Source: Pseudomonadota bacterium
GTDB taxonomy: Bacteria; Bdellovibrionota; UBA1018; CAIMNF01
Direction of reading: 5' to 3'
Assembly: GCA_027486675.1 (NCBI GenBank)
Contig: JAIXOQ010000032.1
Location: 1-64,000, forward strand
DNA length: 64,000 nucleotides
This document shows positions 1 through 64,000 of the stretch, one piece after another. How positions within the stretch are numbered: the first letter of the stretch is position 1; every line of letters starts with the position of its first letter. A program made the translations under genes and the position numbers. The notes under the pieces were generated by a model. The model was not told the origin of the DNA and searched no databases. It was given only the letters and a program-made list of their open reading frames with translations.

Positions 1-137
1 CCGAGGCGGTACGCCGAGTGGGTGAGGGGCACTTCGAGGGCAGAAGCCCGAGAAGGCGTCTGTGCTTAATGCACAGCGGTGGAGCAGGATGCGGAACCGA
101 GAAGTGCCGAACAATCTCTTTCTCTCCGCCAGTTTCA
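1..137. other. structured non-coding stretch
   Basis: No convincing gene. The stretch lies just downstream of the minus-strand sensor kinase. It can fold into nested hairpins: an 8-bp long-range stem (GGCACTTC at 28-35 with GAAGTGCC at 101-108) encloses GGGC-agaa-GCCC (38-49) and CTGTGC-ttaat-GCACAG (60-76). Short open frames here look like chance. It shares short blocks with the region near 15299-15389 (GCAGGATGCG; CGAACAATC versus CGAAACAATC), which also follows a minus-strand signalling gene, so it may be a 3'-UTR structure or an intergenic repeat. Confidence 0.4.
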
Positions 138-1625
138 CTATTCTCTGTGCAAAGGCAGTTCAATCACAAAGCAGGTGTTTGGGCAGGATCTATCCAATGA
201 GATTGTACCTTTGTGCTTTTCGATGATGCCCTTGGTGATACTGAGTCCAAGTCCCGTGCCTGACCCGATCGCCTTAGTCGTAAAGAAGGGGGTAAAAAGA
301 CTTTCAGCTACGGACTTCGGAATTCCGTTTCCTGAATCGGTGATCTTTATGCGTACATTCTTGTCGTCACTCTCAACTTTGATCTCTATCCAAGGGGACT
401 CCGAATCTAAAATGGCGTCATGGGCGTTATTTAAAAGATTGAGCAGGCACTGCGAAAGGCCAGCGCCATGCCCAAGGATCGTCGCATTTGGAATGGGAGG
501 GAGCCGTAGCTCAATGTTGTGGCTCTTCATGCGTTCCTGACAGAGTTCAAGCGTTTCATCGACCACTTGTTGAACTGAAATCTTATCCTCGGGATCCGCT
601 TCGTCATTTCTTGAGAATGTTCTTAGGGCCTGGATGATTTTTGCAATCCGCTGGACGGTGTTTCCGATTTTGGCGGTCAGCTCAGCGATCTTTTCTTTCT
701 TCTCTGGATGTTCACTCTCAGACAGGCGACCGATGATGAATGCCATTCCTTGTATAATCGTAAGCGGATTGTTGATCTCATGCGCAATCCCGCTCGCCAT
801 CTCACCTAGGCTTGACATCTTGGAGGCTTGAATGAGTTTCTCTTCATTTCGCTTTTGCTCTGTGATGTCCCAGTTCGCTCCAACCAGACGCTGGATTTTT
901 CCTTCCGCATTATAGAAGCATTTCGCTGCGGCACCAATCGTGGTGGGCGCACCTGTTGTCTGATTCAATGAGTTAAAAGAAGTCGCAAAATCCCCTTGTC
1001 TTTCAAAGGTCGCCTGCAACTCTGCCGTCACTCGAGGGCCTTCGTCACCCCGAAGAGTGCTTTCAAAAGCTTCATAGGCGCCTAAAAATTTTTCTTTGGG
1101 TATTCCATAGAGTTTGTATTGGAAGTCATCCCACTCAAGTTTGTTATTCACATAGTCCCAGTCCCAAATTCCGAACTTAAGGGTCGACTGCACGAACTCG
1201 AACCTTTCGGATACCTTCCTCAGCTGGGTCTCTGAATTCTTAAGCTGCGTGATGTCGCGGAAAGTAACAATGACGCCTTCGGTGGTGGGGCTAGCGTTGA
1301 TGGTGATCCACCTCAACTCGTCACTTTTTAAGTAGATCCCCATCCTCACCTCGGAAACTGAGGTCCTAGTTTTTAAAGCGACCGAGGCTGGGTGTTCCTC
1401 CCCTGGGAATGGGGTTCCGTCTTCCCTGATGGTTCTCCACATCGTGTCAGTGCTTTTTACTCCTAAGAGTTCCTCCTGAGTCAGACCTAAAATTTTAAGC
1501 GTCGCGTCATTGAAGTAAGTGATCTCTCCTTTGTGGTTTTGAAGGACAAAACCCTCCGTCATTCGATGAAACAGCTCATCTGAGAATGCGAGGCGGTCGA
1601 GTGAGGACGGGTCTTGAGGCTCCAT
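138..1625 (-). CDS. PAS-PAS sensor histidine kinase
   Basis: Predicted cytosolic histidine kinase of 495 aa with no membrane segment. Two PAS domains lie at about residues 15-125 and 135-255, the second with a PAC-like end (NWDITEQKR). A HisKA domain follows with the H-box 'MASGIAHEINNPL' (phospho-acceptor His about 282). The C-terminal HATPase has an N-box 'LLNLLNNAHDAI', G1 'DSGNGIP', F-box 'FTPFFTTK' and G2 'GSGTGLGLS', so all catalytic boxes are intact. It is divergent from a receiver-only regulator at 1677, with 51 bp between, and may signal to it; this pairing is inferred from position only. The PAS ligand is unknown. Confidence 0.93.
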   Translation of the reverse strand: MEPQDPSSLDRLAFSDELFHRMTEGFVLQNHKGEITYFNDATLKILGLTQEELLGVKSTDTMWRTIREDGTPFPGEEHPASVALKTRTSVSEVRMGIYLKSDELRWITINASPTTEGVIVTFRDITQLKNSETQLRKVSERFEFVQSTLKFGIWDWDYVNNKLEWDDFQYKLYGIPKEKFLGAYEAFESTLRGDEGPRVTAELQATFERQGDFATSFNSLNQTTGAPTTIGAAAKCFYNAEGKIQRLVGANWDITEQKRNEEKLIQASKMSSLGEMASGIAHEINNPLTIIQGMAFIIGRLSESEHPEKKEKIAELTAKIGNTVQRIAKIIQALRTFSRNDEADPEDKISVQQVVDETLELCQERMKSHNIELRLPPIPNATILGHGAGLSQCLLNLLNNAHDAILDSESPWIEIKVESDDKNVRIKITDSGNGIPKSVAESLFTPFFTTKAIGSGTGLGLSITKGIIEKHKGTISLDRSCPNTCFVIELPLHRE

Positions 1626-1655
1626 ATATAGGTTTTCGACTATGTTTTTAAAAAG

Positions 1656-1673
1656 AACTAGATCATTCTAGTT
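1656..1673. promoter_or_regulatory. inverted repeat in divergent kinase/regulator intergenic
   Basis: AACTAGA-TCAT-TCTAGTT is a perfect 7-bp inverted repeat with a 4-nt centre. It ends three bases before the GTG start at 1677 and fills the place where a ribosome-binding site would be expected. It could be an operator shared by both divergent genes or an RNA hairpin at the regulator's 5' end. The binding protein is unknown. Confidence 0.4.
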
Positions 1674-1676
1674 TCA

Positions 1677-2165
1677 GTGAAGAAATATGATGTTTTGGTG
1701 ATCGACGACGAATCGGACATTTGTGAAACGCTTCAAATACTTCTTGAAGCAGAGCGTTATCAGACTTTGACCGCATGTAGCGCAGATGAAGCGGAAGTCC
1801 TAATAGAGAAATATGAGTTTTCCCTCATCCTCTGCGACATCTCTATGCCGGGGCGCACTGGTCTTCAGCTGATCTCTCATTTGCGCCAAAAGGGCTTAAG
1901 CTCTGCGGTGGTCATGCTGACCGCCCACTCTGAGAAAGAAAAAATCATCGAAGCAATGCGTCTAGGTGCCGTTGACTACGTGACCAAGCCATTTCATCCA
2001 GAAGAGCTTTTAAAGCGAGTCTTGGGCTGGACAGAGCTTGGGCGGAGGCTTCAGGAACTCGTCAGCTCAAGCTCAGAGTCAAGCGCAACAAGCTTGGAGC
2101 AGCGCCTGAGGATGATTGAGCTCTTTCGTCTCAAGAACAATAATACGGCTAAGTCGAGTTCCTGA
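1677..2165 (+). CDS. receiver-domain response regulator
   Basis: Response regulator of 162 aa: a CheY-like receiver (about 1-120) and a 40-residue polar tail with no recognisable DNA-binding domain. The acidic pocket is 'VIDDESD', the phospho-acceptor Asp is about 54 in 'LILCDISMPG', and the conserved Lys is in 'YVTKPF'. The GTG start is chosen because the receiver begins at once (MKKYDVLVID) and no in-frame ATG fits. No Shine-Dalgarno sequence is visible. It is probably a phospho-relay or protein-protein output regulator working with the divergent kinase. Confidence 0.9.
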   Translation: MKKYDVLVIDDESDICETLQILLEAERYQTLTACSADEAEVLIEKYEFSLILCDISMPGRTGLQLISHLRQKGLSSAVVMLTAHSEKEKIIEAMRLGAVDYVTKPFHPEELLKRVLGWTELGRRLQELVSSSSESSATSLEQRLRMIELFRLKNNNTAKSSS

Positions 2166-2189
2166 AGTTTACGTCGGAATGAGGCCCGA

Positions 2190-3059
2190 ATGAGGAATGC
2201 TACTGACCTAACTTCAAACGAGCTTAAGGATTTAGCGATACCAGCAAATGTCTGTCTCTTGCCAGTTGCGGGTCTTGAGGATCTGGGTCCTCACCTTGCG
2301 ATGGGTCTTAGAATTGCTGAAGCCTTAGCGTTGTCCGGAATGATTGCGACTGAAATTGAATTCAGGATGCCCGAAACAAACTGTGTGTTGCTTCCTGTAC
2401 TTCCACTCGCAATCGATAGTGCGGTTGGGTTTGGACTATTTTCCCGTCCACACGTCTTGCGGGATGCGGTGTTTGATCATCTGGATCGTTTCAGGAAGCT
2501 TGGCTTTTCAAAATTCTTAGTGATCTCTACAACGCTTGGCGCAAAACAGCTCACAGCCTTAGATGAGGCATGCACTAAGCTTTCTCGTTTTCGAAAAAAT
2601 GTGCACGCAGTATCCGTTGGCAGCGCATGGGTGAGCGAGGGCATTGCAGCACAAAATCCATTCCTTTATTCGCCGGATCAACAGGGTGGGGACGTCGATA
2701 CCGCAGTGGCGCTTTGCTTGAATGAAGAAGGAGTCCGCGCGAGCTACAAGAGCTTAGGCCCTATTCCTAAAGAAAGCCGCAAGGGTGGGGCTCCATGGTT
2801 AAAACCTAGAGCTTATTGGGGTGATCCTTCACAAGCTGATGCGCGGAAAGGTGCAGAGCACTTGAAAGGGCGAGTCGATACAGTTGTCCCGATGTTGCTC
2901 CGGGTGCTTAGCTCAGGCGAAGGGGCGCGCTACTTTCGGACGCTTTACCGCCTCAATCCCTTAAACTGGAGTTTCTTTTTTGCGTACATGATCGCGCTCG
3001 CATTTGGGCTTTCGATGTTGATGATGGTGATTTGGTCCTTTAAGGATTTCTATGAATAA
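2190..3059 (+). CDS. degenerate creatininase-family protein with C-terminal membrane anchor
   Basis: Protein of 289 aa resembling the creatininase/creatinine amidohydrolase family ('LPVAGLEDLGPHLAMGL' aligns with the family's metal-binding N-terminal motif). Ligands known for the family appear lost: the motif His after the Glu is Leu, the following Asp is absent, and the 'GHGGN' loop is replaced by 'STTLGAK'. A segment like the family's later 'HAGExET' motif survives as 'QGGDVDTA'. A hydrophobic stretch at about 259-282 is a likely C-terminal membrane anchor, unusual for these enzymes. It overlaps the next gene by 8 bp and heads the operon to AmgK-MurU. It is probably non-catalytic; its role is unknown. 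Confidence 0.7.
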   Translation: MRNATDLTSNELKDLAIPANVCLLPVAGLEDLGPHLAMGLRIAEALALSGMIATEIEFRMPETNCVLLPVLPLAIDSAVGFGLFSRPHVLRDAVFDHLDRFRKLGFSKFLVISTTLGAKQLTALDEACTKLSRFRKNVHAVSVGSAWVSEGIAAQNPFLYSPDQQGGDVDTAVALCLNEEGVRASYKSLGPIPKESRKGGAPWLKPRAYWGDPSQADARKGAEHLKGRVDTVVPMLLRVLSSGEGARYFRTLYRLNPLNWSFFFAYMIALAFGLSMLMMVIWSFKDFYE

Positions 3060-3798
3060 CGTGCTTTTGAAACGACTCATAGTCTGCGGAATATCGGTCC
3101 TGAGTTTTTCTTGTGCAAGTGTGGAGCAGCCACCGTCTCTCACTTTGGCGGAGCAAATTATTCAGGATCGCGAGGATGTTTCAAGCGTTTTAAAAAAGCT
3201 GGAACGCACGTTGAAATTACGGAAAGATGTGGCAACTGAAACCTACTTAGCCAAGCTGTGCCGTTCTGTTTTGCGTGCAGACGGAAGCACTTCTCGTGTT
3301 CCTTGTCAGGTCCGGGTTTTTAAGGACCTTGGAGAAACACCCCGCTTTTTTGGTTTGCCTGGCATGGATTTGTTCCTGCCTGATCAGTTTTTAAAACTTG
3401 CCACGACCGAGGCAGAGATTGCGGCGGCTATTTCTCTACAGATAGAGATCATACTCAGACGTGTTCTCATGCTGAGGGTTAAGGACTGGAATATGGATCA
3501 GGAGGATGCGTCCAATGTGGTTGACGTTCCGCTCTTGGGTCCTGATAGCGTCTTTTTAGTGGATCGAGATTTAGGGGAAGAAGTGATCCCGCGCGCAGCA
3601 GGACGTTTAGTGGGAGCAAAATATGATCCACGCGCCTTAAGTCAGCTCTTTATTCTTCATCGTGCAGGAAGTGCAGATGCAGATCGTTACCTTATTGCGA
3701 TGTCTCGCAGTGTGCAGTCGGAGTTTTTGCCGATTAGGAATCCTATCTTAAAGTCCGATGCGTTTCTTCGGATCCAAAAAGTCTGGAAGGGTTGGTAG
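3052..3798 (+). CDS. M48-like lipoprotein lacking the HExxH zinc site
   Basis: Lipoprotein of 248 aa with a signal peptide and lipobox 'LSFS-C' (Cys21). The middle resembles M48-family (BepA/LoiP-like) metalloproteases: 'FFGLPGMDLFLPDQFLKLA' aligns with their 'ALPGG-ifv-gll' strand, 'TEAEIAAAIS' with the helix before the active site, and 'YDPRALSQLF' with their 'YDP-AM' helix. Where HExxH should be, the sequence reads 'SLQIEI' (about 128-133), so zinc binding seems impossible. It is probably a pseudo-protease tethered to a membrane, perhaps a periplasmic scaffold or chaperone. The start overlaps the preceding gene by 8 bp. The fold assignment is by eye. Confidence 0.6.
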   Translation: MNNVLLKRLIVCGISVLSFSCASVEQPPSLTLAEQIIQDREDVSSVLKKLERTLKLRKDVATETYLAKLCRSVLRADGSTSRVPCQVRVFKDLGETPRFFGLPGMDLFLPDQFLKLATTEAEIAAAISLQIEIILRRVLMLRVKDWNMDQEDASNVVDVPLLGPDSVFLVDRDLGEEVIPRAAGRLVGAKYDPRALSQLFILHRAGSADADRYLIAMSRSVQSEFLPIRNPILKSDAFLRIQKVWKGW

Positions 3799-3799
3799 T

Positions 3800-4819
3800 A
3801 TGGATGAAAAGTTACTGAGCTTTGTAAAATCCCAACCGGGCGGATTTTATGAAGTGGATAAACTTCCTGGGGATGCCAGCACGCGCCGATACTATCGGGC
3901 TAGATCACAGTCGGGGGCCTCATCTATCGTTATGGCCGCCGAGTCCTTTGCAGATGTGGGAGAATCATGGCCATTTCTCCAGATTCAGCAGCATCTTTCT
4001 GAAGTGGGCGTTGATGTGCCAAAAATTTTAGCCCGTGACCCAGAGAATGGATTCCTCTTATTGGAGGATCTCGGGGATGAAACTCTGCTTTCAGCTTTAG
4101 AGCGTGTTGAGGATTCATCGACGGAGTTTGTCCTCTATGATCAAGTGCTCAGTAGTCTTCTTGATCTCCACGAAAGAGCGGGTCCGGTCGCCGCCCGCAA
4201 AGACTTACCTGCCTTTGGTCTGCGATTTGATCACGATAAGCTGATGTGGGAGATTCGATTCACACTCGAACATTTTTACGAGGGGTATCTTTCACGCACT
4301 TGGCGCGCTGGGGATAAGGAAAGAATCGAAGCGCACTTCTCAGAGGTTTGTCGTGCTTTAGATCAGGAACCGACGGTCTTCACTCATCGCGATTTTCATA
4401 GTCGCAATGTGATGGTGCTACCAGATCCAACTCAACAAAAAGATCGCACTGTGATGATTGACTTTCAGGATGCGAGGATGGGTCCGTGTCAGTACGACTT
4501 AGCCTCGCTCCTTAGGGATAGCTACTATCAACTTTCCGAGACACAGGTAGATAAGCTCCTAAGCCTCTATTATTTCAGCGCAAAAAATCGAGGTCTCTTA
4601 GTGGGGTCTGTGGCCCACTTTAGACGTATTTTTGATTGGATGGCGATACAGCGGAACTTTAAGGCTATAGGGAGTTTCGCCTCTTTTTATCAGCGACGTG
4701 GAAATCCTGGCTATCTCAAATACATTGGAAACACCTTTGAAACCATGCGCCGAACTTTACTGGGTTATCCAGAATTGAAGGAACTTCGTGAGCTTCTCTT
4801 CCACTACTACTATTTCTGA
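3800..4819 (+). CDS. amgK: AmgK-like N-acetylmuramate/N-acetylglucosamine anomeric kinase
   Basis: Aminoglycoside-phosphotransferase-fold sugar kinase of 339 aa. AmgK-type enzymes phosphorylate MurNAc or GlcNAc at C1 with ATP in the cytosol, during peptidoglycan recycling. Seen here: N-lobe 'PGDASTRRYYRA' typical of the family, catalytic loop 'THRDFHSRNVMV', and Mg-binding 'MIDFQDARMGP'. The ATG at 3800 is chosen because it follows the previous stop by 1 bp and gives the usual length; an upstream in-frame start at 3758 would lie inside the previous gene. The next gene is a MurU-like nucleotidyltransferase overlapping by 32 bp, which strongly supports this role over antibiotic resistance. Confidence 0.82.
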   Translation: MDEKLLSFVKSQPGGFYEVDKLPGDASTRRYYRARSQSGASSIVMAAESFADVGESWPFLQIQQHLSEVGVDVPKILARDPENGFLLLEDLGDETLLSALERVEDSSTEFVLYDQVLSSLLDLHERAGPVAARKDLPAFGLRFDHDKLMWEIRFTLEHFYEGYLSRTWRAGDKERIEAHFSEVCRALDQEPTVFTHRDFHSRNVMVLPDPTQQKDRTVMIDFQDARMGPCQYDLASLLRDSYYQLSETQVDKLLSLYYFSAKNRGLLVGSVAHFRRIFDWMAIQRNFKAIGSFASFYQRRGNPGYLKYIGNTFETMRRTLLGYPELKELRELLFHYYYF

Positions 4820-5753
4820 AGCGGTTGTTCTTGCGGCGGGTTTGGGGACAAGGCTTAAACCCTTCACCGATCACGCACCGAAGGCGCTGATGCCTCTGCT
4901 TGGCATTCCTTTGCTCGAGTGGGTGATTCGAGGGCTTTTAGATCATGGTGTTGAGAAGATCGTTGTTAACGTTCATGCCCATGCAGATCAAGTAGAGGGT
5001 TGGCTTAAGACTCAAGCTTGGATCCCTCATTGGCGCGTCAGCGATGAGCGCAACTTGTTATTAGGAAGTGCAGGTGGTCCAAGGAAGGCACTTTCCTTCA
5101 TTGAGGGAGAGAGTTTTTTTTTGGTGAATGCAGATACCCTATGTTTTCCGGATTGGTCAAAGCTGACAAAAAATGCTTTGAATACAGAGGATCTACTGAC
5201 CTTACTTGTGATCAATCGCACCCAAGAAAGTTCATACACTGGCTTTTTGTTGGAAGAAGATCGGGTATTAGCCCTGGATCCGGCGCGACCTTCTGAGGCG
5301 CCGTATTATTCAGGTGTTGGGGTTTTTAAAAAATCTGCGTTTCAGGATGTGGGAGCCGGCCCGCAAGAGTTCACCCCAACGGTTTTGCTGCCATCCATAC
5401 ACGCCCGCAAAGTCGGTGTAGCATTTCACTCTGGAATTTGGCTTGATGTTGGCACTCCAGCCGCATTTAGGGATGCACATGAGGTTTTGCTGTCAGCGCT
5501 CGAGGAGCAGAATCGCTCCGGCGGCAGCCTTCCTGGCATTTGGCACGAGCGTATCCGGCAGCGTTTTGTACGGCATGCACCGAAGATCTGGAGCCTACCT
5601 GGCCTGAGTCCCCCTGCCGGCCTAACCTCCGGCTTTTTAGGCACAAAAGATCTTCAGTCAATCCCTATGTCTAGCGGACAATTCCTCTATAGTGATGGAG
5701 ATGGATATTGCAATGGAAGCCCAGGGATCCAAGCCTTCGGAGAATTTGCCTGA
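4788..5753 (+). CDS. murU: MurU-like N-acetylmuramate-1-phosphate uridylyltransferase
   Basis: Sugar-1-phosphate nucleotidyltransferase with the signature 'LAAGLGTRLKPFTDHAPKA' and a 'NADTL' metal motif. With AmgK it would convert MurNAc-1-P to UDP-MurNAc, bypassing MurA/MurB (known from Pseudomonas). The GTG start at 4788 lies inside amgK (32-bp overlap), implying coupling. At 321 aa it is longer than a typical MurU of roughly 220-230 aa; the extra C-terminal part of about 80 residues has no recognised domain and contains a terminator-like hairpin. A GlcNAc-1-P or other hexose-1-P nucleotidyltransferase is the alternative; the neighbour argues for MurU. Confidence 0.8.
   Translation: MSFSSTTTISEAVVLAAGLGTRLKPFTDHAPKALMPLLGIPLLEWVIRGLLDHGVEKIVVNVHAHADQVEGWLKTQAWIPHWRVSDERNLLLGSAGGPRKALSFIEGESFFLVNADTLCFPDWSKLTKNALNTEDLLTLLVINRTQESSYTGFLLEEDRVLALDPARPSEAPYYSGVGVFKKSAFQDVGAGPQEFTPTVLLPSIHARKVGVAFHSGIWLDVGTPAAFRDAHEVLLSALEEQNRSGGSLPGIWHERIRQRFVRHAPKIWSLPGLSPPAGLTSGFLGTKDLQSIPMSSGQFLYSDGDGYCNGSPGIQAFGEFA
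5616..5638 (+). terminator. terminator-like hairpin inside 3' end of murU
   Basis: GCCGG-cctaacct-CCGGC followed by TTTTT, within the C-terminal extension of the murU reading frame. The stem is only 5 bp. It may attenuate transcription into the downstream PilZ-like gene or be chance. Confidence 0.3.
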
Positions 5754-6864
5754 GCCACCGCTTAAGGTCGGCTATGTGCGCATCGCGACCGGCTCACTGG
5801 TCAGGGCTTTACCTTTGTTTTTTTCGCTTCTTCTTTCAATCGCGATCGCTTGGTTAAGGATTTCCTTAGATGGAATTGTGCTTGCGAGTGCAGCGCTGCT
5901 TATTACGTGTGGGCTCATGTTTTCAGTGCGTAAGGGCTCGCTGCTTTTAGAGTCTGTGCTCGTTTGGTGTTTGGTTGCCATTTGGTGTGTAGCTTGGGGG
6001 AAGGTTCTTTTTGAGCAAGATGTGACGCGGCTGCTTCTTGTCTCTTGTTCAGGACTTGGCTCAGCTCTGGCTTTAAGTTGGCTGAGAAGGCCATGGCGAC
6101 TCCCATTCGCAAGGCCGTACCGGCAGTGGTTTGAAGGGACGTGGAGCTCTACACGGCGCTTAGAATTATTCCTACCCAGTGGAACGCCGGTTCGGGTTCA
6201 TCGCATGAATCAGGCAGGGGCGTGGATTGTTCTGCCTTTGGGTTCGGATCGTCCCAAAATCCAAGATCCTATTGAAGTTCGTGGGGGCGGGCTTCATCTT
6301 CGGGGACATGTTCGTAGTCTCTGGATGTTAGAATCAAGTATTGGTGTGGGTATTGAGTTTGTTTGGAGTGATCAGAACCATCAAAGGCAAATGACAAAAA
6401 TCATCGAACGTTTCAGAGGGGCCTCGTTTTTTCTATTCATACTTCTTCTCTTTGCCTGTGCCCCGGGTTCAGATGTCGACTCCCCAAAATTCTACTTAGA
6501 GGACTATGTCCAGCAGTCGTTTTCAGTGAAGGGGATTGAGGATAGGGAAAAGCTCTTAAGTAAGATGACGGGGGATTCAAAAACGCGATTGGCGGCCTGG
6601 TCGGGTGAACAGTTTTTGCGTGCTTTTGTAGACGGATCTCGGAAGTTTAAACGACTCAGGCTTCTTGAGACCAAGCAGTTGGCAGAGCGTGAAGTTCTTA
6701 TTACCTTTGAACTTTCATTTGAAGAGCTACGGAGCGGGGCACCCACACGTGTGACCCAGAAAACTTTAGGAACGATGGTTTTAGAAGGGACTCAATGGAA
6801 AGTCAGGGAGCTGAAAAGCATCCGTGAGTCGATTGAATATTTGAAGGGACTTAGTTTTCCATAA
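5692..6864 (+). CDS. membrane PilZ-like protein fused to a lipoprotein-like domain
   Basis: Protein of 390 aa. Four hydrophobic segments (about 38-56, 60-78, 86-104, 112-130) are followed by a cytosolic PilZ-like beta domain (about 155-240, 'RLELFLPSGTPVRVHRMN' onward). A fifth hydrophobic segment, 'FFLFILLLFACAPGS', looks exactly like a lipoprotein signal with lipobox Cys256. A soluble domain of about 130 residues follows. An in-frame ATG at 6391 would start a stand-alone lipoprotein, but no stop codon separates the two parts. The N-terminus has GTG 5692 and ATGs at 5695, 5701 and 5713; GGAG 12 bp before 5713 slightly favours that one. Function is unrecognised; c-di-GMP sensing is possible but the RxxxR motif is not clear. 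Confidence 0.7.
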   Translation: MMEMDIAMEAQGSKPSENLPEPPLKVGYVRIATGSLVRALPLFFSLLLSIAIAWLRISLDGIVLASAALLITCGLMFSVRKGSLLLESVLVWCLVAIWCVAWGKVLFEQDVTRLLLVSCSGLGSALALSWLRRPWRLPFARPYRQWFEGTWSSTRRLELFLPSGTPVRVHRMNQAGAWIVLPLGSDRPKIQDPIEVRGGGLHLRGHVRSLWMLESSIGVGIEFVWSDQNHQRQMTKIIERFRGASFFLFILLLFACAPGSDVDSPKFYLEDYVQQSFSVKGIEDREKLLSKMTGDSKTRLAAWSGEQFLRAFVDGSRKFKRLRLLETKQLAEREVLITFELSFEELRSGAPTRVTQKTLGTMVLEGTQWKVRELKSIRESIEYLKGLSFP

Positions 6865-7457
6865 TGCAAATAACCGGGGCCGCTATAATAATTGCGTTTT
6901 TACTCGGAGCACTTCTCGCTTGGACGCGAATTGTTCGTGCACCGGCGAAGTTGCTTGCACTGCTTAAGGCCCGTCCGGTCCTTGAGATATCCCCGCTCGG
7001 TAGGGCACTTCAGCGCTTACGTCTTCCGAAGGCTCAGTTTGAGATGTGGATCGCTCCTAGTGCCGAACCGCTCAGAGCATTGCTGTTACTGAAAGATGGT
7101 CGCTACATTTTTCTTGTGTCGAGTGTAACGGCCACCGCACTGACGGAACGGAGCATGGAGACTTGGGTTTCTGTGCCTTTTCATTTGTTTTCACCCACGC
7201 GATACAGGATTTTACAGTGGTTTTGCCTGATGCAGGCCAGGTTGCGAATATTCTTAAACAAACGGAGCGGATTTACCCGCTTCTGGTGGGCCTGGGCATT
7301 ACACCCCCTTGACCGCATCTTTCAGATCGGTGTGAATAGTACTGAAAGCGAGAACTTCCTTGAACTCCGTAAACTCATTACCCAAGCTCGATTTGACCAC
7401 CTTCTTCCTGTCGATCTCGACGGCGGCCCTGCAATCCATGCAGGAAAAATCTCCTGA
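6864..7457 (+). CDS. hypothetical membrane-anchored protein
   Basis: Unrecognised protein of 197 aa that begins on the last base of the preceding gene's stop codon. One N-terminal hydrophobic helix (about 3-22, 'ITGAAIIIAFLLGALLAW') is followed by a mainly basic soluble region rich in Arg, Leu and Trp. It sits between the PilZ-like protein and the DUF1844 protein and overlaps the latter by about 98 bp. No motif suggests an activity; co-transcription with the cell-wall recycling operon is likely from the spacing. Confidence 0.65.
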   Translation: MQITGAAIIIAFLLGALLAWTRIVRAPAKLLALLKARPVLEISPLGRALQRLRLPKAQFEMWIAPSAEPLRALLLLKDGRYIFLVSSVTATALTERSMETWVSVPFHLFSPTRYRILQWFCLMQARLRIFLNKRSGFTRFWWAWALHPLDRIFQIGVNSTESENFLELRKLITQARFDHLLPVDLDGGPAIHAGKIS

Positions 7458-7623
7458 CCTTTGGGTAGCGCGTCAAAATGTCGAACTACTGGAACTCATG
7501 GATCTTAAGACCAAGGGCAATCGTACCGCTGAGGAATCCGCTTTGCTTGAACAGTTGCTTTTTCAAATTCGTATGGCCTACGTTGAAGCAGAAAATAAGC
7601 ATGGAAAGAACACGGTGGGGTAG
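7360..7623 (+). CDS. DUF1844 family protein
   Basis: Small protein of 87 aa matching the DUF1844 family by eye: 'LDLTTFFLSISTAAL' at the front, then 'LLELMDLKTKGNRTAEES' and 'LLFQIRMAYVEAE' at the back. Family function is unknown; members are often encoded near envelope or housekeeping genes in deltaproteobacteria. The only start that keeps the conserved N-terminus is TTG at 7360, deep inside the preceding gene. There is no clear ribosome-binding site, so translation may depend on coupling. The next gene (HtrA) starts 4 bp after its stop. Confidence 0.75.
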   Translation: MNSVNSLPKLDLTTFFLSISTAALQSMQEKSPDLWVARQNVELLELMDLKTKGNRTAEESALLEQLLFQIRMAYVEAENKHGKNTVG

Positions 7624-7627
7624 CAAT

Positions 7628-9109
7628 ATGAAAGCGCTATTTTTGTTTTCTTTTTTTGTCCAGCCTGCATTCGCGTCGGGAGAGATGCCAAAAGAGGGCT
7701 TCGCGCCACTCGCAAAAAAGACCGTACCAGCTGTTGTTAATATTTCTACCTACACTAAAGTGCGCCAGACGATGAACCCTTATGGCGATGACATCATGCG
7801 TAGGTTTTTTGAAGACTTTATGAATCCTGAGGGAGGATTTGGTGGCCCGCGCGGAGTGCGGCCTGGCCAGCCTCAGAAAGACGGCCCATCGAGGCCTCTT
7901 TCATTAGGGACTGGATTTATCGTAGATACAGATGGCTACATCCTCACCAACAACCATGTGATCCAGCAGGCAGACGAAGTCAAGATTCAGATCAATGAGA
8001 ACGACCGAGATGAGATCGTCGCTGAAATTGTGGGCCGTGATCCAGAGCTTGATGTTGCCTTGTTGAAAGTGAAAACGAAGCAAAAGCTGACTGCACTGCC
8101 TCTGGGCGATTCTGATGCGATGGAAGTGGGTGACCTAGTACTTGCTATCGGAAACCCTGTCGGTTACGGCCATACCGTGACCCATGGAATCATTTCTGCA
8201 AAAGGTCGGGAAAATCCTGAGCTCCGTTTGGCGCGCTACATACAAACGGATGCCCCGATTAATCCAGGTAATTCCGGTGGACCGTTACTCAACATGAAGG
8301 GCGAAGTTATTGGGATTAACAATGCCATCGACGCCCGCACGCAAGGCATCGGGTTTGCGATTCCTTCCAATTCTGTGAAGGCGGTGCTTGCACAATTAAA
8401 AACCAAAGGCTCTGTCACCCGCGGATACATAGGCGTGTCGGTCGGGGAGCTCACCGCCGAAATTGCTGAGCAACTGGGCTATAAAAGAGACCAACGCGGG
8501 GTTTTAGTGGCCGACGTTCAACCGGGGATGCCCGCGGCAAAAGCTGGAATTCAGGCCTACGATGTGATCACTGCGATCGAGGGCAAGTCAGTCGTGACCG
8601 CTTCAGATCTCACCTTAGCGGTTACAGCCGTTCCTGTAGGACAGACTGCAAAAGTGACGCTCTTGCGGGATCAGAAGGAGCGCACGCTTGAAGTTAAGAT
8701 CAGCGAGCGTCCAGGTGCTGTGCAAATTTCTGGCCGAGGAAAATCAGGGAAGCGAACATTGCCAGGATCAGGCGGGCAGGATCAAGCGCCCGCTACATCC
8801 GGTGCGGCACTAGATCGTTTAGGGATTCAATCCATAGAGCTTGATGCAAACGCGCGTCGGGCTTTGTCTCTTCCGTCTGAGGCGACAGGTGTTGCGATCG
8901 TAGATGTTGTGGAGGATGGGCCTGCAGATCGAGCGGGGCTAGTACCGAGAGATGTGATCTTAGATTTGGCCGGAGAAAAGATTCAATCGGTTGCGGGCTT
9001 TGATGCTGCGGCCCGCAAAGTTCGCGGAGCCACAGCGATCTTGCGCATCAAAAGGTTTCAACCGAACGGTGATGCTGCGGTGCAAGTGGTGATTGTCAGA
9101 CTCAAATAG
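7628..9109 (+). CDS. HtrA/DegP-family periplasmic serine protease
   Basis: Protein of 493 aa: signal peptide (MKALFLFSFFVQPAFA), trypsin-like protease domain and two PDZ domains. The catalytic triad is visible: His in 'LTNNHVIQQ', Asp in 'DPELDVALLKV', Ser in 'INPGNSGGPLLN'. PDZ1 starts around 'RGYIGVSVGELTAEIAEQ'; PDZ2 covers the last 90 residues ('GVAIVDVVEDGPADRAGL'). It is a periplasmic quality-control protease/chaperone. The ATG at 7628 is chosen because the signal peptide starts there; an upstream in-frame start at 7478 would add 50 residues overlapping the DUF1844 gene. DegP, DegQ and MucD are not separable from sequence alone. Confidence 0.93.
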   Translation: MKALFLFSFFVQPAFASGEMPKEGFAPLAKKTVPAVVNISTYTKVRQTMNPYGDDIMRRFFEDFMNPEGGFGGPRGVRPGQPQKDGPSRPLSLGTGFIVDTDGYILTNNHVIQQADEVKIQINENDRDEIVAEIVGRDPELDVALLKVKTKQKLTALPLGDSDAMEVGDLVLAIGNPVGYGHTVTHGIISAKGRENPELRLARYIQTDAPINPGNSGGPLLNMKGEVIGINNAIDARTQGIGFAIPSNSVKAVLAQLKTKGSVTRGYIGVSVGELTAEIAEQLGYKRDQRGVLVADVQPGMPAAKAGIQAYDVITAIEGKSVVTASDLTLAVTAVPVGQTAKVTLLRDQKERTLEVKISERPGAVQISGRGKSGKRTLPGSGGQDQAPATSGAALDRLGIQSIELDANARRALSLPSEATGVAIVDVVEDGPADRAGLVPRDVILDLAGEKIQSVAGFDAAARKVRGATAILRIKRFQPNGDAAVQVVIVRLK

Positions 9110-9119
9110 TCTATAGACC

Positions 9120-10133
9120 TTAGAAGCCCTTTGGGCGTCTGAGCGTGAGCAAAAGAGAGCTATTTTTCTTTGGAGGATTCGCGCTCCCCATCTGGGAGGG
9201 TTGAACCTCGGTTTCGTTGTTATCGAGTGCAATAAAGATTTTGTTTTTCGACAAAGCAAGACCTTCTGCAAGTCCAAATGGCTCATTGGTCACGTAAAGC
9301 GTGCGAACTTTGGGAGATCCGAAACTGAGACGACCAACGACGGTTTTGGATTTTAAATCTACTTTTGTGATCTCGTATGCATTTCTCTCCAGGACATAGA
9401 GGAAGCCATTCTCAAAAGTGATATCAGCAAAGTCATCATTCAGTTCTAGTTTTGGTTTTGAGGCGTTGTAACCGGCTGCCTCAGCGATGTAATTCTCGGA
9501 AGAGGTAATAGTGAACTGATCTTGGATATGATTTGTTTTTAGGTTTACGACGAAGATCTGTCTTGGTGCTCGTTCTTTAGCGACGTATAAGAGGCCGGAT
9601 TCGCAATCAGCGGCAATGCCCTCAAAACCGGCATTTAGTCCACCCTCTGCAACTAAGGGAAGCGCATTAAAATCAACGGGAAGGCGCCGAATGCTCTTAG
9701 TCTCTAAATTCACTTCCACAATCTGACGTATCCGCTCGTTCGCAAGGTAAATGATAGGTCCACACTTTGTGATTCCCTCAAAGTCAAAGACTTGGAATTT
9801 CTTTTCAGTAGCGACTGGAAGTGCGTTTGCTTGTTCAATGTACTCAGAAAATCCACCGAAGGTGGATAGGTCTATAAATTGACCGCTCATCATAGTTCCC
9901 GTAGTTGAAGAGATCAGCTTGTAAATGCTTGGATGCTCTGTTTTCGTATCGGTCACAGCATAGAGTTCTTTGGATTTATTCTCTAGGAACAGGCCGCTTA
10001 GCTCATGAGCCTCTTCATGGAACATGAAAGAAATATTTTTGGTCTTCGTAACTGATGCGGATGTCAGCGTTCCGCGATCAGTTTGTGCAACGGCATGCAG
10101 CGCAAAGAAGGCGATCAGAGTTAAATTCAGCAT
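9120..10133 (-). CDS. secreted beta-propeller protein (SdiA-regulated / phytase-like esterase type)
   Basis: Secreted protein of 337 aa with signal peptide 'MLNLTLIAFFALHAVAQ'. The body has repeated propeller-like strands ('LSGLFLENKSKELYAVTD', 'FEGIAADCESGLLYVAKE', 'FADITFENGFLYVLERN', 'AEGLALSKNKIFIALDN') typical of SdiA-regulated or esterase-like phytase families. Substrate is unknown. A TTGACA-type promoter lies directly upstream with the predicted transcript start next to the ATG and no ribosome-binding site, suggesting a leaderless message. It is convergent with htrA (10-bp gap). Confidence 0.72.
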   Translation of the reverse strand: MLNLTLIAFFALHAVAQTDRGTLTSASVTKTKNISFMFHEEAHELSGLFLENKSKELYAVTDTKTEHPSIYKLISSTTGTMMSGQFIDLSTFGGFSEYIEQANALPVATEKKFQVFDFEGITKCGPIIYLANERIRQIVEVNLETKSIRRLPVDFNALPLVAEGGLNAGFEGIAADCESGLLYVAKERAPRQIFVVNLKTNHIQDQFTITSSENYIAEAAGYNASKPKLELNDDFADITFENGFLYVLERNAYEITKVDLKSKTVVGRLSFGSPKVRTLYVTNEPFGLAEGLALSKNKIFIALDNNETEVQPSQMGSANPPKKNSSLLLTLRRPKGF

Positions 10134-10140
10134 GGCAGGG

Positions 10141-10170
10141 AGCCTAAGCTTGCTTGATTAAGTCTGTCAA
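10141..10170 (-). promoter_or_regulatory. sigma-70-type promoter, predicted leaderless transcript
   Basis: On the minus strand TTGACA (10165-10170) is followed by an 18-nt spacer and TAGGCT (10141-10146). The ATG at 10133 is 7 nt beyond the -10 box, so transcription would start at or next to the start codon. No Shine-Dalgarno sequence precedes the ATG. Confidence 0.45.
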
Positions 10171-10185
10171 GCTTTTCTTATAGGG

Positions 10186-11601
10186 TTACGGTATGTCGAC
10201 TTCACCGCTGAACTGGTTCGTCAGACTGGTGTCTGCGATGTCTTTGCAATCCCGGGGCTTACTATGAACCTCAGCAACCACCCCCATAGCGACAAGGCGA
10301 TTACCAATGTTTGAAATCCAACCCACCAACTTCTCGGAGTAAGTCTGAGTGGCTTTGAGTCTTTCATCCTCGGTGAGGGGCGCCCACTCCACGTCATGTG
10401 AGGAGTATCGAAAAGCCTGTTCTGCTAGGATTTTCGATAGCCGATTGCCTAGCCCGACCATGCTTTCGCCGAGTTTTTGAATTCCTTTGTTCGTTTCCTT
10501 CACGACCTTCAGACCCATTTTCGGCGCCTTAGCGTTGATCGCTATTAAACTCAGGTAAATCCCAAGCGATGCGGCCAAAGAATGGGTAATCGGGTAAGCT
10601 CCAACGGAAAACCAAAGCCCGGTCTTGTTTGAGTCCTGGAGTGCCCGCACAAAGGAGATCAAAGGTTTTGTGATCAGTTGGTAGGTGTGTCGCAGAGCGC
10701 GGTTTTCGCGGAGAAGATTGTTTCGTTGGACTCCATGGATGTTTTGTAAGCCCATGAGAAGTGCAATGTCGACGGTGGTTTGAATGAAGGATTTTTGCAT
10801 TCCTCCGACAACATTTCCTACATGCGTCACCGTAAAATCGAAAAGAAGTAATCTTGCGTAATAGAGGAGTTTTACATCCCGTTTTGCAAAGGCTTCTGCC
10901 TTCTTCAATCTTTCTTCATGGCTCAGTTGGGCCAACTCGATATCATGCAAACTATATTCTAAGTAGTGCTGAGTGAGCTTGCGCTCAATGTTGGTTATTC
11001 CTTTTAAAAAGAGATCATCCAGAGTGATATGATAGGCATTAAAGTAATAACCCACCAAAACAGACCAAAGAGTCGCTGACGTCCCAAGCAGGAGTCCATG
11101 GTGAGGGTACCAGACGAGTGCTGTGGTGACGCCTCCAATGGTACCCCAAAGAAACCCAGCGCTGCGATCTGCGCTTGTCCTCGGGGTAACAGGCACACCG
11201 GTGAGAGATGCCCATTTCTTGTACTTTTCTGCCCTCTGATCAGCGGCGGCTTCAAGTTCTTTGCTGAATTTGATTTCCTCTAACGGAGCTCCAATGGCGT
11301 CTGCAATCGCCTTTGACTGCTGTTCAAAAGCGGACTGTTCTTCTATAGTTTGAGGCGCTTCACCTGCGACGTAATTGATGTGTACGCCACCATCATTGCG
11401 TCCGTCGATTTCAAAATCGATAGAGCCGTGAATTGTTTTGTTTTCACTCGGCTTGTCCGGAGTTTCGAAAGACCGTTCTGGATGCGCTATCGCATTTAGA
11501 CTGAGCCCAAAAACCAGCGTATACGCTGCCCATGACCATTTGGAGTGCTTTGACTCGGAATGGTCCGACAGTCGCAATCTGCGGCTGAGGGGGCGGGTCA
11601 T
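10186..11601 (-). CDS. multi-pass membrane protein with internal duplication
   Basis: Unrecognised protein of 471 aa. It has a signal-like N-terminal helix (WAAYTLVFGLSLNAIA), a periplasmic acidic stretch, then several hydrophobic segments (for example 'AGFLWGTIGGVTTALVW', 'LLLGTSATLWSVLVGYYF', 'SLAASLGIYLSLIAI'). Two segments are homologous: 'YLEYSLHDIELAQLSHEERLKKA' and 'AFRYSSHDVEWAPLTEDERLKA', each preceded by an amphipathic helix, so the protein seems to arise from a duplicated unit. No known family is recognised. The start ATG overlaps the stop of a small upstream frame as ATGA and has no clear ribosome-binding site. Confidence 0.7.
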   Translation of the reverse strand: MTRPLSRRLRLSDHSESKHSKWSWAAYTLVFGLSLNAIAHPERSFETPDKPSENKTIHGSIDFEIDGRNDGGVHINYVAGEAPQTIEEQSAFEQQSKAIADAIGAPLEEIKFSKELEAAADQRAEKYKKWASLTGVPVTPRTSADRSAGFLWGTIGGVTTALVWYPHHGLLLGTSATLWSVLVGYYFNAYHITLDDLFLKGITNIERKLTQHYLEYSLHDIELAQLSHEERLKKAEAFAKRDVKLLYYARLLLFDFTVTHVGNVVGGMQKSFIQTTVDIALLMGLQNIHGVQRNNLLRENRALRHTYQLITKPLISFVRALQDSNKTGLWFSVGAYPITHSLAASLGIYLSLIAINAKAPKMGLKVVKETNKGIQKLGESMVGLGNRLSKILAEQAFRYSSHDVEWAPLTEDERLKATQTYSEKLVGWISNIGNRLVAMGVVAEVHSKPRDCKDIADTSLTNQFSGEVDIP

Positions 11602-11804
11602 TTCTGTGTGAAGGTAACTTCAAATGGTGTCGTTCTACCACCACAAAATTGCGCCAAAAATTCTGGCGAAAAGTATCCGTTTCTGTCACCGGGATTAATT
11701 ATTTTAGTTTCTTCTGGTGAGATAGCGTACTCATCTAAGCACCCTCCTACTGTTTGACTTCCGCCTTTGCGCCTCCATTGACGCTTGAGAAAGGGGTACC
11801 GCAT
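11598..11804 (-). CDS. possible small upstream ORF
   Basis: 68-residue frame whose TGA overlaps the ATG of the downstream membrane-protein gene (ATGA). This arrangement implies translational coupling and is the main reason to take it seriously. The C-terminal half reads like normal protein (SPEEt[13 protein letters not shown]), while the N-terminal half is Arg/Gly-rich and lacks a ribosome-binding site. It covers the divergent space to clpB, so it could equally be chance. Confidence 0.25.
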
Positions 11805-11808
11805 CCAA

Positions 11809-14400
11809 ATGGCCGCTCAGTACACCAACTCATTTCAGGCGATCCTTCAAAGTGCCCAATCAGAGGCCCTTAGACGGGAACATCAAACCCTCACACCAGA
11901 GCATGTGTTGATCGCAGCCTCTGAAGCGCAGGAACAGGAAGAATCCACTGCACTGAGTTCACTCCTTGAACTTGCAGGTGTGAACTTAAAGGCGCTGCGC
12001 AGTGTGCTTGAGGGCAAACTGCGGGACCTACCCAAAGTGAGGTCTTCTCAAGGCCAGATCTATGGGTCCCCTTCTTTTAATAAGGTGATGGCTTTCGCAG
12101 AGAGCGAAATGAAAAGCCAAAAGGATGAATACTTGTCCGGAGAGCACTTTGTCTTAGCTCTTCTTTCGCCTCCTTGCGTGGATATCCCAGCCGCGCTTGC
12201 CTTAAAGGAATCTGGCCTGACCTATCAAAAGTTTAAAGCCGCCCTCACCAAAGTGCGCGGAAACAGCCGCATCCAGGACGCAGAGCCTGAAGGCAAGATG
12301 AACGTGCTTAAGAAATATTGCAGGGACCTCACGGAAGCCGCCGAACATAACAAGCTCGATCCCGTGATTGGAAGGGATGAGGAAATCAGGCGCGTGATGC
12401 AGGTTCTGTCCCGACGCAGCAAAAACAATCCTGTGCTGATCGGTGAACCTGGCGTCGGGAAAACTGCGATCGCAGAGGGGCTCGCGATTCGAATCAGCAC
12501 GGGTGATGTGCCTGAAAGCCTTAAAAAGAAGCGCGTATTGACCTTAGATTTAGGACAGCTGATTGCAGGCGCCAAGTTTCGCGGAGAATTTGAGGAACGC
12601 TTAAAGGGCGTGCTGAAAGAAGTTGCTGCCAGTGAAGGGGAGATCATCCTCTTTATCGATGAGCTGCATACCCTGGTTGGTGCAGGCGCTTCTGAAGGAT
12701 CCATGGATGCGTCCAACATGCTGAAGCCTGCGCTCTCGCGCGGTGAGCTGCATTGCATAGGAGCTACAACGTTAGATGAGTACCGAAAATACATTGAAAA
12801 AGACGCGGCTTTAGAACGCAGGTTTCAACCCGTATTTGTTGAAGAGCCAAGTGTTGAAGACACAATATCAATCCTACGAGGCCTTCGTGAGCGTTACGAA
12901 CTCCATCACGGCGTCACCATACGGGATGCAGCCCTGGTTGCCGCTGCAACACTTTCAAATCGCTACATCGCGGACCGATTCATGCCGGACAAAGCGATCG
13001 ACCTAGTCGATGAGGCCGCCTCTAAAGTTCGGATGGAGATCGACTCCAGGCCAGAGCGCGTGGATCAAATTGAACGTCGTGTTCTTCAACTTGAAGTTGA
13101 AAAACAAGCTTTAAAGAAAGAGCCGGATCCTGCGTCAAAACAGCGCTTAGAAAAAGTGGATGTCGAACTCTCTGGCCTTAAAGAAGAAAGCCAAAAGTGG
13201 AAAGCCATCTGGGAAAAGGAAAAAGAAGGCGGCCAAAAGGTCAAAGTCTTAAAGGAACAGATCGAGCGTGTGCGCATTGATTGCGAGCAGGCTGAGCGAA
13301 GAGGCGAGCTCGAGAAAGCTGCCGAACTCAAATACGGACGATTGATTGCGCTCAACAAAGAGCTTGAGGTCGCGCAGCGGGCGACCAATGAATCGGGCAC
13401 GAATTTGATCAGCCACGAAGTGACTGAAGAAAACATTGCTGACGTTGTCTCCCGCTGGACGGGGGTGCCTGTGAAGAAAATGCTCGCTGCAGAGTCACAG
13501 AAGCTTGTGACGATGGAGGTCGAACTCGCTAAACGCGTTGTCGGCCAAGCAAAAGCAATTTCTGCAGTATCGAACGCGGTGCGCAGATCGCGTGCGGGGT
13601 TACGTTCCCAGAAGAGACCGATCGGATCTTTTTTGTTCCTAGGGCCAACAGGCGTTGGAAAGACGGAAACGGCGAAAGCTTTAGCTGAATATTTATTTGA
13701 TGATGAAAACGCAATCGTGCGGATCGACATGAGTGAATACATGGAAAAACATTCTGTTTCGCGCCTGATCGGCGCACCTCCTGGATACGTGGGATACGAC
13801 GAGGGCGGGGCTTTAACGGAGGCCATTCGTCGTAGGCCTTACTCAGTGATCCTTTTAGACGAGGTTGAGAAAGCGCACACCGACGTGTTTAACGTTTTTC
13901 TTCAGGTCTTAGACGATGGAAGAATCACGGATGGTCAGGGCCGGACGGTGAATTTCTCAAATACGATCGTGATCATGACTTCAAACCTTGCGAGCGATGT
14001 GATCTTGAACGAAAAAAATCCTGTCGTGCGGGATTTAAAAGTCACGGAGCGGCTGCGTGAAGCCTTTCGTCCTGAATTCCTGAACCGCATCGATGACACA
14101 GTGATCTTTGAACACCTAGGCCGGGCAGAGGTGGAAGAAATTTTGAGTCATTATCTTGCGGACTTAAATCGCATGATGGAGGAACGAAAGCTCACGCTAA
14201 CACTATCCCAAGAAGCGAAATCCCAGTTGCTGGAAGAAGGGTATGACCGTGACTTCGGGGCGCGTCCACTCAGGCGTGTTTTTCAAAAACGCATTCAGGA
14301 TCCGCTCGCTATGGAGCTTTTAATGGGAGCCTACCCAGAAGGGTCAGTGATCGGTGCAGGGTATAACGCCAAGACTGAGCGTTTCTCGTTTCAGTCATAG
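11809..14400 (+). CDS. clpB: ATP-dependent disaggregase ClpB
   Basis: Hsp100 protein of 863 aa, the usual ClpB length. An N-terminal Clp repeat domain (about 1-150) is followed by AAA1 with Walker A '[15 protein letters not shown]' and Walker B '[14 protein letters not shown]', then the coiled-coil middle domain (about 410-520, Glu/Lys/Arg-rich), then AAA2 with '[18 protein letters not shown]' and '[11 protein letters not shown]'. It lacks ClpA/C-type features and keeps the M-domain, so ClpB. It hexamerises and works with DnaK to dissolve aggregates in the cytosol. The ATG at 11809 has AGGGG 12 bp upstream. No clear heat-shock promoter was seen in the 200-bp divergent gap. Confidence 0.96.
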
Positions 14401-14474
14401 AGGTCGAAGAGGCTTACATCTGGGACTCCGACATTGCAATGACGTTAAATGGAAATAGCTGTCAAGAGTCAAAT

Positions 14475-14504
14475 TTGCCTTCCAAGGGATTAAACCGGTA
14501 AACT
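14475..14504 (+). promoter_or_regulatory. putative promoter of spoVG
   Basis: TTGCCT (14475-14480), 18-nt spacer, TAAACT (14499-14504). A good ribosome-binding site GGAG lies 5 bp before the ATG at 14522. The 121-bp gap after clpB shows no hairpin terminator. Confidence 0.35.
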
Positions 14505-14521
14505 AATCCTATGGAGCGGGT

Positions 14522-14848
14522 ATGGATATCACCGAAGTAAAAATATTTCCGGTGGATGAAGAGAAGCTCAAGGCTTACGTCACCATAGTCCTCGACAATT
14601 GTTTTGTGGTCCGTGATCTGAAGATCATCAGCGGTACCACAGGCCTATTTGTAGCCATGCCCAGCAAAAAAAGAGGTGATGGGTCTTACAAAGACATCGC
14701 CCATCCGCTCAATAAAGCGACCCGCATCATGTTAGAGAAAACGGTACTTGAGTCTTACTTGGCTGAGCTGAAGAAGCCGCACGGTGAGCAAGGAAATTAC
14801 TCGCAGGACTCAGAAGAAGTTTCAGATTCCAATGACACTAAAGAGTGA
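14522..14848 (+). CDS. spoVG: SpoVG family regulatory protein
   Basis: Protein of 108 aa with the SpoVG fold signature: N-terminal 'MDITEVKIFPVDEEKLKAYV', 'DNCFVVRDLKII' and 'LFVAMPSKKR' in the expected order, followed by an acidic, Ser-rich tail. SpoVG proteins bind DNA/RNA as dimers and act as broad post-transcriptional or transcriptional regulators in Firmicutes, spirochetes and some deltaproteobacterial-type lineages; the target here is unknown. It stands alone with its own candidate promoter, upstream of tRNA-Gln. Confidence 0.93.
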   Translation: MDITEVKIFPVDEEKLKAYVTIVLDNCFVVRDLKIISGTTGLFVAMPSKKRGDGSYKDIAHPLNKATRIMLEKTVLESYLAELKKPHGEQGNYSQDSEEVSDSNDTKE

Positions 14849-14854
14849 GATCGC

Positions 14855-14884
14855 TTGATCGTAGTTTTTTCCCCGTGCTACAGT
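14855..14884 (+). promoter_or_regulatory. putative promoter of tRNA-Gln
   Basis: TTGATC (14855-14860), 18-nt spacer, TACAGT (14879-14884), about 28 bp before the mature tRNA 5' end. The -35 is weak. Confidence 0.35.
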
Positions 14885-14912
14885 CATTGTTTCAATCCGC
14901 ATTTTTCCCTGG

Positions 14913-14987
14913 TGGGGCGTCGGCAAGTGGTAAGCTAGCGGATTTTGATTCCGCCATTCCTAGGTTCGAATCCTAGCGCCCCAACCA
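14913..14987 (+). tRNA. tRNA-Gln (anticodon TTG)
   Basis: A 75-nt cloverleaf with encoded CCA. The acceptor stem is TGGGGCG / CGCCCCA with discriminator A; the anticodon arm GCGGA-TTTTGAT-TCCGC gives anticodon TTG; the T arm contains GGTTCGAATCC. The 3' end of this gene is unusual in being part of a roughly 200-bp imperfect palindrome that continues downstream (separate entry), and in recurring as an 11-bp direct copy at 15385-15395. Confidence 0.95.
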
Positions 14988-15171
14988 TTTCATCTTCTAA
15001 AAATTTCCAAACACACGTCATAAGCATGAACTGATCAGGACGCTCCGGGACCTCATCCATGAGGCAGCTCAGGCCAATCCATGGCCTGAGCGTCTAGTCG
15101 CGTCTGATCAGTTCATGCTTACGACGTGTGCTCTGAGGTTTTGGAGGATGAAATGGTTGTGGCGCTAGGAT
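14970..15171. repeat. large imperfect palindrome containing the tRNA-Gln 3' end
   Basis: The left arm (14970 to about 15042) and right arm (about 15099-15171) are inverted copies. Two blocks are nearly identical: the outer block ATCCTAGCGCC[C/A]CAACCATTTCATC..., which is the tRNA 3' end with CCA plus its flank, and the inner block CACACGTC[A/G]TAAGCATGAACTGATCAG, 26 of 27 matching. Smaller hairpins sit at the tip: CCTCAT-cc-ATGAGG (15051-15064) and CTCAGGCC-aatccat-GGCCTGAG (15068-15090). In RNA the right arm could pair with the tRNA's own T/acceptor strand. No gene is present here. Confidence 0.9.
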
Positions 15172-15191
15172 GAGAAGGGCGGAAAATCGTC

Positions 15192-15217
15192 AGGCCCTTT
15201 CGGGCCTCTTTTTTTTT
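15192..15217 (+). terminator. rho-independent terminator
   Basis: AGGCCC-tttc-GGGCCT followed by CTTTTTTTTT. It is the likely end of the tRNA-Gln transcript, so the primary transcript would carry about 230 nt of palindromic trailer. Confidence 0.85.
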
Positions 15218-15249
15218 GAGCCGGATGCGAAAAAAAGATTTTACGACGT

Positions 15250-15395
15250 GGCTAGGCGGAGGAGGAGAGTGAGGCGACGACGAGCGCCTAGCCGTCGACC
15301 GGCGCAGGATGCGCTAAGGTCGCGCCGGAGCGATAGCGCAGGCCCCGAACGTCAGTGAGGGGTTGAGCACAAGATGTGCGAAACAATCCTAGCGC
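15250..15395. other. string of GC-rich hairpins with a direct copy of the tRNA-Gln 3' end
   Basis: Non-coding stretch with successive inverted repeats: GGCTAGGCG (15250-15258) with CGCCTAGCC (15285-15293); CCGGCGC (15299-15305) with GCGCCGG (15322-15328); GCACA-aga-TGTGC (15367-15379). It ends with AATCCTAGCGC (15385-15395), identical to the tRNA-Gln 3' end at 14969-14979. It lies downstream of the minus-strand regulator gene and shares blocks with 1-137. It could be a structured RNA, a 3'-UTR repeat, or the remnant of an element that used the tRNA end as an attachment site. Confidence 0.5.
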
Positions 15396-15425
15396 ACTCT
15401 TCCCAATTTTACTGGGTTTCTTTGA

Positions 15426-15956
15426 TCAGGAAGTTTTTTTGGAGTAAAGGCTGGATTCGATTCGCATTGCCAAGACTGTCCGTTTCGCTCGTTTGATTTC
15501 TTCCAGTTCTTCTTCCGCAATTCCAGAGGCTTGGTAAATTTCTTCTAGCTTGCGTTCGATTTTAGTAATTTCTAGACCGTAAGCGATAGCTCTTTGCATG
15601 ATTGTCATCACTGCATTTTGGTCAAAAGGTTTTTCCAGAAAGTCAGTTGCGTTCAGCTGAATTGCTTTTAGATAGTTTTGACTGTCTCCATATGCTGTGA
15701 GGATGACAAAGGGGACAGGATTAAAGTTAGATCGGATCTGCCGTAGGAGCTCAAACCCATCCATCTTCGGCATCTTGATGTCCGATAGAACGGCGCAGAT
15801 TTCCGGAAAGGTTTCGATCAGTTGTAGCGCCTCTTCACCGTTGCTGGCGGTTAGAATTTTGTCACAAATAGGGCTGAGAAGGTCAGCCAATATTTCATTC
15901 AGATCCTCCTCGTCTTCAACTATCAGAACAGTTCGACCTAGGTTGGTGTTTTGCAT
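15426..15956 (-). CDS. receiver-domain response regulator
   Basis: Response regulator of 176 aa with a CheY-like receiver ('LIVEDEEDLNEIL', phospho-acceptor Asp about 59 in 'AVLSDIKMPKMDG', Lys in 'FLEKPF'). The C-terminal segment of about 50 residues is helical and charged ('EITKIERKLEEIYQASGI', 'EELEEIKRAKR'), possibly a coiled coil, with no DNA-binding domain. No cognate kinase is adjacent. Its message would run into the hairpin-rich region 15250-15395. Confidence 0.9.
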   Translation of the reverse strand: MQNTNLGRTVLIVEDEEDLNEILADLLSPICDKILTASNGEEALQLIETFPEICAVLSDIKMPKMDGFELLRQIRSNFNPVPFVILTAYGDSQNYLKAIQLNATDFLEKPFDQNAVMTIMQRAIAYGLEITKIERKLEEIYQASGIAEEELEEIKRAKRTVLAMRIESSLYSKKTS

Positions 15957-16060
15957 CTATATCTTAATCATAAGGCTAGTTTCGATCGTCTATGAGCCTT
16001 TTTGTGGGCGAGTCACGCCCCTTCTTCTTACCGTAAAGAAGACCGCTTAAGCTCCTTAAG

Positions 16061-16089
16061 TTGACAGAAAACGTCTGTAGATCTATGCT
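16061..16089 (+). promoter_or_regulatory. strong sigma-70-type promoter, predicted leaderless transcript
   Basis: TTGACA (16061-16066), exact 17-nt spacer, TATGCT (16084-16089). The start codon at 16101 is only 11 nt beyond the -10 box, leaving about 5 nt of leader and no Shine-Dalgarno sequence. Confidence 0.7.
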
Positions 16090-16100
16090 TCGCCCAACTC

Positions 16101-16694
16101 ATGGATAGGGCAAAACTCACGATCATCCTTGGCGCTCTGGCTCTCACGCTTTCCTCCATAACTTACGCAAGTTCGTGCGCCATCGTGGCAGAACTTTCCA
16201 CACACCTTGAAAGCATCAGAGCCGGGGAGGCGACCCTGAAGATCAAAACTCCCTGGGAACTTGCACGTCTAGATCGACATTTAAAGCGTGCGATCAGCAT
16301 AAGTGGGGCCAAGGGGGCTGAAGCGCAAAGGCTTCGAACGGAGCTCAACACTGCAACATCTGCTGAAATCAGAAGCGTCATCACTGCGCTCAGCGGAATC
16401 GAAGCGACCGGCGCAGAGAAAGCCCTTCTTTGGCGTAACTATGCTGGCACACTGAAACCATTTTTTGAGTACTGGGCCAATCATTGGAGGGAGCTTCAAT
16501 CCGGTCAGATTATCTTCACTGGTGACGGCCCACATCTACTCCTCATCGAAGAAGACGGTCGTATTTGGCGCGGACAGGTGCCGGATAAATCTGACCTTCA
16601 GGACATCAAGTTCGGTCGGGTTCGCCAGATCGATCCCGTCAAACTGAAATTGACTCAAATGCGCCCGAACTTTAAGCCTGGAAATCCCTCTTAA
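16101..16694 (+). CDS. hypothetical secreted protein
   Basis: Unrecognised protein of 197 aa with a clear signal peptide (MDRAKLTIILGALALTLSSITYAS). The mature part is helical at first ('LESIRAGEATLKIK', 'LARLDRHLKRAI'), and a beta-rich end contains 'IIFTGDGPHLLLIEEDGRIW'. One cysteine remains just after the predicted cleavage site. The start is fixed by the signal peptide and lies directly behind a near-consensus promoter, so the message is probably leaderless. The stop overlaps the convergent PAQR gene by 4 bp. Confidence 0.7.
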   Translation: MDRAKLTIILGALALTLSSITYASSCAIVAELSTHLESIRAGEATLKIKTPWELARLDRHLKRAISISGAKGAEAQRLRTELNTATSAEIRSVITALSGIEATGAEKALLWRNYAGTLKPFFEYWANHWRELQSGQIIFTGDGPHLLLIEEDGRIWRGQVPDKSDLQDIKFGRVRQIDPVKLKLTQMRPNFKPGNPS

Positions 16695-17338
16695 TGAATC
16701 TGCCGATAGATCACTAAGAAGTGAAGCGACGCACCGACGATCGTGAACGCATGAAAAAGTTCATGATAACCGAAAGTGCTCGGTTTTAGCTTTGGCCATT
16801 TGAGCGCATAAAAAACCGCGCCGATCATGTACGCAAATCCCCCCACTAAAATCAAAATAAAATTTTCAGGTCCGCAAGCCTGTTTGAACTCAGGCGCATA
16901 TGGGAAAAAAAGCCAACCTACTGCGATATAAAAAACTGCGTTCAACCACTTGGGGGACTTAGTCCAAAAGACGGCCTTCAACGTCCCCAAGAATGCAGTA
17001 CTCCAGACGATCCAAAGGAGAGGTGGGCCGTCCTTCGGTCCGAGCGCGAGCATGCAAAACGGCGTGAATGTGCTTGCGATCAGAATAAAAATTGCGCTGT
17101 GGTCAATTCGCTTGAGCAGCGCTCTGGGTCTTGGATTCCAATGCGGGCGATGATAAATCGCGCTCACTCCAAAAAGTAGAAGTAGGCCTAAGGAATAAAT
17201 GACGCTAGCCAACCGGGCAGTAGAGTCTGTGCTTTTGGCGATCAAAAGAATGCACGCGCCTAGGGCTACAAAAAAGGCCTCCTGATGAAAGTATCCTCGA
17301 AGCCTGGGTTTTGTTAGGGCTTGGTTCTTCGTTGTCAT
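16691..17338 (-). CDS. hemolysin III / PAQR-family membrane protein
   Basis: Seven-helix membrane protein of 215 aa of the PAQR (YqfA/hemolysin III) family. Family hallmarks seen: 'GVSAIYHRPHW', 'KRIDHSAIFILIASTFTP' and the C-terminal 'GYHELFHAFTIVGASLHF'. The three His and the Asp/Ser that form the metal site in this superfamily are present. Biochemical function in bacteria is unsettled; membrane homeostasis or ceramidase-like activity has been proposed for relatives. It is convergent with the secreted-protein gene, sharing TTAA at the stops. Confidence 0.9.
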   Translation of the reverse strand: MTTKNQALTKPRLRGYFHQEAFFVALGACILLIAKSTDSTARLASVIYSLGLLLLFGVSAIYHRPHWNPRPRALLKRIDHSAIFILIASTFTPFCMLALGPKDGPPLLWIVWSTAFLGTLKAVFWTKSPKWLNAVFYIAVGWLFFPYAPEFKQACGPENFILILVGGFAYMIGAVFYALKWPKLKPSTFGYHELFHAFTIVGASLHFLVIYRQIH

Positions 17339-17412
17339 GGGTTGGAAAAAAGTCTAAAGCGCGCCTGAGCATGCGTAAAGCTCAGCTCCCAGAGATGGAT
17401 CATCTTGTTTAA

Positions 17413-17599
17413 TTGATCCATTTTACGACTATAGCTTATTATTTTAGTCGGAAAATTGGGGCTTCCAAAACAGGCAAACTAGGGGATATCCTGACTCAGT
17501 TCATTGCTTTCTTTTGAATCGATTGGATTGCTGGTCTGAGTGGTTTAGGCACAGGGTTCGCGAGTAGAGGGATTGCAGAAAGGTACGGATCGGAATTGA
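17413..17599 (+). promoter_or_regulatory. promoter and long structured 5' leader of the RRM gene
   Basis: The promoter is TTGATC (17413-17418), 18-nt spacer, TATTAT (17437-17442), giving a leader of about 150 nt. Around it are inverted repeats: ATGGATCA with TGATCCAT (upstream and overlapping the -35), CGACT with AGTCG flanking the -10, and ACTCAG with CTGAGT within the leader. The rest of the 261-bp gap from 17339 holds no gene. Long leaders are common for cold-induced RNA-binding protein genes; control here is inferred. Confidence 0.45.
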
Positions 17600-17986
17600 A
17601 TGTCTAAAAGACTATATGTAGGTAATTTGCCGTTTTCAGCAACGGATGCGGATCTTCAAGCAATTTTCGCAGATGCAGGTGCAGTAGCTAGCGCAAAAGT
17701 GATCATGGATCGCGATTCAGGAAGAAGCAAAGGCTTCGGGTTTGTCGAAATGGACACTCCAGAAGCTGCTGTAAAAGCAATTGAAATGTTCAATGGCGGC
17801 GAATACGAAGGTCGCCAAATTCGCGTTTCTGAAGCTCAACCTCAAGGTGACCGCCCACGCGGTGGCCCAGGTGGTGGCGGTGGATTCGGCGGCGGTGGCG
17901 GCGGCGGACGTGGTGGTCCACGTGGCGATCGCGGTGGCCCACGCGGGTTCTCCGGCGGTGGCGGCGGCCAACGTCGTAGAGACTAG
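17600..17986 (+). CDS. RRM RNA-binding protein with glycine-rich tail
   Basis: Protein of 128 aa. An RNA recognition motif (about 1-82) has RNP2 'LYVGNLPF' and RNP1 'SKGFGFVEM', followed by a Gly/Arg-rich (RGG-like) tail of about 45 residues. This is the layout of bacterial glycine-rich RNA-binding proteins known from cyanobacteria and some deltaproteobacteria, often cold-induced RNA chaperones. It is flanked by a long leader and a strong terminator, so it is monocistronic. Confidence 0.95.
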   Translation: MSKRLYVGNLPFSATDADLQAIFADAGAVASAKVIMDRDSGRSKGFGFVEMDTPEAAVKAIEMFNGGEYEGRQIRVSEAQPQGDRPRGGPGGGGGFGGGGGGGRGGPRGDRGGPRGFSGGGGGQRRRD

Positions 17987-18014
17987 AAATTTCTAGCTCC
18001 TAAAAAGTTCTGAT

Positions 18015-18056
18015 AGGGTGAGAGGATGCTGATAGCAACTCTCACCCTTTTTTTTT
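18015..18056 (+). terminator. rho-independent terminator of the RRM gene
   Basis: AGGGTGAGAG (18015-18024) pairs perfectly with CTCTCACCCT (18039-18048), followed by a run of T to 18056. The following gap up to 18194 holds nothing further that is recognisable. Confidence 0.93.
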
Positions 18057-18194
18057 ATCTCTCAGCACATAGTGAAATTGCAGATAAGCCACTTTTAAAA
18101 GTAGCTCCCTCCCTAAAAGCCAGTCCCTCACAGCAAACGACCGGATTAGAAAATGCCTAAACGTCCGGCTACCCGTTCACAGAAGTAGCGACTC

Positions 18195-18671
18195 ATGCTG
18201 AAATCGTTGGTCGCCCACCATGCATGGTTCTTAGTTCCTGATCAAGCAAGGTCGGAAGTGCGGACAAAAGTAGAGCGGGAGCTCTATTCCTTCCTAGGTG
18301 CAGGAGCGCTTTCTTTTGAGGAGTCCGGTGCGCCTGTTTTTAACCTAGAGACAGGCAAATTGTTTAAGGCTTTCTCTTATTCGCATACTCGTGGTGCGGC
18401 ATTGCTGGTGGTTGGAGGTGATCCTGCATCTTGCGTAGGCGTTGATATCGAGGCTTGTGATCGAACGTTTCGGAATCCACAAAAGATCGCTACCCGTTTG
18501 GGCTTAGAAGGGTCGGGTGATTCCGCGTTGCTTGAAGCGTGGGTGCGCATTGAGGCGATTTCAAAGGCCAATCGGTCCTCTCTCTGGGCTTCAATTTCGA
18601 ATATCCCCGATCTCTCAAAAGCCCATGTCTTTTATGAAAATGGCTATGTCATTGGATTAGCGACCGGTTAA
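18195..18671 (+). CDS. short 4'-phosphopantetheinyl transferase-like protein
   Basis: Protein of 158 aa with PPTase superfamily motifs in order: 'FSYSHTRGAALLVV' (family 'SHs-g--a'), 'CVGVDIEACDR' (Mg-binding GVDIE) and 'WVRIEAISKA' (family 'W-xKEA--K'). PPTases attach phosphopantetheine from CoA to carrier-protein serines. It is shorter than Sfp-type enzymes and of unusual sequence, so the carrier (acyl carrier protein or a natural-product synthase) is unknown; no synthase lies nearby. It overlaps the convergent TRAP permease gene by 15 bp. Confidence 0.68.
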   Translation: MLKSLVAHHAWFLVPDQARSEVRTKVERELYSFLGAGALSFEESGAPVFNLETGKLFKAFSYSHTRGAALLVVGGDPASCVGVDIEACDRTFRNPQKIATRLGLEGSGDSALLEAWVRIEAISKANRSSLWASISNIPDLSKAHVFYENGYVIGLATG

Positions 18672-20279
18672 GGACACAACTGAAATAAAGGCAATGAGAC
18701 TGAGGGCAAAAAACAGCACTGCCAGAATACGTGTACTACTACGGTAGATTTGAATCTGCGGAACATTAAAAAGATTAGCCGAGAGCATCAAATTGGTAGC
18801 CACCGGAGGAATCAAGTAGCCGAGTTCCATGTTGATGAGGAAGTTTAAAGCAAAAAGATGAGGAGAAATTCCGTAGGTTGTCGTAGCAATAGCCCCGAGA
18901 AGCGGGGCAAATAGGATGGTGGCGGAGACAGAGTCCATTAACGCACCCACCAACAATAGAGCAGCATTCCAGAACAATGTAAAACCAACTGCAGACATAA
19001 AGATCTCACACTTGGACATGAGGCCCGCCTGAAATCCACTGAGTGCCATCGCGTCTGTGACGGAAAAGGTGATGAGCACCAGGGGTAAAAAAGCATTCAT
19101 GGCACGAGCAGGCCCTAGGATTGATGCAAAGATTCGTAATGGACGGGTCTTCACACTCATTGCGTGCATAAAAAAAAGTACTGCGAGAAAGAGCAAAGCA
19201 AATTCGATGCGAGCAAATCCCGTTGCCACCACTGTGAGCACCAGAGCGGCAGACAGAATCAGCGCGATAGCTGGGAATTTTTTGGAGATTCCAGAGACCT
19301 TGGTCCCGAGTTGAGTTGCTGGTCTGTGGGCTCTTTGAGGAGCAGCAAAGATCAGGATGGCTGCCGCACAGCTGAGTCCTAGAGGGATGCTTAAGCGAAA
19401 AAGCTCATGCATAGGAATGGCCGCAGACGTTTCAGTGACCGTCATGCAGTAGAGGATAGCCATAAACGAGGGCGGGAAGAGACATCCTAAGGAAGAAGCA
19501 CCTGCGATGAATGCAACCGATGCTTTGAGCGAGTGGCCTTTGAGTTTGAGGTAGCTCACGCAGACGGGGCCTACTGCAATGAGCGTCAAAGGAGAAGACC
19601 CCGTTAGAGTTGCTATTGAAATAGTAAGAATGAGTGATGCAAAGGGTGCAGTCAGGGAACTCTCTGGAAGCAATTCTACCAATCCTTGCGAGGCTTTCCT
19701 GATTCCATGATAGGACCTGAGCATTGCCAAGACGAGTAGGGTTACAGGAAGGATCAGAAAGTCTTCTCGCCTAGGAAGCCCTTCAAATTTATGAACTAAA
19801 ATTGAAAGTTTCTCGAAGGTTCTAAAATTTAGACCGAAGAAGAAAACGAGCAATAAAAGAATGAATAGGAGCGAAAACCCAGGGAGATGATCTTTCTTAA
19901 GCCGTGCTCTTAGTCCTAGAAATGAAAGACGTCCAAAGCTGTAGACCATGGGGAGAAAAACAAAAAACCTAGGAATTGAAGTCGGATAGAGTGTAGCCGT
20001 TTGAGGGTCTTTCATATTGGCGTAGACCGATTCGCATAGGGAGTAACCACTGAGGCACAAGAGAGTCCCGTAGGTCACGAACGCAAAGACATGAGCATAC
20101 TTAAATTCCAGCGTTACATACTTCGCCTGGCTAAGAGAACGAACAGCACCAAGAAGTATTCCTGACAGAAGAAGAAGTCCAGAAAAAACAGGTGAAACAA
20201 AAGGTATGAGAATGGCACTGAAAACTAAGAGAAGGGCAGCGCCCCGGTCTTCTAGTTTAGTGAATTGCAACGGATCCAC
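18657..20279 (-). CDS. TRAP transporter fused DctQ-DctM-type permease
   Basis: Membrane protein of 540 aa. The last 400 residues or so resemble DctM large permeases ('LTGSSPLTLIAVGPV', 'LINMELGYLIPPVATNLML'), while the first 140 or so carry four hydrophobic helices in the position of the small DctQ subunit, so a DctQM fusion is likely. It is a secondary transporter of organic acids driven by an ion gradient, paired with the binding protein encoded just upstream (23-bp overlap). Sequence similarity is moderate and substrate is unknown. Confidence 0.8.
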   Translation of the reverse strand: MDPLQFTKLEDRGAALLLVFSAILIPFVSPVFSGLLLLSGILLGAVRSLSQAKYVTLEFKYAHVFAFVTYGTLLCLSGYSLCESVYANMKDPQTATLYPTSIPRFFVFLPMVYSFGRLSFLGLRARLKKDHLPGFSLLFILLLLVFFFGLNFRTFEKLSILVHKFEGLPRREDFLILPVTLLVLAMLRSYHGIRKASQGLVELLPESSLTAPFASLILTISIATLTGSSPLTLIAVGPVCVSYLKLKGHSLKASVAFIAGASSLGCLFPPSFMAILYCMTVTETSAAIPMHELFRLSIPLGLSCAAAILIFAAPQRAHRPATQLGTKVSGISKKFPAIALILSAALVLTVVATGFARIEFALLFLAVLFFMHAMSVKTRPLRIFASILGPARAMNAFLPLVLITFSVTDAMALSGFQAGLMSKCEIFMSAVGFTLFWNAALLLVGALMDSVSATILFAPLLGAIATTTYGISPHLFALNFLINMELGYLIPPVATNLMLSANLFNVPQIQIYRSSTRILAVLFFALSLIAFISVVSLTGR

Positions 20280-21240
20280 CGAGATCCTTCAGAAAATCAA
20301 GTTCGCTTTGTTTGCTCCTGCTTTTGTATAGATCGTGAGTGATTTGAGCCGCCTTGTGAAAAGCATCCTTCAGTTTCTGGTTAGGAACCTCAAAACGCAT
20401 TCCTTGCTGCTTGAGGTTCGCGATCACCTTAGAACTTTCGGTACGGATTGAATCGCGGCCACTCTCTTGAGCTTTTACCGAACAATGATCCAGCGCAGTT
20501 CTTTGAGAATCGCTTAAGGATTTCCACCAATCGGTGGAGGCGAAAACGAATGCTACCTGATATGTGTGGTTCGTCATAGTGATTGATTTTGCAAACTTGA
20601 GCCAATGGGCGCTGGCAGCGTAGAGCAAAGTTTGGTCTGCAGCATCGAGTGCGCCGTTGCTGATCGCAGCAGGAACGGCAGTCACGGGTAGCATTTTTGG
20701 GAGCGTTTTCAGGGCCTGAAAGAGATCTTCGTATATTCTATTTTGTTGAACACGGAAGGACAGGCCGACGAGATCTGCGGGTGAAATAATCGGATTTTTG
20801 AAGGAGATGACTTCGCGGAATCCGTTTTCAACCACCATCAGGAGATGCAAGCCCCTTGGCTCCGCAAGTTTTTCAATCTTTTGTCTCATAGGGTTCTGAA
20901 ACAGAGTTTGGTCTACCTCAAGATCATTTTTAAAGATCTCGGGGAGCTCGAGTGCTCCTAATTCAGGAACCCGACTCGCCCAAGACCCTGCCGACCCACT
21001 CGCAACTGCGATTTGATTTTGAGAGAGCTTCCTTCCAATCTCGAGCTCATCACCTAAAGCGCCGCCTGCTACGAGGCGACCATTTGGGATGGTCGGAAGT
21101 ACGCAAGTCAACATCGATTGAAGAGAGGCAGCCCAGATTGAACCCAAGGGGGCGACACTGCCGATCACCCACTCTTCACACAGGGCGGGGCGAGCCCCGA
21201 TTGCAATTCCGAAAAGAAACGCTAGTGAATGCATCCTCAT
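20257..21240 (-). CDS. TRAP transporter substrate-binding protein, DctP type
   Basis: Periplasmic binding protein of 327 aa with signal peptide 'MRMHSLAFLFGIAIGARPA'. DctP-family features: 'GLSFRVQQNRIYEDLFQALK' (family 'lkG-k-Rv----- -e--kalGa'), 'AISNGALDAADQT' and 'SITMTNHTYQVAFVFAS'. The ATG at 21240 is chosen at the signal peptide; a longer frame up to 21366 would overlap the divergent nucleotidase gene. It delivers an unknown carboxylate-type ligand to the fused permease. The divergent gap to the 5'-nucleotidase is only 20 bp. Confidence 0.85.
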   Translation of the reverse strand: MRMHSLAFLFGIAIGARPALCEEWVIGSVAPLGSIWAASLQSMLTCVLPTIPNGRLVAGGALGDELEIGRKLSQNQIAVASGSAGSWASRVPELGALELPEIFKNDLEVDQTLFQNPMRQKIEKLAEPRGLHLLMVVENGFREVISFKNPIISPADLVGLSFRVQQNRIYEDLFQALKTLPKMLPVTAVPAAISNGALDAADQTLLYAASAHWLKFAKSITMTNHTYQVAFVFASTDWWKSLSDSQRTALDHCSVKAQESGRDSIRTESSKVIANLKQQGMRFEVPNQKLKDAFHKAAQITHDLYKSRSKQSELDFLKDLGGSVAIH

Positions 21241-21260
21241 GACTTTGGTATTGTCTCTGT

Positions 21261-23132
21261 ATGAATCTGCATCTTTCAATTCTTTTGATCCTGCTCGCTT
21301 CGTGCTCCACAGCAAAAAAAGAGATTTCGCAGACCCCTGTCTTGGAAACTGTGCCTTCGCACGCATTTGAGAGTGAAGCGCCCCATACCGTGACAGTAGC
21401 TGTGGTAGGGATCAATGACTTCCATGGCCATCTGTGCGGCAAGATCCGCAAGCGGCAGGATGGCTCAGAGATTGTGGTGGGTGGGGCTGCTGCCTTGAAA
21501 TCTTATTTAGATATCTTACGGAAAGAAATGAAGGGGAGAGTGCTGCTCGTCGATGCAGGAGATGAGTGGCAGGGAACCTTAGAGAGCGGGATAGAAAGAG
21601 GAAAAAGCGTTGTTGAATTCTTTAATCGGGTCGGTGTTTCGGGTGCGGCAATCGGAAATCATGAGTTTGATTTTGGGCCATCTGATTTGAAGGACACAGA
21701 TTTACGGGGAGTGCTGAAACAAAGGATGAATGAAGCGCAGTATCCTTATTTGGCAAGCAACATCTATGAGAAAAAGTCAAAAAGGAGGGTGAAATGGCCA
21801 AATTCTGTTCCATCTCAGATTTATTCTGTCGATGGAATTCGCATCGCAGTGATCGGGGCTTCCACCCAAGACACGCCTGCGACAACGCGCGCGGATCACG
21901 TGCAGGATTTAGAGTTCCGCGAGCCATCCCGAGATATTTTACGAGAAGCAAACTATCAAAAAACACGCGGCGCAAATGCTGTGTTGCTTACAACCCATGC
22001 CGGGACACTCTGCACGAGTGATGGCGAAATCGGAGGTGCGCTGACCACCTGGGCGCTTCGGTCAAATCGGACAGCTAGTGGGAGTTGCGCTGCTGACCAA
22101 GAGATCAATCAGGTGCTGAAAAAAATTCCCGCGGGCACCCTGCAGGGAGTGATTGCCGGTCACACCCATCAGATTGTTCATCATTGGATTGAAGGAGTTC
22201 CAACCATTGAAGGCGAGGCATACAACAAGTACTTCAATATTCTCTACCTCACATTTGATCGTGAGACGGGCCGCAACCTGCCTGAGTTGACCCGTATCGA
22301 GGGACCGATTCCTATCTGTGAACGGATGTTCATTGGGAAGAATCATTGTGATCCCGAACGGATCCTGGATGGTCAGGATCCAGGGTTAACGGAAGCTCAG
22401 TTTCACGGATACACGGTGCACCCAGATGCCGAGGTGCAGAAGTGGGTCGGTAGCGTTGTAGAAAGAGTAAGCGAGACGGCAAAACGGGAGTTAGGTAGTG
22501 CTGCGCGCACCATCCATCACTCGAGATTTGAAGAGTCAGAATTCTTAAATCTGCTTGCCGATACCGTCAGAGAACGACTCAAAACTGATTTTTCTATCTT
22601 CGGAAATGGCGGAATCAGGACTTCGCTAGATCCAGGTTCGATCACGTATGAAAAAATTTATGCTGCTATGCCATTTGATAATCGCCCGGTGCGAATGCTA
22701 CTCAGCGGTGCTGAGATCAAACGCCTCCTTGAGATCTCAACGAGCGGTCGGGGAGGGTATGCGGGTGTCAGCGGTCTGGTGCTTACGCTCATCAGGCCGG
22801 ATGAAAAGGGTGAAGAGAGGGATTTGAATCAAGATGGAAAGAGTGAGAACTGGGAAACTAAAAGGCTAGTCTCCGTGCAGACCACTGCCGGTGAAGAGCT
22901 CTCTGACAAGAAGTTCTATACTGTCGCGACCGATAACTATCTTTCGACTGGCGGAGATCGGTGGGAATTCATCACAAAAACGATTCCTGCCAAACGCAGC
23001 GCTGTGATCGATGGTGCAAATACCCGTGAACTCGTGGTTCAGAAGATCGAATTGTTGCGTGTGATCAATTCAATGGAAGCTCCATTGATCGACCCAGAGC
23101 ACCCGCGACTTAAGTTTCGCATAGAGAAGTAG
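21261..23132 (+). CDS. 5'-nucleotidase (UshA-type) lipoprotein
   Basis: Protein of 623 aa with lipobox 'LLAS-C' (Cys15). A metallophosphoesterase domain has 'NDFHGHL', 'DAGDEWQG', 'GNHEFDFG' and 'GHTHQ' (two-metal site complete), followed by a C-terminal 5'-nucleotidase domain ('FGNGGIRTSLDPG', 'YTVATDNYLSTGGD'). It hydrolyses extracellular nucleotides or nucleotide sugars to nucleosides and phosphate, here probably anchored in an envelope membrane. Scavenging of released nucleotides is a plausible role. Confidence 0.93.
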   Translation: MNLHLSILLILLASCSTAKKEISQTPVLETVPSHAFESEAPHTVTVAVVGINDFHGHLCGKIRKRQDGSEIVVGGAAALKSYLDILRKEMKGRVLLVDAGDEWQGTLESGIERGKSVVEFFNRVGVSGAAIGNHEFDFGPSDLKDTDLRGVLKQRMNEAQYPYLASNIYEKKSKRRVKWPNSVPSQIYSVDGIRIAVIGASTQDTPATTRADHVQDLEFREPSRDILREANYQKTRGANAVLLTTHAGTLCTSDGEIGGALTTWALRSNRTASGSCAADQEINQVLKKIPAGTLQGVIAGHTHQIVHHWIEGVPTIEGEAYNKYFNILYLTFDRETGRNLPELTRIEGPIPICERMFIGKNHCDPERILDGQDPGLTEAQFHGYTVHPDAEVQKWVGSVVERVSETAKRELGSAARTIHHSRFEESEFLNLLADTVRERLKTDFSIFGNGGIRTSLDPGSITYEKIYAAMPFDNRPVRMLLSGAEIKRLLEISTSGRGGYAGVSGLVLTLIRPDEKGEERDLNQDGKSENWETKRLVSVQTTAGEELSDKKFYTVATDNYLSTGGDRWEFITKTIPAKRSAVIDGANTRELVVQKIELLRVINSMEAPLIDPEHPRLKFRIEK

Positions 23133-23137
23133 AAGAC

Positions 23138-24745
23138 CTACATTCGAAACAGACCGAAGCGCGTTTCTGGTATCGGAGCACACAGCGTTGTCGCAAACGC
23201 TAACGCGAGGGTGGATCTTGTTTCTGACGGAAGAATGATTCCATCATCCCAAAGACGCGCAGTTGCAAAGGTGGGGTGCCCTTCACGTTCATACTGCGTC
23301 CGAATCGGAGCGCGTATTGCCTCGAGCTCAGTATCGCCTAATTTTTTACCCTTTGCTTCCAGTTGTTCGACTTTGACTTGGCCTAAGACATGGGCAGCTT
23401 GCTCTCCGCCCATGACGCTGATGCGGGAGTTAGGCCATGTGAAAAGGAAGCGGGGAGAGAAGGCCCTGCCACACATGCCATAATTGCCGGCACCAAAGCT
23501 TCCACCCACAATGAGGGTGATCTTAGGTACTTTTGCTGTCGATACAGCGGTAACAAGCTTTGCTCCATTCTTTGCGATCCCGCCATGTTCATAGGTTTTG
23601 CCGACCATGAACCCCGTGATGTTTTGCAAGAAAAGAAGCGGAACCTTTCTTTGTGCACAGAGTTCAATAAAGTGAGCACCCTTTTCTGCGCTTTCGGAAA
23701 ATAAAATACCATTGTTTGCAACAATCCCGATCGGCATCCCATACAGGTGTGCAAAGCCTGTAACCAAGGTTGAACCATAGAGCGCCTTAAATTCATGAAA
23801 CCGTGATCCATCTACAATCCGTGCGATGACTTCCCGAATATCAAATGGGGTGCGTAAATCCGCCGGCAATACGCCTAAAAGTTCTTTCGGATCATAAAGA
23901 GGCTCTTCGATCTCTTTCTGTGCCAGCCGTGTCTTTGAGGCCGGTCCTAGGTTTGAAATGATCTCTCGAGCAATCTCAAGAGCGTGTTCATCATTGTCCG
24001 CTAAATGATCGGCAACACCACTAATCTTAGTGTGAACATCGCCTCCGCCTAAGTCTTCCGCCGTGACAACCTCGCCTGTGGCTGCTTTTACAAGCGGTGG
24101 CCCACCCAGGAAAATGGTTCCTTGGTTACGAACAATGACGGTCTCCTCACTCATCGCGGGCACGTAGGCGCCACCAGCTGTGCAGGAGCCCATAACGACT
24201 GCGATTTGAGGGATTCCTTCTGCTGACATGCAGGCTTGATTGAAGAAAATCCGACCGAAGTGTTCTTTGTCCGGGAATACGTCAGCCTGCATCGGTAAGA
24301 ATGCCCCTCCTGAATCCACTAGGTAGACACAAGGGAGTTGATTTTCGCGGGCGATCTCTTGTGCCCGGAGGTGCTTTTTGACTGTCATCGGAAAGTAGGT
24401 CCCGCCCTTCACTGTCGCATCATTTGCGATCACCATGATTTCTCTGCCGTGCACAATACCGATTCCTGTGACGACTCCAGCGCATGGCGCCTGGCCGTCA
24501 TACATGCCGTGCGCTGCAAAAGGCGCAATCTCAAGAAAGGGAGAACCGGGGTCGAGCAATGCATCGATCCGCTCACGGGCCAGGAGTTTTCCTCTCGACT
24601 TGTGCTTCTTCTGTAGATCTAAACCTCCGCCGGCGCGATGGATGTCTCTTAGTTCTTTGATTTCGAGAGCAAGACTGATGTGGTGTTTTTCGTTCTTCTT
24701 GTAGTCTTCGCTCTGCACATCGATTCGGCTTTTGATAATCGGCAT
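23138..24745 (-). CDS. acyl-CoA carboxylase carboxyltransferase subunit (MCC-beta type)
   Basis: Protein of 535 aa, the length of methylcrotonyl-CoA carboxylase beta subunits. Crotonase-fold carboxyltransferase halves carry '[16 protein letters not shown]', '[17 protein letters not shown]' (highly MCC-like) and '[16 protein letters not shown]'. It would transfer CO2 from biotin to 3-methylcrotonyl-CoA (leucine breakdown) or a related acyl-CoA. The biotin carboxylase/BCCP partner is not in this window, so substrate is inferred from motif likeness. It is convergent with the nucleotidase, with 5 bp between. Confidence 0.85.
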
Positions 24746-24760
24746 AGACTTATGTTCTAC

Positions 24761-25465
24761 CTAAGAAAGCTCGTAAACAAATACTGTTCGTCTTTGTTCT
24801 AAGCGTTCTTCAGGTCTATGGGAGCTTTCCTCAACGGAAATGGCATGGACCTCAGAACTAAAACCCAAGCCATGAAGGGCATCTAAAGCAGCCTCAAGAT
24901 AGCCACGCCCTGGATCAGATAAATAGATTCGTCCATTCGGCTTCAAAAGGGGGGTTACAGCCGCAGCAAGACTTTCGGGGTGATGTTTTTCATAAAGGAC
25001 ATCGCTGGCTAAAACAAAGTCAAATGGGCCTACGGGGGATCCTTCAGTGGAGCGCCAATCCCAGGTTTGGTAGGGAAGCTCAATGTGATTTAAAGCCGCA
25101 TTACGCGCTACCCATGGACCCACATCCGGATGGAAGTCGGATGCGATTATCTGAGCCTTAAGCTTCGTCGCTACAACGCTTGGGAGCGCTAGGCCGCAGC
25201 CTAGTTCTAGGCCCCTTTTGTTACGCCACATGGACTTTCGTTCGGCGATAAACTGAGCAAGGCCTCGCGCAGCCGGCCAGACAATGGCGAAGTAAGGACA
25301 GAGATCTAAAACCTTATTCTCTTCTTCCATTGTTTTTGGTTCGCTCGACTGCACCAGCTGTTCAAGCGCTTCATCCAAGTCCCGCACGGCTTCAATTGCA
25401 ATTCGGAGTGAACCCGCGGGCTCTACCGTCCGCACGGTTTTATAGTCCATATCGTTATCTACCAT
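24761..25465 (-). CDS. class I SAM-dependent methyltransferase (Methyltransf_16-like)
   Basis: Protein of 234 aa with a Rossmann methyltransferase core: motif I 'LELGCGLALPSVVATKL', an acidic residue in 'IIASDFHPDV', and motif IV 'FDFVLASDVLYEKHHPESL'. The 'ASDVLYE' motif is typical of the METTL21/Nnt1-type group, which often methylates protein lysines or nicotinamide-like substrates. Substrate is unknown. An alternative start is the ATG at residue 6. It is probably co-transcribed with the downstream carboxyltransferase (15-bp gap). Confidence 0.8.
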   Translation of the reverse strand: MVDNDMDYKTVRTVEPAGSLRIAIEAVRDLDEALEQLVQSSEPKTMEEENKVLDLCPYFAIVWPAARGLAQFIAERKSMWRNKRGLELGCGLALPSVVATKLKAQIIASDFHPDVGPWVARNAALNHIELPYQTWDWRSTEGSPVGPFDFVLASDVLYEKHHPESLAAAVTPLLKPNGRIYLSDPGRGYLEAALDALHGLGFSSEVHAISVEESSHRPEERLEQRRTVFVYELS

Positions 25466-25522
25466 AGACCGGTCATTCTCTCTGTTTTACTTATCCAAGT
25501 GCTTCGTCAACAATGGAGCTTG

Positions 25523-27271
25523 ATGGAACATCTTCTGCCTCGACTCAGCGTCGATCCACGGACGGGCAGTCATCCAAGTGTGCGTTTTGATTCCCGGGCT
25601 GCTCTTCCCGGGCCGCTGCTTCAGTTATCGGATGGCCGGCAATCCTTTATCGATGAAGTTGTTTCTAGGACGTCTTCCGAGTTCGCCCATAAGGACCATC
25701 GAACGCTCTTGGCAGAAACTTTATTTTTAGAACGGGCTCGCCTGAGGCGAACCAAGGGAGGACTGAGTAGCCCTTTTTTGTGGCGTCGAAAGCTAGACGA
25801 CCGTTCTGTGATCGGGAGTCTTTCTTCTGCCTTAGACCATGGCGGCGCAGATCCAAAGGAGCTGACTCGAGTTCTTCTCAATCACTATGGAAACGAAATT
25901 TGCGGGAACTTTAGTCGTAAGGTCTATGACTTTGCCGTCACAACGGTGCCCTGGGGATTTAGTTGGTTGTTAAATACCGCAAGCCTCCAGAACTTCACGC
26001 CGTGGGGTCGGGCTGAGAGTCTTGCGTCCAGGATTAGGGTGGTCGGCGAAGTACCGCTTTTGCAAAAACTTGCAAAAGAGGGAACTGTTTTGTTGGTACC
26101 GACACATCAAAGTAATATCGATAGCATCTTAGTGGGCTGGGTGATCCATCTGTGTTCTCTGCCGCCTTTTGCTTATGGAGCGGGACTCAATCTCTTTTCA
26201 AACCCGGTTCTTAGTTTTCTCATGAGCCGCTTGGGCGCCTATACTGTTGATCGGCAAAAGAATTCTGACCTCTACAAAGGAGCTCTAAAAAACTACTCCA
26301 CTACGATCTTAGGTCGCGGAGTGCACTCTATCTTTTTTCCTGGTGGAGGGCGTTCACGCTCAGGGGCCTTAGAGAGTCACATCAAACTAGGACTGTTAGG
26401 TACAGCCCTCCAGGCGCAGATAGAAAATTTCCGTCTCGGAAAACCAAAACCAGCCTTGTTTATTGTTCCGATGGTCACCAGTTACCACTTCGTCTTTGAG
26501 GCGAGTTCATTGATCGAGGACTTCTTGGCTCAGGCAGGAAAACATAGGTTCCGCCCCAACGATTCAGCCGAAGGCTTCCCCCTCAAAGCGCTGTTTAAAT
26601 TTTTTTGGAAAGTGTTCTCTCAGCGCACTGAAGTGTGGGTGAGGGTCGGACGGCCGCTCGATGTCTTTGGTAATTTCGTCAATGATGATGGGAAATCGAT
26701 TGGACCCAATGGTACGACCATTGATCCCAAGGCTTGGGTGACATCTCAAGGGGTTTTACAGGCGGATCACCAAAGAGATCGTGAATACACGCGAAATTTA
26801 GGGGACCGCTTGGTCGAGAGATACCACGCAGAAAACGTCGTGCTTTCCTCCCATGCTTCAGCCTTTACCTATATCCAGTGCTTACGTCACCAGTACCCCC
26901 AGATGGATCTTTTTAAAATGTTGCGACTCAACCCGCAGCAACGGGCAATCCCGATGGGGCGCTTTCTGGAAGAAGCTGGAAGACTTCAGGAAACCTTATT
27001 TCGAGCGGCAACAGCGGGGAAGCTATTCTTATCGGATTCGCTTCATATTCGAGACGCTAAGATTTGGACTGAAGAGGGAATCCGGCAGCTTGGAATGTTT
27101 CATGAGCGTTCTGTGCTTAGGTTCGATGATGCCGCAGTGACCTCGGACGATATCAGTCTTGCGATTTATTACCGCAACCGGCTAGCTGGTTACGGCTTTG
27201 GTGTCATTCACGAGAGAGATCGGAAAAAAGCCTTCTATGGAGAAACAGATGCACAAGGCTTTTTGGTCTGA
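25523..27271 (+). CDS. PlsB-like glycerol-3-phosphate acyltransferase
   Basis: Protein of 582 aa. The acyltransferase core has block I 'PTHQSNIDS' (HxxxxD satisfied) and block III 'FFPGGGRSRSG' (family 'FpEGgRSRtG', with Glu replaced by Gly). It probably acylates sn-glycerol-3-phosphate at position 1 at the inner membrane, the first step of phospholipid synthesis. The following gene encodes GpsA, which makes that substrate, strongly supporting the call. ATG 25523 is preferred because GGAG lies 4 bp upstream; GTG 25499 would add 8 residues. It is shorter than enterobacterial PlsB (about 800 aa). Confidence 0.82.
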   Translation: MEHLLPRLSVDPRTGSHPSVRFDSRAALPGPLLQLSDGRQSFIDEVVSRTSSEFAHKDHRTLLAETLFLERARLRRTKGGLSSPFLWRRKLDDRSVIGSLSSALDHGGADPKELTRVLLNHYGNEICGNFSRKVYDFAVTTVPWGFSWLLNTASLQNFTPWGRAESLASRIRVVGEVPLLQKLAKEGTVLLVPTHQSNIDSILVGWVIHLCSLPPFAYGAGLNLFSNPVLSFLMSRLGAYTVDRQKNSDLYKGALKNYSTTILGRGVHSIFFPGGGRSRSGALESHIKLGLLGTALQAQIENFRLGKPKPALFIVPMVTSYHFVFEASSLIEDFLAQAGKHRFRPNDSAEGFPLKALFKFFWKVFSQRTEVWVRVGRPLDVFGNFVNDDGKSIGPNGTTIDPKAWVTSQGVLQADHQRDREYTRNLGDRLVERYHAENVVLSSHASAFTYIQCLRHQYPQMDLFKMLRLNPQQRAIPMGRFLEEAGRLQETLFRAATAGKLFLSDSLHIRDAKIWTEEGIRQLGMFHERSVLRFDDAAVTSDDISLAIYYRNRLAGYGFGVIHERDRKKAFYGETDAQGFLV

Positions 27272-28274
27272 GGCGACGGTAGCCGTTATTGGCGGCGGCA
27301 GTTTTGGGACTGTGCTCGCAAATGCGATTGCCGCAAATACAGCACAGGTGCGGATGTATGTCCGCGATGATGAACAAGCGCGGGCAATCAATGCGACACG
27401 GGCTAACCCAAACTATGTGAAAGACCTGACACTCGACCCTCGAGTAAAAGCCCTAAGTGACTTTGATCGTTTGTTTGAGGTCCGGTTAGATGCGATCGTT
27501 TTTGCCCTTCCTGCAAAGGTCACGCGCTCTGAGGCGCGATTGGTAGCAAGTAGAATGCACGGGACGGAGGTGATCCTTCACGCGACCAAGGGGATCGAGG
27601 AGGGGACCTTAAAACGCATGAGCGTTGTCCTTTCAGAGGAGTTGCCAGTCGCCAGAGTTGGAGTGATCTCGGGTCCAAACCTAGCGTCTGAGATGGCTCG
27701 CGGGGATCCCGCTGCAACCGTGGTCGCTTCACGGTTTGATGAAGTGATTCGAGCAGGTCGTGCCCTCCTTTCAGGCCCGAGGCTTCGTGTTTACGCAAGC
27801 CAGGACACGGTCGGTGTGGAGTGGGCGGGAACACTTAAAAATATTTTCGCAATTGCGGCTGGAATTTTAGATGCCAAAGGCCTTGGCTGGAATACAAGGG
27901 CCTTTTTGATATCCCGGGGCCTAGCCGAAATGGTTCGTTTCGGTGTTGCCATGGGCGCAGAGGTCGACACCTTCCTTGGCCCTGCAGGCGTAGGAGATCT
28001 GATTGCAACCTGTTCATCACCTCAAAGCCGCAACTACCGCGTTGGTGCTGGCCTTGCTGAGGGGCGTCCTCTTGCAGAGGTCATTGAAGACCTAGGTCAA
28101 GTGGCTGAAGGGGTGAGAACTACAGAGATTATTTTTCCGTTTGCCGAGTCACGTGGCGTTGAAATGCCAATCACCGAAACGGTGTTTAGAATCCTTAAGG
28201 GCGAATGGAGCGTAGAGGCTGGGATCTCAAACCTCATGACTCGTCCCATTGTTGAAGATGCGATGTTTACCTAA
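27249..28274 (+). CDS. gpsA: glycerol-3-phosphate dehydrogenase [NAD(P)+]
   Basis: Protein of 341 aa. N-terminal Rossmann motif 'VIGGGSFGTVLANAIA'; 'ATKGIEEGTL' and 'VISGPNLASEMARGDP' typical of GpsA; catalytic Lys in 'GTLKNIFAIAAGI'; C-terminal 'GPAGVGDLIATCSSPQSRN'. It reduces dihydroxyacetone phosphate to sn-glycerol-3-phosphate in the cytosol for phospholipid synthesis. ATG 27249 has GGAG 6 bp upstream. It overlaps the acyltransferase gene by 23 bp, so enzyme and user of its product are coupled. Confidence 0.95.
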   Translation: MHKAFWSEATVAVIGGGSFGTVLANAIAANTAQVRMYVRDDEQARAINATRANPNYVKDLTLDPRVKALSDFDRLFEVRLDAIVFALPAKVTRSEARLVASRMHGTEVILHATKGIEEGTLKRMSVVLSEELPVARVGVISGPNLASEMARGDPAATVVASRFDEVIRAGRALLSGPRLRVYASQDTVGVEWAGTLKNIFAIAAGILDAKGLGWNTRAFLISRGLAEMVRFGVAMGAEVDTFLGPAGVGDLIATCSSPQSRNYRVGAGLAEGRPLAEVIEDLGQVAEGVRTTEIIFPFAESRGVEMPITETVFRILKGEWSVEAGISNLMTRPIVEDAMFT

Positions 28275-28304
28275 AGCGGCTTACTTCCTGCATTGAAATG
28301 AGTT

Positions 28305-28667
28305 ATGCGGGAAAAACGACTGAACGATTTGCGCAGGGAAAGAGGACGGCTCGCCGAAGAGTGTGTAGCTCAGGAACTCGGGCGAGAGGGATTTCAACTC
28401 CTAGGTCGGAACGTTTTTTTTCGAACAGGGGAACTCGACCTGGTTGCGATCCACCCGGGTCTTAAACGCCTACGTTTTGTGGAGGTACGGTACATAGGGG
28501 CCAAGCTTGGGTATTTCCCTATGCCAGCCTCAAAGGCTCGAAGAGTGCGGTTAGCAGTCGAGTGTTATTTACAGAAGATGGGAAACGTACAGGGGTATGA
28601 AATCGCAATCGATCTTGCGACCGTCTCCGACGGGGGCGTCATTGAGTGGTATCCACTCACTGGTTAA
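28305..28667 (+). CDS. YraN/UPF0102 family nuclease-fold protein
   Basis: Protein of 120 aa of the YraN family. The restriction-endonuclease-like core is visible as 'GRLAEECVAQEL', 'RTGELDLVAIHPG' (E-x-D) and 'LRFVEVRYIGA' (canonical 'FVEVK-R', with Lys to Arg), then 'KARRVRLAVECYLQ'. Function is unsettled; relatives are thought to act on DNA. It overlaps the convergent STAS gene by 11 bp. Confidence 0.88.
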   Translation: MREKRLNDLRRERGRLAEECVAQELGREGFQLLGRNVFFRTGELDLVAIHPGLKRLRFVEVRYIGAKLGYFPMPASKARRVRLAVECYLQKMGNVQGYEIAIDLATVSDGGVIEWYPLTG

Positions 28668-29013
28668 GGATTGGCTTGATCGGGGAGATACTTGGCTCTT
28701 CAAAAACGCTGCGTTCGGGGGCAACGTACTTCATGAGCTTGTGGAACTCACTTTTGAGGTTCCGATATTCGGGCTCTAGGTCCCAATTCTGCTCAATGTC
28801 GGTCAGCGCTTTAAGGAATGGTGTAATCCCCATTGAGCCTACGAAATCCAGAGACTCACAGTTGAAGATGATTCTTTTTGGAACGCAGTCGGTTTTGGGT
28901 TTGCCCATGATTCCATCAACTAGAATTTTTATCTGGTCTTGGGTGTCGTAATCAATTTTTCCCTCAAGGCTGACAACAATGGCGTCTCCGGTAATGACTG
29001 AATGTGTTTTCAT
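28657..29013 (-). CDS. STAS-domain anti-anti-sigma-like protein
   Basis: Protein of 118 aa with a SpoIIAA-like STAS fold: 'SVITGDAIVVSLEGKIDYDT', then 'PKRIIFNCESLDFVGSMGI'. The motif Ser (canonical D-S-S-G) lies at 'FVGSMG', with the first position changed. Such proteins are switched by phosphorylation and bind anti-sigma kinases or phosphatases; no partner is encoded nearby. The last 35 residues form a charged extension. Divergent from rsmI with an 18-bp gap. Confidence 0.8.
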   Translation of the reverse strand: MKTHSVITGDAIVVSLEGKIDYDTQDQIKILVDGIMGKPKTDCVPKRIIFNCESLDFVGSMGITPFLKALTDIEQNWDLEPEYRNLKSEFHKLMKYVAPERSVFEEPSISPIKPILNQ

Positions 29014-29031
29014 AGTTAACCTTTAATAAGC

Positions 29032-29964
29032 GTGGCAAAGCAAAAATCACTCAGCAATCGGCAAAACCTGCATCCCGTTCCACAGCTCTTTGTCGTGGCT
29101 ACCCCCATCGGAAATCTTGAAGATTTATCCCGACGCGCCTTACGCACTCTTCACGAGTGTGACGAACTTTGGTGTGAGGACACCCGGGTCGGCATGAATC
29201 TTTGTCGCGGTGTGGGAGTGGAGCCCAAGAAGATCGTACGCTTAGATCATCACGCCTCTCCGGCAGATCTGGATCAGTTAATTCATCGCCTTGTGAGTCA
29301 GTCGCTCAGTGTTGCACTTCTCACGGATGCCGGAACCCCAGGGGTTCAGGACCCCGGCAACGCGTTGATTCGAAGAATACGCAGTCAGAAGCATCCTGTT
29401 GAATTGCAAGCGATTCCAGGCCCTTCCGCTGTCACTGCAGCGGTTTCTTTACTGGGAGCGCGTTCGGGCAATTTTTGTTTTTTGGGGTACTTCCCTCGCT
29501 CCAAGCAGGCTGCTGAAGAATGTCTAGAGATGGCTGCTTTGCGTGCGGGAACTGAGGTGCAGATCTTCTTTGAAAGCCCGGAACGGGTAAAGAAGACCGT
29601 CTTGCACTGGGCTTCCTGGTTCTTAAGCCTCAAGAACGAACAGAAATTCCGTTTTTGGCTCGTCAAGGAGCTGACGAAAGTCTTTGAGCGAGTGATTGAG
29701 CTTGATGGCCCAGAAGCGCTCAAAAATTGGTCAGATCAAGTAACGAGTGACGAGCTCAAGGGCGAGTGGGTGCTCGCGTTTGAGGCCATAGGAAGCGCTA
29801 TAGATAAGCCTGAGCCGCTATTAGCAATTTCTGACGCATGGATAGCAGCAATGTTAACTCACGGAATATCGGCGCGGGACGCCGCAGATATTGCGCATAT
29901 CGCGTGTGGTGTACCCAACAATATCGCTTACCGTCAGGCGCTTGATCGTAAAAAAAGTGGATGA
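29032..29964 (+). CDS. rsmI: 16S rRNA (cytidine-1402-2'-O)-methyltransferase
   Basis: Protein of 310 aa of the tetrapyrrole-methylase fold. RsmI hallmarks: 'VATPIGNLEDLSRRALRTL', 'CEDTRVGMNL', 'LLTDAGTPGVQDPG', 'IPGPSAVTAAVSLLG'. It methylates the 2'-OH of C1402 in the 30S decoding centre. GTG start at 29032 with poor ribosome-binding site. It lies next to yraN across the STAS insert; rsmI and yraN are neighbours in many bacteria. Confidence 0.93.
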   Translation: MAKQKSLSNRQNLHPVPQLFVVATPIGNLEDLSRRALRTLHECDELWCEDTRVGMNLCRGVGVEPKKIVRLDHHASPADLDQLIHRLVSQSLSVALLTDAGTPGVQDPGNALIRRIRSQKHPVELQAIPGPSAVTAAVSLLGARSGNFCFLGYFPRSKQAAEECLEMAALRAGTEVQIFFESPERVKKTVLHWASWFLSLKNEQKFRFWLVKELTKVFERVIELDGPEALKNWSDQVTSDELKGEWVLAFEAIGSAIDKPEPLLAISDAWIAAMLTHGISARDAADIAHIACGVPNNIAYRQALDRKKSG

Positions 29965-30003
29965 CACCTTGACCAAAAATGGGAGCGTACCTATCCTAAA
30001 AGT

Positions 30004-30705
30004 GTGTGGTTGTGGTCGAATCCATGGACGGATTCGCAGGGAGATGAAAAGTTACATCGCTCTCAGCTCCGGCGCAGCCAGGATGGCGTAGCGTCGGGGC
30101 ATCTTAAAACAGAAGAGCTTTTTTCTCGTTCAAACCGTCCAGAACTTAAAAATGATTTTTCGCTCTTAAGCGCGCTCGAACCGAGCACTGCGCTTCACTC
30201 TTATCGTGTTCGCGACTTACTGCGTGATTGGATCCGACATGCAGGAAATGAATTAACACTTTCAGCTCTCGATCGTCATTGGGTGTGTGTGTCGGGGTTG
30301 CTCCACGACATTGGAAAGTTATCTATTGCGCGCGACATATTGTTTAAACCAGGACCTCTGGATCTGGCCGAGCGTGCCCAAATGGAATCTCATGTGAGCC
30401 TGGGTGAGGACTTCCTACGCGATCGGTATCCAGATCGTGTCCTGGTATTTATGCGCGCCCACCATGAACGGTTAGATGGGAGAGGTTATCCTCTTGGACT
30501 CAAAGGGGAGCAAATCCCAGAGGGTGCCCGAATGATTAGCATCGTCGATGCTTTTGATGCAATGACTTCGGATCGGCCTTACCGCAATGCTCATTCGGTC
30601 GAGCAGGCCTTGCTTGAACTCCAATTAGGTCAAGGAACTCAGTTTTGCCCGAGATTAACTGCATCATTTATCCGATTCATCCGTGCGGACCACTGTTCGA
30701 CTTGA
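30004..30705 (+). CDS. HD-GYP domain protein (c-di-GMP phosphodiesterase type)
   Basis: Protein of about 233 aa. The HD-GYP domain shows 'GLLHDIGKLSIARDI', 'HHERLDGRGYPLGLKGEQIP' and 'ISIVDAFDAMTSDRPYR', so the metal and GYP motifs are intact. It predicts hydrolysis of c-di-GMP, linking to the PilZ proteins in this window. The N-terminus is uncertain: no in-frame ATG precedes the domain; GTG 30004 is used, and the first 35 residues are not family-like. It ends 15 bp before accD. Confidence 0.88.
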   Translation: MWLWSNPWTDSQGDEKLHRSQLRRSQDGVASGHLKTEELFSRSNRPELKNDFSLLSALEPSTALHSYRVRDLLRDWIRHAGNELTLSALDRHWVCVSGLLHDIGKLSIARDILFKPGPLDLAERAQMESHVSLGEDFLRDRYPDRVLVFMRAHHERLDGRGYPLGLKGEQIPEGARMISIVDAFDAMTSDRPYRNAHSVEQALLELQLGQGTQFCPRLTASFIRFIRADHCST

Positions 30706-30720
30706 TATTCTAATCCCCAC

Positions 30721-31587
30721 ATGTCGGTATTCGACGATCTTAAGACTCCAAAATTCAAAGGGGAGGCCCCAACGCCTTCTCAGAAAATCCCTGATGGCTT
30801 ATGGGGCAAATGCCCAAGTTGCGGCGAAATTATCCAGACTAAACTTCTGAAAGAAGCGCTCAGTGTCTGCACGGAGTGCAATCATCACCTGCGGATTTCA
30901 GCTCTTGAACGCATTTCTCTTTTAAGTGATGGGGGTTTTTTACCCTATGCTGACAATATCTTTTCAAATGATCCGCTCAAGTTTGACGATCAAAAGCCCT
31001 ATAAAGACCGCCTAGAGCAATCCAAAAAGAACTTAAAGATGAATGATGCCTTCCTCAGTGGGAAAGCAAGCCTCGAGGGGATGCCTTACCATCTTGGAGT
31101 TTTTGAGTTTAAGTTCATGGGCGGTAGTATGGGAGTTGTTGTCGGGGAAAAGATCGCACGCGTCTTTGAGGGTGCCCTTGCGGACCGTTTGCCTGCGGTG
31201 ATCGTCTCAGCCTCGGGTGGGGCTCGGATGCAGGAGGGCATTTTGTCGCTCATGCAAATGGCTAAGACCAGTGCTTTAATTCAGAGCATGCGGGAACAGG
31301 GCCTTCCTTACATATCTGTGTTGACCGATCCGACGACGGGCGGGGTGGCGGCTTCTTTTGCGATGCTCGGGGATGTCATCCTCGCAGAGCCCAATGCATT
31401 GATCGGTTTTGCGGGTCCGAGAGTGATCGAACAGACGATTCGCCAGAAGCTTCCCGCGGGTTTTCAGCGGAGCGAGTTTTTGCTCACTCATGGGTTCTTA
31501 GACCGGGTTGTTCACAGAAAGAATCTCGCGCATGAAGTCGCCGAGTGTTTCCGCCGTTTAGGGAATCGGTGTCGCTTCAAAAAATAG
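30721..31587 (+). CDS. accD: acetyl-CoA carboxylase carboxyltransferase subunit beta
   Basis: Protein of 288 aa, the family's normal length. An N-terminal Cys4 zinc ribbon ('GKCPSCGEI' and 'VCTECNHH') is followed by the crotonase-type carboxyltransferase domain with 'SASGGARMQEGILSLMQMA' and 'DPTTGGVAASFAMLGD'. With AccA it transfers CO2 to acetyl-CoA to make malonyl-CoA for fatty acid synthesis. Its 3' end overlaps lptD by 19 bp, joining lipid and LPS export genes in one transcript. Confidence 0.96.
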   Translation: MSVFDDLKTPKFKGEAPTPSQKIPDGLWGKCPSCGEIIQTKLLKEALSVCTECNHHLRISALERISLLSDGGFLPYADNIFSNDPLKFDDQKPYKDRLEQSKKNLKMNDAFLSGKASLEGMPYHLGVFEFKFMGGSMGVVVGEKIARVFEGALADRLPAVIVSASGGARMQEGILSLMQMAKTSALIQSMREQGLPYISVLTDPTTGGVAASFAMLGDVILAEPNALIGFAGPRVIEQTIRQKLPAGFQRSEFLLTHGFLDRVVHRKNLAHEVAECFRRLGNRCRFKK

Positions 31588-33905
31588 TAAAAACAGCATT
31601 TGTTTTTCTCTTGTTGCAAGTTTACGGGCTTCCTGCTTCGGCGGAGGAGGTCGTCCAGAAACAGAAAGAAACCGAACTCACTCAGTGGGGCTCAGACCAG
31701 AGCACTTATAAACGTAAAGAAAAGAAACTTTTTCTACGTGGCAATGCTTATTTAGTCCGCGACGGGGAGGTTTTAAGAGCCCGCGAAATCGATCTAGACC
31801 TTGAGACGGACCTTGCGGAGGCTAGGGGGGAAGTGCGTTATCAGATCGGCACTCAGGTCATTCGAGCCGAACAGCTCAACGTCAATCTCAATACCAAATT
31901 AGGAATTGCGCAGCGTGGCGATTTGACCCAGGGGCAGTTGAACGTCAAAGGCAGTCAGTTTGATCGGATTGCGGAGGATCGATTTAAGATTAAGGACTTC
32001 CAATATTCCACCTGCATTGATTGTCCAAATTCTTGGGCGATGAGTGGATCCTTTGCAGATCTCACGATGGAAGGCTATGCCTTCATTGAAGACTTCGTTT
32101 TGAAAATCGAAGATATTTCCCTTCTTTGGCTTCCCTATCTGATTCTTCCGGTAAAAACGAAACGTCAAACGGGACTGGTCTTTCCAAAGTTTGGTTATAA
32201 CCAACTTTACGGTTCTTACTATGTCCAACCGCTATTTATTGATATCGCCGATTGGGTCGATATGACTATTGGTGGTGGTAGTTACGCTTTTCGAGGTCCT
32301 CGTCTGGAGTGGGAAGGGCGTTATAATTTAACCGACCGAAGTAAGGGTACGCTTCGATTTTATGGAATTCGGGACAGAGTCTATGAAAACCCAGGAGGTT
32401 CGCGGTGGGGCTCCCGGGTAGAATTGACGCAAGGTCTGCCGGCAGGGTTCAACGCAAAACTTCGTTACTTTGATGTTTCTGACAACCGCTATCCCATCGA
32501 TTATGCGGGTGATGTCCCAGGACGTTTTGAACCGGTGTTGTCGAGCGATGCATTCATTTCAAAAAACTCTCCTGAACTTAGTGCGGCCCTAAGCGTTAGA
32601 CGCATTCGAAATTTATTGTTCTTTGATGGGAATGGAAATTTCAACCAGGGCTTTGATACCAACACGGTTCAAGAATTCCCGCGCGCTACGGTCACTACGA
32701 ACGAAAGATTTTTACTCAACACTCCAATCGCTGCAGGTCTAGAGGTAGGTTTTTCGCGTTTTGCGCGCGGTGGCCAGGCATTTGATTGCGGAGACTTCGG
32801 GGACGGGCCTTTTTGTACGGTACGTGAAGCAAGTCGTTTGAGCCTGTTCCCTTCTATGTATACGGCTTGGTCGCCGGTGCCGTGGTTAAGCGTGGTGCCA
32901 AAAGTGACTTACAAGGGTTACTTTTACAATTTTGATAGTGCCGCAAGTCCACTTGATGGGCAGGTCTATCCAACCCTTTTTCGGGGATATCTGTTAAGCC
33001 AAACCGATATCAGTCTGCAAACGGAACGTGTCTATCGAACCGCAGATAAAGAAGTGGCCTATAAACACACCTTTCGTCCGCAGCTGACCTATTGGAATAT
33101 TCCAGTGATTCAGGAAAGTAGGGAGCATCCCTTTGTGTCGCAAGTGCAGAACGTAGGAAGAACCGGACAGTACTTTGATAACAACGACATTGTACCGATT
33201 GGGGCATCTCAGAACTTAGAGAGTTATTTCACTCCCCAAGGGAATTCTCTGTCCTATGGATTTGTGACTCAGCTTTTTCGACGTCAGGGAAAGGTCGGTG
33301 CAAGTGTAGCCCGCCTCGCGGAGCTGAGCGTTTTGCAAACCTTAGATATTCGTGAAGCGACGCGAACTGTTGACACGCAAGGAGCAGATGCTCGGATTCC
33401 ACTTTCTCCCGTATTTGCTAACCTCTTGTTGGCCTCCCCTAGTTTGACCTTACGGGCGGAATATACGTATTTTTCGTATTTGGAACGTTATCGAAATGTT
33501 CCCTTAGTTGAAGATCCTAATCCCAACCGCTTAAGCACGACGTTGACTTACATTTTAGAAAGGGGGACACGCAATGGTGTGCTTTCTTTTGATCGTAGTT
33601 TGGCGTTGAACTACACCTATTCTAAAATCACTTCGGAAGTTTCTTCTTTAGGGGTTTCTACTACATTTTCAATCAATGATTACTTTATGCCGCGTGCAAG
33701 CTTCAGCTTTGACCTGGCCGCTCAAGACAACCAATTGCTCGATAGCCGCTACGGAATGCTATTCCAGAGCCCGTCACAGTGTTGGCGTGCCGACGTATCT
33801 TACCTGAAGTCGATCGATCGGGGTTTCGGGTTTGTACTCACTTTCGCCTTTAATATCAATGGTACGGGTTTTGAGGTATTCGATGAAAGTCGTCTTGAAA
33901 GATAG
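31569..33905 (+). CDS. lptD: LPS-assembly protein LptD
   Basis: Protein of 778 aa: signal peptide, OstA/LptA-like beta-jellyroll (about 35-140), then a C-terminal beta-barrel. LptD features: 'LPYLILPVKTKRQTGLVFP' followed by 'YGSYYVQPLFIDIADWVD', the family's first barrel strands. With LptE it inserts LPS in the outer leaflet. GTG 31569 is preferred over GTG 31545 because AGGGA lies 6 bp upstream and the signal peptide begins there. Cysteines occur as a CIDC pair near the jellyroll/barrel junction, a CGDFGDGPFC pair in the barrel, and one near the C-terminus, unlike the E. coli pattern. Confidence 0.92.
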   Translation: MSLQKIVKTAFVFLLLQVYGLPASAEEVVQKQKETELTQWGSDQSTYKRKEKKLFLRGNAYLVRDGEVLRAREIDLDLETDLAEARGEVRYQIGTQVIRAEQLNVNLNTKLGIAQRGDLTQGQLNVKGSQFDRIAEDRFKIKDFQYSTCIDCPNSWAMSGSFADLTMEGYAFIEDFVLKIEDISLLWLPYLILPVKTKRQTGLVFPKFGYNQLYGSYYVQPLFIDIADWVDMTIGGGSYAFRGPRLEWEGRYNLTDRSKGTLRFYGIRDRVYENPGGSRWGSRVELTQGLPAGFNAKLRYFDVSDNRYPIDYAGDVPGRFEPVLSSDAFISKNSPELSAALSVRRIRNLLFFDGNGNFNQGFDTNTVQEFPRATVTTNERFLLNTPIAAGLEVGFSRFARGGQAFDCGDFGDGPFCTVREASRLSLFPSMYTAWSPVPWLSVVPKVTYKGYFYNFDSAASPLDGQVYPTLFRGYLLSQTDISLQTERVYRTADKEVAYKHTFRPQLTYWNIPVIQESREHPFVSQVQNVGRTGQYFDNNDIVPIGASQNLESYFTPQGNSLSYGFVTQLFRRQGKVGASVARLAELSVLQTLDIREATRTVDTQGADARIPLSPVFANLLLASPSLTLRAEYTYFSYLERYRNVPLVEDPNPNRLSTTLTYILERGTRNGVLSFDRSLALNYTYSKITSEVSSLGVSTTFSINDYFMPRASFSFDLAAQDNQLLDSRYGMLFQSPSQCWRADVSYLKSIDRGFGFVLTFAFNINGTGFEVFDESRLER

Positions 33906-33951
33906 GCCGTTGGGGTTGCCAAGCTTTCTTAAGACTATCTATCCTGAATGG

Positions 33952-34731
33952 ATGCGCATCCTGCTCTCAAATGATGATGGAGTTCACGCACCCGGGCTTC
34001 AGATCCTTTACAAAGAACTATCGAAGTTCGGCCAAGTAAAGGTGGTAGCTCCATTGGAAGAAAAGAGCACAACGGGCCATTCGTTAACTCTGCATAAACC
34101 CCTGAGGCTGATTCCTATGCGCCCTGATTTTTTTGGCGTCAGTGGCAGTCCCGCCGATTGTGTCTATGTTGGGATTAAACAGGTCTGGAAACGGATGCCC
34201 GACATCGTTGTTTCAGGAATCAATCGGGGGGCAAACCTCGGTCAGGATATCTATTACTCCGGTACAGTGTCGGCAGCCCGAGAGGGGTGCATGTTAGGTA
34301 TTCCATCCTTTGCCGTTAGTCTTCATGTGGATTTTGGATCTAAACGGCAAGAAGACAAGCTGAATTACCTCACAGCTGCAAAGAGTGCATCCAAGATCAT
34401 TCAAGATTTTTTAAAAACAAGAAAAATGCCGAAACACACGATGCTCAATATTAATGTTCCGGATGTGCCGATGAAGAAGATCAAGGGCATCAAAACTGCG
34501 CGTCAAGGTTTTAGGTATTACAGTGGCTCAGTCGTTAAGCGGACAGATCACCGCGGAAAAGATTATTTCTGGGTAGGTGGTCAATACTTAGGTTTCGAAA
34601 AAAATGCAGGGACAGATTGTGAAGTCGTTGATCAAGGTTATGTCGCAGTCACTCCATTGAAATTAGACGTAACCGACATGGCATTTCTTCGTGAATTGGA
34701 AAAGACAAATCCGCGGAAGACCAAGAGATGA
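33952..34731 (+). CDS. surE: 5'/3'-nucleotidase SurE
   Basis: Protein of 259 aa. SurE signature at the N-terminus 'MRILLSNDDGVHAPGLQIL' with metal-binding Asp-Asp, then 'VSGSPADCVYVGI', 'VVSGINRGANLGQDIYYSG' and 'TVSAAREG'. It removes phosphate from nucleoside monophosphates, mainly under stress or in stationary phase. The ATG at 33952 is fixed by the motif; the open frame extends upstream into lptD but is not family-like. It overlaps the next gene as ATGA. Confidence 0.95.
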   Translation: MRILLSNDDGVHAPGLQILYKELSKFGQVKVVAPLEEKSTTGHSLTLHKPLRLIPMRPDFFGVSGSPADCVYVGIKQVWKRMPDIVVSGINRGANLGQDIYYSGTVSAAREGCMLGIPSFAVSLHVDFGSKRQEDKLNYLTAAKSASKIIQDFLKTRKMPKHTMLNINVPDVPMKKIKGIKTARQGFRYYSGSVVKRTDHRGKDYFWVGGQYLGFEKNAGTDCEVVDQGYVAVTPLKLDVTDMAFLRELEKTNPRKTKR

Positions 34732-35396
34732 AATCCCTACCACTTTTGCTGACCATCAGCGCATTGCTTGTATCCTGCTCGACAGTTGCGCCTAAAGACG
34801 ATGGACGCTTTGGCTTATTCGATATCGAGTCCCGCCCTGGTCCTAGGCCTTCCATTATTGCGCGTGACGGCAGTGATGATGTGAGTGCGAGTGATATCGG
34901 CGGAACTTGGCAGTGGCCGCTTAAGAAAGTAGATATCTCATCGCGTTACGGTTTGAGGGGGCGAAAGTTTCACGGCGGAACGGACCTGCGAGCGAATACC
35001 GGAACTGAGGTTTTTGCAGCTTCTGATGGGAAGGTGGTCTATTCGGCTAGCCGTATTCGCGGTTATGGGCGGATGGTGGTTTTGCAGCATGTAGGTGGGG
35101 TGTACTCTGTTTATGCGCACAACTCAAAAAACTTGGTGAAGGTCGGTGAAGACGTCGATCGGGGTGAGTTAATCGCCCTTTCTGGGCGCAGTGGTCGAGT
35201 CACCGGCGCACATGTCCATTTTGAAATTCGAAAAGGAGTTCATCCTATTGACCCGGAACAGGTCAGCAAGGTTGCTGGTATTTTTAACAGAAATCAGGCT
35301 AGGATGATGGCGGATCGGCGAAATCCTAAAAATAAGCGCTCTTCCAAAACTCGTGGAGTCGCTTCCTCGGGCGCACGAAAAAGAAGTCGAAGCTAA
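34728..35396 (+). CDS. M23-family peptidase lipoprotein (NlpD/EnvC-like)
   Basis: Lipoprotein of 222 aa (lipobox 'LLVS-C'). The LytM/M23 domain (about 65-185) keeps His and Asp in 'FHGGTDLRA' and 'HVHFE', so zinc binding and peptidoglycan endopeptidase activity are plausible; if degenerate elsewhere it may act as an amidase activator. The C-terminal tail is strongly basic (Arg/Lys/Ser). SurE followed by an NlpD-like gene is a conserved order in proteobacteria, but no LysM domain is present here. Confidence 0.88.
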   Translation: MKSLPLLLTISALLVSCSTVAPKDDGRFGLFDIESRPGPRPSIIARDGSDDVSASDIGGTWQWPLKKVDISSRYGLRGRKFHGGTDLRANTGTEVFAASDGKVVYSASRIRGYGRMVVLQHVGGVYSVYAHNSKNLVKVGEDVDRGELIALSGRSGRVTGAHVHFEIRKGVHPIDPEQVSKVAGIFNRNQARMMADRRNPKNKRSSKTRGVASSGARKRSRS

Positions 35397-35407
35397 TGCG
35401 TTTTTTT

Positions 35408-35482
35408 GGTCCTGTAGTTTAATGGATAAAACGGCCCTTTCCTAAAGGGCTGATCCAAGTTCGATTCTTGGTGGGACCACCA
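35408..35482 (+). tRNA. tRNA-Arg (anticodon CCT)
   Basis: A 75-nt cloverleaf with encoded CCA. Anticodon stem GCCCT/AGGGC with loop TTCCTAA gives anticodon CCT. The T arm CCAAG-TTCGATT-CTTGG and acceptor GGTCCTG/TGGGACC (two G-U pairs) fit. It begins only 11 bp after the M23 lipoprotein stop, so it may be processed from the same transcript. Confidence 0.95.
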
Positions 35483-35603
35483 TGCATTTTCGGGGTGAGC
35501 ACCGAGCTCGATCTAAGCCCCAATTCACCCGCAATCTTTTTAGGGTTCATTGGTAGAGTTACAGGTCTTTTCACTCGGCTTTCCCTGGTACACTGTGGTC
35601 CTT
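35483..35603 (+). other. gap between tRNA-Arg and the PAP2 gene
   Basis: A 121-bp stretch without a gene. GGGTGA and TCACCC form a long-loop 6-bp stem shortly after the tRNA, followed further on by a short T-run, a weak candidate for tRNA 3' processing or termination. No convincing promoter was seen. Confidence 0.3.
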
Positions 35604-36276
35604 ATGGCTACTTCAATAAGAGTGAAGACTCTTCAGCCACATCAGAGGCTCATATTTCTAAAATTATCTTTTGCCTCACTCTGCTTGGCGATTGTTTGCG
35701 TGATGGTCCCCGGAATTTTTGGATGTGGTTACATCCTTCAGAATGATCACGATCTCCTTTTGGCAGTTGGAGAGCTTTTTAGAAATGAGCCCATGACCGA
35801 GTGGATGCTTGTGATCACGAAGCTGGGCTCCTCAGTCGCGTGCTTGCTTTATTGTTGTGCCGCCGGTGCTTATTTTTGGTGGAAGAAGGGGGATCGCATC
35901 AGTGCCGTGCACCTTACTCTTGCCTGGGTGGGGAGCGCCGCCATTACAAAAATAATCAAAGAAATTGCAACTCGCGCACGTCCGGAGCTTTTGGAACGTC
36001 TGGGGCATGCAGATGGATACTCCTTTCCAAGTGGCCACAGCCTGAGCTCGGCTACTATTTTTACGACATTTGCGATCTTAGCCTTTTATCAAACAAACAA
36101 TAGAAGCATCCATGCACTCTGCTTTGGAGCGGCCATTGTTATGACCGCTTTGGTCGCATTTTCTCGCGTTTATTTGGCAGTACATTTTCCAAGTGATGTG
36201 ATCGCAGGCGTATTACTTGGAATAACGTGGGCATTAGCACTAGGTGCGATTTTTACGAAGAGGCACATGCAGCGAA

Positions 36277-36284
<8 letters not shown>
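35604..36284 (+). CDS. PAP2-family membrane phosphatase
   Basis: Membrane protein of 226 aa with the three phosphatase motifs: 'KEIATRARP' (KxxxxxxRP), 'YSFPSGHS' (PSGH) and 'SRVYLAVHFPSD' (SRxxxxxHxxxD). Five or six hydrophobic helices are visible. It likely dephosphorylates a lipid pyrophosphate or phosphatidic/phosphatidylglycerol phosphate on the periplasmic side. Overlap with the O-antigen-ligase-like gene suggests a role in undecaprenyl-pyrophosphate recycling or LPS modification (inference). ATG 35604 has no good ribosome-binding site; an upstream start at 35550 is possible. Confidence 0.9.
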
Positions 36285-40813
<4,529 letters not shown>

Positions 40814-40868
40814 GAGCGCTAACCTCCGGGGGTAGTTAAATCGTAGCATGTCTCAGAGAACCCATTGA

Positions 40869-40884
40869 AATTGTTGCAACAATT
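40869..40884. promoter_or_regulatory. perfect 16-bp palindrome upstream of fadBA
   Basis: AATTGTTGCAACAATT, a perfect palindrome without spacer, 56 bp upstream of the fadB start and 27 bp before the IHF-like gene. On the minus strand a weak promoter (TTCAAT, 18-nt spacer, TACGAT) lies just beyond it, so a bound repressor could cover the -35. It is likely an operator for a fatty-acid-responsive regulator; the regulator is not in the window. Confidence 0.5.
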
Positions 40885-40910
40885 GCTCTTCCTGCCATAC
40901 GCTTTGGCCT

Positions 40911-41216
40911 ATGACAAAGGCGGGTCTTATCCAGCTGGTCGCTCAGCGAGTCAATATTCAGGTCAGACAGGCAGAGCAGATTGTGAACCTGGTTTTTGAT
41001 CTCATGTCGGACGCTTTAAAAAAGGACAATCGAATTGAAATTCGAGGTTTCGGTTCTTTTGTTAACCGGGTCTACGGTTCCTATGAGGGGCGTAATCCAA
41101 AATCAGGTGTCTTGGTTCAGGTCAGTCCAAAGCGAGTCCCATTTTTTAAGGTGGGGAAAGAACTCAAGGAGCGAGTAGACCGCAAGAAACCTGCGAATTC
41201 GGAGGGATCTCAGTGA
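40911..41216 (+). CDS. HU/IHF-family DNA-binding protein (IHF-beta-like)
   Basis: Protein of 101 aa of the HU/IHF family: N-terminal helices 'GLIQLVAQRVNIQVRQAEQI', beta-arm region with 'GRNPKSGVLV' (the DNA-intercalating Pro is present) and 'VPFFKVGKELKERV', which is closer to IHF-beta than HU. It bends DNA and compacts the nucleoid. Its stop overlaps the GTG of the next gene (a secreted beta-barrel), making it the first gene of the envelope-machine operon, an unusual position. Confidence 0.93.
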   Translation: MTKAGLIQLVAQRVNIQVRQAEQIVNLVFDLMSDALKKDNRIEIRGFGSFVNRVYGSYEGRNPKSGVLVQVSPKRVPFFKVGKELKERVDRKKPANSEGSQ

Positions 41217-41917
41217 GGGCTTTCTCTTTTGCGTTTCTTGGTTTTTGTTTTCTCTCCGGTGCCTTAGCTCAAGCAGCATCTGAGTATGACTTTCGCTGGC
41301 TAGATCCTGATAAAAAAGTTTATGTGCTTCAGAATCGAAAATACGCAAAATCAGAATCTGTAATGGCGAGTCTTTTGGGTGGAATCGCACTCAATGAGAC
41401 TTACCGAAACGTCTATCAAATCCAACCTCGTCTCGGTTACTGGTTCAATGAGGACATTGGGATTGAAGCCTTCTTCTCAGGGCGCATCCACCAAGAAAAC
41501 GCCGAATATCAGGCTTTGCTTCAGGCTGTTGGGACGGGGACTAGTCCCCTCGTTCGGGAAATTACAAACACCTGGGGTCTGTTGCTCAACTGGGCGCCTT
41601 GGTACGCAAAAATCAACGTCTTTGACTCGATCCTCTACTTCGACTGGCTTTTTTTTGCAGGTGTGGGTGGTATGTCTTCTAGAATTGGGGAGCGCTCCGT
41701 TGAAACCCGGCCAGCAACATGGAAAAACGAAAGTCTACTTGCCGTTCACTTAGGTACGGGCCAGATGTTTCACATCACTGAATCCTTAAGTCTTCGTTTG
41801 GATTACATGGCGCATCTGTATAGTGCCGCAACCTATGGAGGACTCGCCGGTGCTCCTGGTGGCGAGAGTTGGTTTTCGACTTCTACATTTAACATTGGGG
41901 TGGGTCTAAAACTGTGA
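41213..41917 (+). CDS. outer-membrane beta-barrel protein
   Basis: Protein of 234 aa with signal peptide (MRAFSFAFLGFCFLSGALAQA) and alternating amphipathic strands ending in an aromatic/hydrophobic C-terminus ('FNIGVGLKL'). The layout resembles the deltaproteobacterial outer-membrane beta-barrel family found beside Glt/Agl gliding genes ('RLGYWFNEDIGIEAFFSG'). GTG start overlaps the IHF-like stop. It is probably the outer-membrane component of the following cluster; the exact Glt homologue cannot be assigned from sequence alone. Confidence 0.78.
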   Translation: MRAFSFAFLGFCFLSGALAQAASEYDFRWLDPDKKVYVLQNRKYAKSESVMASLLGGIALNETYRNVYQIQPRLGYWFNEDIGIEAFFSGRIHQENAEYQALLQAVGTGTSPLVREITNTWGLLLNWAPWYAKINVFDSILYFDWLFFAGVGGMSSRIGERSVETRPATWKNESLLAVHLGTGQMFHITESLSLRLDYMAHLYSAATYGGLAGAPGGESWFSTSTFNIGVGLKL

Positions 41918-43449
41918 CGCTTCATGCGTGCACTGGTTTTTTTTTAAGTCTGATCCTTCATTCTAGTGCTTCCTTTTCTGGCACAGCTGAGATCGAGAAA
42001 GCCTATCGCAGTCAGCAGTACTTTACTGCTGCTCGCGTGGCGTTTGAGAGTACTCAGTCTACGAAGAATGCTGACGAACGTGGCCTTTACTACGCTTGGG
42101 CATCTCAATCTCTTTTACGCGCAGGTCTCGATCAAAGTGCAAGTTACTTCTTCATTAAGGCCTTGCAAAGCAATAGCAGCATTGCAAAGAAAAAAGCGCT
42201 CGAGAATGTTCTGGATTTTGTAGACCGCCTGGGTGTGGATTTTGTACGCAAATACTTAAACCAGTACACCTCAGAAGGGGACTACTCACCTGATTCTCGG
42301 AATGTTTGGTATTTTCTAAAAGCTAAAGAGGCTTTATTGAAATCCGACTGGGAAGTAGCGAGTAGAGAAGCCGGGAAGATTGAGCGTTCCTCACAACTTG
42401 GGCCCCTTGCAAGTCAGATGCGTGGTACTGCGTTTACCTTTTTAAATCGGCCCCAGGATGCAATTGCTGAGTTTCGGGAATGTGCATCACAAGCGAGAAA
42501 GAGGCAGGCCCGGTACGAGAGCAGTGGGCGCATCCCAAGCCAGCAGCAGTGGCTTAAACTGAAACGGGATGTGGCTTCGGACCTAGAAGCACGCTGCATT
42601 GCATCGCAGGCTAGAGTCTTTTATGAGACTGGGAAATTCCAAGATGCCGACCGCGCGTACGATCGGGTCCCAAAGTCGAGTTTTGCCTGGCCTGAGACTC
42701 TTCTTGAACACGCCTGGGCGGTCTATGCACTTAAGCTTTTCAATCTTTCTCTAGGGAAACTGGTCTCTTACCGCAGCGACGGTCTTTCCTTCTTTTTTAG
42801 CCCGGAGATCGATGTTTTGCGGGCGCAATCCTTTGCGGCACTTTGTCAGTTTGAAGATGCAAGACAGGCCAGTGCTTCTTTCCAGTCTGATTACAGTCCC
42901 GTCGCGCGCGAGATTAAGGGCTTGGTCGATGGAGCCATCTCTCTGTCAGAGCTTTTTGATTTAGGACGAAAGGTGCTGAGTGAGCCGCTCGATTCAAAGA
43001 TACCTCTCTATCGATTCTTTAATCGATTTGTTCGTACGCCTTATTTTCAGACCCTAGCGCTTGCAGAGGACCGCTTGAGTGCGGAGAGAAGTGCGATTGT
43101 TCGGATCGGTGGCGCCAAGAGTGGATTTAGTAATTTTCTGATTGAAGTTCTAAACTGGCGGCGCACTTCGATTCGTACCCTTGGGGGTGCTTTTGTGAAG
43201 AACAGTGCGATTGATTTTTACTCTCAGATGGTCTCTGACTTCGAGCGAATGGCATTCCTAAAAATCGATATTCTTTCACATGCAAGAAAACAGATTCAGG
43301 CTGAGGTGGTTCAACCGAACCAGGAAAGGTCGAGGGGCAATACAGTTCCTGTTCCTCGTTCTGATCAATTGCTTTGGATCTTTAATGGGGAATTTTGGAA
43401 CGACGAAATTGGGGACTATGCATTTGCTTTGGATTCTCGCTGCGGTTAG
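41914..43449 (+). CDS. periplasmic helical-repeat (TPR-like) protein
   Basis: Protein of 511 aa with signal-like N-terminus and helical repeats ('YFTAARVAFESTQSTKNADE', 'PQDAIAEFRECASQ', 'FQDADRAYDRVPKSSFAWPE'). It overlaps the beta-barrel gene by 4 bp and the next TPR gene by 32 bp. In Myxococcus, Glt clusters encode several periplasmic TPR proteins at this place. Function here is inferred: a structural periplasmic part of an envelope-spanning machine. No catalytic motif. Confidence 0.72.
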   Translation: MTLHACTGFFLSLILHSSASFSGTAEIEKAYRSQQYFTAARVAFESTQSTKNADERGLYYAWASQSLLRAGLDQSASYFFIKALQSNSSIAKKKALENVLDFVDRLGVDFVRKYLNQYTSEGDYSPDSRNVWYFLKAKEALLKSDWEVASREAGKIERSSQLGPLASQMRGTAFTFLNRPQDAIAEFRECASQARKRQARYESSGRIPSQQQWLKLKRDVASDLEARCIASQARVFYETGKFQDADRAYDRVPKSSFAWPETLLEHAWAVYALKLFNLSLGKLVSYRSDGLSFFFSPEIDVLRAQSFAALCQFEDARQASASFQSDYSPVAREIKGLVDGAISLSELFDLGRKVLSEPLDSKIPLYRFFNRFVRTPYFQTLALAEDRLSAERSAIVRIGGAKSGFSNFLIEVLNWRRTSIRTLGGAFVKNSAIDFYSQMVSDFERMAFLKIDILSHARKQIQAEVVQPNQERSRGNTVPVPRSDQLLWIFNGEFWNDEIGDYAFALDSRCG

Positions 43450-46400
43450 TTTTTCCACGCAGTCTTATGCCTATTCTGATGCCGAGTATTCGGCGGTTCG
43501 TTCTGACTCCGAGCGTAAGCTCGATCAGCTGCGTCAGGAAGAATACGATCAAATTCGGGAAGCACTGAGTCTTAGAGCCACCGAAAAAAGGAAGGCTGAG
43601 CTTTATTTTCGGATGGGGGAGATCGCTTTCGAGCGCTTTCGAAGCCATTCACTTGAAGAAGGTAAAATCCACGAGGAAAAGCTAAAGACAACACCAACTG
43701 CAAGGCTAGAAAATAGGTTAAGTGCTCTAGATCTGAAAGAATCGATCGCGACCGGCGAGCGTGCGCTCTCCTTGTCTTTAGATTCAGCCAAGAAAGACCG
43801 TCTCTACTACTTTTTGGGTTATAGCTATCAAGCGCAGGGTAAAGGGGAAGTCGCAAGTCGATATTTTAATCGTCTGGTTCAGGAGTTTCCGGGAAGCGAG
43901 CTAGCGGTCGAAAGTGAACGAGAACTAGCGGACCAAGATTTTAAGGCTGGAAGATTTAGCGTTGCACTATCGCGATATGAACGCATTTTGAAGACCGAAC
44001 AAAACAAGGTCAAGAAATCACGGTTGCTTTCACGTGTGGCCTGGTGCAATTACCGCCTATCTAAGGTTGATGCCGCAATAGCAGGGATGCGACGCGCGAT
44101 TGAGGAGTATCCAGACGGCGAAGAGTCACTCAAGGACCTCACGGTTTTTTATGCTGACGCAGGAAGGGTGGAAGAGGCGATCACCTTCTTTAGAGAAAAT
44201 ACCGATAAGCCTGATCTTCTTGGGAGGATTCTTGAAAAGCTCGGTCGCGAGTATGAGCGCAATGGACAGGAAGATAAGGCTATCCGCGTTTATCAGGCGC
44301 TCGGTCAGCTCAAGGGCAATGATGAGGGTCAGTTTCGAACGCAAGTAAAATTGATGGATCTTGATCTTAGGAAGTCTAGGATTGCCGAAGCACTAGATCG
44401 GGCCGGAAAATTAAAGGTCGTTCCTTATTCCTCTTCCGATTTAGAAACCAAACAGGCTGCATTTCATGCGAAGTCAGTGGTTCGGCGCGTGGCGCTTGAG
44501 ATGCATGATAAGTTTCGAAAAGAGTCTAAAGATCGTGAAGCTTTAAGTTTTGCAGACCAAGCGTATACGATTTATCTCGGGGCATTTCTTCCTAGCTCAG
44601 ATGATAAAGCAGAGCAGAATGAAATTCGGATGTATCTTGCTGAGGTCAAAGCAGAACAGGGTGATGCACGGGCCTCCGCTGATCTCTACCGTAAGGTTGT
44701 TCTGGATCGCGATCCTAAATATGCCCGAGAGGCTGCGTCCCTTTGGGTTGCCTCTCTTGCCGGTGAGATTAAAATCAAAGCTTCGGGAGCACCGCGTGGG
44801 AAGGCCCCGAGTGAACTGGAGCAACAGTTTATTGCAGCCGCTGATATTTTGCAGGAGTCAATTCCTGGAGCCGAAGAAGCGCGAGAAGCACAGCTTAGGT
44901 CTGCGCAGATTTTAGCAGGCTATCCAAACACAAGGGACGAGGCGCGGAAGCGGTCTGATGCACTCGTGGTGGATCAAGCGAAGTCTCGGCAGGCGGTGCT
45001 TGCAGCAAGGTTGTCACTTCAGTTGCGCATGGAAGACGCCGCAAAAGGCGAGGGGCTCTCTCGAACTTCAGAATGGATTCAAAAAGCCTCAGAGAATACA
45101 GACCTGATTTCGACCGATGCGAGTTGGAGAGGAGAACTCGCCCGGGATCTTGATACAGCTAAACGGCAGCTCGCGGTAGGCGAAATCACACAACTTGAGA
45201 AGCAAAAGGATTTCCAAGGCGCTGCTCAAGGATACGAAAAGTATGCGACGGCAGCGAAGACTCCTGTGGAAGCTGAGAAAGCCTACATGGGTGCGGTCGG
45301 TGCTTATGCAGAGGCGGGGGAGTCAGACGATATTGCACGCCTGATGACTGATTGGCGGAGGCGGTATCCAAATTCCCGGATCATCCAGGGATCAGTGAAG
45401 ACCCAGGCCACCAAATTATTTATTAAAGGTCTGTTCACAGAAGCTGCAGAACTCTTTTTTGGTATTGCACGTCTCTTTGATGATCCTGCGAGCTATAAGA
45501 CTGCGGGCGCTTTGTTCGACGGTGCGCTTCAGAAAGAGAAGGCACGAGGAGTTTATCGGACTGAACTGAAAAAACGGACTGCACCTGCAGATCGTGCGAG
45601 ATTGTATCAATTGCTTGCAGAACTCGCATCCGACATGAAGGACGATCAATCTGAGCTGATCGCGTGGAGGGAGTGTTTTCTCCTCGATAGCGCTATCCGT
45701 GCAGAGTGTGGGTCGAAGCTCGCGGATCTTTATTTAAAGATCCAGGACCCTTCCCGGGCCAAACAGATTTTTCTTCAAGTTTTAAACCGAAGCAAAGGCG
45801 GCAAGTCCGAACGCTCGCCCTTCCTGGCATATGCCCAATTTGGTCTTGGGCGTATTCAGGAACGCACTTTGTCGAAAACGAAGCTTGCACTTCCGATTTC
45901 GACTCTGATGGCGACGTTGAACAAGAGAGCAGCTGAACTTAAGCCAGTGACCCGTGAGTATGAGCGAGCCATAGAGTTTGGTGGCCCTTGGAGTGTGGCC
46001 GCAACAGATCGGCTGATGGAGCTGACCTATAGTTTCGCTAGGGAAATTGAGGCTCTTCTGGTGTCTGCTGAGTCCAACTTAGAAGTGCGTAAGGTTCTAT
46101 CTCCGGTCGCGCAGTCACTTCGAACAAAGGCTCTCACGTTGGGGCAGAAAGCTTACGCACTCGCAACGCGCGAGAGCATCTTATCCTCCTACTTGCCTGT
46201 GCTTCAGGATCGTTTAGTTGATCTGGGTGCAAAGGGTTTTTACCGCGCCCAAGGTCGCTCCACTGGGGTGCGTCTGGTTGGGATTCCGCCAAACGGCGGT
46301 CGAAGTGGACGCGAATCTGCATTAGCTGAAGTGCGGCAACGTTTAACGCGTTCATCAGCGGATGCTGGCGCCTGGCTCGACTATGGAAATCTACTTTGGG

Positions 46401-46921
46401 GCGCGTCCAGGCCGGGTCTTGCAAAGGTGGCTTATCAAAGGGCCTTTGATCTCAATCGTAAGGTTTCAGATGCGAAGAACAACCTAGGAGTCATCGCGGT
46501 CAGCGAAAGAGGCATTGAGAACTGGGTTGCTGCTAACGAGGCCTTGGCACTGTGGAGAAAGGCGCTTTCAGAAGATGCTGGAAATCGGGCTGCGCAGTTT
46601 AACCTAGCCCACATCTACAATTATTACCGTCTATTTAGATCAGCCGAGCCCCATGTATATAGGCTCGCCCAAACCGTGGCCGCACCTGAAGTGCAGGATC
46701 TTATTGCAACGACAAAGTTTGGTGTCGGCCGTATCTCAGAAGGCACGCTCGCACTGCGTCAAGGCGACAAAATGGGACTTCCAGCAGATCGTTTTGAAAA
46801 ACGCTTTCTTCAGGCAGTACAATTAAAGGGGGCAGCTTGTGGGGCGCAGCTCACGAGGCTCTCGGACTTGAAGGGGTTTGAAAAAATTGCAGTAGATCGG
46901 CTAAAGGAGCGATGTCAGTGA
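43418..46921 (+). CDS. large periplasmic TPR protein (Glt-like)
   Basis: Protein of 1167 aa, signal peptide 'MHLLWILAAVSFSTQSYA', then many TPR units ('DRLYYFLGYSYQAQGKGEVA', 'FSVALSRYERIL', 'KVDAAIAGMRRAI', 'RPGLAKVAYQRAFDLN'), with a conserved TPR pair near the C-terminus ('GNRAAQFNLAHIYN'). The ATG at 43418 is chosen for its signal peptide; the frame runs further upstream inside the previous gene. Size, location and repeats fit the large TPR proteins of Glt gliding systems. It overlaps the next small gene by 10 bp. Confidence 0.82.
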   Translation: MHLLWILAAVSFSTQSYAYSDAEYSAVRSDSERKLDQLRQEEYDQIREALSLRATEKRKAELYFRMGEIAFERFRSHSLEEGKIHEEKLKTTPTARLENRLSALDLKESIATGERALSLSLDSAKKDRLYYFLGYSYQAQGKGEVASRYFNRLVQEFPGSELAVESERELADQDFKAGRFSVALSRYERILKTEQNKVKKSRLLSRVAWCNYRLSKVDAAIAGMRRAIEEYPDGEESLKDLTVFYADAGRVEEAITFFRENTDKPDLLGRILEKLGREYERNGQEDKAIRVYQALGQLKGNDEGQFRTQVKLMDLDLRKSRIAEALDRAGKLKVVPYSSSDLETKQAAFHAKSVVRRVALEMHDKFRKESKDREALSFADQAYTIYLGAFLPSSDDKAEQNEIRMYLAEVKAEQGDARASADLYRKVVLDRDPKYAREAASLWVASLAGEIKIKASGAPRGKAPSELEQQFIAAADILQESIPGAEEAREAQLRSAQILAGYPNTRDEARKRSDALVVDQAKSRQAVLAARLSLQLRMEDAAKGEGLSRTSEWIQKASENTDLISTDASWRGELARDLDTAKRQLAVGEITQLEKQKDFQGAAQGYEKYATAAKTPVEAEKAYMGAVGAYAEAGESDDIARLMTDWRRRYPNSRIIQGSVKTQATKLFIKGLFTEAAELFFGIARLFDDPASYKTAGALFDGALQKEKARGVYRTELKKRTAPADRARLYQLLAELASDMKDDQSELIAWRECFLLDSAIRAECGSKLADLYLKIQDPSRAKQIFLQVLNRSKGGKSERSPFLAYAQFGLGRIQERTLSKTKLALPISTLMATLNKRAAELKPVTREYERAIEFGGPWSVAATDRLMELTYSFAREIEALLVSAESNLEVRKVLSPVAQSLRTKALTLGQKAYALATRESILSSYLPVLQDRLVDLGAKGFYRAQGRSTGVRLVGIPPNGGRSGRESALAEVRQRLTRSSADAGAWLDYGNLLWGASRPGLAKVAYQRAFDLNRKVSDAKNNLGVIAVSERGIENWVAANEALALWRKALSEDAGNRAAQFNLAHIYNYYRLFRSAEPHVYRLAQTVAAPEVQDLIATTKFGVGRISEGTLALRQGDKMGLPADRFEKRFLQAVQLKGAACGAQLTRLSDLKGFEKIAVDRLKERCQ

Positions 46922-47196
46922 GAATTATTTTTATCATCGCGTTTTTCATTGGGATGACTCCAGCTCTGGCTGCTCGAACGGGAATCAAAAAAGTCTCTCG
47001 TTCAGCTCCAAAAAAGGTGGTTGTGGTACCGCAGAATGAAAAGATTGATTTCGAGGGTCTCAGTTTGGAAGGTGAAGTAAAGACCCCTGGCGAGTTCTAT
47101 TTCAAAGCGCGGGACGCTGAGAAATTTGATGATCTCTCCAAGAGAAAGCCTAACTTTCGCAGAGAAATGCTGCGAGACGCAGTCATCAGTCAATAG
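46912..47196 (+). CDS. small periplasmic protein of the Glt-like cluster
   Basis: Protein of 94 aa: signal peptide (MSVRIIFIIAFFIGMTPALA), a basic patch ('KKVSRSAPKKVVVVP'), then an acidic and conserved-looking core ('IDFEGLSLEGEVKTPGEFYF') and 'RREMLRDAV'. No known family recognised. Overlap with the TPR gene and the 14-bp gap to the FHA/AgmX gene place it in the machine; it might bridge inner- and outer-membrane parts. Confidence 0.7.
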   Translation: MSVRIIFIIAFFIGMTPALAARTGIKKVSRSAPKKVVVVPQNEKIDFEGLSLEGEVKTPGEFYFKARDAEKFDDLSKRKPNFRREMLRDAVISQ

Positions 47197-47210
47197 CCAC
47201 AGGAGCGTTC

Positions 47211-49052
47211 ATGCAAGCGTTAGACACCAGCACGAGCAAAACGAATCCAAGATGGCTGATCACGATTCGTACGCCTTCTGGGGTGTTTAAAGTCGAAACG
47301 GATAAGGATCGTTTAGTCATCGGTTCATTAGTTTCGGCGGATGTTCGGCTTGAGTTGCAGGGTGTTGCACCTATTCACGCAGTGATCGAAATGGACCAAA
47401 GTGGGGAAACTGTTGGTCAGGTCTACGACCTTGCAAGCGAAACGGGCATGCGAGTAGACGGACAGATCACCCAGGCAAGTACTGTAAAGAATGGTTCTTC
47501 GATTGAAGTTGCCTCGGCACTGATTCAGTTCACACGAATTCCTGCAGTAGGCCTTCTGCCCGCAGATGCACTCTTGCTGGTTCAGAACGATGGACTCGCC
47601 GTACCTATCTTTGATCATCGCCCGAGCTTGGCTCAGTGTTTGGAGGTGGTTTGTTCCTGGAATGGAACCATCCTTCAGGTGCGCCACTTCCAGAATGAGG
47701 CACTCGTCACGTTAGGAAGTGGTCTAGAAAATGACTTTGTTGTGCCCTTGCCCAAAGGAATGGGTAAAACCTTTCTACTCGCCTCCCAGGTGCTCGGGCA
47801 ATGGACCATTAAGCTTCATGAGTCGTTTCATGCAGTTCTATTTTCAGGTGGAAAGGTCCAGACCATCGAAGGTCAAGCTCGTAGTGTTGACCTCCAGGCA
47901 TCAGACTTCGCCCGCCTGAGTATTGGGTCGTTGACTTTTTACGTGAGCAAAACGCAGGCACCGCCCAAGCTGCTCCATCGAGGCGGTTTTGCGATTGATC
48001 CTCTGCTTTCGCGTACGCTCATCCTCTCCGCTGCTCTGACTTTAAGTGTTTTTTTTGGGATTTCTCAGATGACTCCAGAGCAAAACATAGAAGCAGAACA
48101 GCTTCCAGAGCGTGTGGTGACTATCCTTTATCAGCCTGAAGCATTTCAGAAAAAGGTAGTTCCGGAGGTTAAGCCTGAGCCTCCTGTGCCTGAGCCAATC
48201 ATGGCGGAAAAGAAATCTCAGGCTGTGTCGGTGCGCGCCCGCACGCCTAAAAAATTAGGACAGAAACTTGCGGCATCGGGTGAGGGGATGAGGGCGCGAG
48301 GGAATGTGGGTCGACGAGGTGAAAGAAAAACCGTGGCTTTGCCGATTCCGCAGCGCCAAGCAATGCGCACCGCACCGCAAGCGGGTTTAGGGCGCGGTGG
48401 TGCAAAGAGCGCCACGCCAGACAACGGAAATGTCGAGATGTTAAAAGGTGCAAGCAATCGCATCTTAGATCTTCTTGGAGGTTCGGGCGAAAAGCTTGGT
48501 AAAGCAGGTAAGAAGTTAGAGGGCTTTGGTGGTTTCTCGACAAAAGGATCCGGAGGACTTGCCTTAAATGGCTCTGCTCAAGGCGGTGGGGGAACCGCAA
48601 ATTCTTTGTTAGGAGGGGCGGGTGCTCAGAACCGTGAAGGGGGGCGCGTGGGCACGGGCCTAAGTGCCGAAGGCACAGGGCGGGGAATTGTAGGTGGCCG
48701 GACACGGGTTGAGCTGCAAACCGGTGAGGGTGAAGAGACCATTATTTTAGGGTCGATTGATCGTGAAGCGGTTCAAGCTGCAATCAATGCGAGACGAGAC
48801 GAGTTTCGTTATTGTTATGAACGCGAAATTAACACGGGTGGAACAGTAGGTTCAGGTCGCGTCACTACAACCTTCACGATCGGTTCATCAGGAAGGGCGT
48901 CCCAACTTGGGATCATTTCGAGCAGCCTTGGGTTAGCGAGGGTCGAGCGATGTGTGCTCGATGTCTTAGGCCGGATTCAATTTCCAAAAGCGCGCGGCGG
49001 GGGATCAGCAACCATTACCTATCCTTTTGAGTTCAATTCAGCAAAACCCTAA
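47211..49052 (+). CDS. GltG-like inner-membrane protein: FHA + TM + AgmX/PglI C-terminal domain
   Basis: Protein of 613 aa. Cytosolic FHA domain (about 20-108, 'VIGSLVSADVRLE' and 'APIHAVIEMD'), a second FHA-like region (about 150-245), one membrane helix (about 268-286), a Pro/Gly/Ala-rich periplasmic linker (310-500), and a TonB-like AgmX/PglI C-terminal domain (about 512-608, with 'FRYCYEREINTGGTV'). This architecture matches GltG of the Myxococcus gliding machinery, which is thought to couple a cytosolic complex to the periplasm. The two Cys in the last domain are typical of the family. Confidence 0.88.
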   Translation: MQALDTSTSKTNPRWLITIRTPSGVFKVETDKDRLVIGSLVSADVRLELQGVAPIHAVIEMDQSGETVGQVYDLASETGMRVDGQITQASTVKNGSSIEVASALIQFTRIPAVGLLPADALLLVQNDGLAVPIFDHRPSLAQCLEVVCSWNGTILQVRHFQNEALVTLGSGLENDFVVPLPKGMGKTFLLASQVLGQWTIKLHESFHAVLFSGGKVQTIEGQARSVDLQASDFARLSIGSLTFYVSKTQAPPKLLHRGGFAIDPLLSRTLILSAALTLSVFFGISQMTPEQNIEAEQLPERVVTILYQPEAFQKKVVPEVKPEPPVPEPIMAEKKSQAVSVRARTPKKLGQKLAASGEGMRARGNVGRRGERKTVALPIPQRQAMRTAPQAGLGRGGAKSATPDNGNVEMLKGASNRILDLLGGSGEKLGKAGKKLEGFGGFSTKGSGGLALNGSAQGGGGTANSLLGGAGAQNREGGRVGTGLSAEGTGRGIVGGRTRVELQTGEGEETIILGSIDREAVQAAINARRDEFRYCYEREINTGGTVGSGRVTTTFTIGSSGRASQLGIISSSLGLARVERCVLDVLGRIQFPKARGGGSATITYPFEFNSAKP

Positions 49053-49064
49053 GAAGTGAGCGAT

Positions 49065-49829
49065 ATGGAAAATACTTTTAGTACTCAGTTTCCGAACCAG
49101 CAGCCTGAGTTTTTTCTCGCCGCTCAAGGTCATGCAATCGGACCATTTCAGGCCCAAGAAGTTGCGCTTCGTTTGGAAAAAAAGGAATCTTTGTGGTCCG
49201 ACTATATTTACAGAGCGAAGGAAGGAAAGTGGATGCGAATATTTGAGCACCCGGTTTTTCAGGGCCTGTTACCGAAGAGTCCCGCAGCCCCGCCGGTCGG
49301 AAGTAGCCAGCCACAGCCGCCTGAGGAAGAGCGACGTTCCTGGTTCATGATGAAGGATGATCAGCAGACTGGTCCCTACACTGCGACGGAAGTGAAACGG
49401 GTCCTGTCGATCGGGGATACGATAGGGGTGTTGCTTTGGAAGGCGGGAATGATGGAATGGTTACCGCCGGAGCAAGCTTTCTTGGAATCTCCTTCCGACT
49501 TGCCGCGCAGGGAAAAGAGGCTAGCTCTTCGACGCCCTGTGACCGCAAAAATTTTCCTAACCAATCAAGAAGACGTCATTTCCGGGGTCTGCAGAGACTT
49601 AAGTGTGGGTGGGATGCAAATTCTAGCGGATCGACTACCAGGTGTTGTCGGAACGGTGATTCAACTGAATGTGGACCCGTCTCATGAAATGAGTCTAAAA
49701 GGCTTTGTCGCAGAAGGGGTGATCGTGCGTCACCTTGAGGATCTCCGAGGTTTTTCTTTCCGATTTACAAAAATTTCTGATCACGATCGTGAGCAAATTG
49801 AACAGTTTATTGAACGGACAAAATTATGA
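49065..49829 (+). CDS. double-GYF plus PilZ protein
   Basis: Cytosolic protein of 254 aa. Two GYF_2 domains ('GHAIGPFQAQEVALRL' and 'QQTGPYTATEVKRVL') precede a PilZ domain with complete c-di-GMP-binding motifs: RxxxR in 'RLALR' and DxSxxG in 'DLSVGG'. GYF domains in AgmX/GltJ proteins act in gliding machines, so this looks like a c-di-GMP-responsive adaptor of the cluster. ATG 49065 is used; GTG 49056 would add three residues. Stop and next start overlap as ATGA. Confidence 0.87.
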   Translation: MENTFSTQFPNQQPEFFLAAQGHAIGPFQAQEVALRLEKKESLWSDYIYRAKEGKWMRIFEHPVFQGLLPKSPAAPPVGSSQPQPPEEERRSWFMMKDDQQTGPYTATEVKRVLSIGDTIGVLLWKAGMMEWLPPEQAFLESPSDLPRREKRLALRRPVTAKIFLTNQEDVISGVCRDLSVGGMQILADRLPGVVGTVIQLNVDPSHEMSLKGFVAEGVIVRHLEDLRGFSFRFTKISDHDREQIEQFIERTKL

Positions 49830-50713
49830 TCCCTAAAGAGTTTGGCGGTCTCCCTTCGGGTTGGTCTCATCAGGAAGACTCGATTTATTTTGAAGAAGGG
49901 CGTCCTACGCTTTTTTTTCATATTTGGCGCGGACCGCAATCTGTTGTCAGAAGAGCATTGTTGATCATCCACGGTCAGGGAGAGCACGGAGGACGGTACT
50001 CTCACTTTCCCAAAGGATTTGAGGCTCACTATGACGCGATGCTGGCTGTGGATTTGCGCGGTCATGGCCGCTCGGCCGGCCCCAGAGGGCATGCGGATCA
50101 TTTTGAGGATGGCGTTGAAGATGCGCTAGAAGCCAGGGTACGGATCGACGAATTGTTTGGCAGCCCCGCTCGTGTCGATCTCTTCGGCCATAGCATGGGA
50201 GGCCTTCTGGCGCTCCAAATGCTGAGGCACCGTGAGCAGGCCCGCATCCACGCATGTATGCTTTCTTCCCCTGCCTTGGGACTCACCGTTCCCATCCCGG
50301 GTTGGAAGAGGGGACTTGGGAGTGTGATGCGAAGCCTATGGCCCACCTTGCAAATGGCGACAGCGGTCGATGCTGCACTCCTCACTCATGATCCAGCCGC
50401 AATCCGAACCCATGGACTCGACCAGCTCAATCACAAGTGCATTACGCCCGCGGCCTTTTTTGATTTTGAAGAGACGATGAAAGCAACGTCCGAGGATCCA
50501 ACCGTTGTCCCTGAGACCATTCCACTGCTTGTGCAGGCAGCAGGTGATGATCGCATCGTATCCGAACCTGCGGCACGGAAATGGTTTGATGCTTTAAACC
50601 ACCCGAACAAGACGTGGATCGGATACAAAGAAGCCTTTCACGAAATCTACAATGAGACTTCGCGGGATCAGGTCTTCAAAGATGCGAATGCTTGGTTAGA
50701 CCGGGTGCTTTAG
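49826..50713 (+). CDS. alpha/beta hydrolase (monoacylglycerol-lipase-like)
   Basis: Protein of 295 aa, Hydrolase_4 type. Oxyanion 'HGQGEHGGRY', 'DLRGHGRSAGPRGH', nucleophile Ser in 'FGHSMGGLLALQ', Asp in 'QAAGDDRIVSE', His in 'AFHEIYNE'. It resembles monoacylglycerol lipases or lysophospholipases (PldB-like) acting on lipid esters in the cytosol. The start codon overlaps the GYF-PilZ gene stop. Convergent with rpsT, 6-bp gap. Confidence 0.9.
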   Translation: MIPKEFGGLPSGWSHQEDSIYFEEGRPTLFFHIWRGPQSVVRRALLIIHGQGEHGGRYSHFPKGFEAHYDAMLAVDLRGHGRSAGPRGHADHFEDGVEDALEARVRIDELFGSPARVDLFGHSMGGLLALQMLRHREQARIHACMLSSPALGLTVPIPGWKRGLGSVMRSLWPTLQMATAVDAALLTHDPAAIRTHGLDQLNHKCITPAAFFDFEETMKATSEDPTVVPETIPLLVQAAGDDRIVSEPAARKWFDALNHPNKTWIGYKEAFHEIYNETSRDQVFKDANAWLDRVL

Positions 50714-50719
50714 AAAGAA

Positions 50720-51019
50720 CTACTTCTTCTTCCCGGTGCTGACTGGCAGCGACTCTGGGAGAAGTTTCTTTGCGAGCAGTGAAAGACGGCTAATCTTCCT
50801 GGACGCACGAGTCTTCGGAAGCACGCCTCGGGAAGCAGCTTTACTGAGTGCACGCACTGCAGCAAGGTAGGCTTCTTTTGCTTTTCCTAGATCTTTGGAT
50901 TGAACTGCTTCTACAGCCTTTTTCACCGCAGTCTTAGTTGCAGTGCGGACTGTTGTGTTTCTTGCTTGGCGCTTTAACGCCTGACCAGCACGTTTCGTAC
51001 TTTGTCTTTTATTTGCCAT
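50720..51019 (-). CDS. rpsT: 30S ribosomal protein S20
   Basis: Protein of 99 aa, Lys/Arg-rich three-helix S20: begins 'MANKRQSTKRAGQALKRQAR', contains 'TKTAVKKAVEAV' and ends with 'GVLPKTRASRKISRLSLLAKK'. It binds 16S rRNA early in 30S assembly. It is divergent from the transglycosylase gene with a 25-bp gap; the promoter must lie within that gap or the neighbouring coding sequence. Confidence 0.96.
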   Translation of the reverse strand: MANKRQSTKRAGQALKRQARNTTVRTATKTAVKKAVEAVQSKDLGKAKEAYLAAVRALSKAASRGVLPKTRASRKISRLSLLAKKLLPESLPVSTGKKK

Positions 51020-51044
51020 TCTTCTTACTCCTTACACACCTTTC

Positions 51045-52301
51045 GTGGAATTCACGAGGGGTTCGCTTTGTAGTGTGGGGGAAAATCCTAGAAATGACAA
51101 GATTGCGAACGATACCCTGAAGGGAGTGACCTTTCTTACTTTTGGGTTTTTACTCCTTTTCCACCATTCGGTCCTGCCTGCGGCTGCTAGCAACGCCCCT
51201 GCTGCAAAGCCCCCCATTCAGGATGCCGCCTTAGAGCAAGAAATTCTTAAATTCTCTGAACCAGGCTCGGACGTGGACGATGATGCAGCGGTACCCAACC
51301 CCAAAACTGGTGTTCTCCTTGGGAAAATCCCATTTGAATTCAATCACAGGGTAGAGGGCTGGATTAAATACTTTACAGGTAGGGAGAGGGCCCGGTTTCA
51401 GCGCTACCTCAATCGGGGTCTGCCGTATCGGAATGTGGTTGAGGACATTTTGGAGGCCAATCGTGTCCCGGCCGAGCTTTTTTACCTGGGCCTGATTGAG
51501 AGTGGATTTAGCCTCACGGCTCGATCGCGTATGCGCGCAGTAGGTATTTGGCAGTTTATGAAGCCGACGGCGAATCTTTATGGGCTGCTTGTGAACAGTG
51601 ATGTCGATGAGCGACTCGACCCTGTGAGATCAACAGAAGCCGCGGCTCGGCATCTTCGGGATCTCCGTCGTCAGTTTGGAAGTTGGTCTCTTGCGCTTGC
51701 GGCTTATAACGCAGGAGTAGGGCGCATTCGCGCAGCTGTGCGAAAGGGGCGAAGTAATGATTTTTGGACCTTGGTGCGAAAGCGCGCATTGCCGGCGGAG
51801 ACGATGCAGTACATCCCAAAATTTCATGCGGCGCGCTGGGTCGGAGAACACTTAACGGAATATGGCTTTGCTGAGCAGGATGTTCCGGACTACCCCGATG
51901 TTGAAAGTGTACGAATCCCAGGGGGCGTCACTTTTTCGCAATTAGAATCGATAGCGGAGATTCCAGAGGGCAGCCTTAAATTCGCCAATCCTCATGTCCT
52001 TAAGGAGCGCATCCCGAAGGCCAGCCGCGGGTTTGAAATTTGGGTCCCTGAACCTCATCACTTAAAAATTAGAGCAAAGTACCAACAGATTTTGGATCAA
52101 GCAGCACCGGAACCGGGAGTGACGCGCGTAGGTCGTGGAGAAACACTAAAACAAGTGGCCGAGCGTTCCCGAGTGTCGATATCCTATTTAAGAAGAATCA
52201 ATGCATTGAAGACGGATCAGGTCGTGGAAGGTCAAAGGCTCAAGGTGAAGGCCCAGGATTACCATGCTGTGAAAGCTAGGAAGAGAAGAGGAAAACGTTA
52301 A
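51045..52301 (+). CDS. MltD-like lytic transglycosylase with LysM
   Basis: Protein of 418 aa. SLT domain (about 125-260): catalytic Glu in 'GLIESGFSLTA', then 'AVGIWQFMKPTA', 'LALAAYNAGVGRI' and 'ETMQYIPKFHAARWV'. A LysM repeat lies near the end ('VTRVGRGETLKQVAERS'). It cuts peptidoglycan to 1,6-anhydro-MurNAc, feeding the AmgK-MurU route encoded earlier. Start is uncertain: GTG 51045 gives a long N-terminus before the signal helix; GTG 51126 would start at the helix but AAGGGA is too close. The next gene begins at the base after its stop. Confidence 0.9.
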   Translation: MEFTRGSLCSVGENPRNDKIANDTLKGVTFLTFGFLLLFHHSVLPAAASNAPAAKPPIQDAALEQEILKFSEPGSDVDDDAAVPNPKTGVLLGKIPFEFNHRVEGWIKYFTGRERARFQRYLNRGLPYRNVVEDILEANRVPAELFYLGLIESGFSLTARSRMRAVGIWQFMKPTANLYGLLVNSDVDERLDPVRSTEAAARHLRDLRRQFGSWSLALAAYNAGVGRIRAAVRKGRSNDFWTLVRKRALPAETMQYIPKFHAARWVGEHLTEYGFAEQDVPDYPDVESVRIPGGVTFSQLESIAEIPEGSLKFANPHVLKERIPKASRGFEIWVPEPHHLKIRAKYQQILDQAAPEPGVTRVGRGETLKQVAERSRVSISYLRRINALKTDQVVEGQRLKVKAQDYHAVKARKRRGKR

Positions 52302-53618
52302 ATGGTCTTTTTTTTATTCCTCTCAACTGTGTTTGCCGAACCTGTGGCGAAAACACGCATTGATGTCAACCGTGAGGTAGCACAGACCTATGCCTCGGTC
52401 TATTTTGAGGTAGGTGATTTTGCCAGAGCGGAACGCATTCTCACCGAGCAGTTGCAAGCGGACCCAAAGGACGGAGAGAGCTGGAATTTGTTGGGCCTTG
52501 CGCAGCTCGAGCGCGGCTCACTGACTCAGGCACTTTTTAGTTTCAGTCAGGCGGTGACCTATTCAAAAGACGAGACCCGGCGAACCGCACTCTACAACTT
52601 GGCCGATGTTCAAAATCGCGGTCGCAAGGAAGAGGATGCGCGACAAACCTTGACGCGTTTGCTGCGTATTCCCGGGGCCGAGCCAGCAGCGCGTTATGCG
52701 TTAAAGGAAATGAAGATCGGAAAGGCTTTGCCATCTTATGCCGACGACCGAAGAAAGCGGCAGTCTTTGAGCATGACCTTGGGTTCGGGGTACGACAGTA
52801 ACGTTCTCCTTTTTTCTGAATCGACTTTAAAGCCATCGGATATCACTCAAGCGGGGAGTGCGTATGTGTCACCGTCTTTGCAATACGCGCGGATCGATTC
52901 ATTGGGGAAAAAAGAGCTAGAAACGCGAGCCCTCGCGTCTTACACCAATTACTTAGATCAAGATTCTAGTTCATTTAACTCCCTCTACGGCAGGCTGGAG
53001 GCACAAGTCGGCAGCGTGGGTGAGGACCGACTCGGCTATCACGATGCTTTAGGCGGATCGTTTGATGCGACGGCGCTCAATACCAATGGTTCCTTAGGCT
53101 TATTTAATGCCGTTGGTGGTTTGCGTTACCGCGCTATTTTAAGGTCTGAACGCACTTGGGAATGGTGGTTTGAAGCGCCTCTCCGCTTTCAATATTTTAG
53201 GGGCGAGGTGGCAGGAGAGGATGTGCGCTCAGGGCCGGGAGCACAACTGAGCTTAGGTCAACGAAGAGTGCTGGGTCCCGTTGTTTTATTCGTAAAAGTG
53301 ATAGGGGATACGGTACTCACCACCGGAGAGAATTTTCGGGCATGGTCTGTAGGTGTTCCAGTTACAGTCGCTCTTCCAATGGCCAGTTTGAGTTCGGTAG
53401 TTCAAACGGGTGTCGACTACCTCTATACGGACTATTATAAAAACTCTTCGGACCGCTCGGATACCTCTTATGGTGGCTTCTTGGGGATCAGTAGGCCTCT
53501 TTGGGCTGGAATTCAAGGCATGCTGGAGTACCGGTACAGAAGAAATGCCTCCACTTTAGATATAGCAACTTACCGAAAACATCAGATCGGCCTTTATCTC
53601 ACTTACGACTTTCTTTAA
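52302..53618 (+). CDS. TPR plus outer-membrane beta-barrel protein
   Basis: Protein of 438 aa. A short signal peptide, two or three TPR units (about 25-145, 'YFEVGDFARAERILTEQLQ', 'WNLLGLAQLERGSLTQALF') and a barrel of about 290 residues with alternating strands ending in 'HQIGLYLTYDFL', an outer-membrane C-terminus. The layout recalls surface-lipoprotein-assembly-modifier (SLAM) or PgaA/BcsC-type exporters in which periplasmic TPRs feed a barrel. Substrate is unknown; the FecR protein downstream may be linked. Confidence 0.75.
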   Translation: MVFFLFLSTVFAEPVAKTRIDVNREVAQTYASVYFEVGDFARAERILTEQLQADPKDGESWNLLGLAQLERGSLTQALFSFSQAVTYSKDETRRTALYNLADVQNRGRKEEDARQTLTRLLRIPGAEPAARYALKEMKIGKALPSYADDRRKRQSLSMTLGSGYDSNVLLFSESTLKPSDITQAGSAYVSPSLQYARIDSLGKKELETRALASYTNYLDQDSSSFNSLYGRLEAQVGSVGEDRLGYHDALGGSFDATALNTNGSLGLFNAVGGLRYRAILRSERTWEWWFEAPLRFQYFRGEVAGEDVRSGPGAQLSLGQRRVLGPVVLFVKVIGDTVLTTGENFRAWSVGVPVTVALPMASLSSVVQTGVDYLYTDYYKNSSDRSDTSYGGFLGISRPLWAGIQGMLEYRYRRNASTLDIATYRKHQIGLYLTYDFL

Positions 53619-53631
53619 GGAGCACAATTCA

Positions 53632-54612
53632 ATGCTTAATCTTCCGCTCATTTTTGTAATCATTTCTCTCGCTTCAAATGTTTCTTTAGCAACACCGGGT
53701 GTGGATCAAGACTTTGTTGGTACCTTAGGCCAAGTCAAAGGCGTGGTGCTTGTGGATGGAGTGAAAGCACGATCCGGCATAAAAGTGCGTCAGTCATCGG
53801 TCATCGAGACGGAGCAGGGTGGTCGCGCGACACTTCTTTTAGGTGACGGGGCTCTCTTCCATCTCGCTGAAAATACATCGATAAAAGTGAGTGAGTTTTC
53901 TGCAGGCGGAACTGTGGGTTCTGCGCAGAGCGCAACGCTTGAGCTCAAGGTTGGAAGATTAAGAGGCCTGGTGCTTGACCGCGAAGGGACAGGGAAAAAG
54001 GACATTCGGATTCGAGCACGCTCGGCGACTATGGGTGTTCGCGGAACTGAAGTGTTGGTGGATGTGCCACAAGCTGCGACAGAGCCACCGACTTTTTTTA
54101 CCGTCGAAGGAAACACTGTGGTCCAGGTGGATGGACAGCAAGCTCCGGTGAACCTAGCTGCGAATCAAGGCGTGCAGGTGAGTGCATCAAATGATTCCGC
54201 AAATTCAGGAGGCTCCTCCGCAGGTGGTGGATCCCAAGGAGGGCAGAAACCAGGGCAAGCAGCAGGCTCGGGAGCGCAGTCTGGAACAGGAGTGCCTTCG
54301 CAGCAAACAGGGACAACAGCCGTTACAGCGGACACTATTGCGTCTGTGGTGAGTGATGCTGGTCTTAAACCACCTGAGGCTCCTCGCTCTGCGGGTGATA
54401 CGCGAGGTCTGATTGCTGCAAACCGGCCGGATGCAAAACCTCAGGGGCCAGCGCCCATGGTGCTGCCTCCGCCTCCCTCATTCACCGGGCCGGTATTGAT
54501 CCCGACGATGCCGCCCGTTTTTGTTGACCCAGTGGCCGATGGAGGGTCTTCCCGGGTGCTTAGAATTTTGGTCCAGCCTTGTGGTTCGGTCGCTGGTGCG
54601 AGCTGTCCGTGA
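53632..54612 (+). CDS. secreted FecR-domain protein
   Basis: Protein of 326 aa with signal peptide (ending 'LASNVSLATP'), then a FecR domain (about 25-165: 'VGTLGQVKGVVLVDG', 'RATLLLGDGALFHLAENTSI', 'ATMGVRGTEVLVDVP') and a low-complexity Ser/Gly/Gln and Pro-rich tail. There is no membrane helix, so it is not the classical FecR signalling type; stand-alone secreted FecR-domain proteins often occur beside TPR-barrel proteins. The last residues 'QPCGSVAGASCP' contain two cysteines. Good ribosome-binding site (AAGGAG) precedes the ATG. Confidence 0.85.
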   Translation: MLNLPLIFVIISLASNVSLATPGVDQDFVGTLGQVKGVVLVDGVKARSGIKVRQSSVIETEQGGRATLLLGDGALFHLAENTSIKVSEFSAGGTVGSAQSATLELKVGRLRGLVLDREGTGKKDIRIRARSATMGVRGTEVLVDVPQAATEPPTFFTVEGNTVVQVDGQQAPVNLAANQGVQVSASNDSANSGGSSAGGGSQGGQKPGQAAGSGAQSGTGVPSQQTGTTAVTADTIASVVSDAGLKPPEAPRSAGDTRGLIAANRPDAKPQGPAPMVLPPPPSFTGPVLIPTMPPVFVDPVADGGSSRVLRILVQPCGSVAGASCP

Positions 54613-56099
54613 CGCCTCTGGCATTCGTAGTCCGGACGATCTCAAATTATTTTGGGCTCTTCATTTGTATGGGATTTTTGTTTTTCCAAGCGACCTCAGT
54701 TCTCGTAAATCCTGAGGTCATTGAGGGACAGGTTGGGAAACAAACCTTTGCTCTTGAGATGGCGCGCTCTTTTTCAGAGGGGCGTGTCAAAGGGGGACTT
54801 TTTCCGGAACGTTTGTTTATTGAGCTTCATCACGATCAGGTGATCCCGTGGGCGGAGGAGTTTCCGGTCTATTCAGGGTTGGCTGGTTTTTTTGGCGGAA
54901 TCACAGGAGATTTGCAGAGATCTGCTCGTCTGTTGTCGCTGCTCGGTTGGTGTTTGTTTTTGTTTGCGGCCTGGACTTGGCTGACGATTCAGAACTCTGT
55001 TCAGGCGGGGCTCAGTGTATTTTCAAAGAACATTTGGATGACCCTAGTGGGGAGCGTTTCTGCAGTGCAGGTCTATGGCCGGTCCGTGATGCCAGACGGA
55101 TGGATGCTCGCGCTATGTTTTCTTGCTCTCGTACTTTTCGAGCAGGAGAAATACAGGAAAAGTCGGTGGGTCATTCTTCTGGCCTGTTTAGCGAAATACT
55201 ACGCAGTGTTTACCGCGATTGCTTTGTCATGGGTTGAGTTTCGAAGACGGAAGATCACAAGCGGCATTCTTTACGGTTTGGCCTGCCTGCCAGCAGTGCT
55301 CTATATCGCTTACTTTTTAAGCCTCAAAATCCCGAATCCTATTCTTGAATATAGAAACCAGGATGGTCATGGTCATATGACAGCGGCTCACTTCCTTCTT
55401 GATCCGCATTTCTATCTTCGTTTTATCACTTGGGTATTTGTAAAACTCACAAGCCCACCCGGGGGTATCCTTGCCCTGCTCGGAGTCATGTTTGCCCGAA
55501 CAAACAATCTGAAGCTCCCGGTGTGGCTCTTGCCTCTTTTTTTAGCGCAATGTGGGTTCGCAGTGATGTTTGCTCCCTCATTCTTTGTGCATGACTATTA
55601 CGCATTGTCCTTCCTTCCCGTGTTTATGGGGGCTTGGATGTTGTTGCTTCAGGTCTTTGAGGCAGGAAGATTTTTTAAGCCTTTTGCAGTTCTGATTACC
55701 ACAGTGTTTGTGGCCTGGAATACAGTCCGCGCCCAAGCGATGACTGAACGTGCCACTTCATTTCTTCAAGCCGAAACCCAAATCAGAGAGTGTCTGCCGA
55801 ATTGGAATCATGAGGATTACAGCGTTTTTTTGGTGGACCGGAGTGCGCCTGTGCTGCCGCACCGTCTAGGCATGCGGGCGTGGATTGCGGGGTTGCCGCA
55901 GCTTTCGGAAGCCGAAGGGGCGAAGCTGCTGAATCTTCGGGCTGCAGACGAAAGGACTCAGGCTGTCATTATCTGGATTCGGGAGCCTTACTTTCCTGCC
56001 TGGCGGCCCAGTGAGGCTTTCAGGGTCGTTTGTGATTTGAGAACCAAGGGTGACCAGGCGATGGGAGAAGATTCTCGATTGATTGTGCTCCGCAGATAA
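54609..56099 (+). CDS. multi-pass membrane protein, GT-C glycosyltransferase-like
   Basis: Protein of 496 aa with about ten hydrophobic helices and a soluble C-terminal part of about 110 residues. The first periplasmic loop has acidic residues around 'HHDQVIPWAEEFPVYSGL', reminiscent of the Asp/Glu loop of ArnT/PMT-type GT-C enzymes, and 'YGRSVMPDGWMLALCF' resembles their later loop. It may add a lipid-linked sugar to an envelope molecule; assignment is by topology and loop likeness. GTG 54609 overlaps the FecR stop (GTGA). Confidence 0.68.
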   Translation: MTPLAFVVRTISNYFGLFICMGFLFFQATSVLVNPEVIEGQVGKQTFALEMARSFSEGRVKGGLFPERLFIELHHDQVIPWAEEFPVYSGLAGFFGGITGDLQRSARLLSLLGWCLFLFAAWTWLTIQNSVQAGLSVFSKNIWMTLVGSVSAVQVYGRSVMPDGWMLALCFLALVLFEQEKYRKSRWVILLACLAKYYAVFTAIALSWVEFRRRKITSGILYGLACLPAVLYIAYFLSLKIPNPILEYRNQDGHGHMTAAHFLLDPHFYLRFITWVFVKLTSPPGGILALLGVMFARTNNLKLPVWLLPLFLAQCGFAVMFAPSFFVHDYYALSFLPVFMGAWMLLLQVFEAGRFFKPFAVLITTVFVAWNTVRAQAMTERATSFLQAETQIRECLPNWNHEDYSVFLVDRSAPVLPHRLGMRAWIAGLPQLSEAEGAKLLNLRAADERTQAVIIWIREPYFPAWRPSEAFRVVCDLRTKGDQAMGEDSRLIVLRR

Positions 56100-56188
56100 G
56101 TCAGAACGCGGCGCGTTAGATCATTTTTCTTCAGATCCTTCATTTTTGACGCCTGTCTACCGATAGGATCCAAGAGGACAGAAATAAC
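56100..56188 (+). other. short gap before motA
   Basis: 89 bp with a good ribosome-binding site (AGAGGA) before motA and TTGACG without a convincing -10. AACGC-ggc-GCGTT is a small hairpin not followed directly by a T-run. Confidence 0.3.
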
Positions 56189-57049
56189 ATGGTCATTCCT
56201 GGTGGAATAGTTGTCATCGTGTGCGTGCTTGGGGGATATGTTCTCCACCACGGTAAGCTTGGGGTCTTAAATCAGCCCACCGAATTTTTGATCATCTTTG
56301 GTGCGGCCATCGGCGCACTTTTGACCTCAAATGGAATTCCTCAGATTAAAATGATTATCGCTCAAGTGTTGCATGCAATCAAAGGCAAGCCGCTTGCGAA
56401 GGAAGCTTATGTTGAACTGCTGCTCTGCCTCTATGAACTATGCAAAGTAGTAAAAACGAATCCTCTTTCCCTTGAACCGCACTTAGAAAAACCAGAGGCA
56501 AGTGACATTTTTAAGAAGTACACCACTGTTCTGCACAATCACCATGCGATGCATTTTCTTTGCGATACATTAAAAGTCCAGATTTCTTCCCCCTTAAGTC
56601 CCTATGATCTTGAAGATCTCATGGATCGAGATATGAAGGCGGCCCACGCAGAAGAACACAGTGGCGTTCATGCGATCGCAAAAGTATCGGACTCTATGCC
56701 AGGACTTGGGATTGTTGCGGCAGTGTTAGGGGTTGTGATCACCATGGGTAAGTTGACCGAAGGGAAAGAAGTCATCGGTCAGTCTGTTGCAGGCGCATTG
56801 GTGGGAACATTCATCGGTATCTTGGTTTCTTACGGATTTCTTGGGCCATTGGCGGACAAAATGGAAAAAGACATCAACGATTCGGGCAAATATTTAGATG
56901 TGATTAAGTCAGCGGTCCTTGCGCTCTCAAAAGAGTGCGCACCGAAGGTCTGTGTGGAGTTCGCTCGCAGGACAATTCCGCCTATGGCACGCCCAACATT
57001 TGATGAAGTGGATAAAGCGACCTCAAGCGTCGGTCAGAAGGCTGCGTAG
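56189..57049 (+). CDS. motA: flagellar motor stator protein MotA
   Basis: Protein of 286 aa. Four membrane helices; the last two carry the conserved prolines in 'DSMPGLGIVAAVLGVVITMG' and 'GTFIGILVSYGFLGPLA'. The cytosolic loop between helices 2 and 3 has charged residues in the usual rotor-contact area. With MotB it forms the ion-driven stator of the flagellar motor. The 3-bp gap to motB supports the pair. The C-terminal 25 residues extend beyond typical MotA. Confidence 0.95.
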   Translation: MVIPGGIVVIVCVLGGYVLHHGKLGVLNQPTEFLIIFGAAIGALLTSNGIPQIKMIIAQVLHAIKGKPLAKEAYVELLLCLYELCKVVKTNPLSLEPHLEKPEASDIFKKYTTVLHNHHAMHFLCDTLKVQISSPLSPYDLEDLMDRDMKAAHAEEHSGVHAIAKVSDSMPGLGIVAAVLGVVITMGKLTEGKEVIGQSVAGALVGTFIGILVSYGFLGPLADKMEKDINDSGKYLDVIKSAVLALSKECAPKVCVEFARRTIPPMARPTFDEVDKATSSVGQKAA

Positions 57050-57052
57050 GAA

Positions 57053-57823
57053 ATGGCAAAAGAAAAAGGCGCTACCATCGTCATCAAGAGAATCACCGTG
57101 GCCGGAGCCGGAGCCCACGGAGGTGCATGGAAAGTTGCATTCGCTGACTTCATGACTGCGATGATGGCGTTCTTTTTGGTGATGTGGTTGATGGGCTCGG
57201 ACGAAGAGACAAAAGCGTCTATTTCTCACTATTTTAATCACCCGAACACACCCTATGACAAAGGACGAGATCCTCAATCAGACACGGCAAGTCCTTTGGG
57301 CGAAAAGATGGGGCAGGGAGATACGATTTTAAAGGGCGCAGATGGTGGCGTGCCTGAAGACCTTGTGCGCGAACCGCTGCGCGATCTTAAGAAGGATGTA
57401 GAAGAAAACCTAGGAGAGCTCGCATTTGGGATCGAGTTTGATGCGGACATCGAAGTTTTAAAGTTTTCGCTCCCTGGGGATGAACTCTTTGAAGTCGGTT
57501 CATCAAAAATTCGGGCACAATCTGCACCTTATCTTGATCGCTTGGCACGGATCTTTGCCAAGGTGAACGGCAGCGTGCTGATCGAGGGGCATTTAGACTC
57601 AAAGCCTTTGATTACGGGCGAGGATCCCTACATCTTTAGCACCCAGCGTGCTGTTGCCGTGATGAATTATTTTCGGGATAAACACAAAATGGACGAAGAT
57701 CGTTTCTGTCCTAGAGGTGTAGCATCTCGGCGCTCATGGAGTGCGTCCCGAGACCCAGCTGCAGAACCAAAAAACCGCAGAGTGGAATTCACCATCAGCC
57801 CCGTCAATGAATGCTCCCGCTAA
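57053..57823 (+). CDS. motB: flagellar motor stator protein MotB
   Basis: Protein of 256 aa. N-terminal membrane helix with 'WKVAFADFMTAMMAFFLVM' containing the ion-carrying Asp, a linker/plug region, then a peptidoglycan-binding OmpA-like domain ('VLIEGHLDSKPL', 'NRRVEFTI'). It anchors the stator to the cell wall. Lys/Arg-rich N-terminus and overall likeness fit a proton-type stator of Bdellovibrio style. Shares CTAA with the convergent thioesterase stop. Confidence 0.95.
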   Translation: MAKEKGATIVIKRITVAGAGAHGGAWKVAFADFMTAMMAFFLVMWLMGSDEETKASISHYFNHPNTPYDKGRDPQSDTASPLGEKMGQGDTILKGADGGVPEDLVREPLRDLKKDVEENLGELAFGIEFDADIEVLKFSLPGDELFEVGSSKIRAQSAPYLDRLARIFAKVNGSVLIEGHLDSKPLITGEDPYIFSTQRAVAVMNYFRDKHKMDEDRFCPRGVASRRSWSASRDPAAEPKNRRVEFTISPVNECSR

Positions 57824-58338
57824 GCGGTGCGCATTTTCTTAGCCAATCGGTCTAAAGCTTCTGGCGTCATGTGATGAAAAATCGCCTCAGCTTTGACAAA
57901 GACAGTATTCGCTTCATCTAAAATTGCGCCAAAACACTCGAGCTTTCGATCCTTTGGATTCTGAAGCCGCATAGCGACATAGGCTTTTGTTTCAAGCGGC
58001 AGTGGCCTTAGAAAATGCAGATGCAGATCCTGGGTAAGGGACGCAAATCCCCGATGCCACACGAGGGTTCCTAAAGCTTCATCTAGAAGCGCAGAAGATG
58101 CTCCCCCATGCACATGGCCTGGAGGGCCTTCGCAGTCCGGCTGGAAGCGCAGCGTTGCAAAGAGCGCGTCCTGATACAAAAGATGATCAAAGTACTGGAC
58201 GTGGAAGAGGCGGCTACGGGTTCCTGAGATGAAAGAACGCTCCCAGTTGGGAAAAGGTGGGGTCACTGATTTTGCATGATTCACGATGTCGTTTAGGGGA
58301 CCTAAGGATTCAAGCCATTCGGAGAATTCATTTTTCAT
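57820..58338 (-). CDS. hotdog-fold thioesterase (THEM4/PaaI-like)
   Basis: Protein of 172 aa with hotdog core 'GPPGHVHGGASSALLDEALG' (HGG and following acidic residue as in THEM4/PaaI enzymes) and 'LHLHFLRPLPLETKAYV'. It likely hydrolyses an acyl-CoA thioester in the cytosol. It starts 11 bp inside the end of the interrupted zinc-finger gene, so it belongs to the sigma-factor operon. Confidence 0.87.
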   Translation of the reverse strand: MKNEFSEWLESLGPLNDIVNHAKSVTPPFPNWERSFISGTRSRLFHVQYFDHLLYQDALFATLRFQPDCEGPPGHVHGGASSALLDEALGTLVWHRGFASLTQDLHLHFLRPLPLETKAYVAMRLQNPKDRKLECFGAILDEANTVFVKAEAIFHHMTPEALDRLAKKMRTA

Positions 58339-58654
58339 TCTTTGAGATTAGCCCTTTGATGATGCGTGCATTGAGGTCGTTGATTGAATTGTCCCCCTTT
58401 TGTTCAATTCCAGTAGCATTTTTCTTAAGCCAGCGCCCAAAACGATTGTAGTTCGAGCATGAGGTGCAGAGGCTCAGGTGGAGCAAGAAGCCAATACGTC
58501 CTAAAGCGCTCGTCTTTTCTCTGCCGAAATCAATTTTACCTGCCACCTACTTACAAGTCAGCGCAAACCGAACCCAAGCTTTTGGGGCGATCGAATAGAA
58601 CAAATCGTGCCACATCCTTTGAAAGGAAAAGGCTGCGTTCTTGTCATCATTCAT
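58328..58654 (-). pseudogene. zinc-finger (zf-HC2-like) anti-sigma gene with in-frame amber
   Basis: Reading frame starting at an ATG that overlaps the sigma gene stop (ATGA). It encodes 35 residues ending 'FALTCK', then a single TAG (58547-58549), then continues in the same frame for 72 residues from a GTG. The joined text 'LTCK-(stop)-VAGKIDFGRE' followed by 'LLHLSLCTSC' gives the C...HxxxCxxC pattern of zf-HC2/ZAS anti-sigma proteins, in which the position after CK is commonly Glu (GAG differs from TAG by one base). It may be a nonsense mutation, a readthrough site, or reinitiation at the GTG producing a protein without the first Cys. Confidence 0.6.
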
Positions 58655-59280
58655 GCGGTTCTCCGGTCTGGCGCCAACGACTTTTCAAGGCAAATCCGGA
58701 GCTTCTCCTTAGCCCGAAAGATCAGCACCCCGAGATGGGTGCGAGAAACCGCTAAAAGATTACAGATCTCTTCCGTTTCCTCATCGTCAACTTCCTTAAG
58801 AACGAACGCCAACCGCTGCTTCTCTGTGAGCCCCTCTAAGCAGCCTGAGATGCTCATGCCAAGCCCCGCATTTTCCAGTTGGGAAAGCGGAGAGGGTGGC
58901 GTTTTGTTCCACCAGCCCTCTTTCGTGAAGGTTTCGTTTAAGATTGCCTCAAGATCCTCTTCAGGCTTCATTCTCACTCGCCCGCGCTTCCACTCTCTTA
59001 CCTTGTTGATCAGGATCCCGGTGATAAATGTTTTCACTTTTGATCGGCCCTCAAATCGAACGCATGTTTCGACAAAGGTGGTCCAAGTGGACTGTAGGAT
59101 CTCCTCGGCATGGTCCCTAGGTATTGCCTGTGAAAGAAGAAGTTTTAGGAGGCCAGGATTGAGATCAGTCACCAAAGAGGTGATGAAGCCTTCGTCTCGG
59201 TGGATTAGCAACTGAAGAGAATCGTTCTGCTCATGAAGTTTTTCTTCCACAGTCTGTAATCTTCCCATGGGTCGACGCAC
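58651..59280 (-). CDS. ECF-type RNA polymerase sigma factor
   Basis: Protein of 209 aa. Region 2 contains 'DHAEEILQSTWTTFVETCV' and 'SKVKTFITGILINKVREWK'; region 4 contains 'LTEKQRLAFVLKEVDDEETE' and the helix-turn-helix 'EICNLLAVSRTHLGVLIFRA'. It redirects RNA polymerase to a stress or envelope regulon. An alternative start is the ATG at residue 5. The gene is coupled to a zinc-finger anti-sigma frame and divergent (35 bp) from the YHS-DoxX-CDO operon, which could be its target. Confidence 0.9.
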   Translation of the reverse strand: MRRPMGRLQTVEEKLHEQNDSLQLLIHRDEGFITSLVTDLNPGLLKLLLSQAIPRDHAEEILQSTWTTFVETCVRFEGRSKVKTFITGILINKVREWKRGRVRMKPEEDLEAILNETFTKEGWWNKTPPSPLSQLENAGLGMSISGCLEGLTEKQRLAFVLKEVDDEETEEICNLLAVSRTHLGVLIFRAKEKLRICLEKSLAPDRRTA

Positions 59281-59315
59281 TTACGCTTAAGAATCAGAAG
59301 GAGGCTATTTAGAAT

Positions 59316-59786
59316 ATGAAACTTAAGAGTGGTTTGATCAGTGTTTTGTTCTGTGGTGTGTTCGGTTTAGTCATGGTGGGCAGTCCTGCTCAAGCCGGGA
59401 CTGCAAACATTAGAAACGGATATCACCTCCATCAGTATGACCCAGTCAGTTACTTCGACCCAGCCGGTCCACGGAAAGGGAATGAGTCCATTTTTATTGA
59501 GCAAGACGGTGGTAAGTATTTGTTTTCGAACGAAAAGAACCGAGATGCTTTTTTAAAAGAGCCTAAAAAGTATTTACCCGAATATGAGGGTTGGTGTGCG
59601 ACTGCGGTTGCTGGAGGGTACAAATATGATATCGATCCTGAGAACTTCAAAGTCACTGGAGGTCGTCTCTTTCTGTTCTACCGAGGCTGGAAGGGTGACG
59701 CAAAGAAAGCTTGGGTCAAAGATGAAGTCGCACAGACCAAGCTAGCAGATCAAAATTGGCCGAAAGTGAAGGAGCAAGAAGAATGA
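59316..59786 (+). CDS. secreted YHS-domain protein
   Basis: Protein of 156 aa with signal peptide (ending 'SPAQA') and a YHS domain: 'YHLHQYDPVSYFDPAGPRKG', 'KYLFSNEKNRDAFLKEP' and 'YLPEYEGWCATAV'. Such proteins are periplasmic and often linked to metal or redox homeostasis. Strong ribosome-binding site (AGGAGG). Its stop overlaps the DoxX start as ATGA. It is the first gene of the operon leading to the dioxygenase-decarboxylase fusion. Confidence 0.92.
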   Translation: MKLKSGLISVLFCGVFGLVMVGSPAQAGTANIRNGYHLHQYDPVSYFDPAGPRKGNESIFIEQDGGKYLFSNEKNRDAFLKEPKKYLPEYEGWCATAVAGGYKYDIDPENFKVTGGRLFLFYRGWKGDAKKAWVKDEVAQTKLADQNWPKVKEQEE

Positions 59787-60160
59787 AACTCCATCCAAAA
59801 GTTCGGCTTTCATTGAGGCTAGTTGCGGCAGGAATCCTCCTTCAGACACTATTTTTTAAGTTTACCGCTGCTCCTGAGTCCGTGTGGATCTTCACGAAAC
59901 TAGGTGTTGAGCCTTGGGGAAGGATATTTGCGGGCCTGAGCGAGGCTGTTGCTGTTGTCCTTCTGTTGGTCCCTGTCACTCAGTACTTAGGTGCATTGAT
60001 GACTCTTGGAATTATGAGTGGCGCACTTCTGAGTCATATTGCGATTCTTGGCATAGAGATCGAAGGTGACGGGGGTCTTTTGTTTGCACTTGGGCTAGTT
60101 GCCTTTGTTTCGAGTGCAATGGTGTTTTTTTGGAGGCCTAGGTGGAGTTTGAAAGATTAG
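59783..60160 (+). CDS. DoxX-like membrane protein
   Basis: Protein of 125 aa with four hydrophobic helices (including 'SLRLVAAGILLQTLFFKFT', 'LSEAVAVVLLLVPVTQYLG', 'TLGIMSGALLSHIAILGI', 'LFALGLVAFVSSAMVFFW'), typical of DoxX-family proteins. DoxX/DoxD relatives take part in sulfur or quinone redox processes or act as membrane partners of redox enzymes. ATG 59783 overlaps the YHS stop. It ends inside the start of the next gene (19-bp overlap). Confidence 0.82.
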   Translation: MKLHPKVRLSLRLVAAGILLQTLFFKFTAAPESVWIFTKLGVEPWGRIFAGLSEAVAVVLLLVPVTQYLGALMTLGIMSGALLSHIAILGIEIEGDGGLLFALGLVAFVSSAMVFFWRPRWSLKD

Positions 60161-61764
60161 AAGCTGGCTACGAGCGCCGTACCTTAGTGCGCGGAGATGA
60201 CTTTGAGGTTGTGGAATGCCGTTGGTCTCAAGGCCAAGAATCAAAACAGCATGGCCACGGAATGAGCTCCTGCATGGTGTACGTGCAAGAAGGAGAGTTT
60301 CTCAATCAAAGTTTCTGGTCAGGAGAAGTTCGCAGCGAGACGTTTGTGACCGCTCAAACGATCGTCACTCCAGTGGGTGTTACGCATTCCTTGCGATGCC
60401 TTTCAGGAAATGGTCGGACTCTGCATGTTTACTCTCCTCCACTTGCAGACCCTAAATCGGTCGTCGCTCATACAGGAGTCGGTGACCTCAGACTGTCAGA
60501 AGAAGCAATGCCTCTGGCTAGCTTGATGAGGACCTTAAGAGATGTGAAGGCGCTATCGGTGCCCACCCACTCCTCAAGGTTCATGAATCAGTTGTTTTCT
60601 GGAGTGCATCCGGAAGCCCTCCTTGCGGATCAGGTTGCTTCTCAGACTCGGACGACGCTCGCTACTCGTGAGGCAAGTCCTGTGTTATCTGAGATTGAAG
60701 ATGAAGTTGTAGAAGCCTTAGGTCGTGAGATTGGTTGGGGGAACGGGCAACGCGCAGGAGTTTCGGTGCCCGGAGGGAGTATGGCCAATTTTATGGCCCT
60801 CCATCTGGCGCGTCAGGCATTAGCGCCAACGAGTAAGAGCGCAGGTCTTAAGGATGTAGGTCCTTTTGCGACCTTTGTCTCAGAACAAGCCCATTATTCG
60901 CTGAAAAAGGCTGCGGTTGTCTTAGGTTTTGGGATCGATTCCGTCGTCGCAGTCCGGTCAAATGCGGCGGGCAGGATGGATGTGAAGCATTTAGAGAAAT
61001 GTATACAGGAAGCCGAGGACCAAGGGCGAGCGTCGCTCGCTGTCGTCGCAACTTCCGGCACGACTGTGCTAGGTGCTTTCGATCCAATTACAGAAATCCA
61101 TGCAATTACAGAATCGAAGAAGATTTGGTTACATGTGGATGCTGCCTGGGGAGGGCCGGCATTGTTCACTGATCGCTTGAAGGCGCAGGTGAAAGGAATT
61201 CATCTTGCAGACTCTGTGACCTTTGATGCCCATAAACTTTTTGGCTCTTCCCTGACCTCGAGTTTTCTCCTGACCCGGCATCGATCGCTACTTCTTGACG
61301 CAAACGATGTGTCGGGTGCGGATTATTTATTTCATGAGGACCAGGCTCAAAAACTCGATATTGGACGGATTTCTTGGCAATGCGGAAGAGGTCCTGATGC
61401 GCTTTCGTTTTGGACCCTTTGGAAGAGCAGAGGAACCAGTGGCCTAAGTCGTATGGTGGATCGTCTCTTAGATGTCAGAGATGAATTGGTGTCTTTTATT
61501 GTAAAAGAACCAAGGCTATCGCTGGTTGCGGATCCTTCGTATTTGAACGTTTGCGTTCGTATCGATCCACCCAAAGAGTCCACTCTGGACTCAAAAGATT
61601 GGGCAGTCTTTGTTCGGACCCGCCTGATGGAAGAAAAGAAAGCTTGGGTCAATTACGCGCGCGACCAGGATGGGCGATCTTTCCTGAGAATGATCTTGGT
61701 CCATCCGGATCTAAATTTCTCGCACGCAAAAGAGTTACTGACCGACGCGCTCAGTGTTCGGTAA
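60142..61764 (+). CDS. fusion of cysteine-dioxygenase-like cupin and PLP group II decarboxylase
   Basis: Protein of 540 aa. Residues 1-105 resemble cysteine dioxygenase: the iron ligands fit His37 and His39 in 'QHGHGMSSCM' and His82 in 'VTHSLR', with Cys44 and Tyr97 ('LHVYSPP') placed like the Cys-Tyr cofactor pair of mammalian CDO. Residues 140-540 are a group II decarboxylase: 'VPGGSMANFMALH', stacking His in 'EQAHYSLKKAA', 'HVDAAWGG', and PLP Lys366 in 'FDAHKLFG'. Together the two halves predict cysteine to cysteine sulfinate to hypotaurine (known as separate CDO and CSAD steps); fusion and role are inferred. GTG start with GGAGG 5 bp upstream. Substrate could be another thiol. Confidence 0.82.
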   Translation: MEFERLEAGYERRTLVRGDDFEVVECRWSQGQESKQHGHGMSSCMVYVQEGEFLNQSFWSGEVRSETFVTAQTIVTPVGVTHSLRCLSGNGRTLHVYSPPLADPKSVVAHTGVGDLRLSEEAMPLASLMRTLRDVKALSVPTHSSRFMNQLFSGVHPEALLADQVASQTRTTLATREASPVLSEIEDEVVEALGREIGWGNGQRAGVSVPGGSMANFMALHLARQALAPTSKSAGLKDVGPFATFVSEQAHYSLKKAAVVLGFGIDSVVAVRSNAAGRMDVKHLEKCIQEAEDQGRASLAVVATSGTTVLGAFDPITEIHAITESKKIWLHVDAAWGGPALFTDRLKAQVKGIHLADSVTFDAHKLFGSSLTSSFLLTRHRSLLLDANDVSGADYLFHEDQAQKLDIGRISWQCGRGPDALSFWTLWKSRGTSGLSRMVDRLLDVRDELVSFIVKEPRLSLVADPSYLNVCVRIDPPKESTLDSKDWAVFVRTRLMEEKKAWVNYARDQDGRSFLRMILVHPDLNFSHAKELLTDALSVR

Positions 61765-61771
61765 GTCAAAC

Positions 61772-63241
61772 ATGGAATCAGGCTTTGCCATCGCATTCGG
61801 AATCGTGTTTGGGAGCTTGGTCTCTGAAGACTTAGCACTCCTGGGTGCGGTTGCTGCTTCGAGGTCACAGATCCTCAGTGTCCCGATTGCATTTATCGCG
61901 GCAGCGGGCGGAATCTTTTTTGGCGATTTGCTTCTTTATGCTGTGGGTCGACTGCTTAAAAAAAAGCGGGTCAACTCTTTCAAAAAAAAGGGCTTTGCAC
62001 GGGCGGGTGTTTTTTTGGCGCGATTCATACCCGGCACACGTTTGCCGGTTTACCTCAGTGTCGGCGCTTTAGGGATGTCAGTCACAGATTTTGCGATCAC
62101 GACAGGGGTCGCGGTCTTTGTTTGGACAGGCTTAGGATTCTTTTTGGGAAGTTTTCTGCCGACGCTTGAGTGGATTCGAATGCATGGGATCTGGTTTGTT
62201 TTGGTTGTGGCTGCGCTGTCGGTCGTGACTCTGGGATTGTCTCAACGCCTGCGAAATTCATTTTGGATCTTCTTAAGGATGAGGTTCTACCGGGTTCTTC
62301 GGTTTCGATATTTCGAGTTTTGGCCCATGTGGCTTTTCTATCCGCCAGTGGTTCTTTATGGTGTCTGGCTTGCGATCAAATACCGCAGCATTCGTGCGCC
62401 GCTTGACGCAAATCCAGGAGTAGAGAACGGAGGGGTGATCGGAGAGAGTAAATCCGCTATCCTCGCCTCTTTTTCGGGTGAGGCTGAGTGCTTGGAGTAC
62501 GAGATCGTTTCTTCAGTAGAGGCTGCGCTCGGTTGGATGAATCTCAAAGATCAGTCTTATCCCGTCGTGTTGAAACCGGACGTTGGACAGAGGGGGAGCG
62601 GAGTTCGAGTGGTGCGAACTGAGGCAGAGCTCATGAATGCGTTTTTAGAAGCTCATGAAGACAGCATCATGATCATTCAGGAATATTGCGACTTCACTGA
62701 AGAGGTGGGAGTGAATTATGTGCGCTATCCGGATCAAGACCATGGAGCGATTGTCGGCATCACTCGAAAACGATTTCCTGTTGTAATAGGTGATGGAGTT
62801 CATACCCTAACAGAGCTTGTTCTTTCCGATGAGAGAGCCCGATACATCGCCGACACCTATTTGAAGCGATTCCCGAAGGATCGAGACCGGATTATTAATA
62901 TAGGTGAAGACTTCAGGCTTGTTGAAACTGGGAATCATTGCCAGGGGACGATTTTTGAAGATGGCGGATGTCTTTGGTCTCATGCACTTGAAGTGAGGCT
63001 TGATGCATTAGTGAAAAAGGTCCCTGGCGTTTACACCGGACGCTTTGATCTTCGTTTTTCGGATGAAGCGGAACTGATGGCGGGGCGCGGATTTAAGATC
63101 ATTGAGCTCAATGTTGGAGCCGGCGAGGCAACACACATCTATGATGCAAGGAAGACGTTGCGTGAGGCTTATGGAATCTTATTTGAACAGCTGAGAGTGC
63201 TCTTTCGGATCGGGATGTGGTTGCAGAGAGAAAGAAGCTGA
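61772..63241 (+). CDS. fusion of DedA membrane domain and ATP-grasp ligase
   Basis: Protein of 489 aa. The N-terminal 150 residues resemble DedA/SNARE-associated proteins ('FFGDLLLYAVGRLLKKK', 'ARFIPGTRLPVYLSVGALG'). Two more helices follow (about 145-165, 200-220), then an ATP-grasp domain of about 270 residues: 'YPVVLKPDVGQRGSGVRVV', 'IIQEYCDFTEEVGV', metal site 'FKIIELNVGAGEATH'. ATP-grasp enzymes link a carboxylate to an amine or thiol; DedA domains act on membrane lipids. ATG 61772 is preferred over GTG 61754. It is adjacent to the CDO-decarboxylase gene (7-bp gap). Confidence 0.85.
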   Translation: MESGFAIAFGIVFGSLVSEDLALLGAVAASRSQILSVPIAFIAAAGGIFFGDLLLYAVGRLLKKKRVNSFKKKGFARAGVFLARFIPGTRLPVYLSVGALGMSVTDFAITTGVAVFVWTGLGFFLGSFLPTLEWIRMHGIWFVLVVAALSVVTLGLSQRLRNSFWIFLRMRFYRVLRFRYFEFWPMWLFYPPVVLYGVWLAIKYRSIRAPLDANPGVENGGVIGESKSAILASFSGEAECLEYEIVSSVEAALGWMNLKDQSYPVVLKPDVGQRGSGVRVVRTEAELMNAFLEAHEDSIMIIQEYCDFTEEVGVNYVRYPDQDHGAIVGITRKRFPVVIGDGVHTLTELVLSDERARYIADTYLKRFPKDRDRIINIGEDFRLVETGNHCQGTIFEDGGCLWSHALEVRLDALVKKVPGVYTGRFDLRFSDEAELMAGRGFKIIELNVGAGEATHIYDARKTLREAYGILFEQLRVLFRIGMWLQRERS

Positions 63242-63279
63242 CTGAAAGAGGGACATCAGCGGGCTTCTGAAGGAACATT

Positions 63280-64000
63280 TTATTGACCTAAATAATCCTT
63301 CAAGGAAACCTCTTCTCGGAAGGCGAGGTTTGTCTCCTTTGAAGGCAGAAGAATTGAGAGCTGATCAAAGAAATAGGCGTCAAACGGTGAATACTTGCGA
63401 ACAATGCGGGTGGTCACCTGATAGTTTCCATGTCCCACTGGAGTATATATATCGGGTCTATCCAAGATCACTTCCCGAAGTTTTGGTTCTGCGAGCTTAA
63501 GGTCAAATTCAAAAGCTAATGGCGGATATTCATCGTGGATCCAAAGTGTTTTCGGATAGGGCGTTACATGCTCAATACCTGCAAGGTAGGTTACTTTACC
63601 AAACAACCTCACCTTAACGTGAGAGATCAAAGCTTCGTAACCGAAGCTTGGGTGCCAAGGTCTCAAAGGGGCAAGAAGCACAGTTTTTTGCGTCTCTTCT
63701 TTGTTCTGCTTTTCAAGAAATCGACGCAAGCGCTGGATGTAAACAGTCTCGTCCTTCTGGAAGATGACTCTCATACGGTGACCCGAATGAAAGTCAATCT
63801 TAAGACATGGCAATTCCTGGCCTTCGGGAGTCTGGCAGAAACAGTCATGGTATCCGCTGATCCAGGATACTGAACGACGTAGACCCATAAAGTCATAAGC
63901 CGCATTATTTGTAGCGCGTTCAAGAAAGCAGGGAGCAAGAATCCAAATGACATTTGGTGCGCAGACTACAAGGGTGAGTTCATGTTGGGAGATCGTCGTT
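63280..64000 (-). CDS. hypothetical protein, 5' end beyond window
   Basis: Unrecognised protein. An ATG at 63888 would give 202 aa, but the frame stays open to the window edge and the extra text ('VVCAPNVIWILAPCFLERAT' followed by 'NNAAYDFMGLRR') looks like coding sequence, so the gene very likely starts outside. Features: Cys-containing 'YHDCFCQTPEGQELPC', aromatic-rich middle ('RPWHPSFGYEAL') and 'VGHGNYQVTTRIV'. Convergent with the DedA-ATP-grasp gene over a 38-bp gap without a hairpin. Confidence 0.6.
   Translation of the reverse strand, partial: TTISQHELTLVVCAPNVIWILAPCFLERATNNAAYDFMGLRRSVSWISGYHDCFCQTPEGQELPCLKIDFHSGHRMRVIFQKDETVYIQRLRRFLEKQNKEETQKTVLLAPLRPWHPSFGYEALISHVKVRLFGKVTYLAGIEHVTPYPKTLWIHDEYPPLAFEFDLKLAEPKLREVILDRPDIYTPVGHGNYQVTTRIVRKYSPFDAYFFDQLSILLPSKETNLAFREEVSLKDYLGQ

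Follow-up and report, generated by a model that had tools for sequence, protein, structure and literature searches.

Cysteine dioxygenase (CDO) and cysteine sulfinate decarboxylase (CSAD) are separate enzymes in animals, where between them they convert cysteine to hypotaurine, from which taurine is made; bacterial taurine synthesis has been little studied. The same proposed chemistry, from cysteine through cysteine sulfinate to hypotaurine, reportedly appears in the taurine pathways of prokaryotes and microalgae treated by Agnello et al. 2013 and Tevatia et al. 2015, and claims to fused CDO/decarboxylase genes in some green algae have been made, chiefly in patents. Neither the chemistry nor either domain is new in itself. 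Arg60 marks the Arg-type, cysteine-using thiol dioxygenases, as opposed to the Gln-type, and a Cys93-Tyr157 bond characterises the eukaryotic CDOs, the bacterial forms having an unmodified Tyr (PMC8050391). For the decarboxylases, the presence of Ser (GAD), Tyr (GADL1) or Phe (CSAD) at the selectivity site is a described difference, and GADL1 accepts aspartate as well as cysteine sulfinate (PMC7367687). Roseobacters are known to contain aminosulfonate lipids whose head-group steps are unresolved (PMC8319176). Here we describe a protein that combines the two enzymes in one polypeptide, encoded by a relative of the predator Bdellovibrio. No description of this Bdellovibrionota fusion or of its gene cluster was found in the open-licence literature, as judged mostly from titles and abstracts.

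A CDO-CSAD fusion within a set of overlapping genes

The open reading frame at 60142-61764 on the forward strand of the window (the whole 64,000-nucleotide stretch of DNA that was analysed) is a short CDO cupin joined to a CSAD-type group II pyridoxal phosphate (PLP) decarboxylase. A sequence-only reading had described this fusion, and the observation is confirmed: the frame is real and unbroken, encoding 540 amino acids with no internal stop; it starts with a GTG at 60142, which is preceded by GGAGG at 60132-60136. An assembly or frame artefact was ruled out, since the same domain order recurs in eight other genomes. Four genes overlap head to tail at this site (YHS, DoxX, CDO-CSAD and VTT-ATP-grasp): the DoxX ATG at 59783 falls on the YHS stop, the fusion gene begins before the DoxX gene has ended, and the VTT-ATP-grasp gene in turn begins ahead of the fusion gene's stop. 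The features of the locus are as follows.

58328..58546, - strand: small C4-family protein, found alongside the sigma factor (cluster C4; homologue without Pfam match)
58651..59280, - strand: ECF-type sigma factor, divergent (PF08281, PF04542)
59316..59786, + strand: YHS-domain protein opening the set, signal peptide likely (PF04945 below cut-off; family conserved across loci)
59783..60160, + strand: DoxX-like membrane protein (PF13564/PF07681, weak; conserved position)
60142..60456, + strand: N-terminal CDO-type cupin, aa 1-105 (phmmer, fused-cupin profile, residue table, AF2 fold)
60457..60486, + strand: linker, about aa 106-115 (AF2 pLDDT below 50 at aa 103-112)
60487..61761, + strand: CSAD-type group II PLP decarboxylase, aa 116-540 (Pfam, PDB, motif, fold search)
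61234-61236, + strand: codon of the PLP lysine, Lys365, within the decarboxylase half, which also holds FMNQLFSG at aa 147-154
61754..63241, + strand: VTT (DedA-like) membrane domain, aa 12-133, joined to an ATP-grasp domain, about aa 183-495 (PF09335 and ATP-grasp Pfam matches)

The ATP-grasp domain gave profile matches to glutathione synthase and cyanophycin synthase, and linkage of the ECF sigma factor to the fusion gene recurs in several genomes. Adjoining the operon at 63280-63888 (- strand) is a 202-aa open reading frame with no Pfam match; judged by eye, open reading frames upstream at 53632-57823 resemble genes for a FecR-type protein, a membrane protein akin to glycosyltransferases and the flagellar motor components MotA/MotB.

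We favour, with a probability of roughly 0.72, the reading that the fusion is a bifunctional enzyme taking cysteine through cysteine sulfinate to hypotaurine, with the neighbouring genes possibly using the hypotaurine. The cupin would hold iron via His37, His39 and His82 and oxidise L-cysteine with O2 to cysteine sulfinate, with Arg12 binding the carboxylate and Tyr97, probably cross-linked to Cys44, tuning the site; Lys365 would form the Schiff base, and the C-terminal half would decarboxylate cysteine sulfinate to hypotaurine. The domains, their residues, the conservation of the fusion and its gene neighbourhood are observed directly; the two reactions, a thioether bond and any transfer from one half to the other are inferences. 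Use of the hypotaurine by the neighbouring genes would follow, a step held with lower confidence than the two reactions. The sequence-only reading had proposed that one polypeptide would make hypotaurine from cysteine if both halves use the expected substrates, and the sequence comparisons below support it. Overall, hypotaurine formation is well supported by inference, and a downstream (hypo)taurine conjugate is hypothesized.

Distribution of the fusion in Bdellovibrionota

A search for proteins with the same domain order, which had been proposed alongside the earlier reading, recovered the fusion with its active-site residues retained in eight further Bdellovibrionota genomes (loci L002-L006, L008, L015 and L070), making nine intact fusions with that of the window. 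The spread outside Bdellovibrionota was assessed by one pattern scan, which would miss divergent fusions. Phages and plasmids gave no fusion among the matches listed; the listed match with more than 80% coverage, H11 from Natronorubrum, was set aside as part of a diaminobutyrate/siderophore gene set. In the tree, the fused decarboxylases group as a single clade (12 rows, SH-aLRT 100), which includes L007, L045 and L071, where active-site residues have been lost from the cupin, as well as L009 and L072, where the cupin itself has been lost. Since degraded and cupin-less members fall within the one clade, the fusion, on this tree, probably had a single origin, followed by decay on more than one occasion. 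CDO and CSAD are encoded by separate, adjoining genes at L010, L011, L012, L016 and L019, and at L013 with one gene between them. The decarboxylases of these separate-gene loci belong to a different clade from the fused ones, so that two branches of the family serve the same gene set.

Conserved neighbours and the possible fate of hypotaurine

The conserved gene cluster, which the sequence-only reading had missed, is the more novel part of the system. The order YHS, DoxX, fusion is retained in all nine intact-fusion loci, and in all nine the VTT-ATP-grasp gene adjoins this unit directly or lies at most two genes away. The dead-cupin copies at L007, L045 and L071 lie outside the cluster, and none has YHS, DoxX or VTT/ATP-grasp neighbours; intact cupin residues inside the cluster and dead cupins outside it thus provide a natural control for the hypotaurine reading. 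In the separate-gene relatives, CDO, CSAD and ATP-grasp occur together, usually with VTT and YHS, the VTT and ATP-grasp domains being encoded by separate genes, and at L010 DoxX is fused with YHS. At L096:6448-7944 (G142:C11), an ATP-grasp domain (aa 12-342) is fused with a CDO domain (aa 382-490) that has its iron ligands, Cys and Tyr in place, and a decarboxylase gene follows. Fusion of CDO to CSAD in one lineage and to ATP-grasp in another is strong circumstantial evidence for one pathway. Among the 291 genomes of the phylum that were sampled, the decarboxylase was found in 50, the ATP-grasp protein in 23 and both in 22; this co-occurrence (22 of 23) gave a Fisher p of 3e-18, a statistic that ignores kinship. 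The recurrent set of CDO, CSAD, ATP-grasp, VTT, DoxX and YHS, together with the independent domain fusions, points to one pathway, and the constant company of YHS, DoxX and VTT/ATP-grasp suggests a larger taurine-related pathway that seems to be undescribed.

Within such a pathway, DoxX and YHS, which are candidates by position, would perhaps oxidise hypotaurine to taurine at the membrane. An FMO-type hypotaurine oxidase was not found in the genome of the window; TauD, which serves taurine use, was absent from that genome and present in three of the nine intact-fusion genomes. Because hypotaurine is an amine without a carboxylate, an ATP-grasp ligase could use it only as the nucleophile, giving an amide. 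The membrane-tethered ATP-grasp enzyme would join the (hypo)taurine amine to a carboxylate, possibly one on an acylated amino-acid lipid moved across the membrane by the VTT domain. A Bdellovibrionota pathway to a (hypo)taurine conjugate, comprising CDO-CSAD, perhaps oxidation by DoxX/YHS, ligation by a VTT-tethered ATP-grasp enzyme and maybe a bacterial Cys-Tyr cofactor, is put forward tentatively, as something possible rather than probable.

A related proposal, which extends the hypotaurine reading, is that the neighbouring genes form an aminolipid pathway, with (hypo)taurine entering a lipid head group through OlsB-like N-acylation/PlsC-like O-acylation or through ATP-grasp amidation of an acylated amino acid. 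Cerilipin, an ornithine lipid amidated with taurine and reported from Gluconobacter, would be a precedent. In some relatives the cluster is extended by msrA/msrB, by acyltransferases of the OlsB-like and PlsC-like kinds and by an alpha/beta hydrolase; OlsB-like genes lie in the clusters of L003, L011, L013 and L019, the one in L003 running over the fusion gene's stop, and PlsC-like genes in those of L010, L011, L013 and L019. Beyond the phylum, records from Salinivibrio, Vibrio, Photobacterium, Azospirillum and Paracoccus pair VTT with ATP-grasp, and on Vibrionaceae plasmids the two are clustered with YHS, DoxX and a two-domain PlsC-OlsB protein. However, no CDO or CSAD was seen near the Vibrio/Photobacterium cluster, the OlsB/PlsC pair of the window's genome is on another contig, and OlsB-like genes are common across the phylum with or without the fusion, so that over the 34 genomes compared their presence did not discriminate and was discarded as support. 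We consider an aminolipid end product rather unlikely.

Several of these loci have features of their own. Genes for msrA and msrB with likely signal peptides stand beside the cluster at L002:3738-4873, L005:3741-4876 and L012:7571-9556, which hints at a connection to oxidative damage of the envelope. At L097:7379-7876, L098:7227-7697 and L099:7480-8043, divergent small cupins are flanked by VTT-ATP-grasp and by a decarboxylase whose selectivity site reads QLWS, possibly a variant pathway with another substrate. On the Vibrio and Photobacterium plasmids (L144:7307-14023, L149:7267-13097), the cluster also includes DinB-like and TANGO2/NRDE genes and looks like an aminolipid-related module.

The decarboxylase half and its substrate

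The decarboxylase half matched Pfam PF00282 (E = 3e-64), and its best matches in the PDB were mouse/human CSAD (E = 1e-75), followed by GADL1 and GAD, a CSAD-first ranking with which the fold search agrees. The earlier claim of an intact group II PLP decarboxylase stands; the number it gave to the PLP lysine does not, since the conserved pair is H364-K365 and the PLP lysine is Lys365, not Lys366. The selectivity segment reads FMNQLFSG here, FFNQLFSG in mouse CSAD, FFNQLYAG in GADL1 and YFNQLSTG in GAD65. It had been noted that a preference for aspartate or aromatic amino acids would speak against hypotaurine formation; by sequence, the enzyme is nearest to CSAD and has Phe at the selectivity position rather than the Ser of GAD or the Tyr of GADL1, and a GAD-type substrate is not favoured by the motif. 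Within the two main clades, every intact fused decarboxylase and every separate one linked to CDO carries FMNQLFSG; the motif was one of the query patterns, but the comparison set was gathered mostly by a profile search free of that bias. Slight differences at the motif occur in dead-cupin copies (FTG in L045, YSG in L071), the decarboxylase of the genome with the ATP-grasp-CDO fusion (L096) is an exception with LNQLYGG, and FGG, NGG or YGG is the usual form in the phylum's unlinked decarboxylases.

The enzyme might instead act mainly as an aspartate 1-decarboxylase, supplying beta-alanine for coenzyme A in place of PanD, with the cupin as an accessory or side activity. CSAD-like enzymes also use aspartate, as GADL1 does alongside cysteine sulfinate (PMC7367687), and in the window's genome (G000, 95% complete), where the fusion is the only decarboxylase gene of its type found, PanC is present and PanD was not found. 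The genomes G232, G137 and G228, with dead-cupin or cupin-less copies, likewise have PanC and no PanD, as expected if these copies make beta-alanine. However, PanD accompanies the intact fusion in four of the nine genomes (G178, G219, G242 and G221); the fusion is therefore not there merely as a PanD replacement, and the pattern of PanC without PanD does not hold for the family. In addition, the cupin active site is retained wherever the gene cluster is, and several relatives that lack both PanD and the fusion decarboxylase still have PanC, indicating that beta-alanine has other sources. As the main explanation of the fusion, beta-alanine supply is improbable; aspartate may nevertheless be a second or even the main substrate, and dual use, for hypotaurine and beta-alanine, is quite possible. 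The decarboxylases of the fused copies that have lost the cupin iron ligands (L007:5980-7647, L045:1498-3066 and L071:7940-9676, in genomes G232, G011 and G137, all without PanD) may make beta-alanine. PanC without detected PanD was also seen in most sampled relatives of the window's genome.

The cupin half and its relation to cysteine dioxygenases

The cupin half scores 14.6 bits against Pfam CDO_I, under the cut-off of 23, and automatic annotation would therefore miss it, although separate CDOs in the same cluster of relatives do exceed the cut-off; because standard family models miss this half, CDO-CSAD fusions are probably under-reported. When the cupin alone was compared with the PDB (phmmer), the best matches were B. 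subtilis CDO entries (E = 6e-7), which are Arg-type bacterial CDOs. A profile of eight fused cupins reached B. subtilis CDO at 2e-8, non-CDO cupins scoring no better than about 2e-3, and a profile with the relatives' separate CDOs added reached mammalian CDO at 3e-20, with 3-mercaptopropionate dioxygenase at only 2e-5. A chance cupin resemblance was ruled out by the three CDO values. A better fit to non-CDO cupins lacking the Cys-Tyr pair had been named as what would overturn the CDO assignment; the sequence proved closer to CDOs, with the pair retained.

The CDO-like set described in the sequence-only reading (His37, His39, Cys44, His82 and Tyr97) is complete and aligns with rat H86, H88, C93, H140 and Y157, the three His residues matching the iron site within a predicted cupin fold. 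Beyond these residues, Arg12, equivalent to the substrate-binding R60 of the rat enzyme, and His95 (H155) are present; the remaining aligned pairs are Y10/Y58, W28/W77, S42/S91 and T93/S153. Arg12 is invariant across all 14 aligned domains, fused and separate, and the position of rat Y58 varies among fusions. In the Ser-His-Tyr set (153/155/157), His95 and Tyr97 are present and Ser is replaced by Thr93, a change shared by all intact fusions and by two other cluster-linked CDOs, L010 and L096. Apart from this replacement and an Ala for Cys93 in L008, the catalytic positions are retained in all nine cluster-linked fusions; Cys occupies the Cys93 position in eight of the nine and in five of six separate CDOs. 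Counted against the CDO reading are the Thr for Ser, the variable Y58 position, the sub-threshold Pfam score and the size of the cupin: at about 105 aa it lacks the helices at the N-terminus and the C-terminal segment seen in known CDOs.

Structure prediction, also proposed earlier, gave a confident AlphaFold (AF2) model of the cupin half (pLDDT 89.6), whose best single match in the fold search was cysteine-bound B. subtilis CDO (4qm9). KdgF-type cupins scored almost equally, so the fold alone does not decide and the residues do; ergothioneine dioxygenase and other cupins were also among the fold matches. That the cupin oxidises another thiol (3-mercaptopropionate or an ergothioneine-like compound) or senses redox state or metal, so that the halves do not form one cysteine-to-hypotaurine route, is highly improbable: it would suit a short, divergent cupin below the Pfam cut-off with ergothioneine dioxygenase among its fold matches and, in relatives, with msrA/msrB and an ECF sigma factor near the fusion, but Arg12 is the mark of Arg-type, cysteine-using enzymes and not of the Gln-type (PMC8050391), the sequence scores of mercaptopropionate and ergothioneine dioxygenases are far lower, and a CSAD-type partner uses the product of CDO. 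Within the hypotaurine reading, Cys44 and Tyr97 appear placed for a Cys-Tyr cofactor, and a bacterial CDO may carry a cofactor thought to be eukaryotic.

Comparison with known systems

A single enzyme converting cysteine to hypotaurine would, if true, be a compact and useful catalyst, and the CDO core of about 105 residues, with its bacterial Cys-Tyr pair, bears on the minimal CDO and on the origin of the cofactor. The closest relative of the cupin, by sequence and by fold, is B. subtilis CDO/YubC (3eqe, 4qm9), with which it shares the cupin core, the Arg60 equivalent, the three His ligands and the His-Tyr of the Ser-His-Tyr set; in contrast, the fusion cupin is only about 105 aa long, is joined to a decarboxylase, has Cys at the Cys93 position where B. 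subtilis has Gly, and has Thr for Ser153. With mammalian CDO type 1 it shares the Cys93-Tyr157 pair and all iron ligands, whereas the N-terminal helical part and the C-terminal segment are missing and the cross-link is only predicted. The decarboxylase half has its best PDB match in human/mouse CSAD (2jis, 6zek), sharing the group II PLP decarboxylase architecture, the QLFSG segment and the PLP lysine; the two are about one-third identical, the fusion differs in having an N-terminal CDO domain, and the tree groups it with bacterial relatives, apart from the animal enzymes. As an analogue for a possible end product, the sulfur-containing aminolipid of Roseobacter (SalA) offers an aminosulfonate head group and a PlsC-family acyltransferase; the roseobacter head group, however, is aminopropane sulfonate and not taurine, and no CDO-CSAD step is described there.
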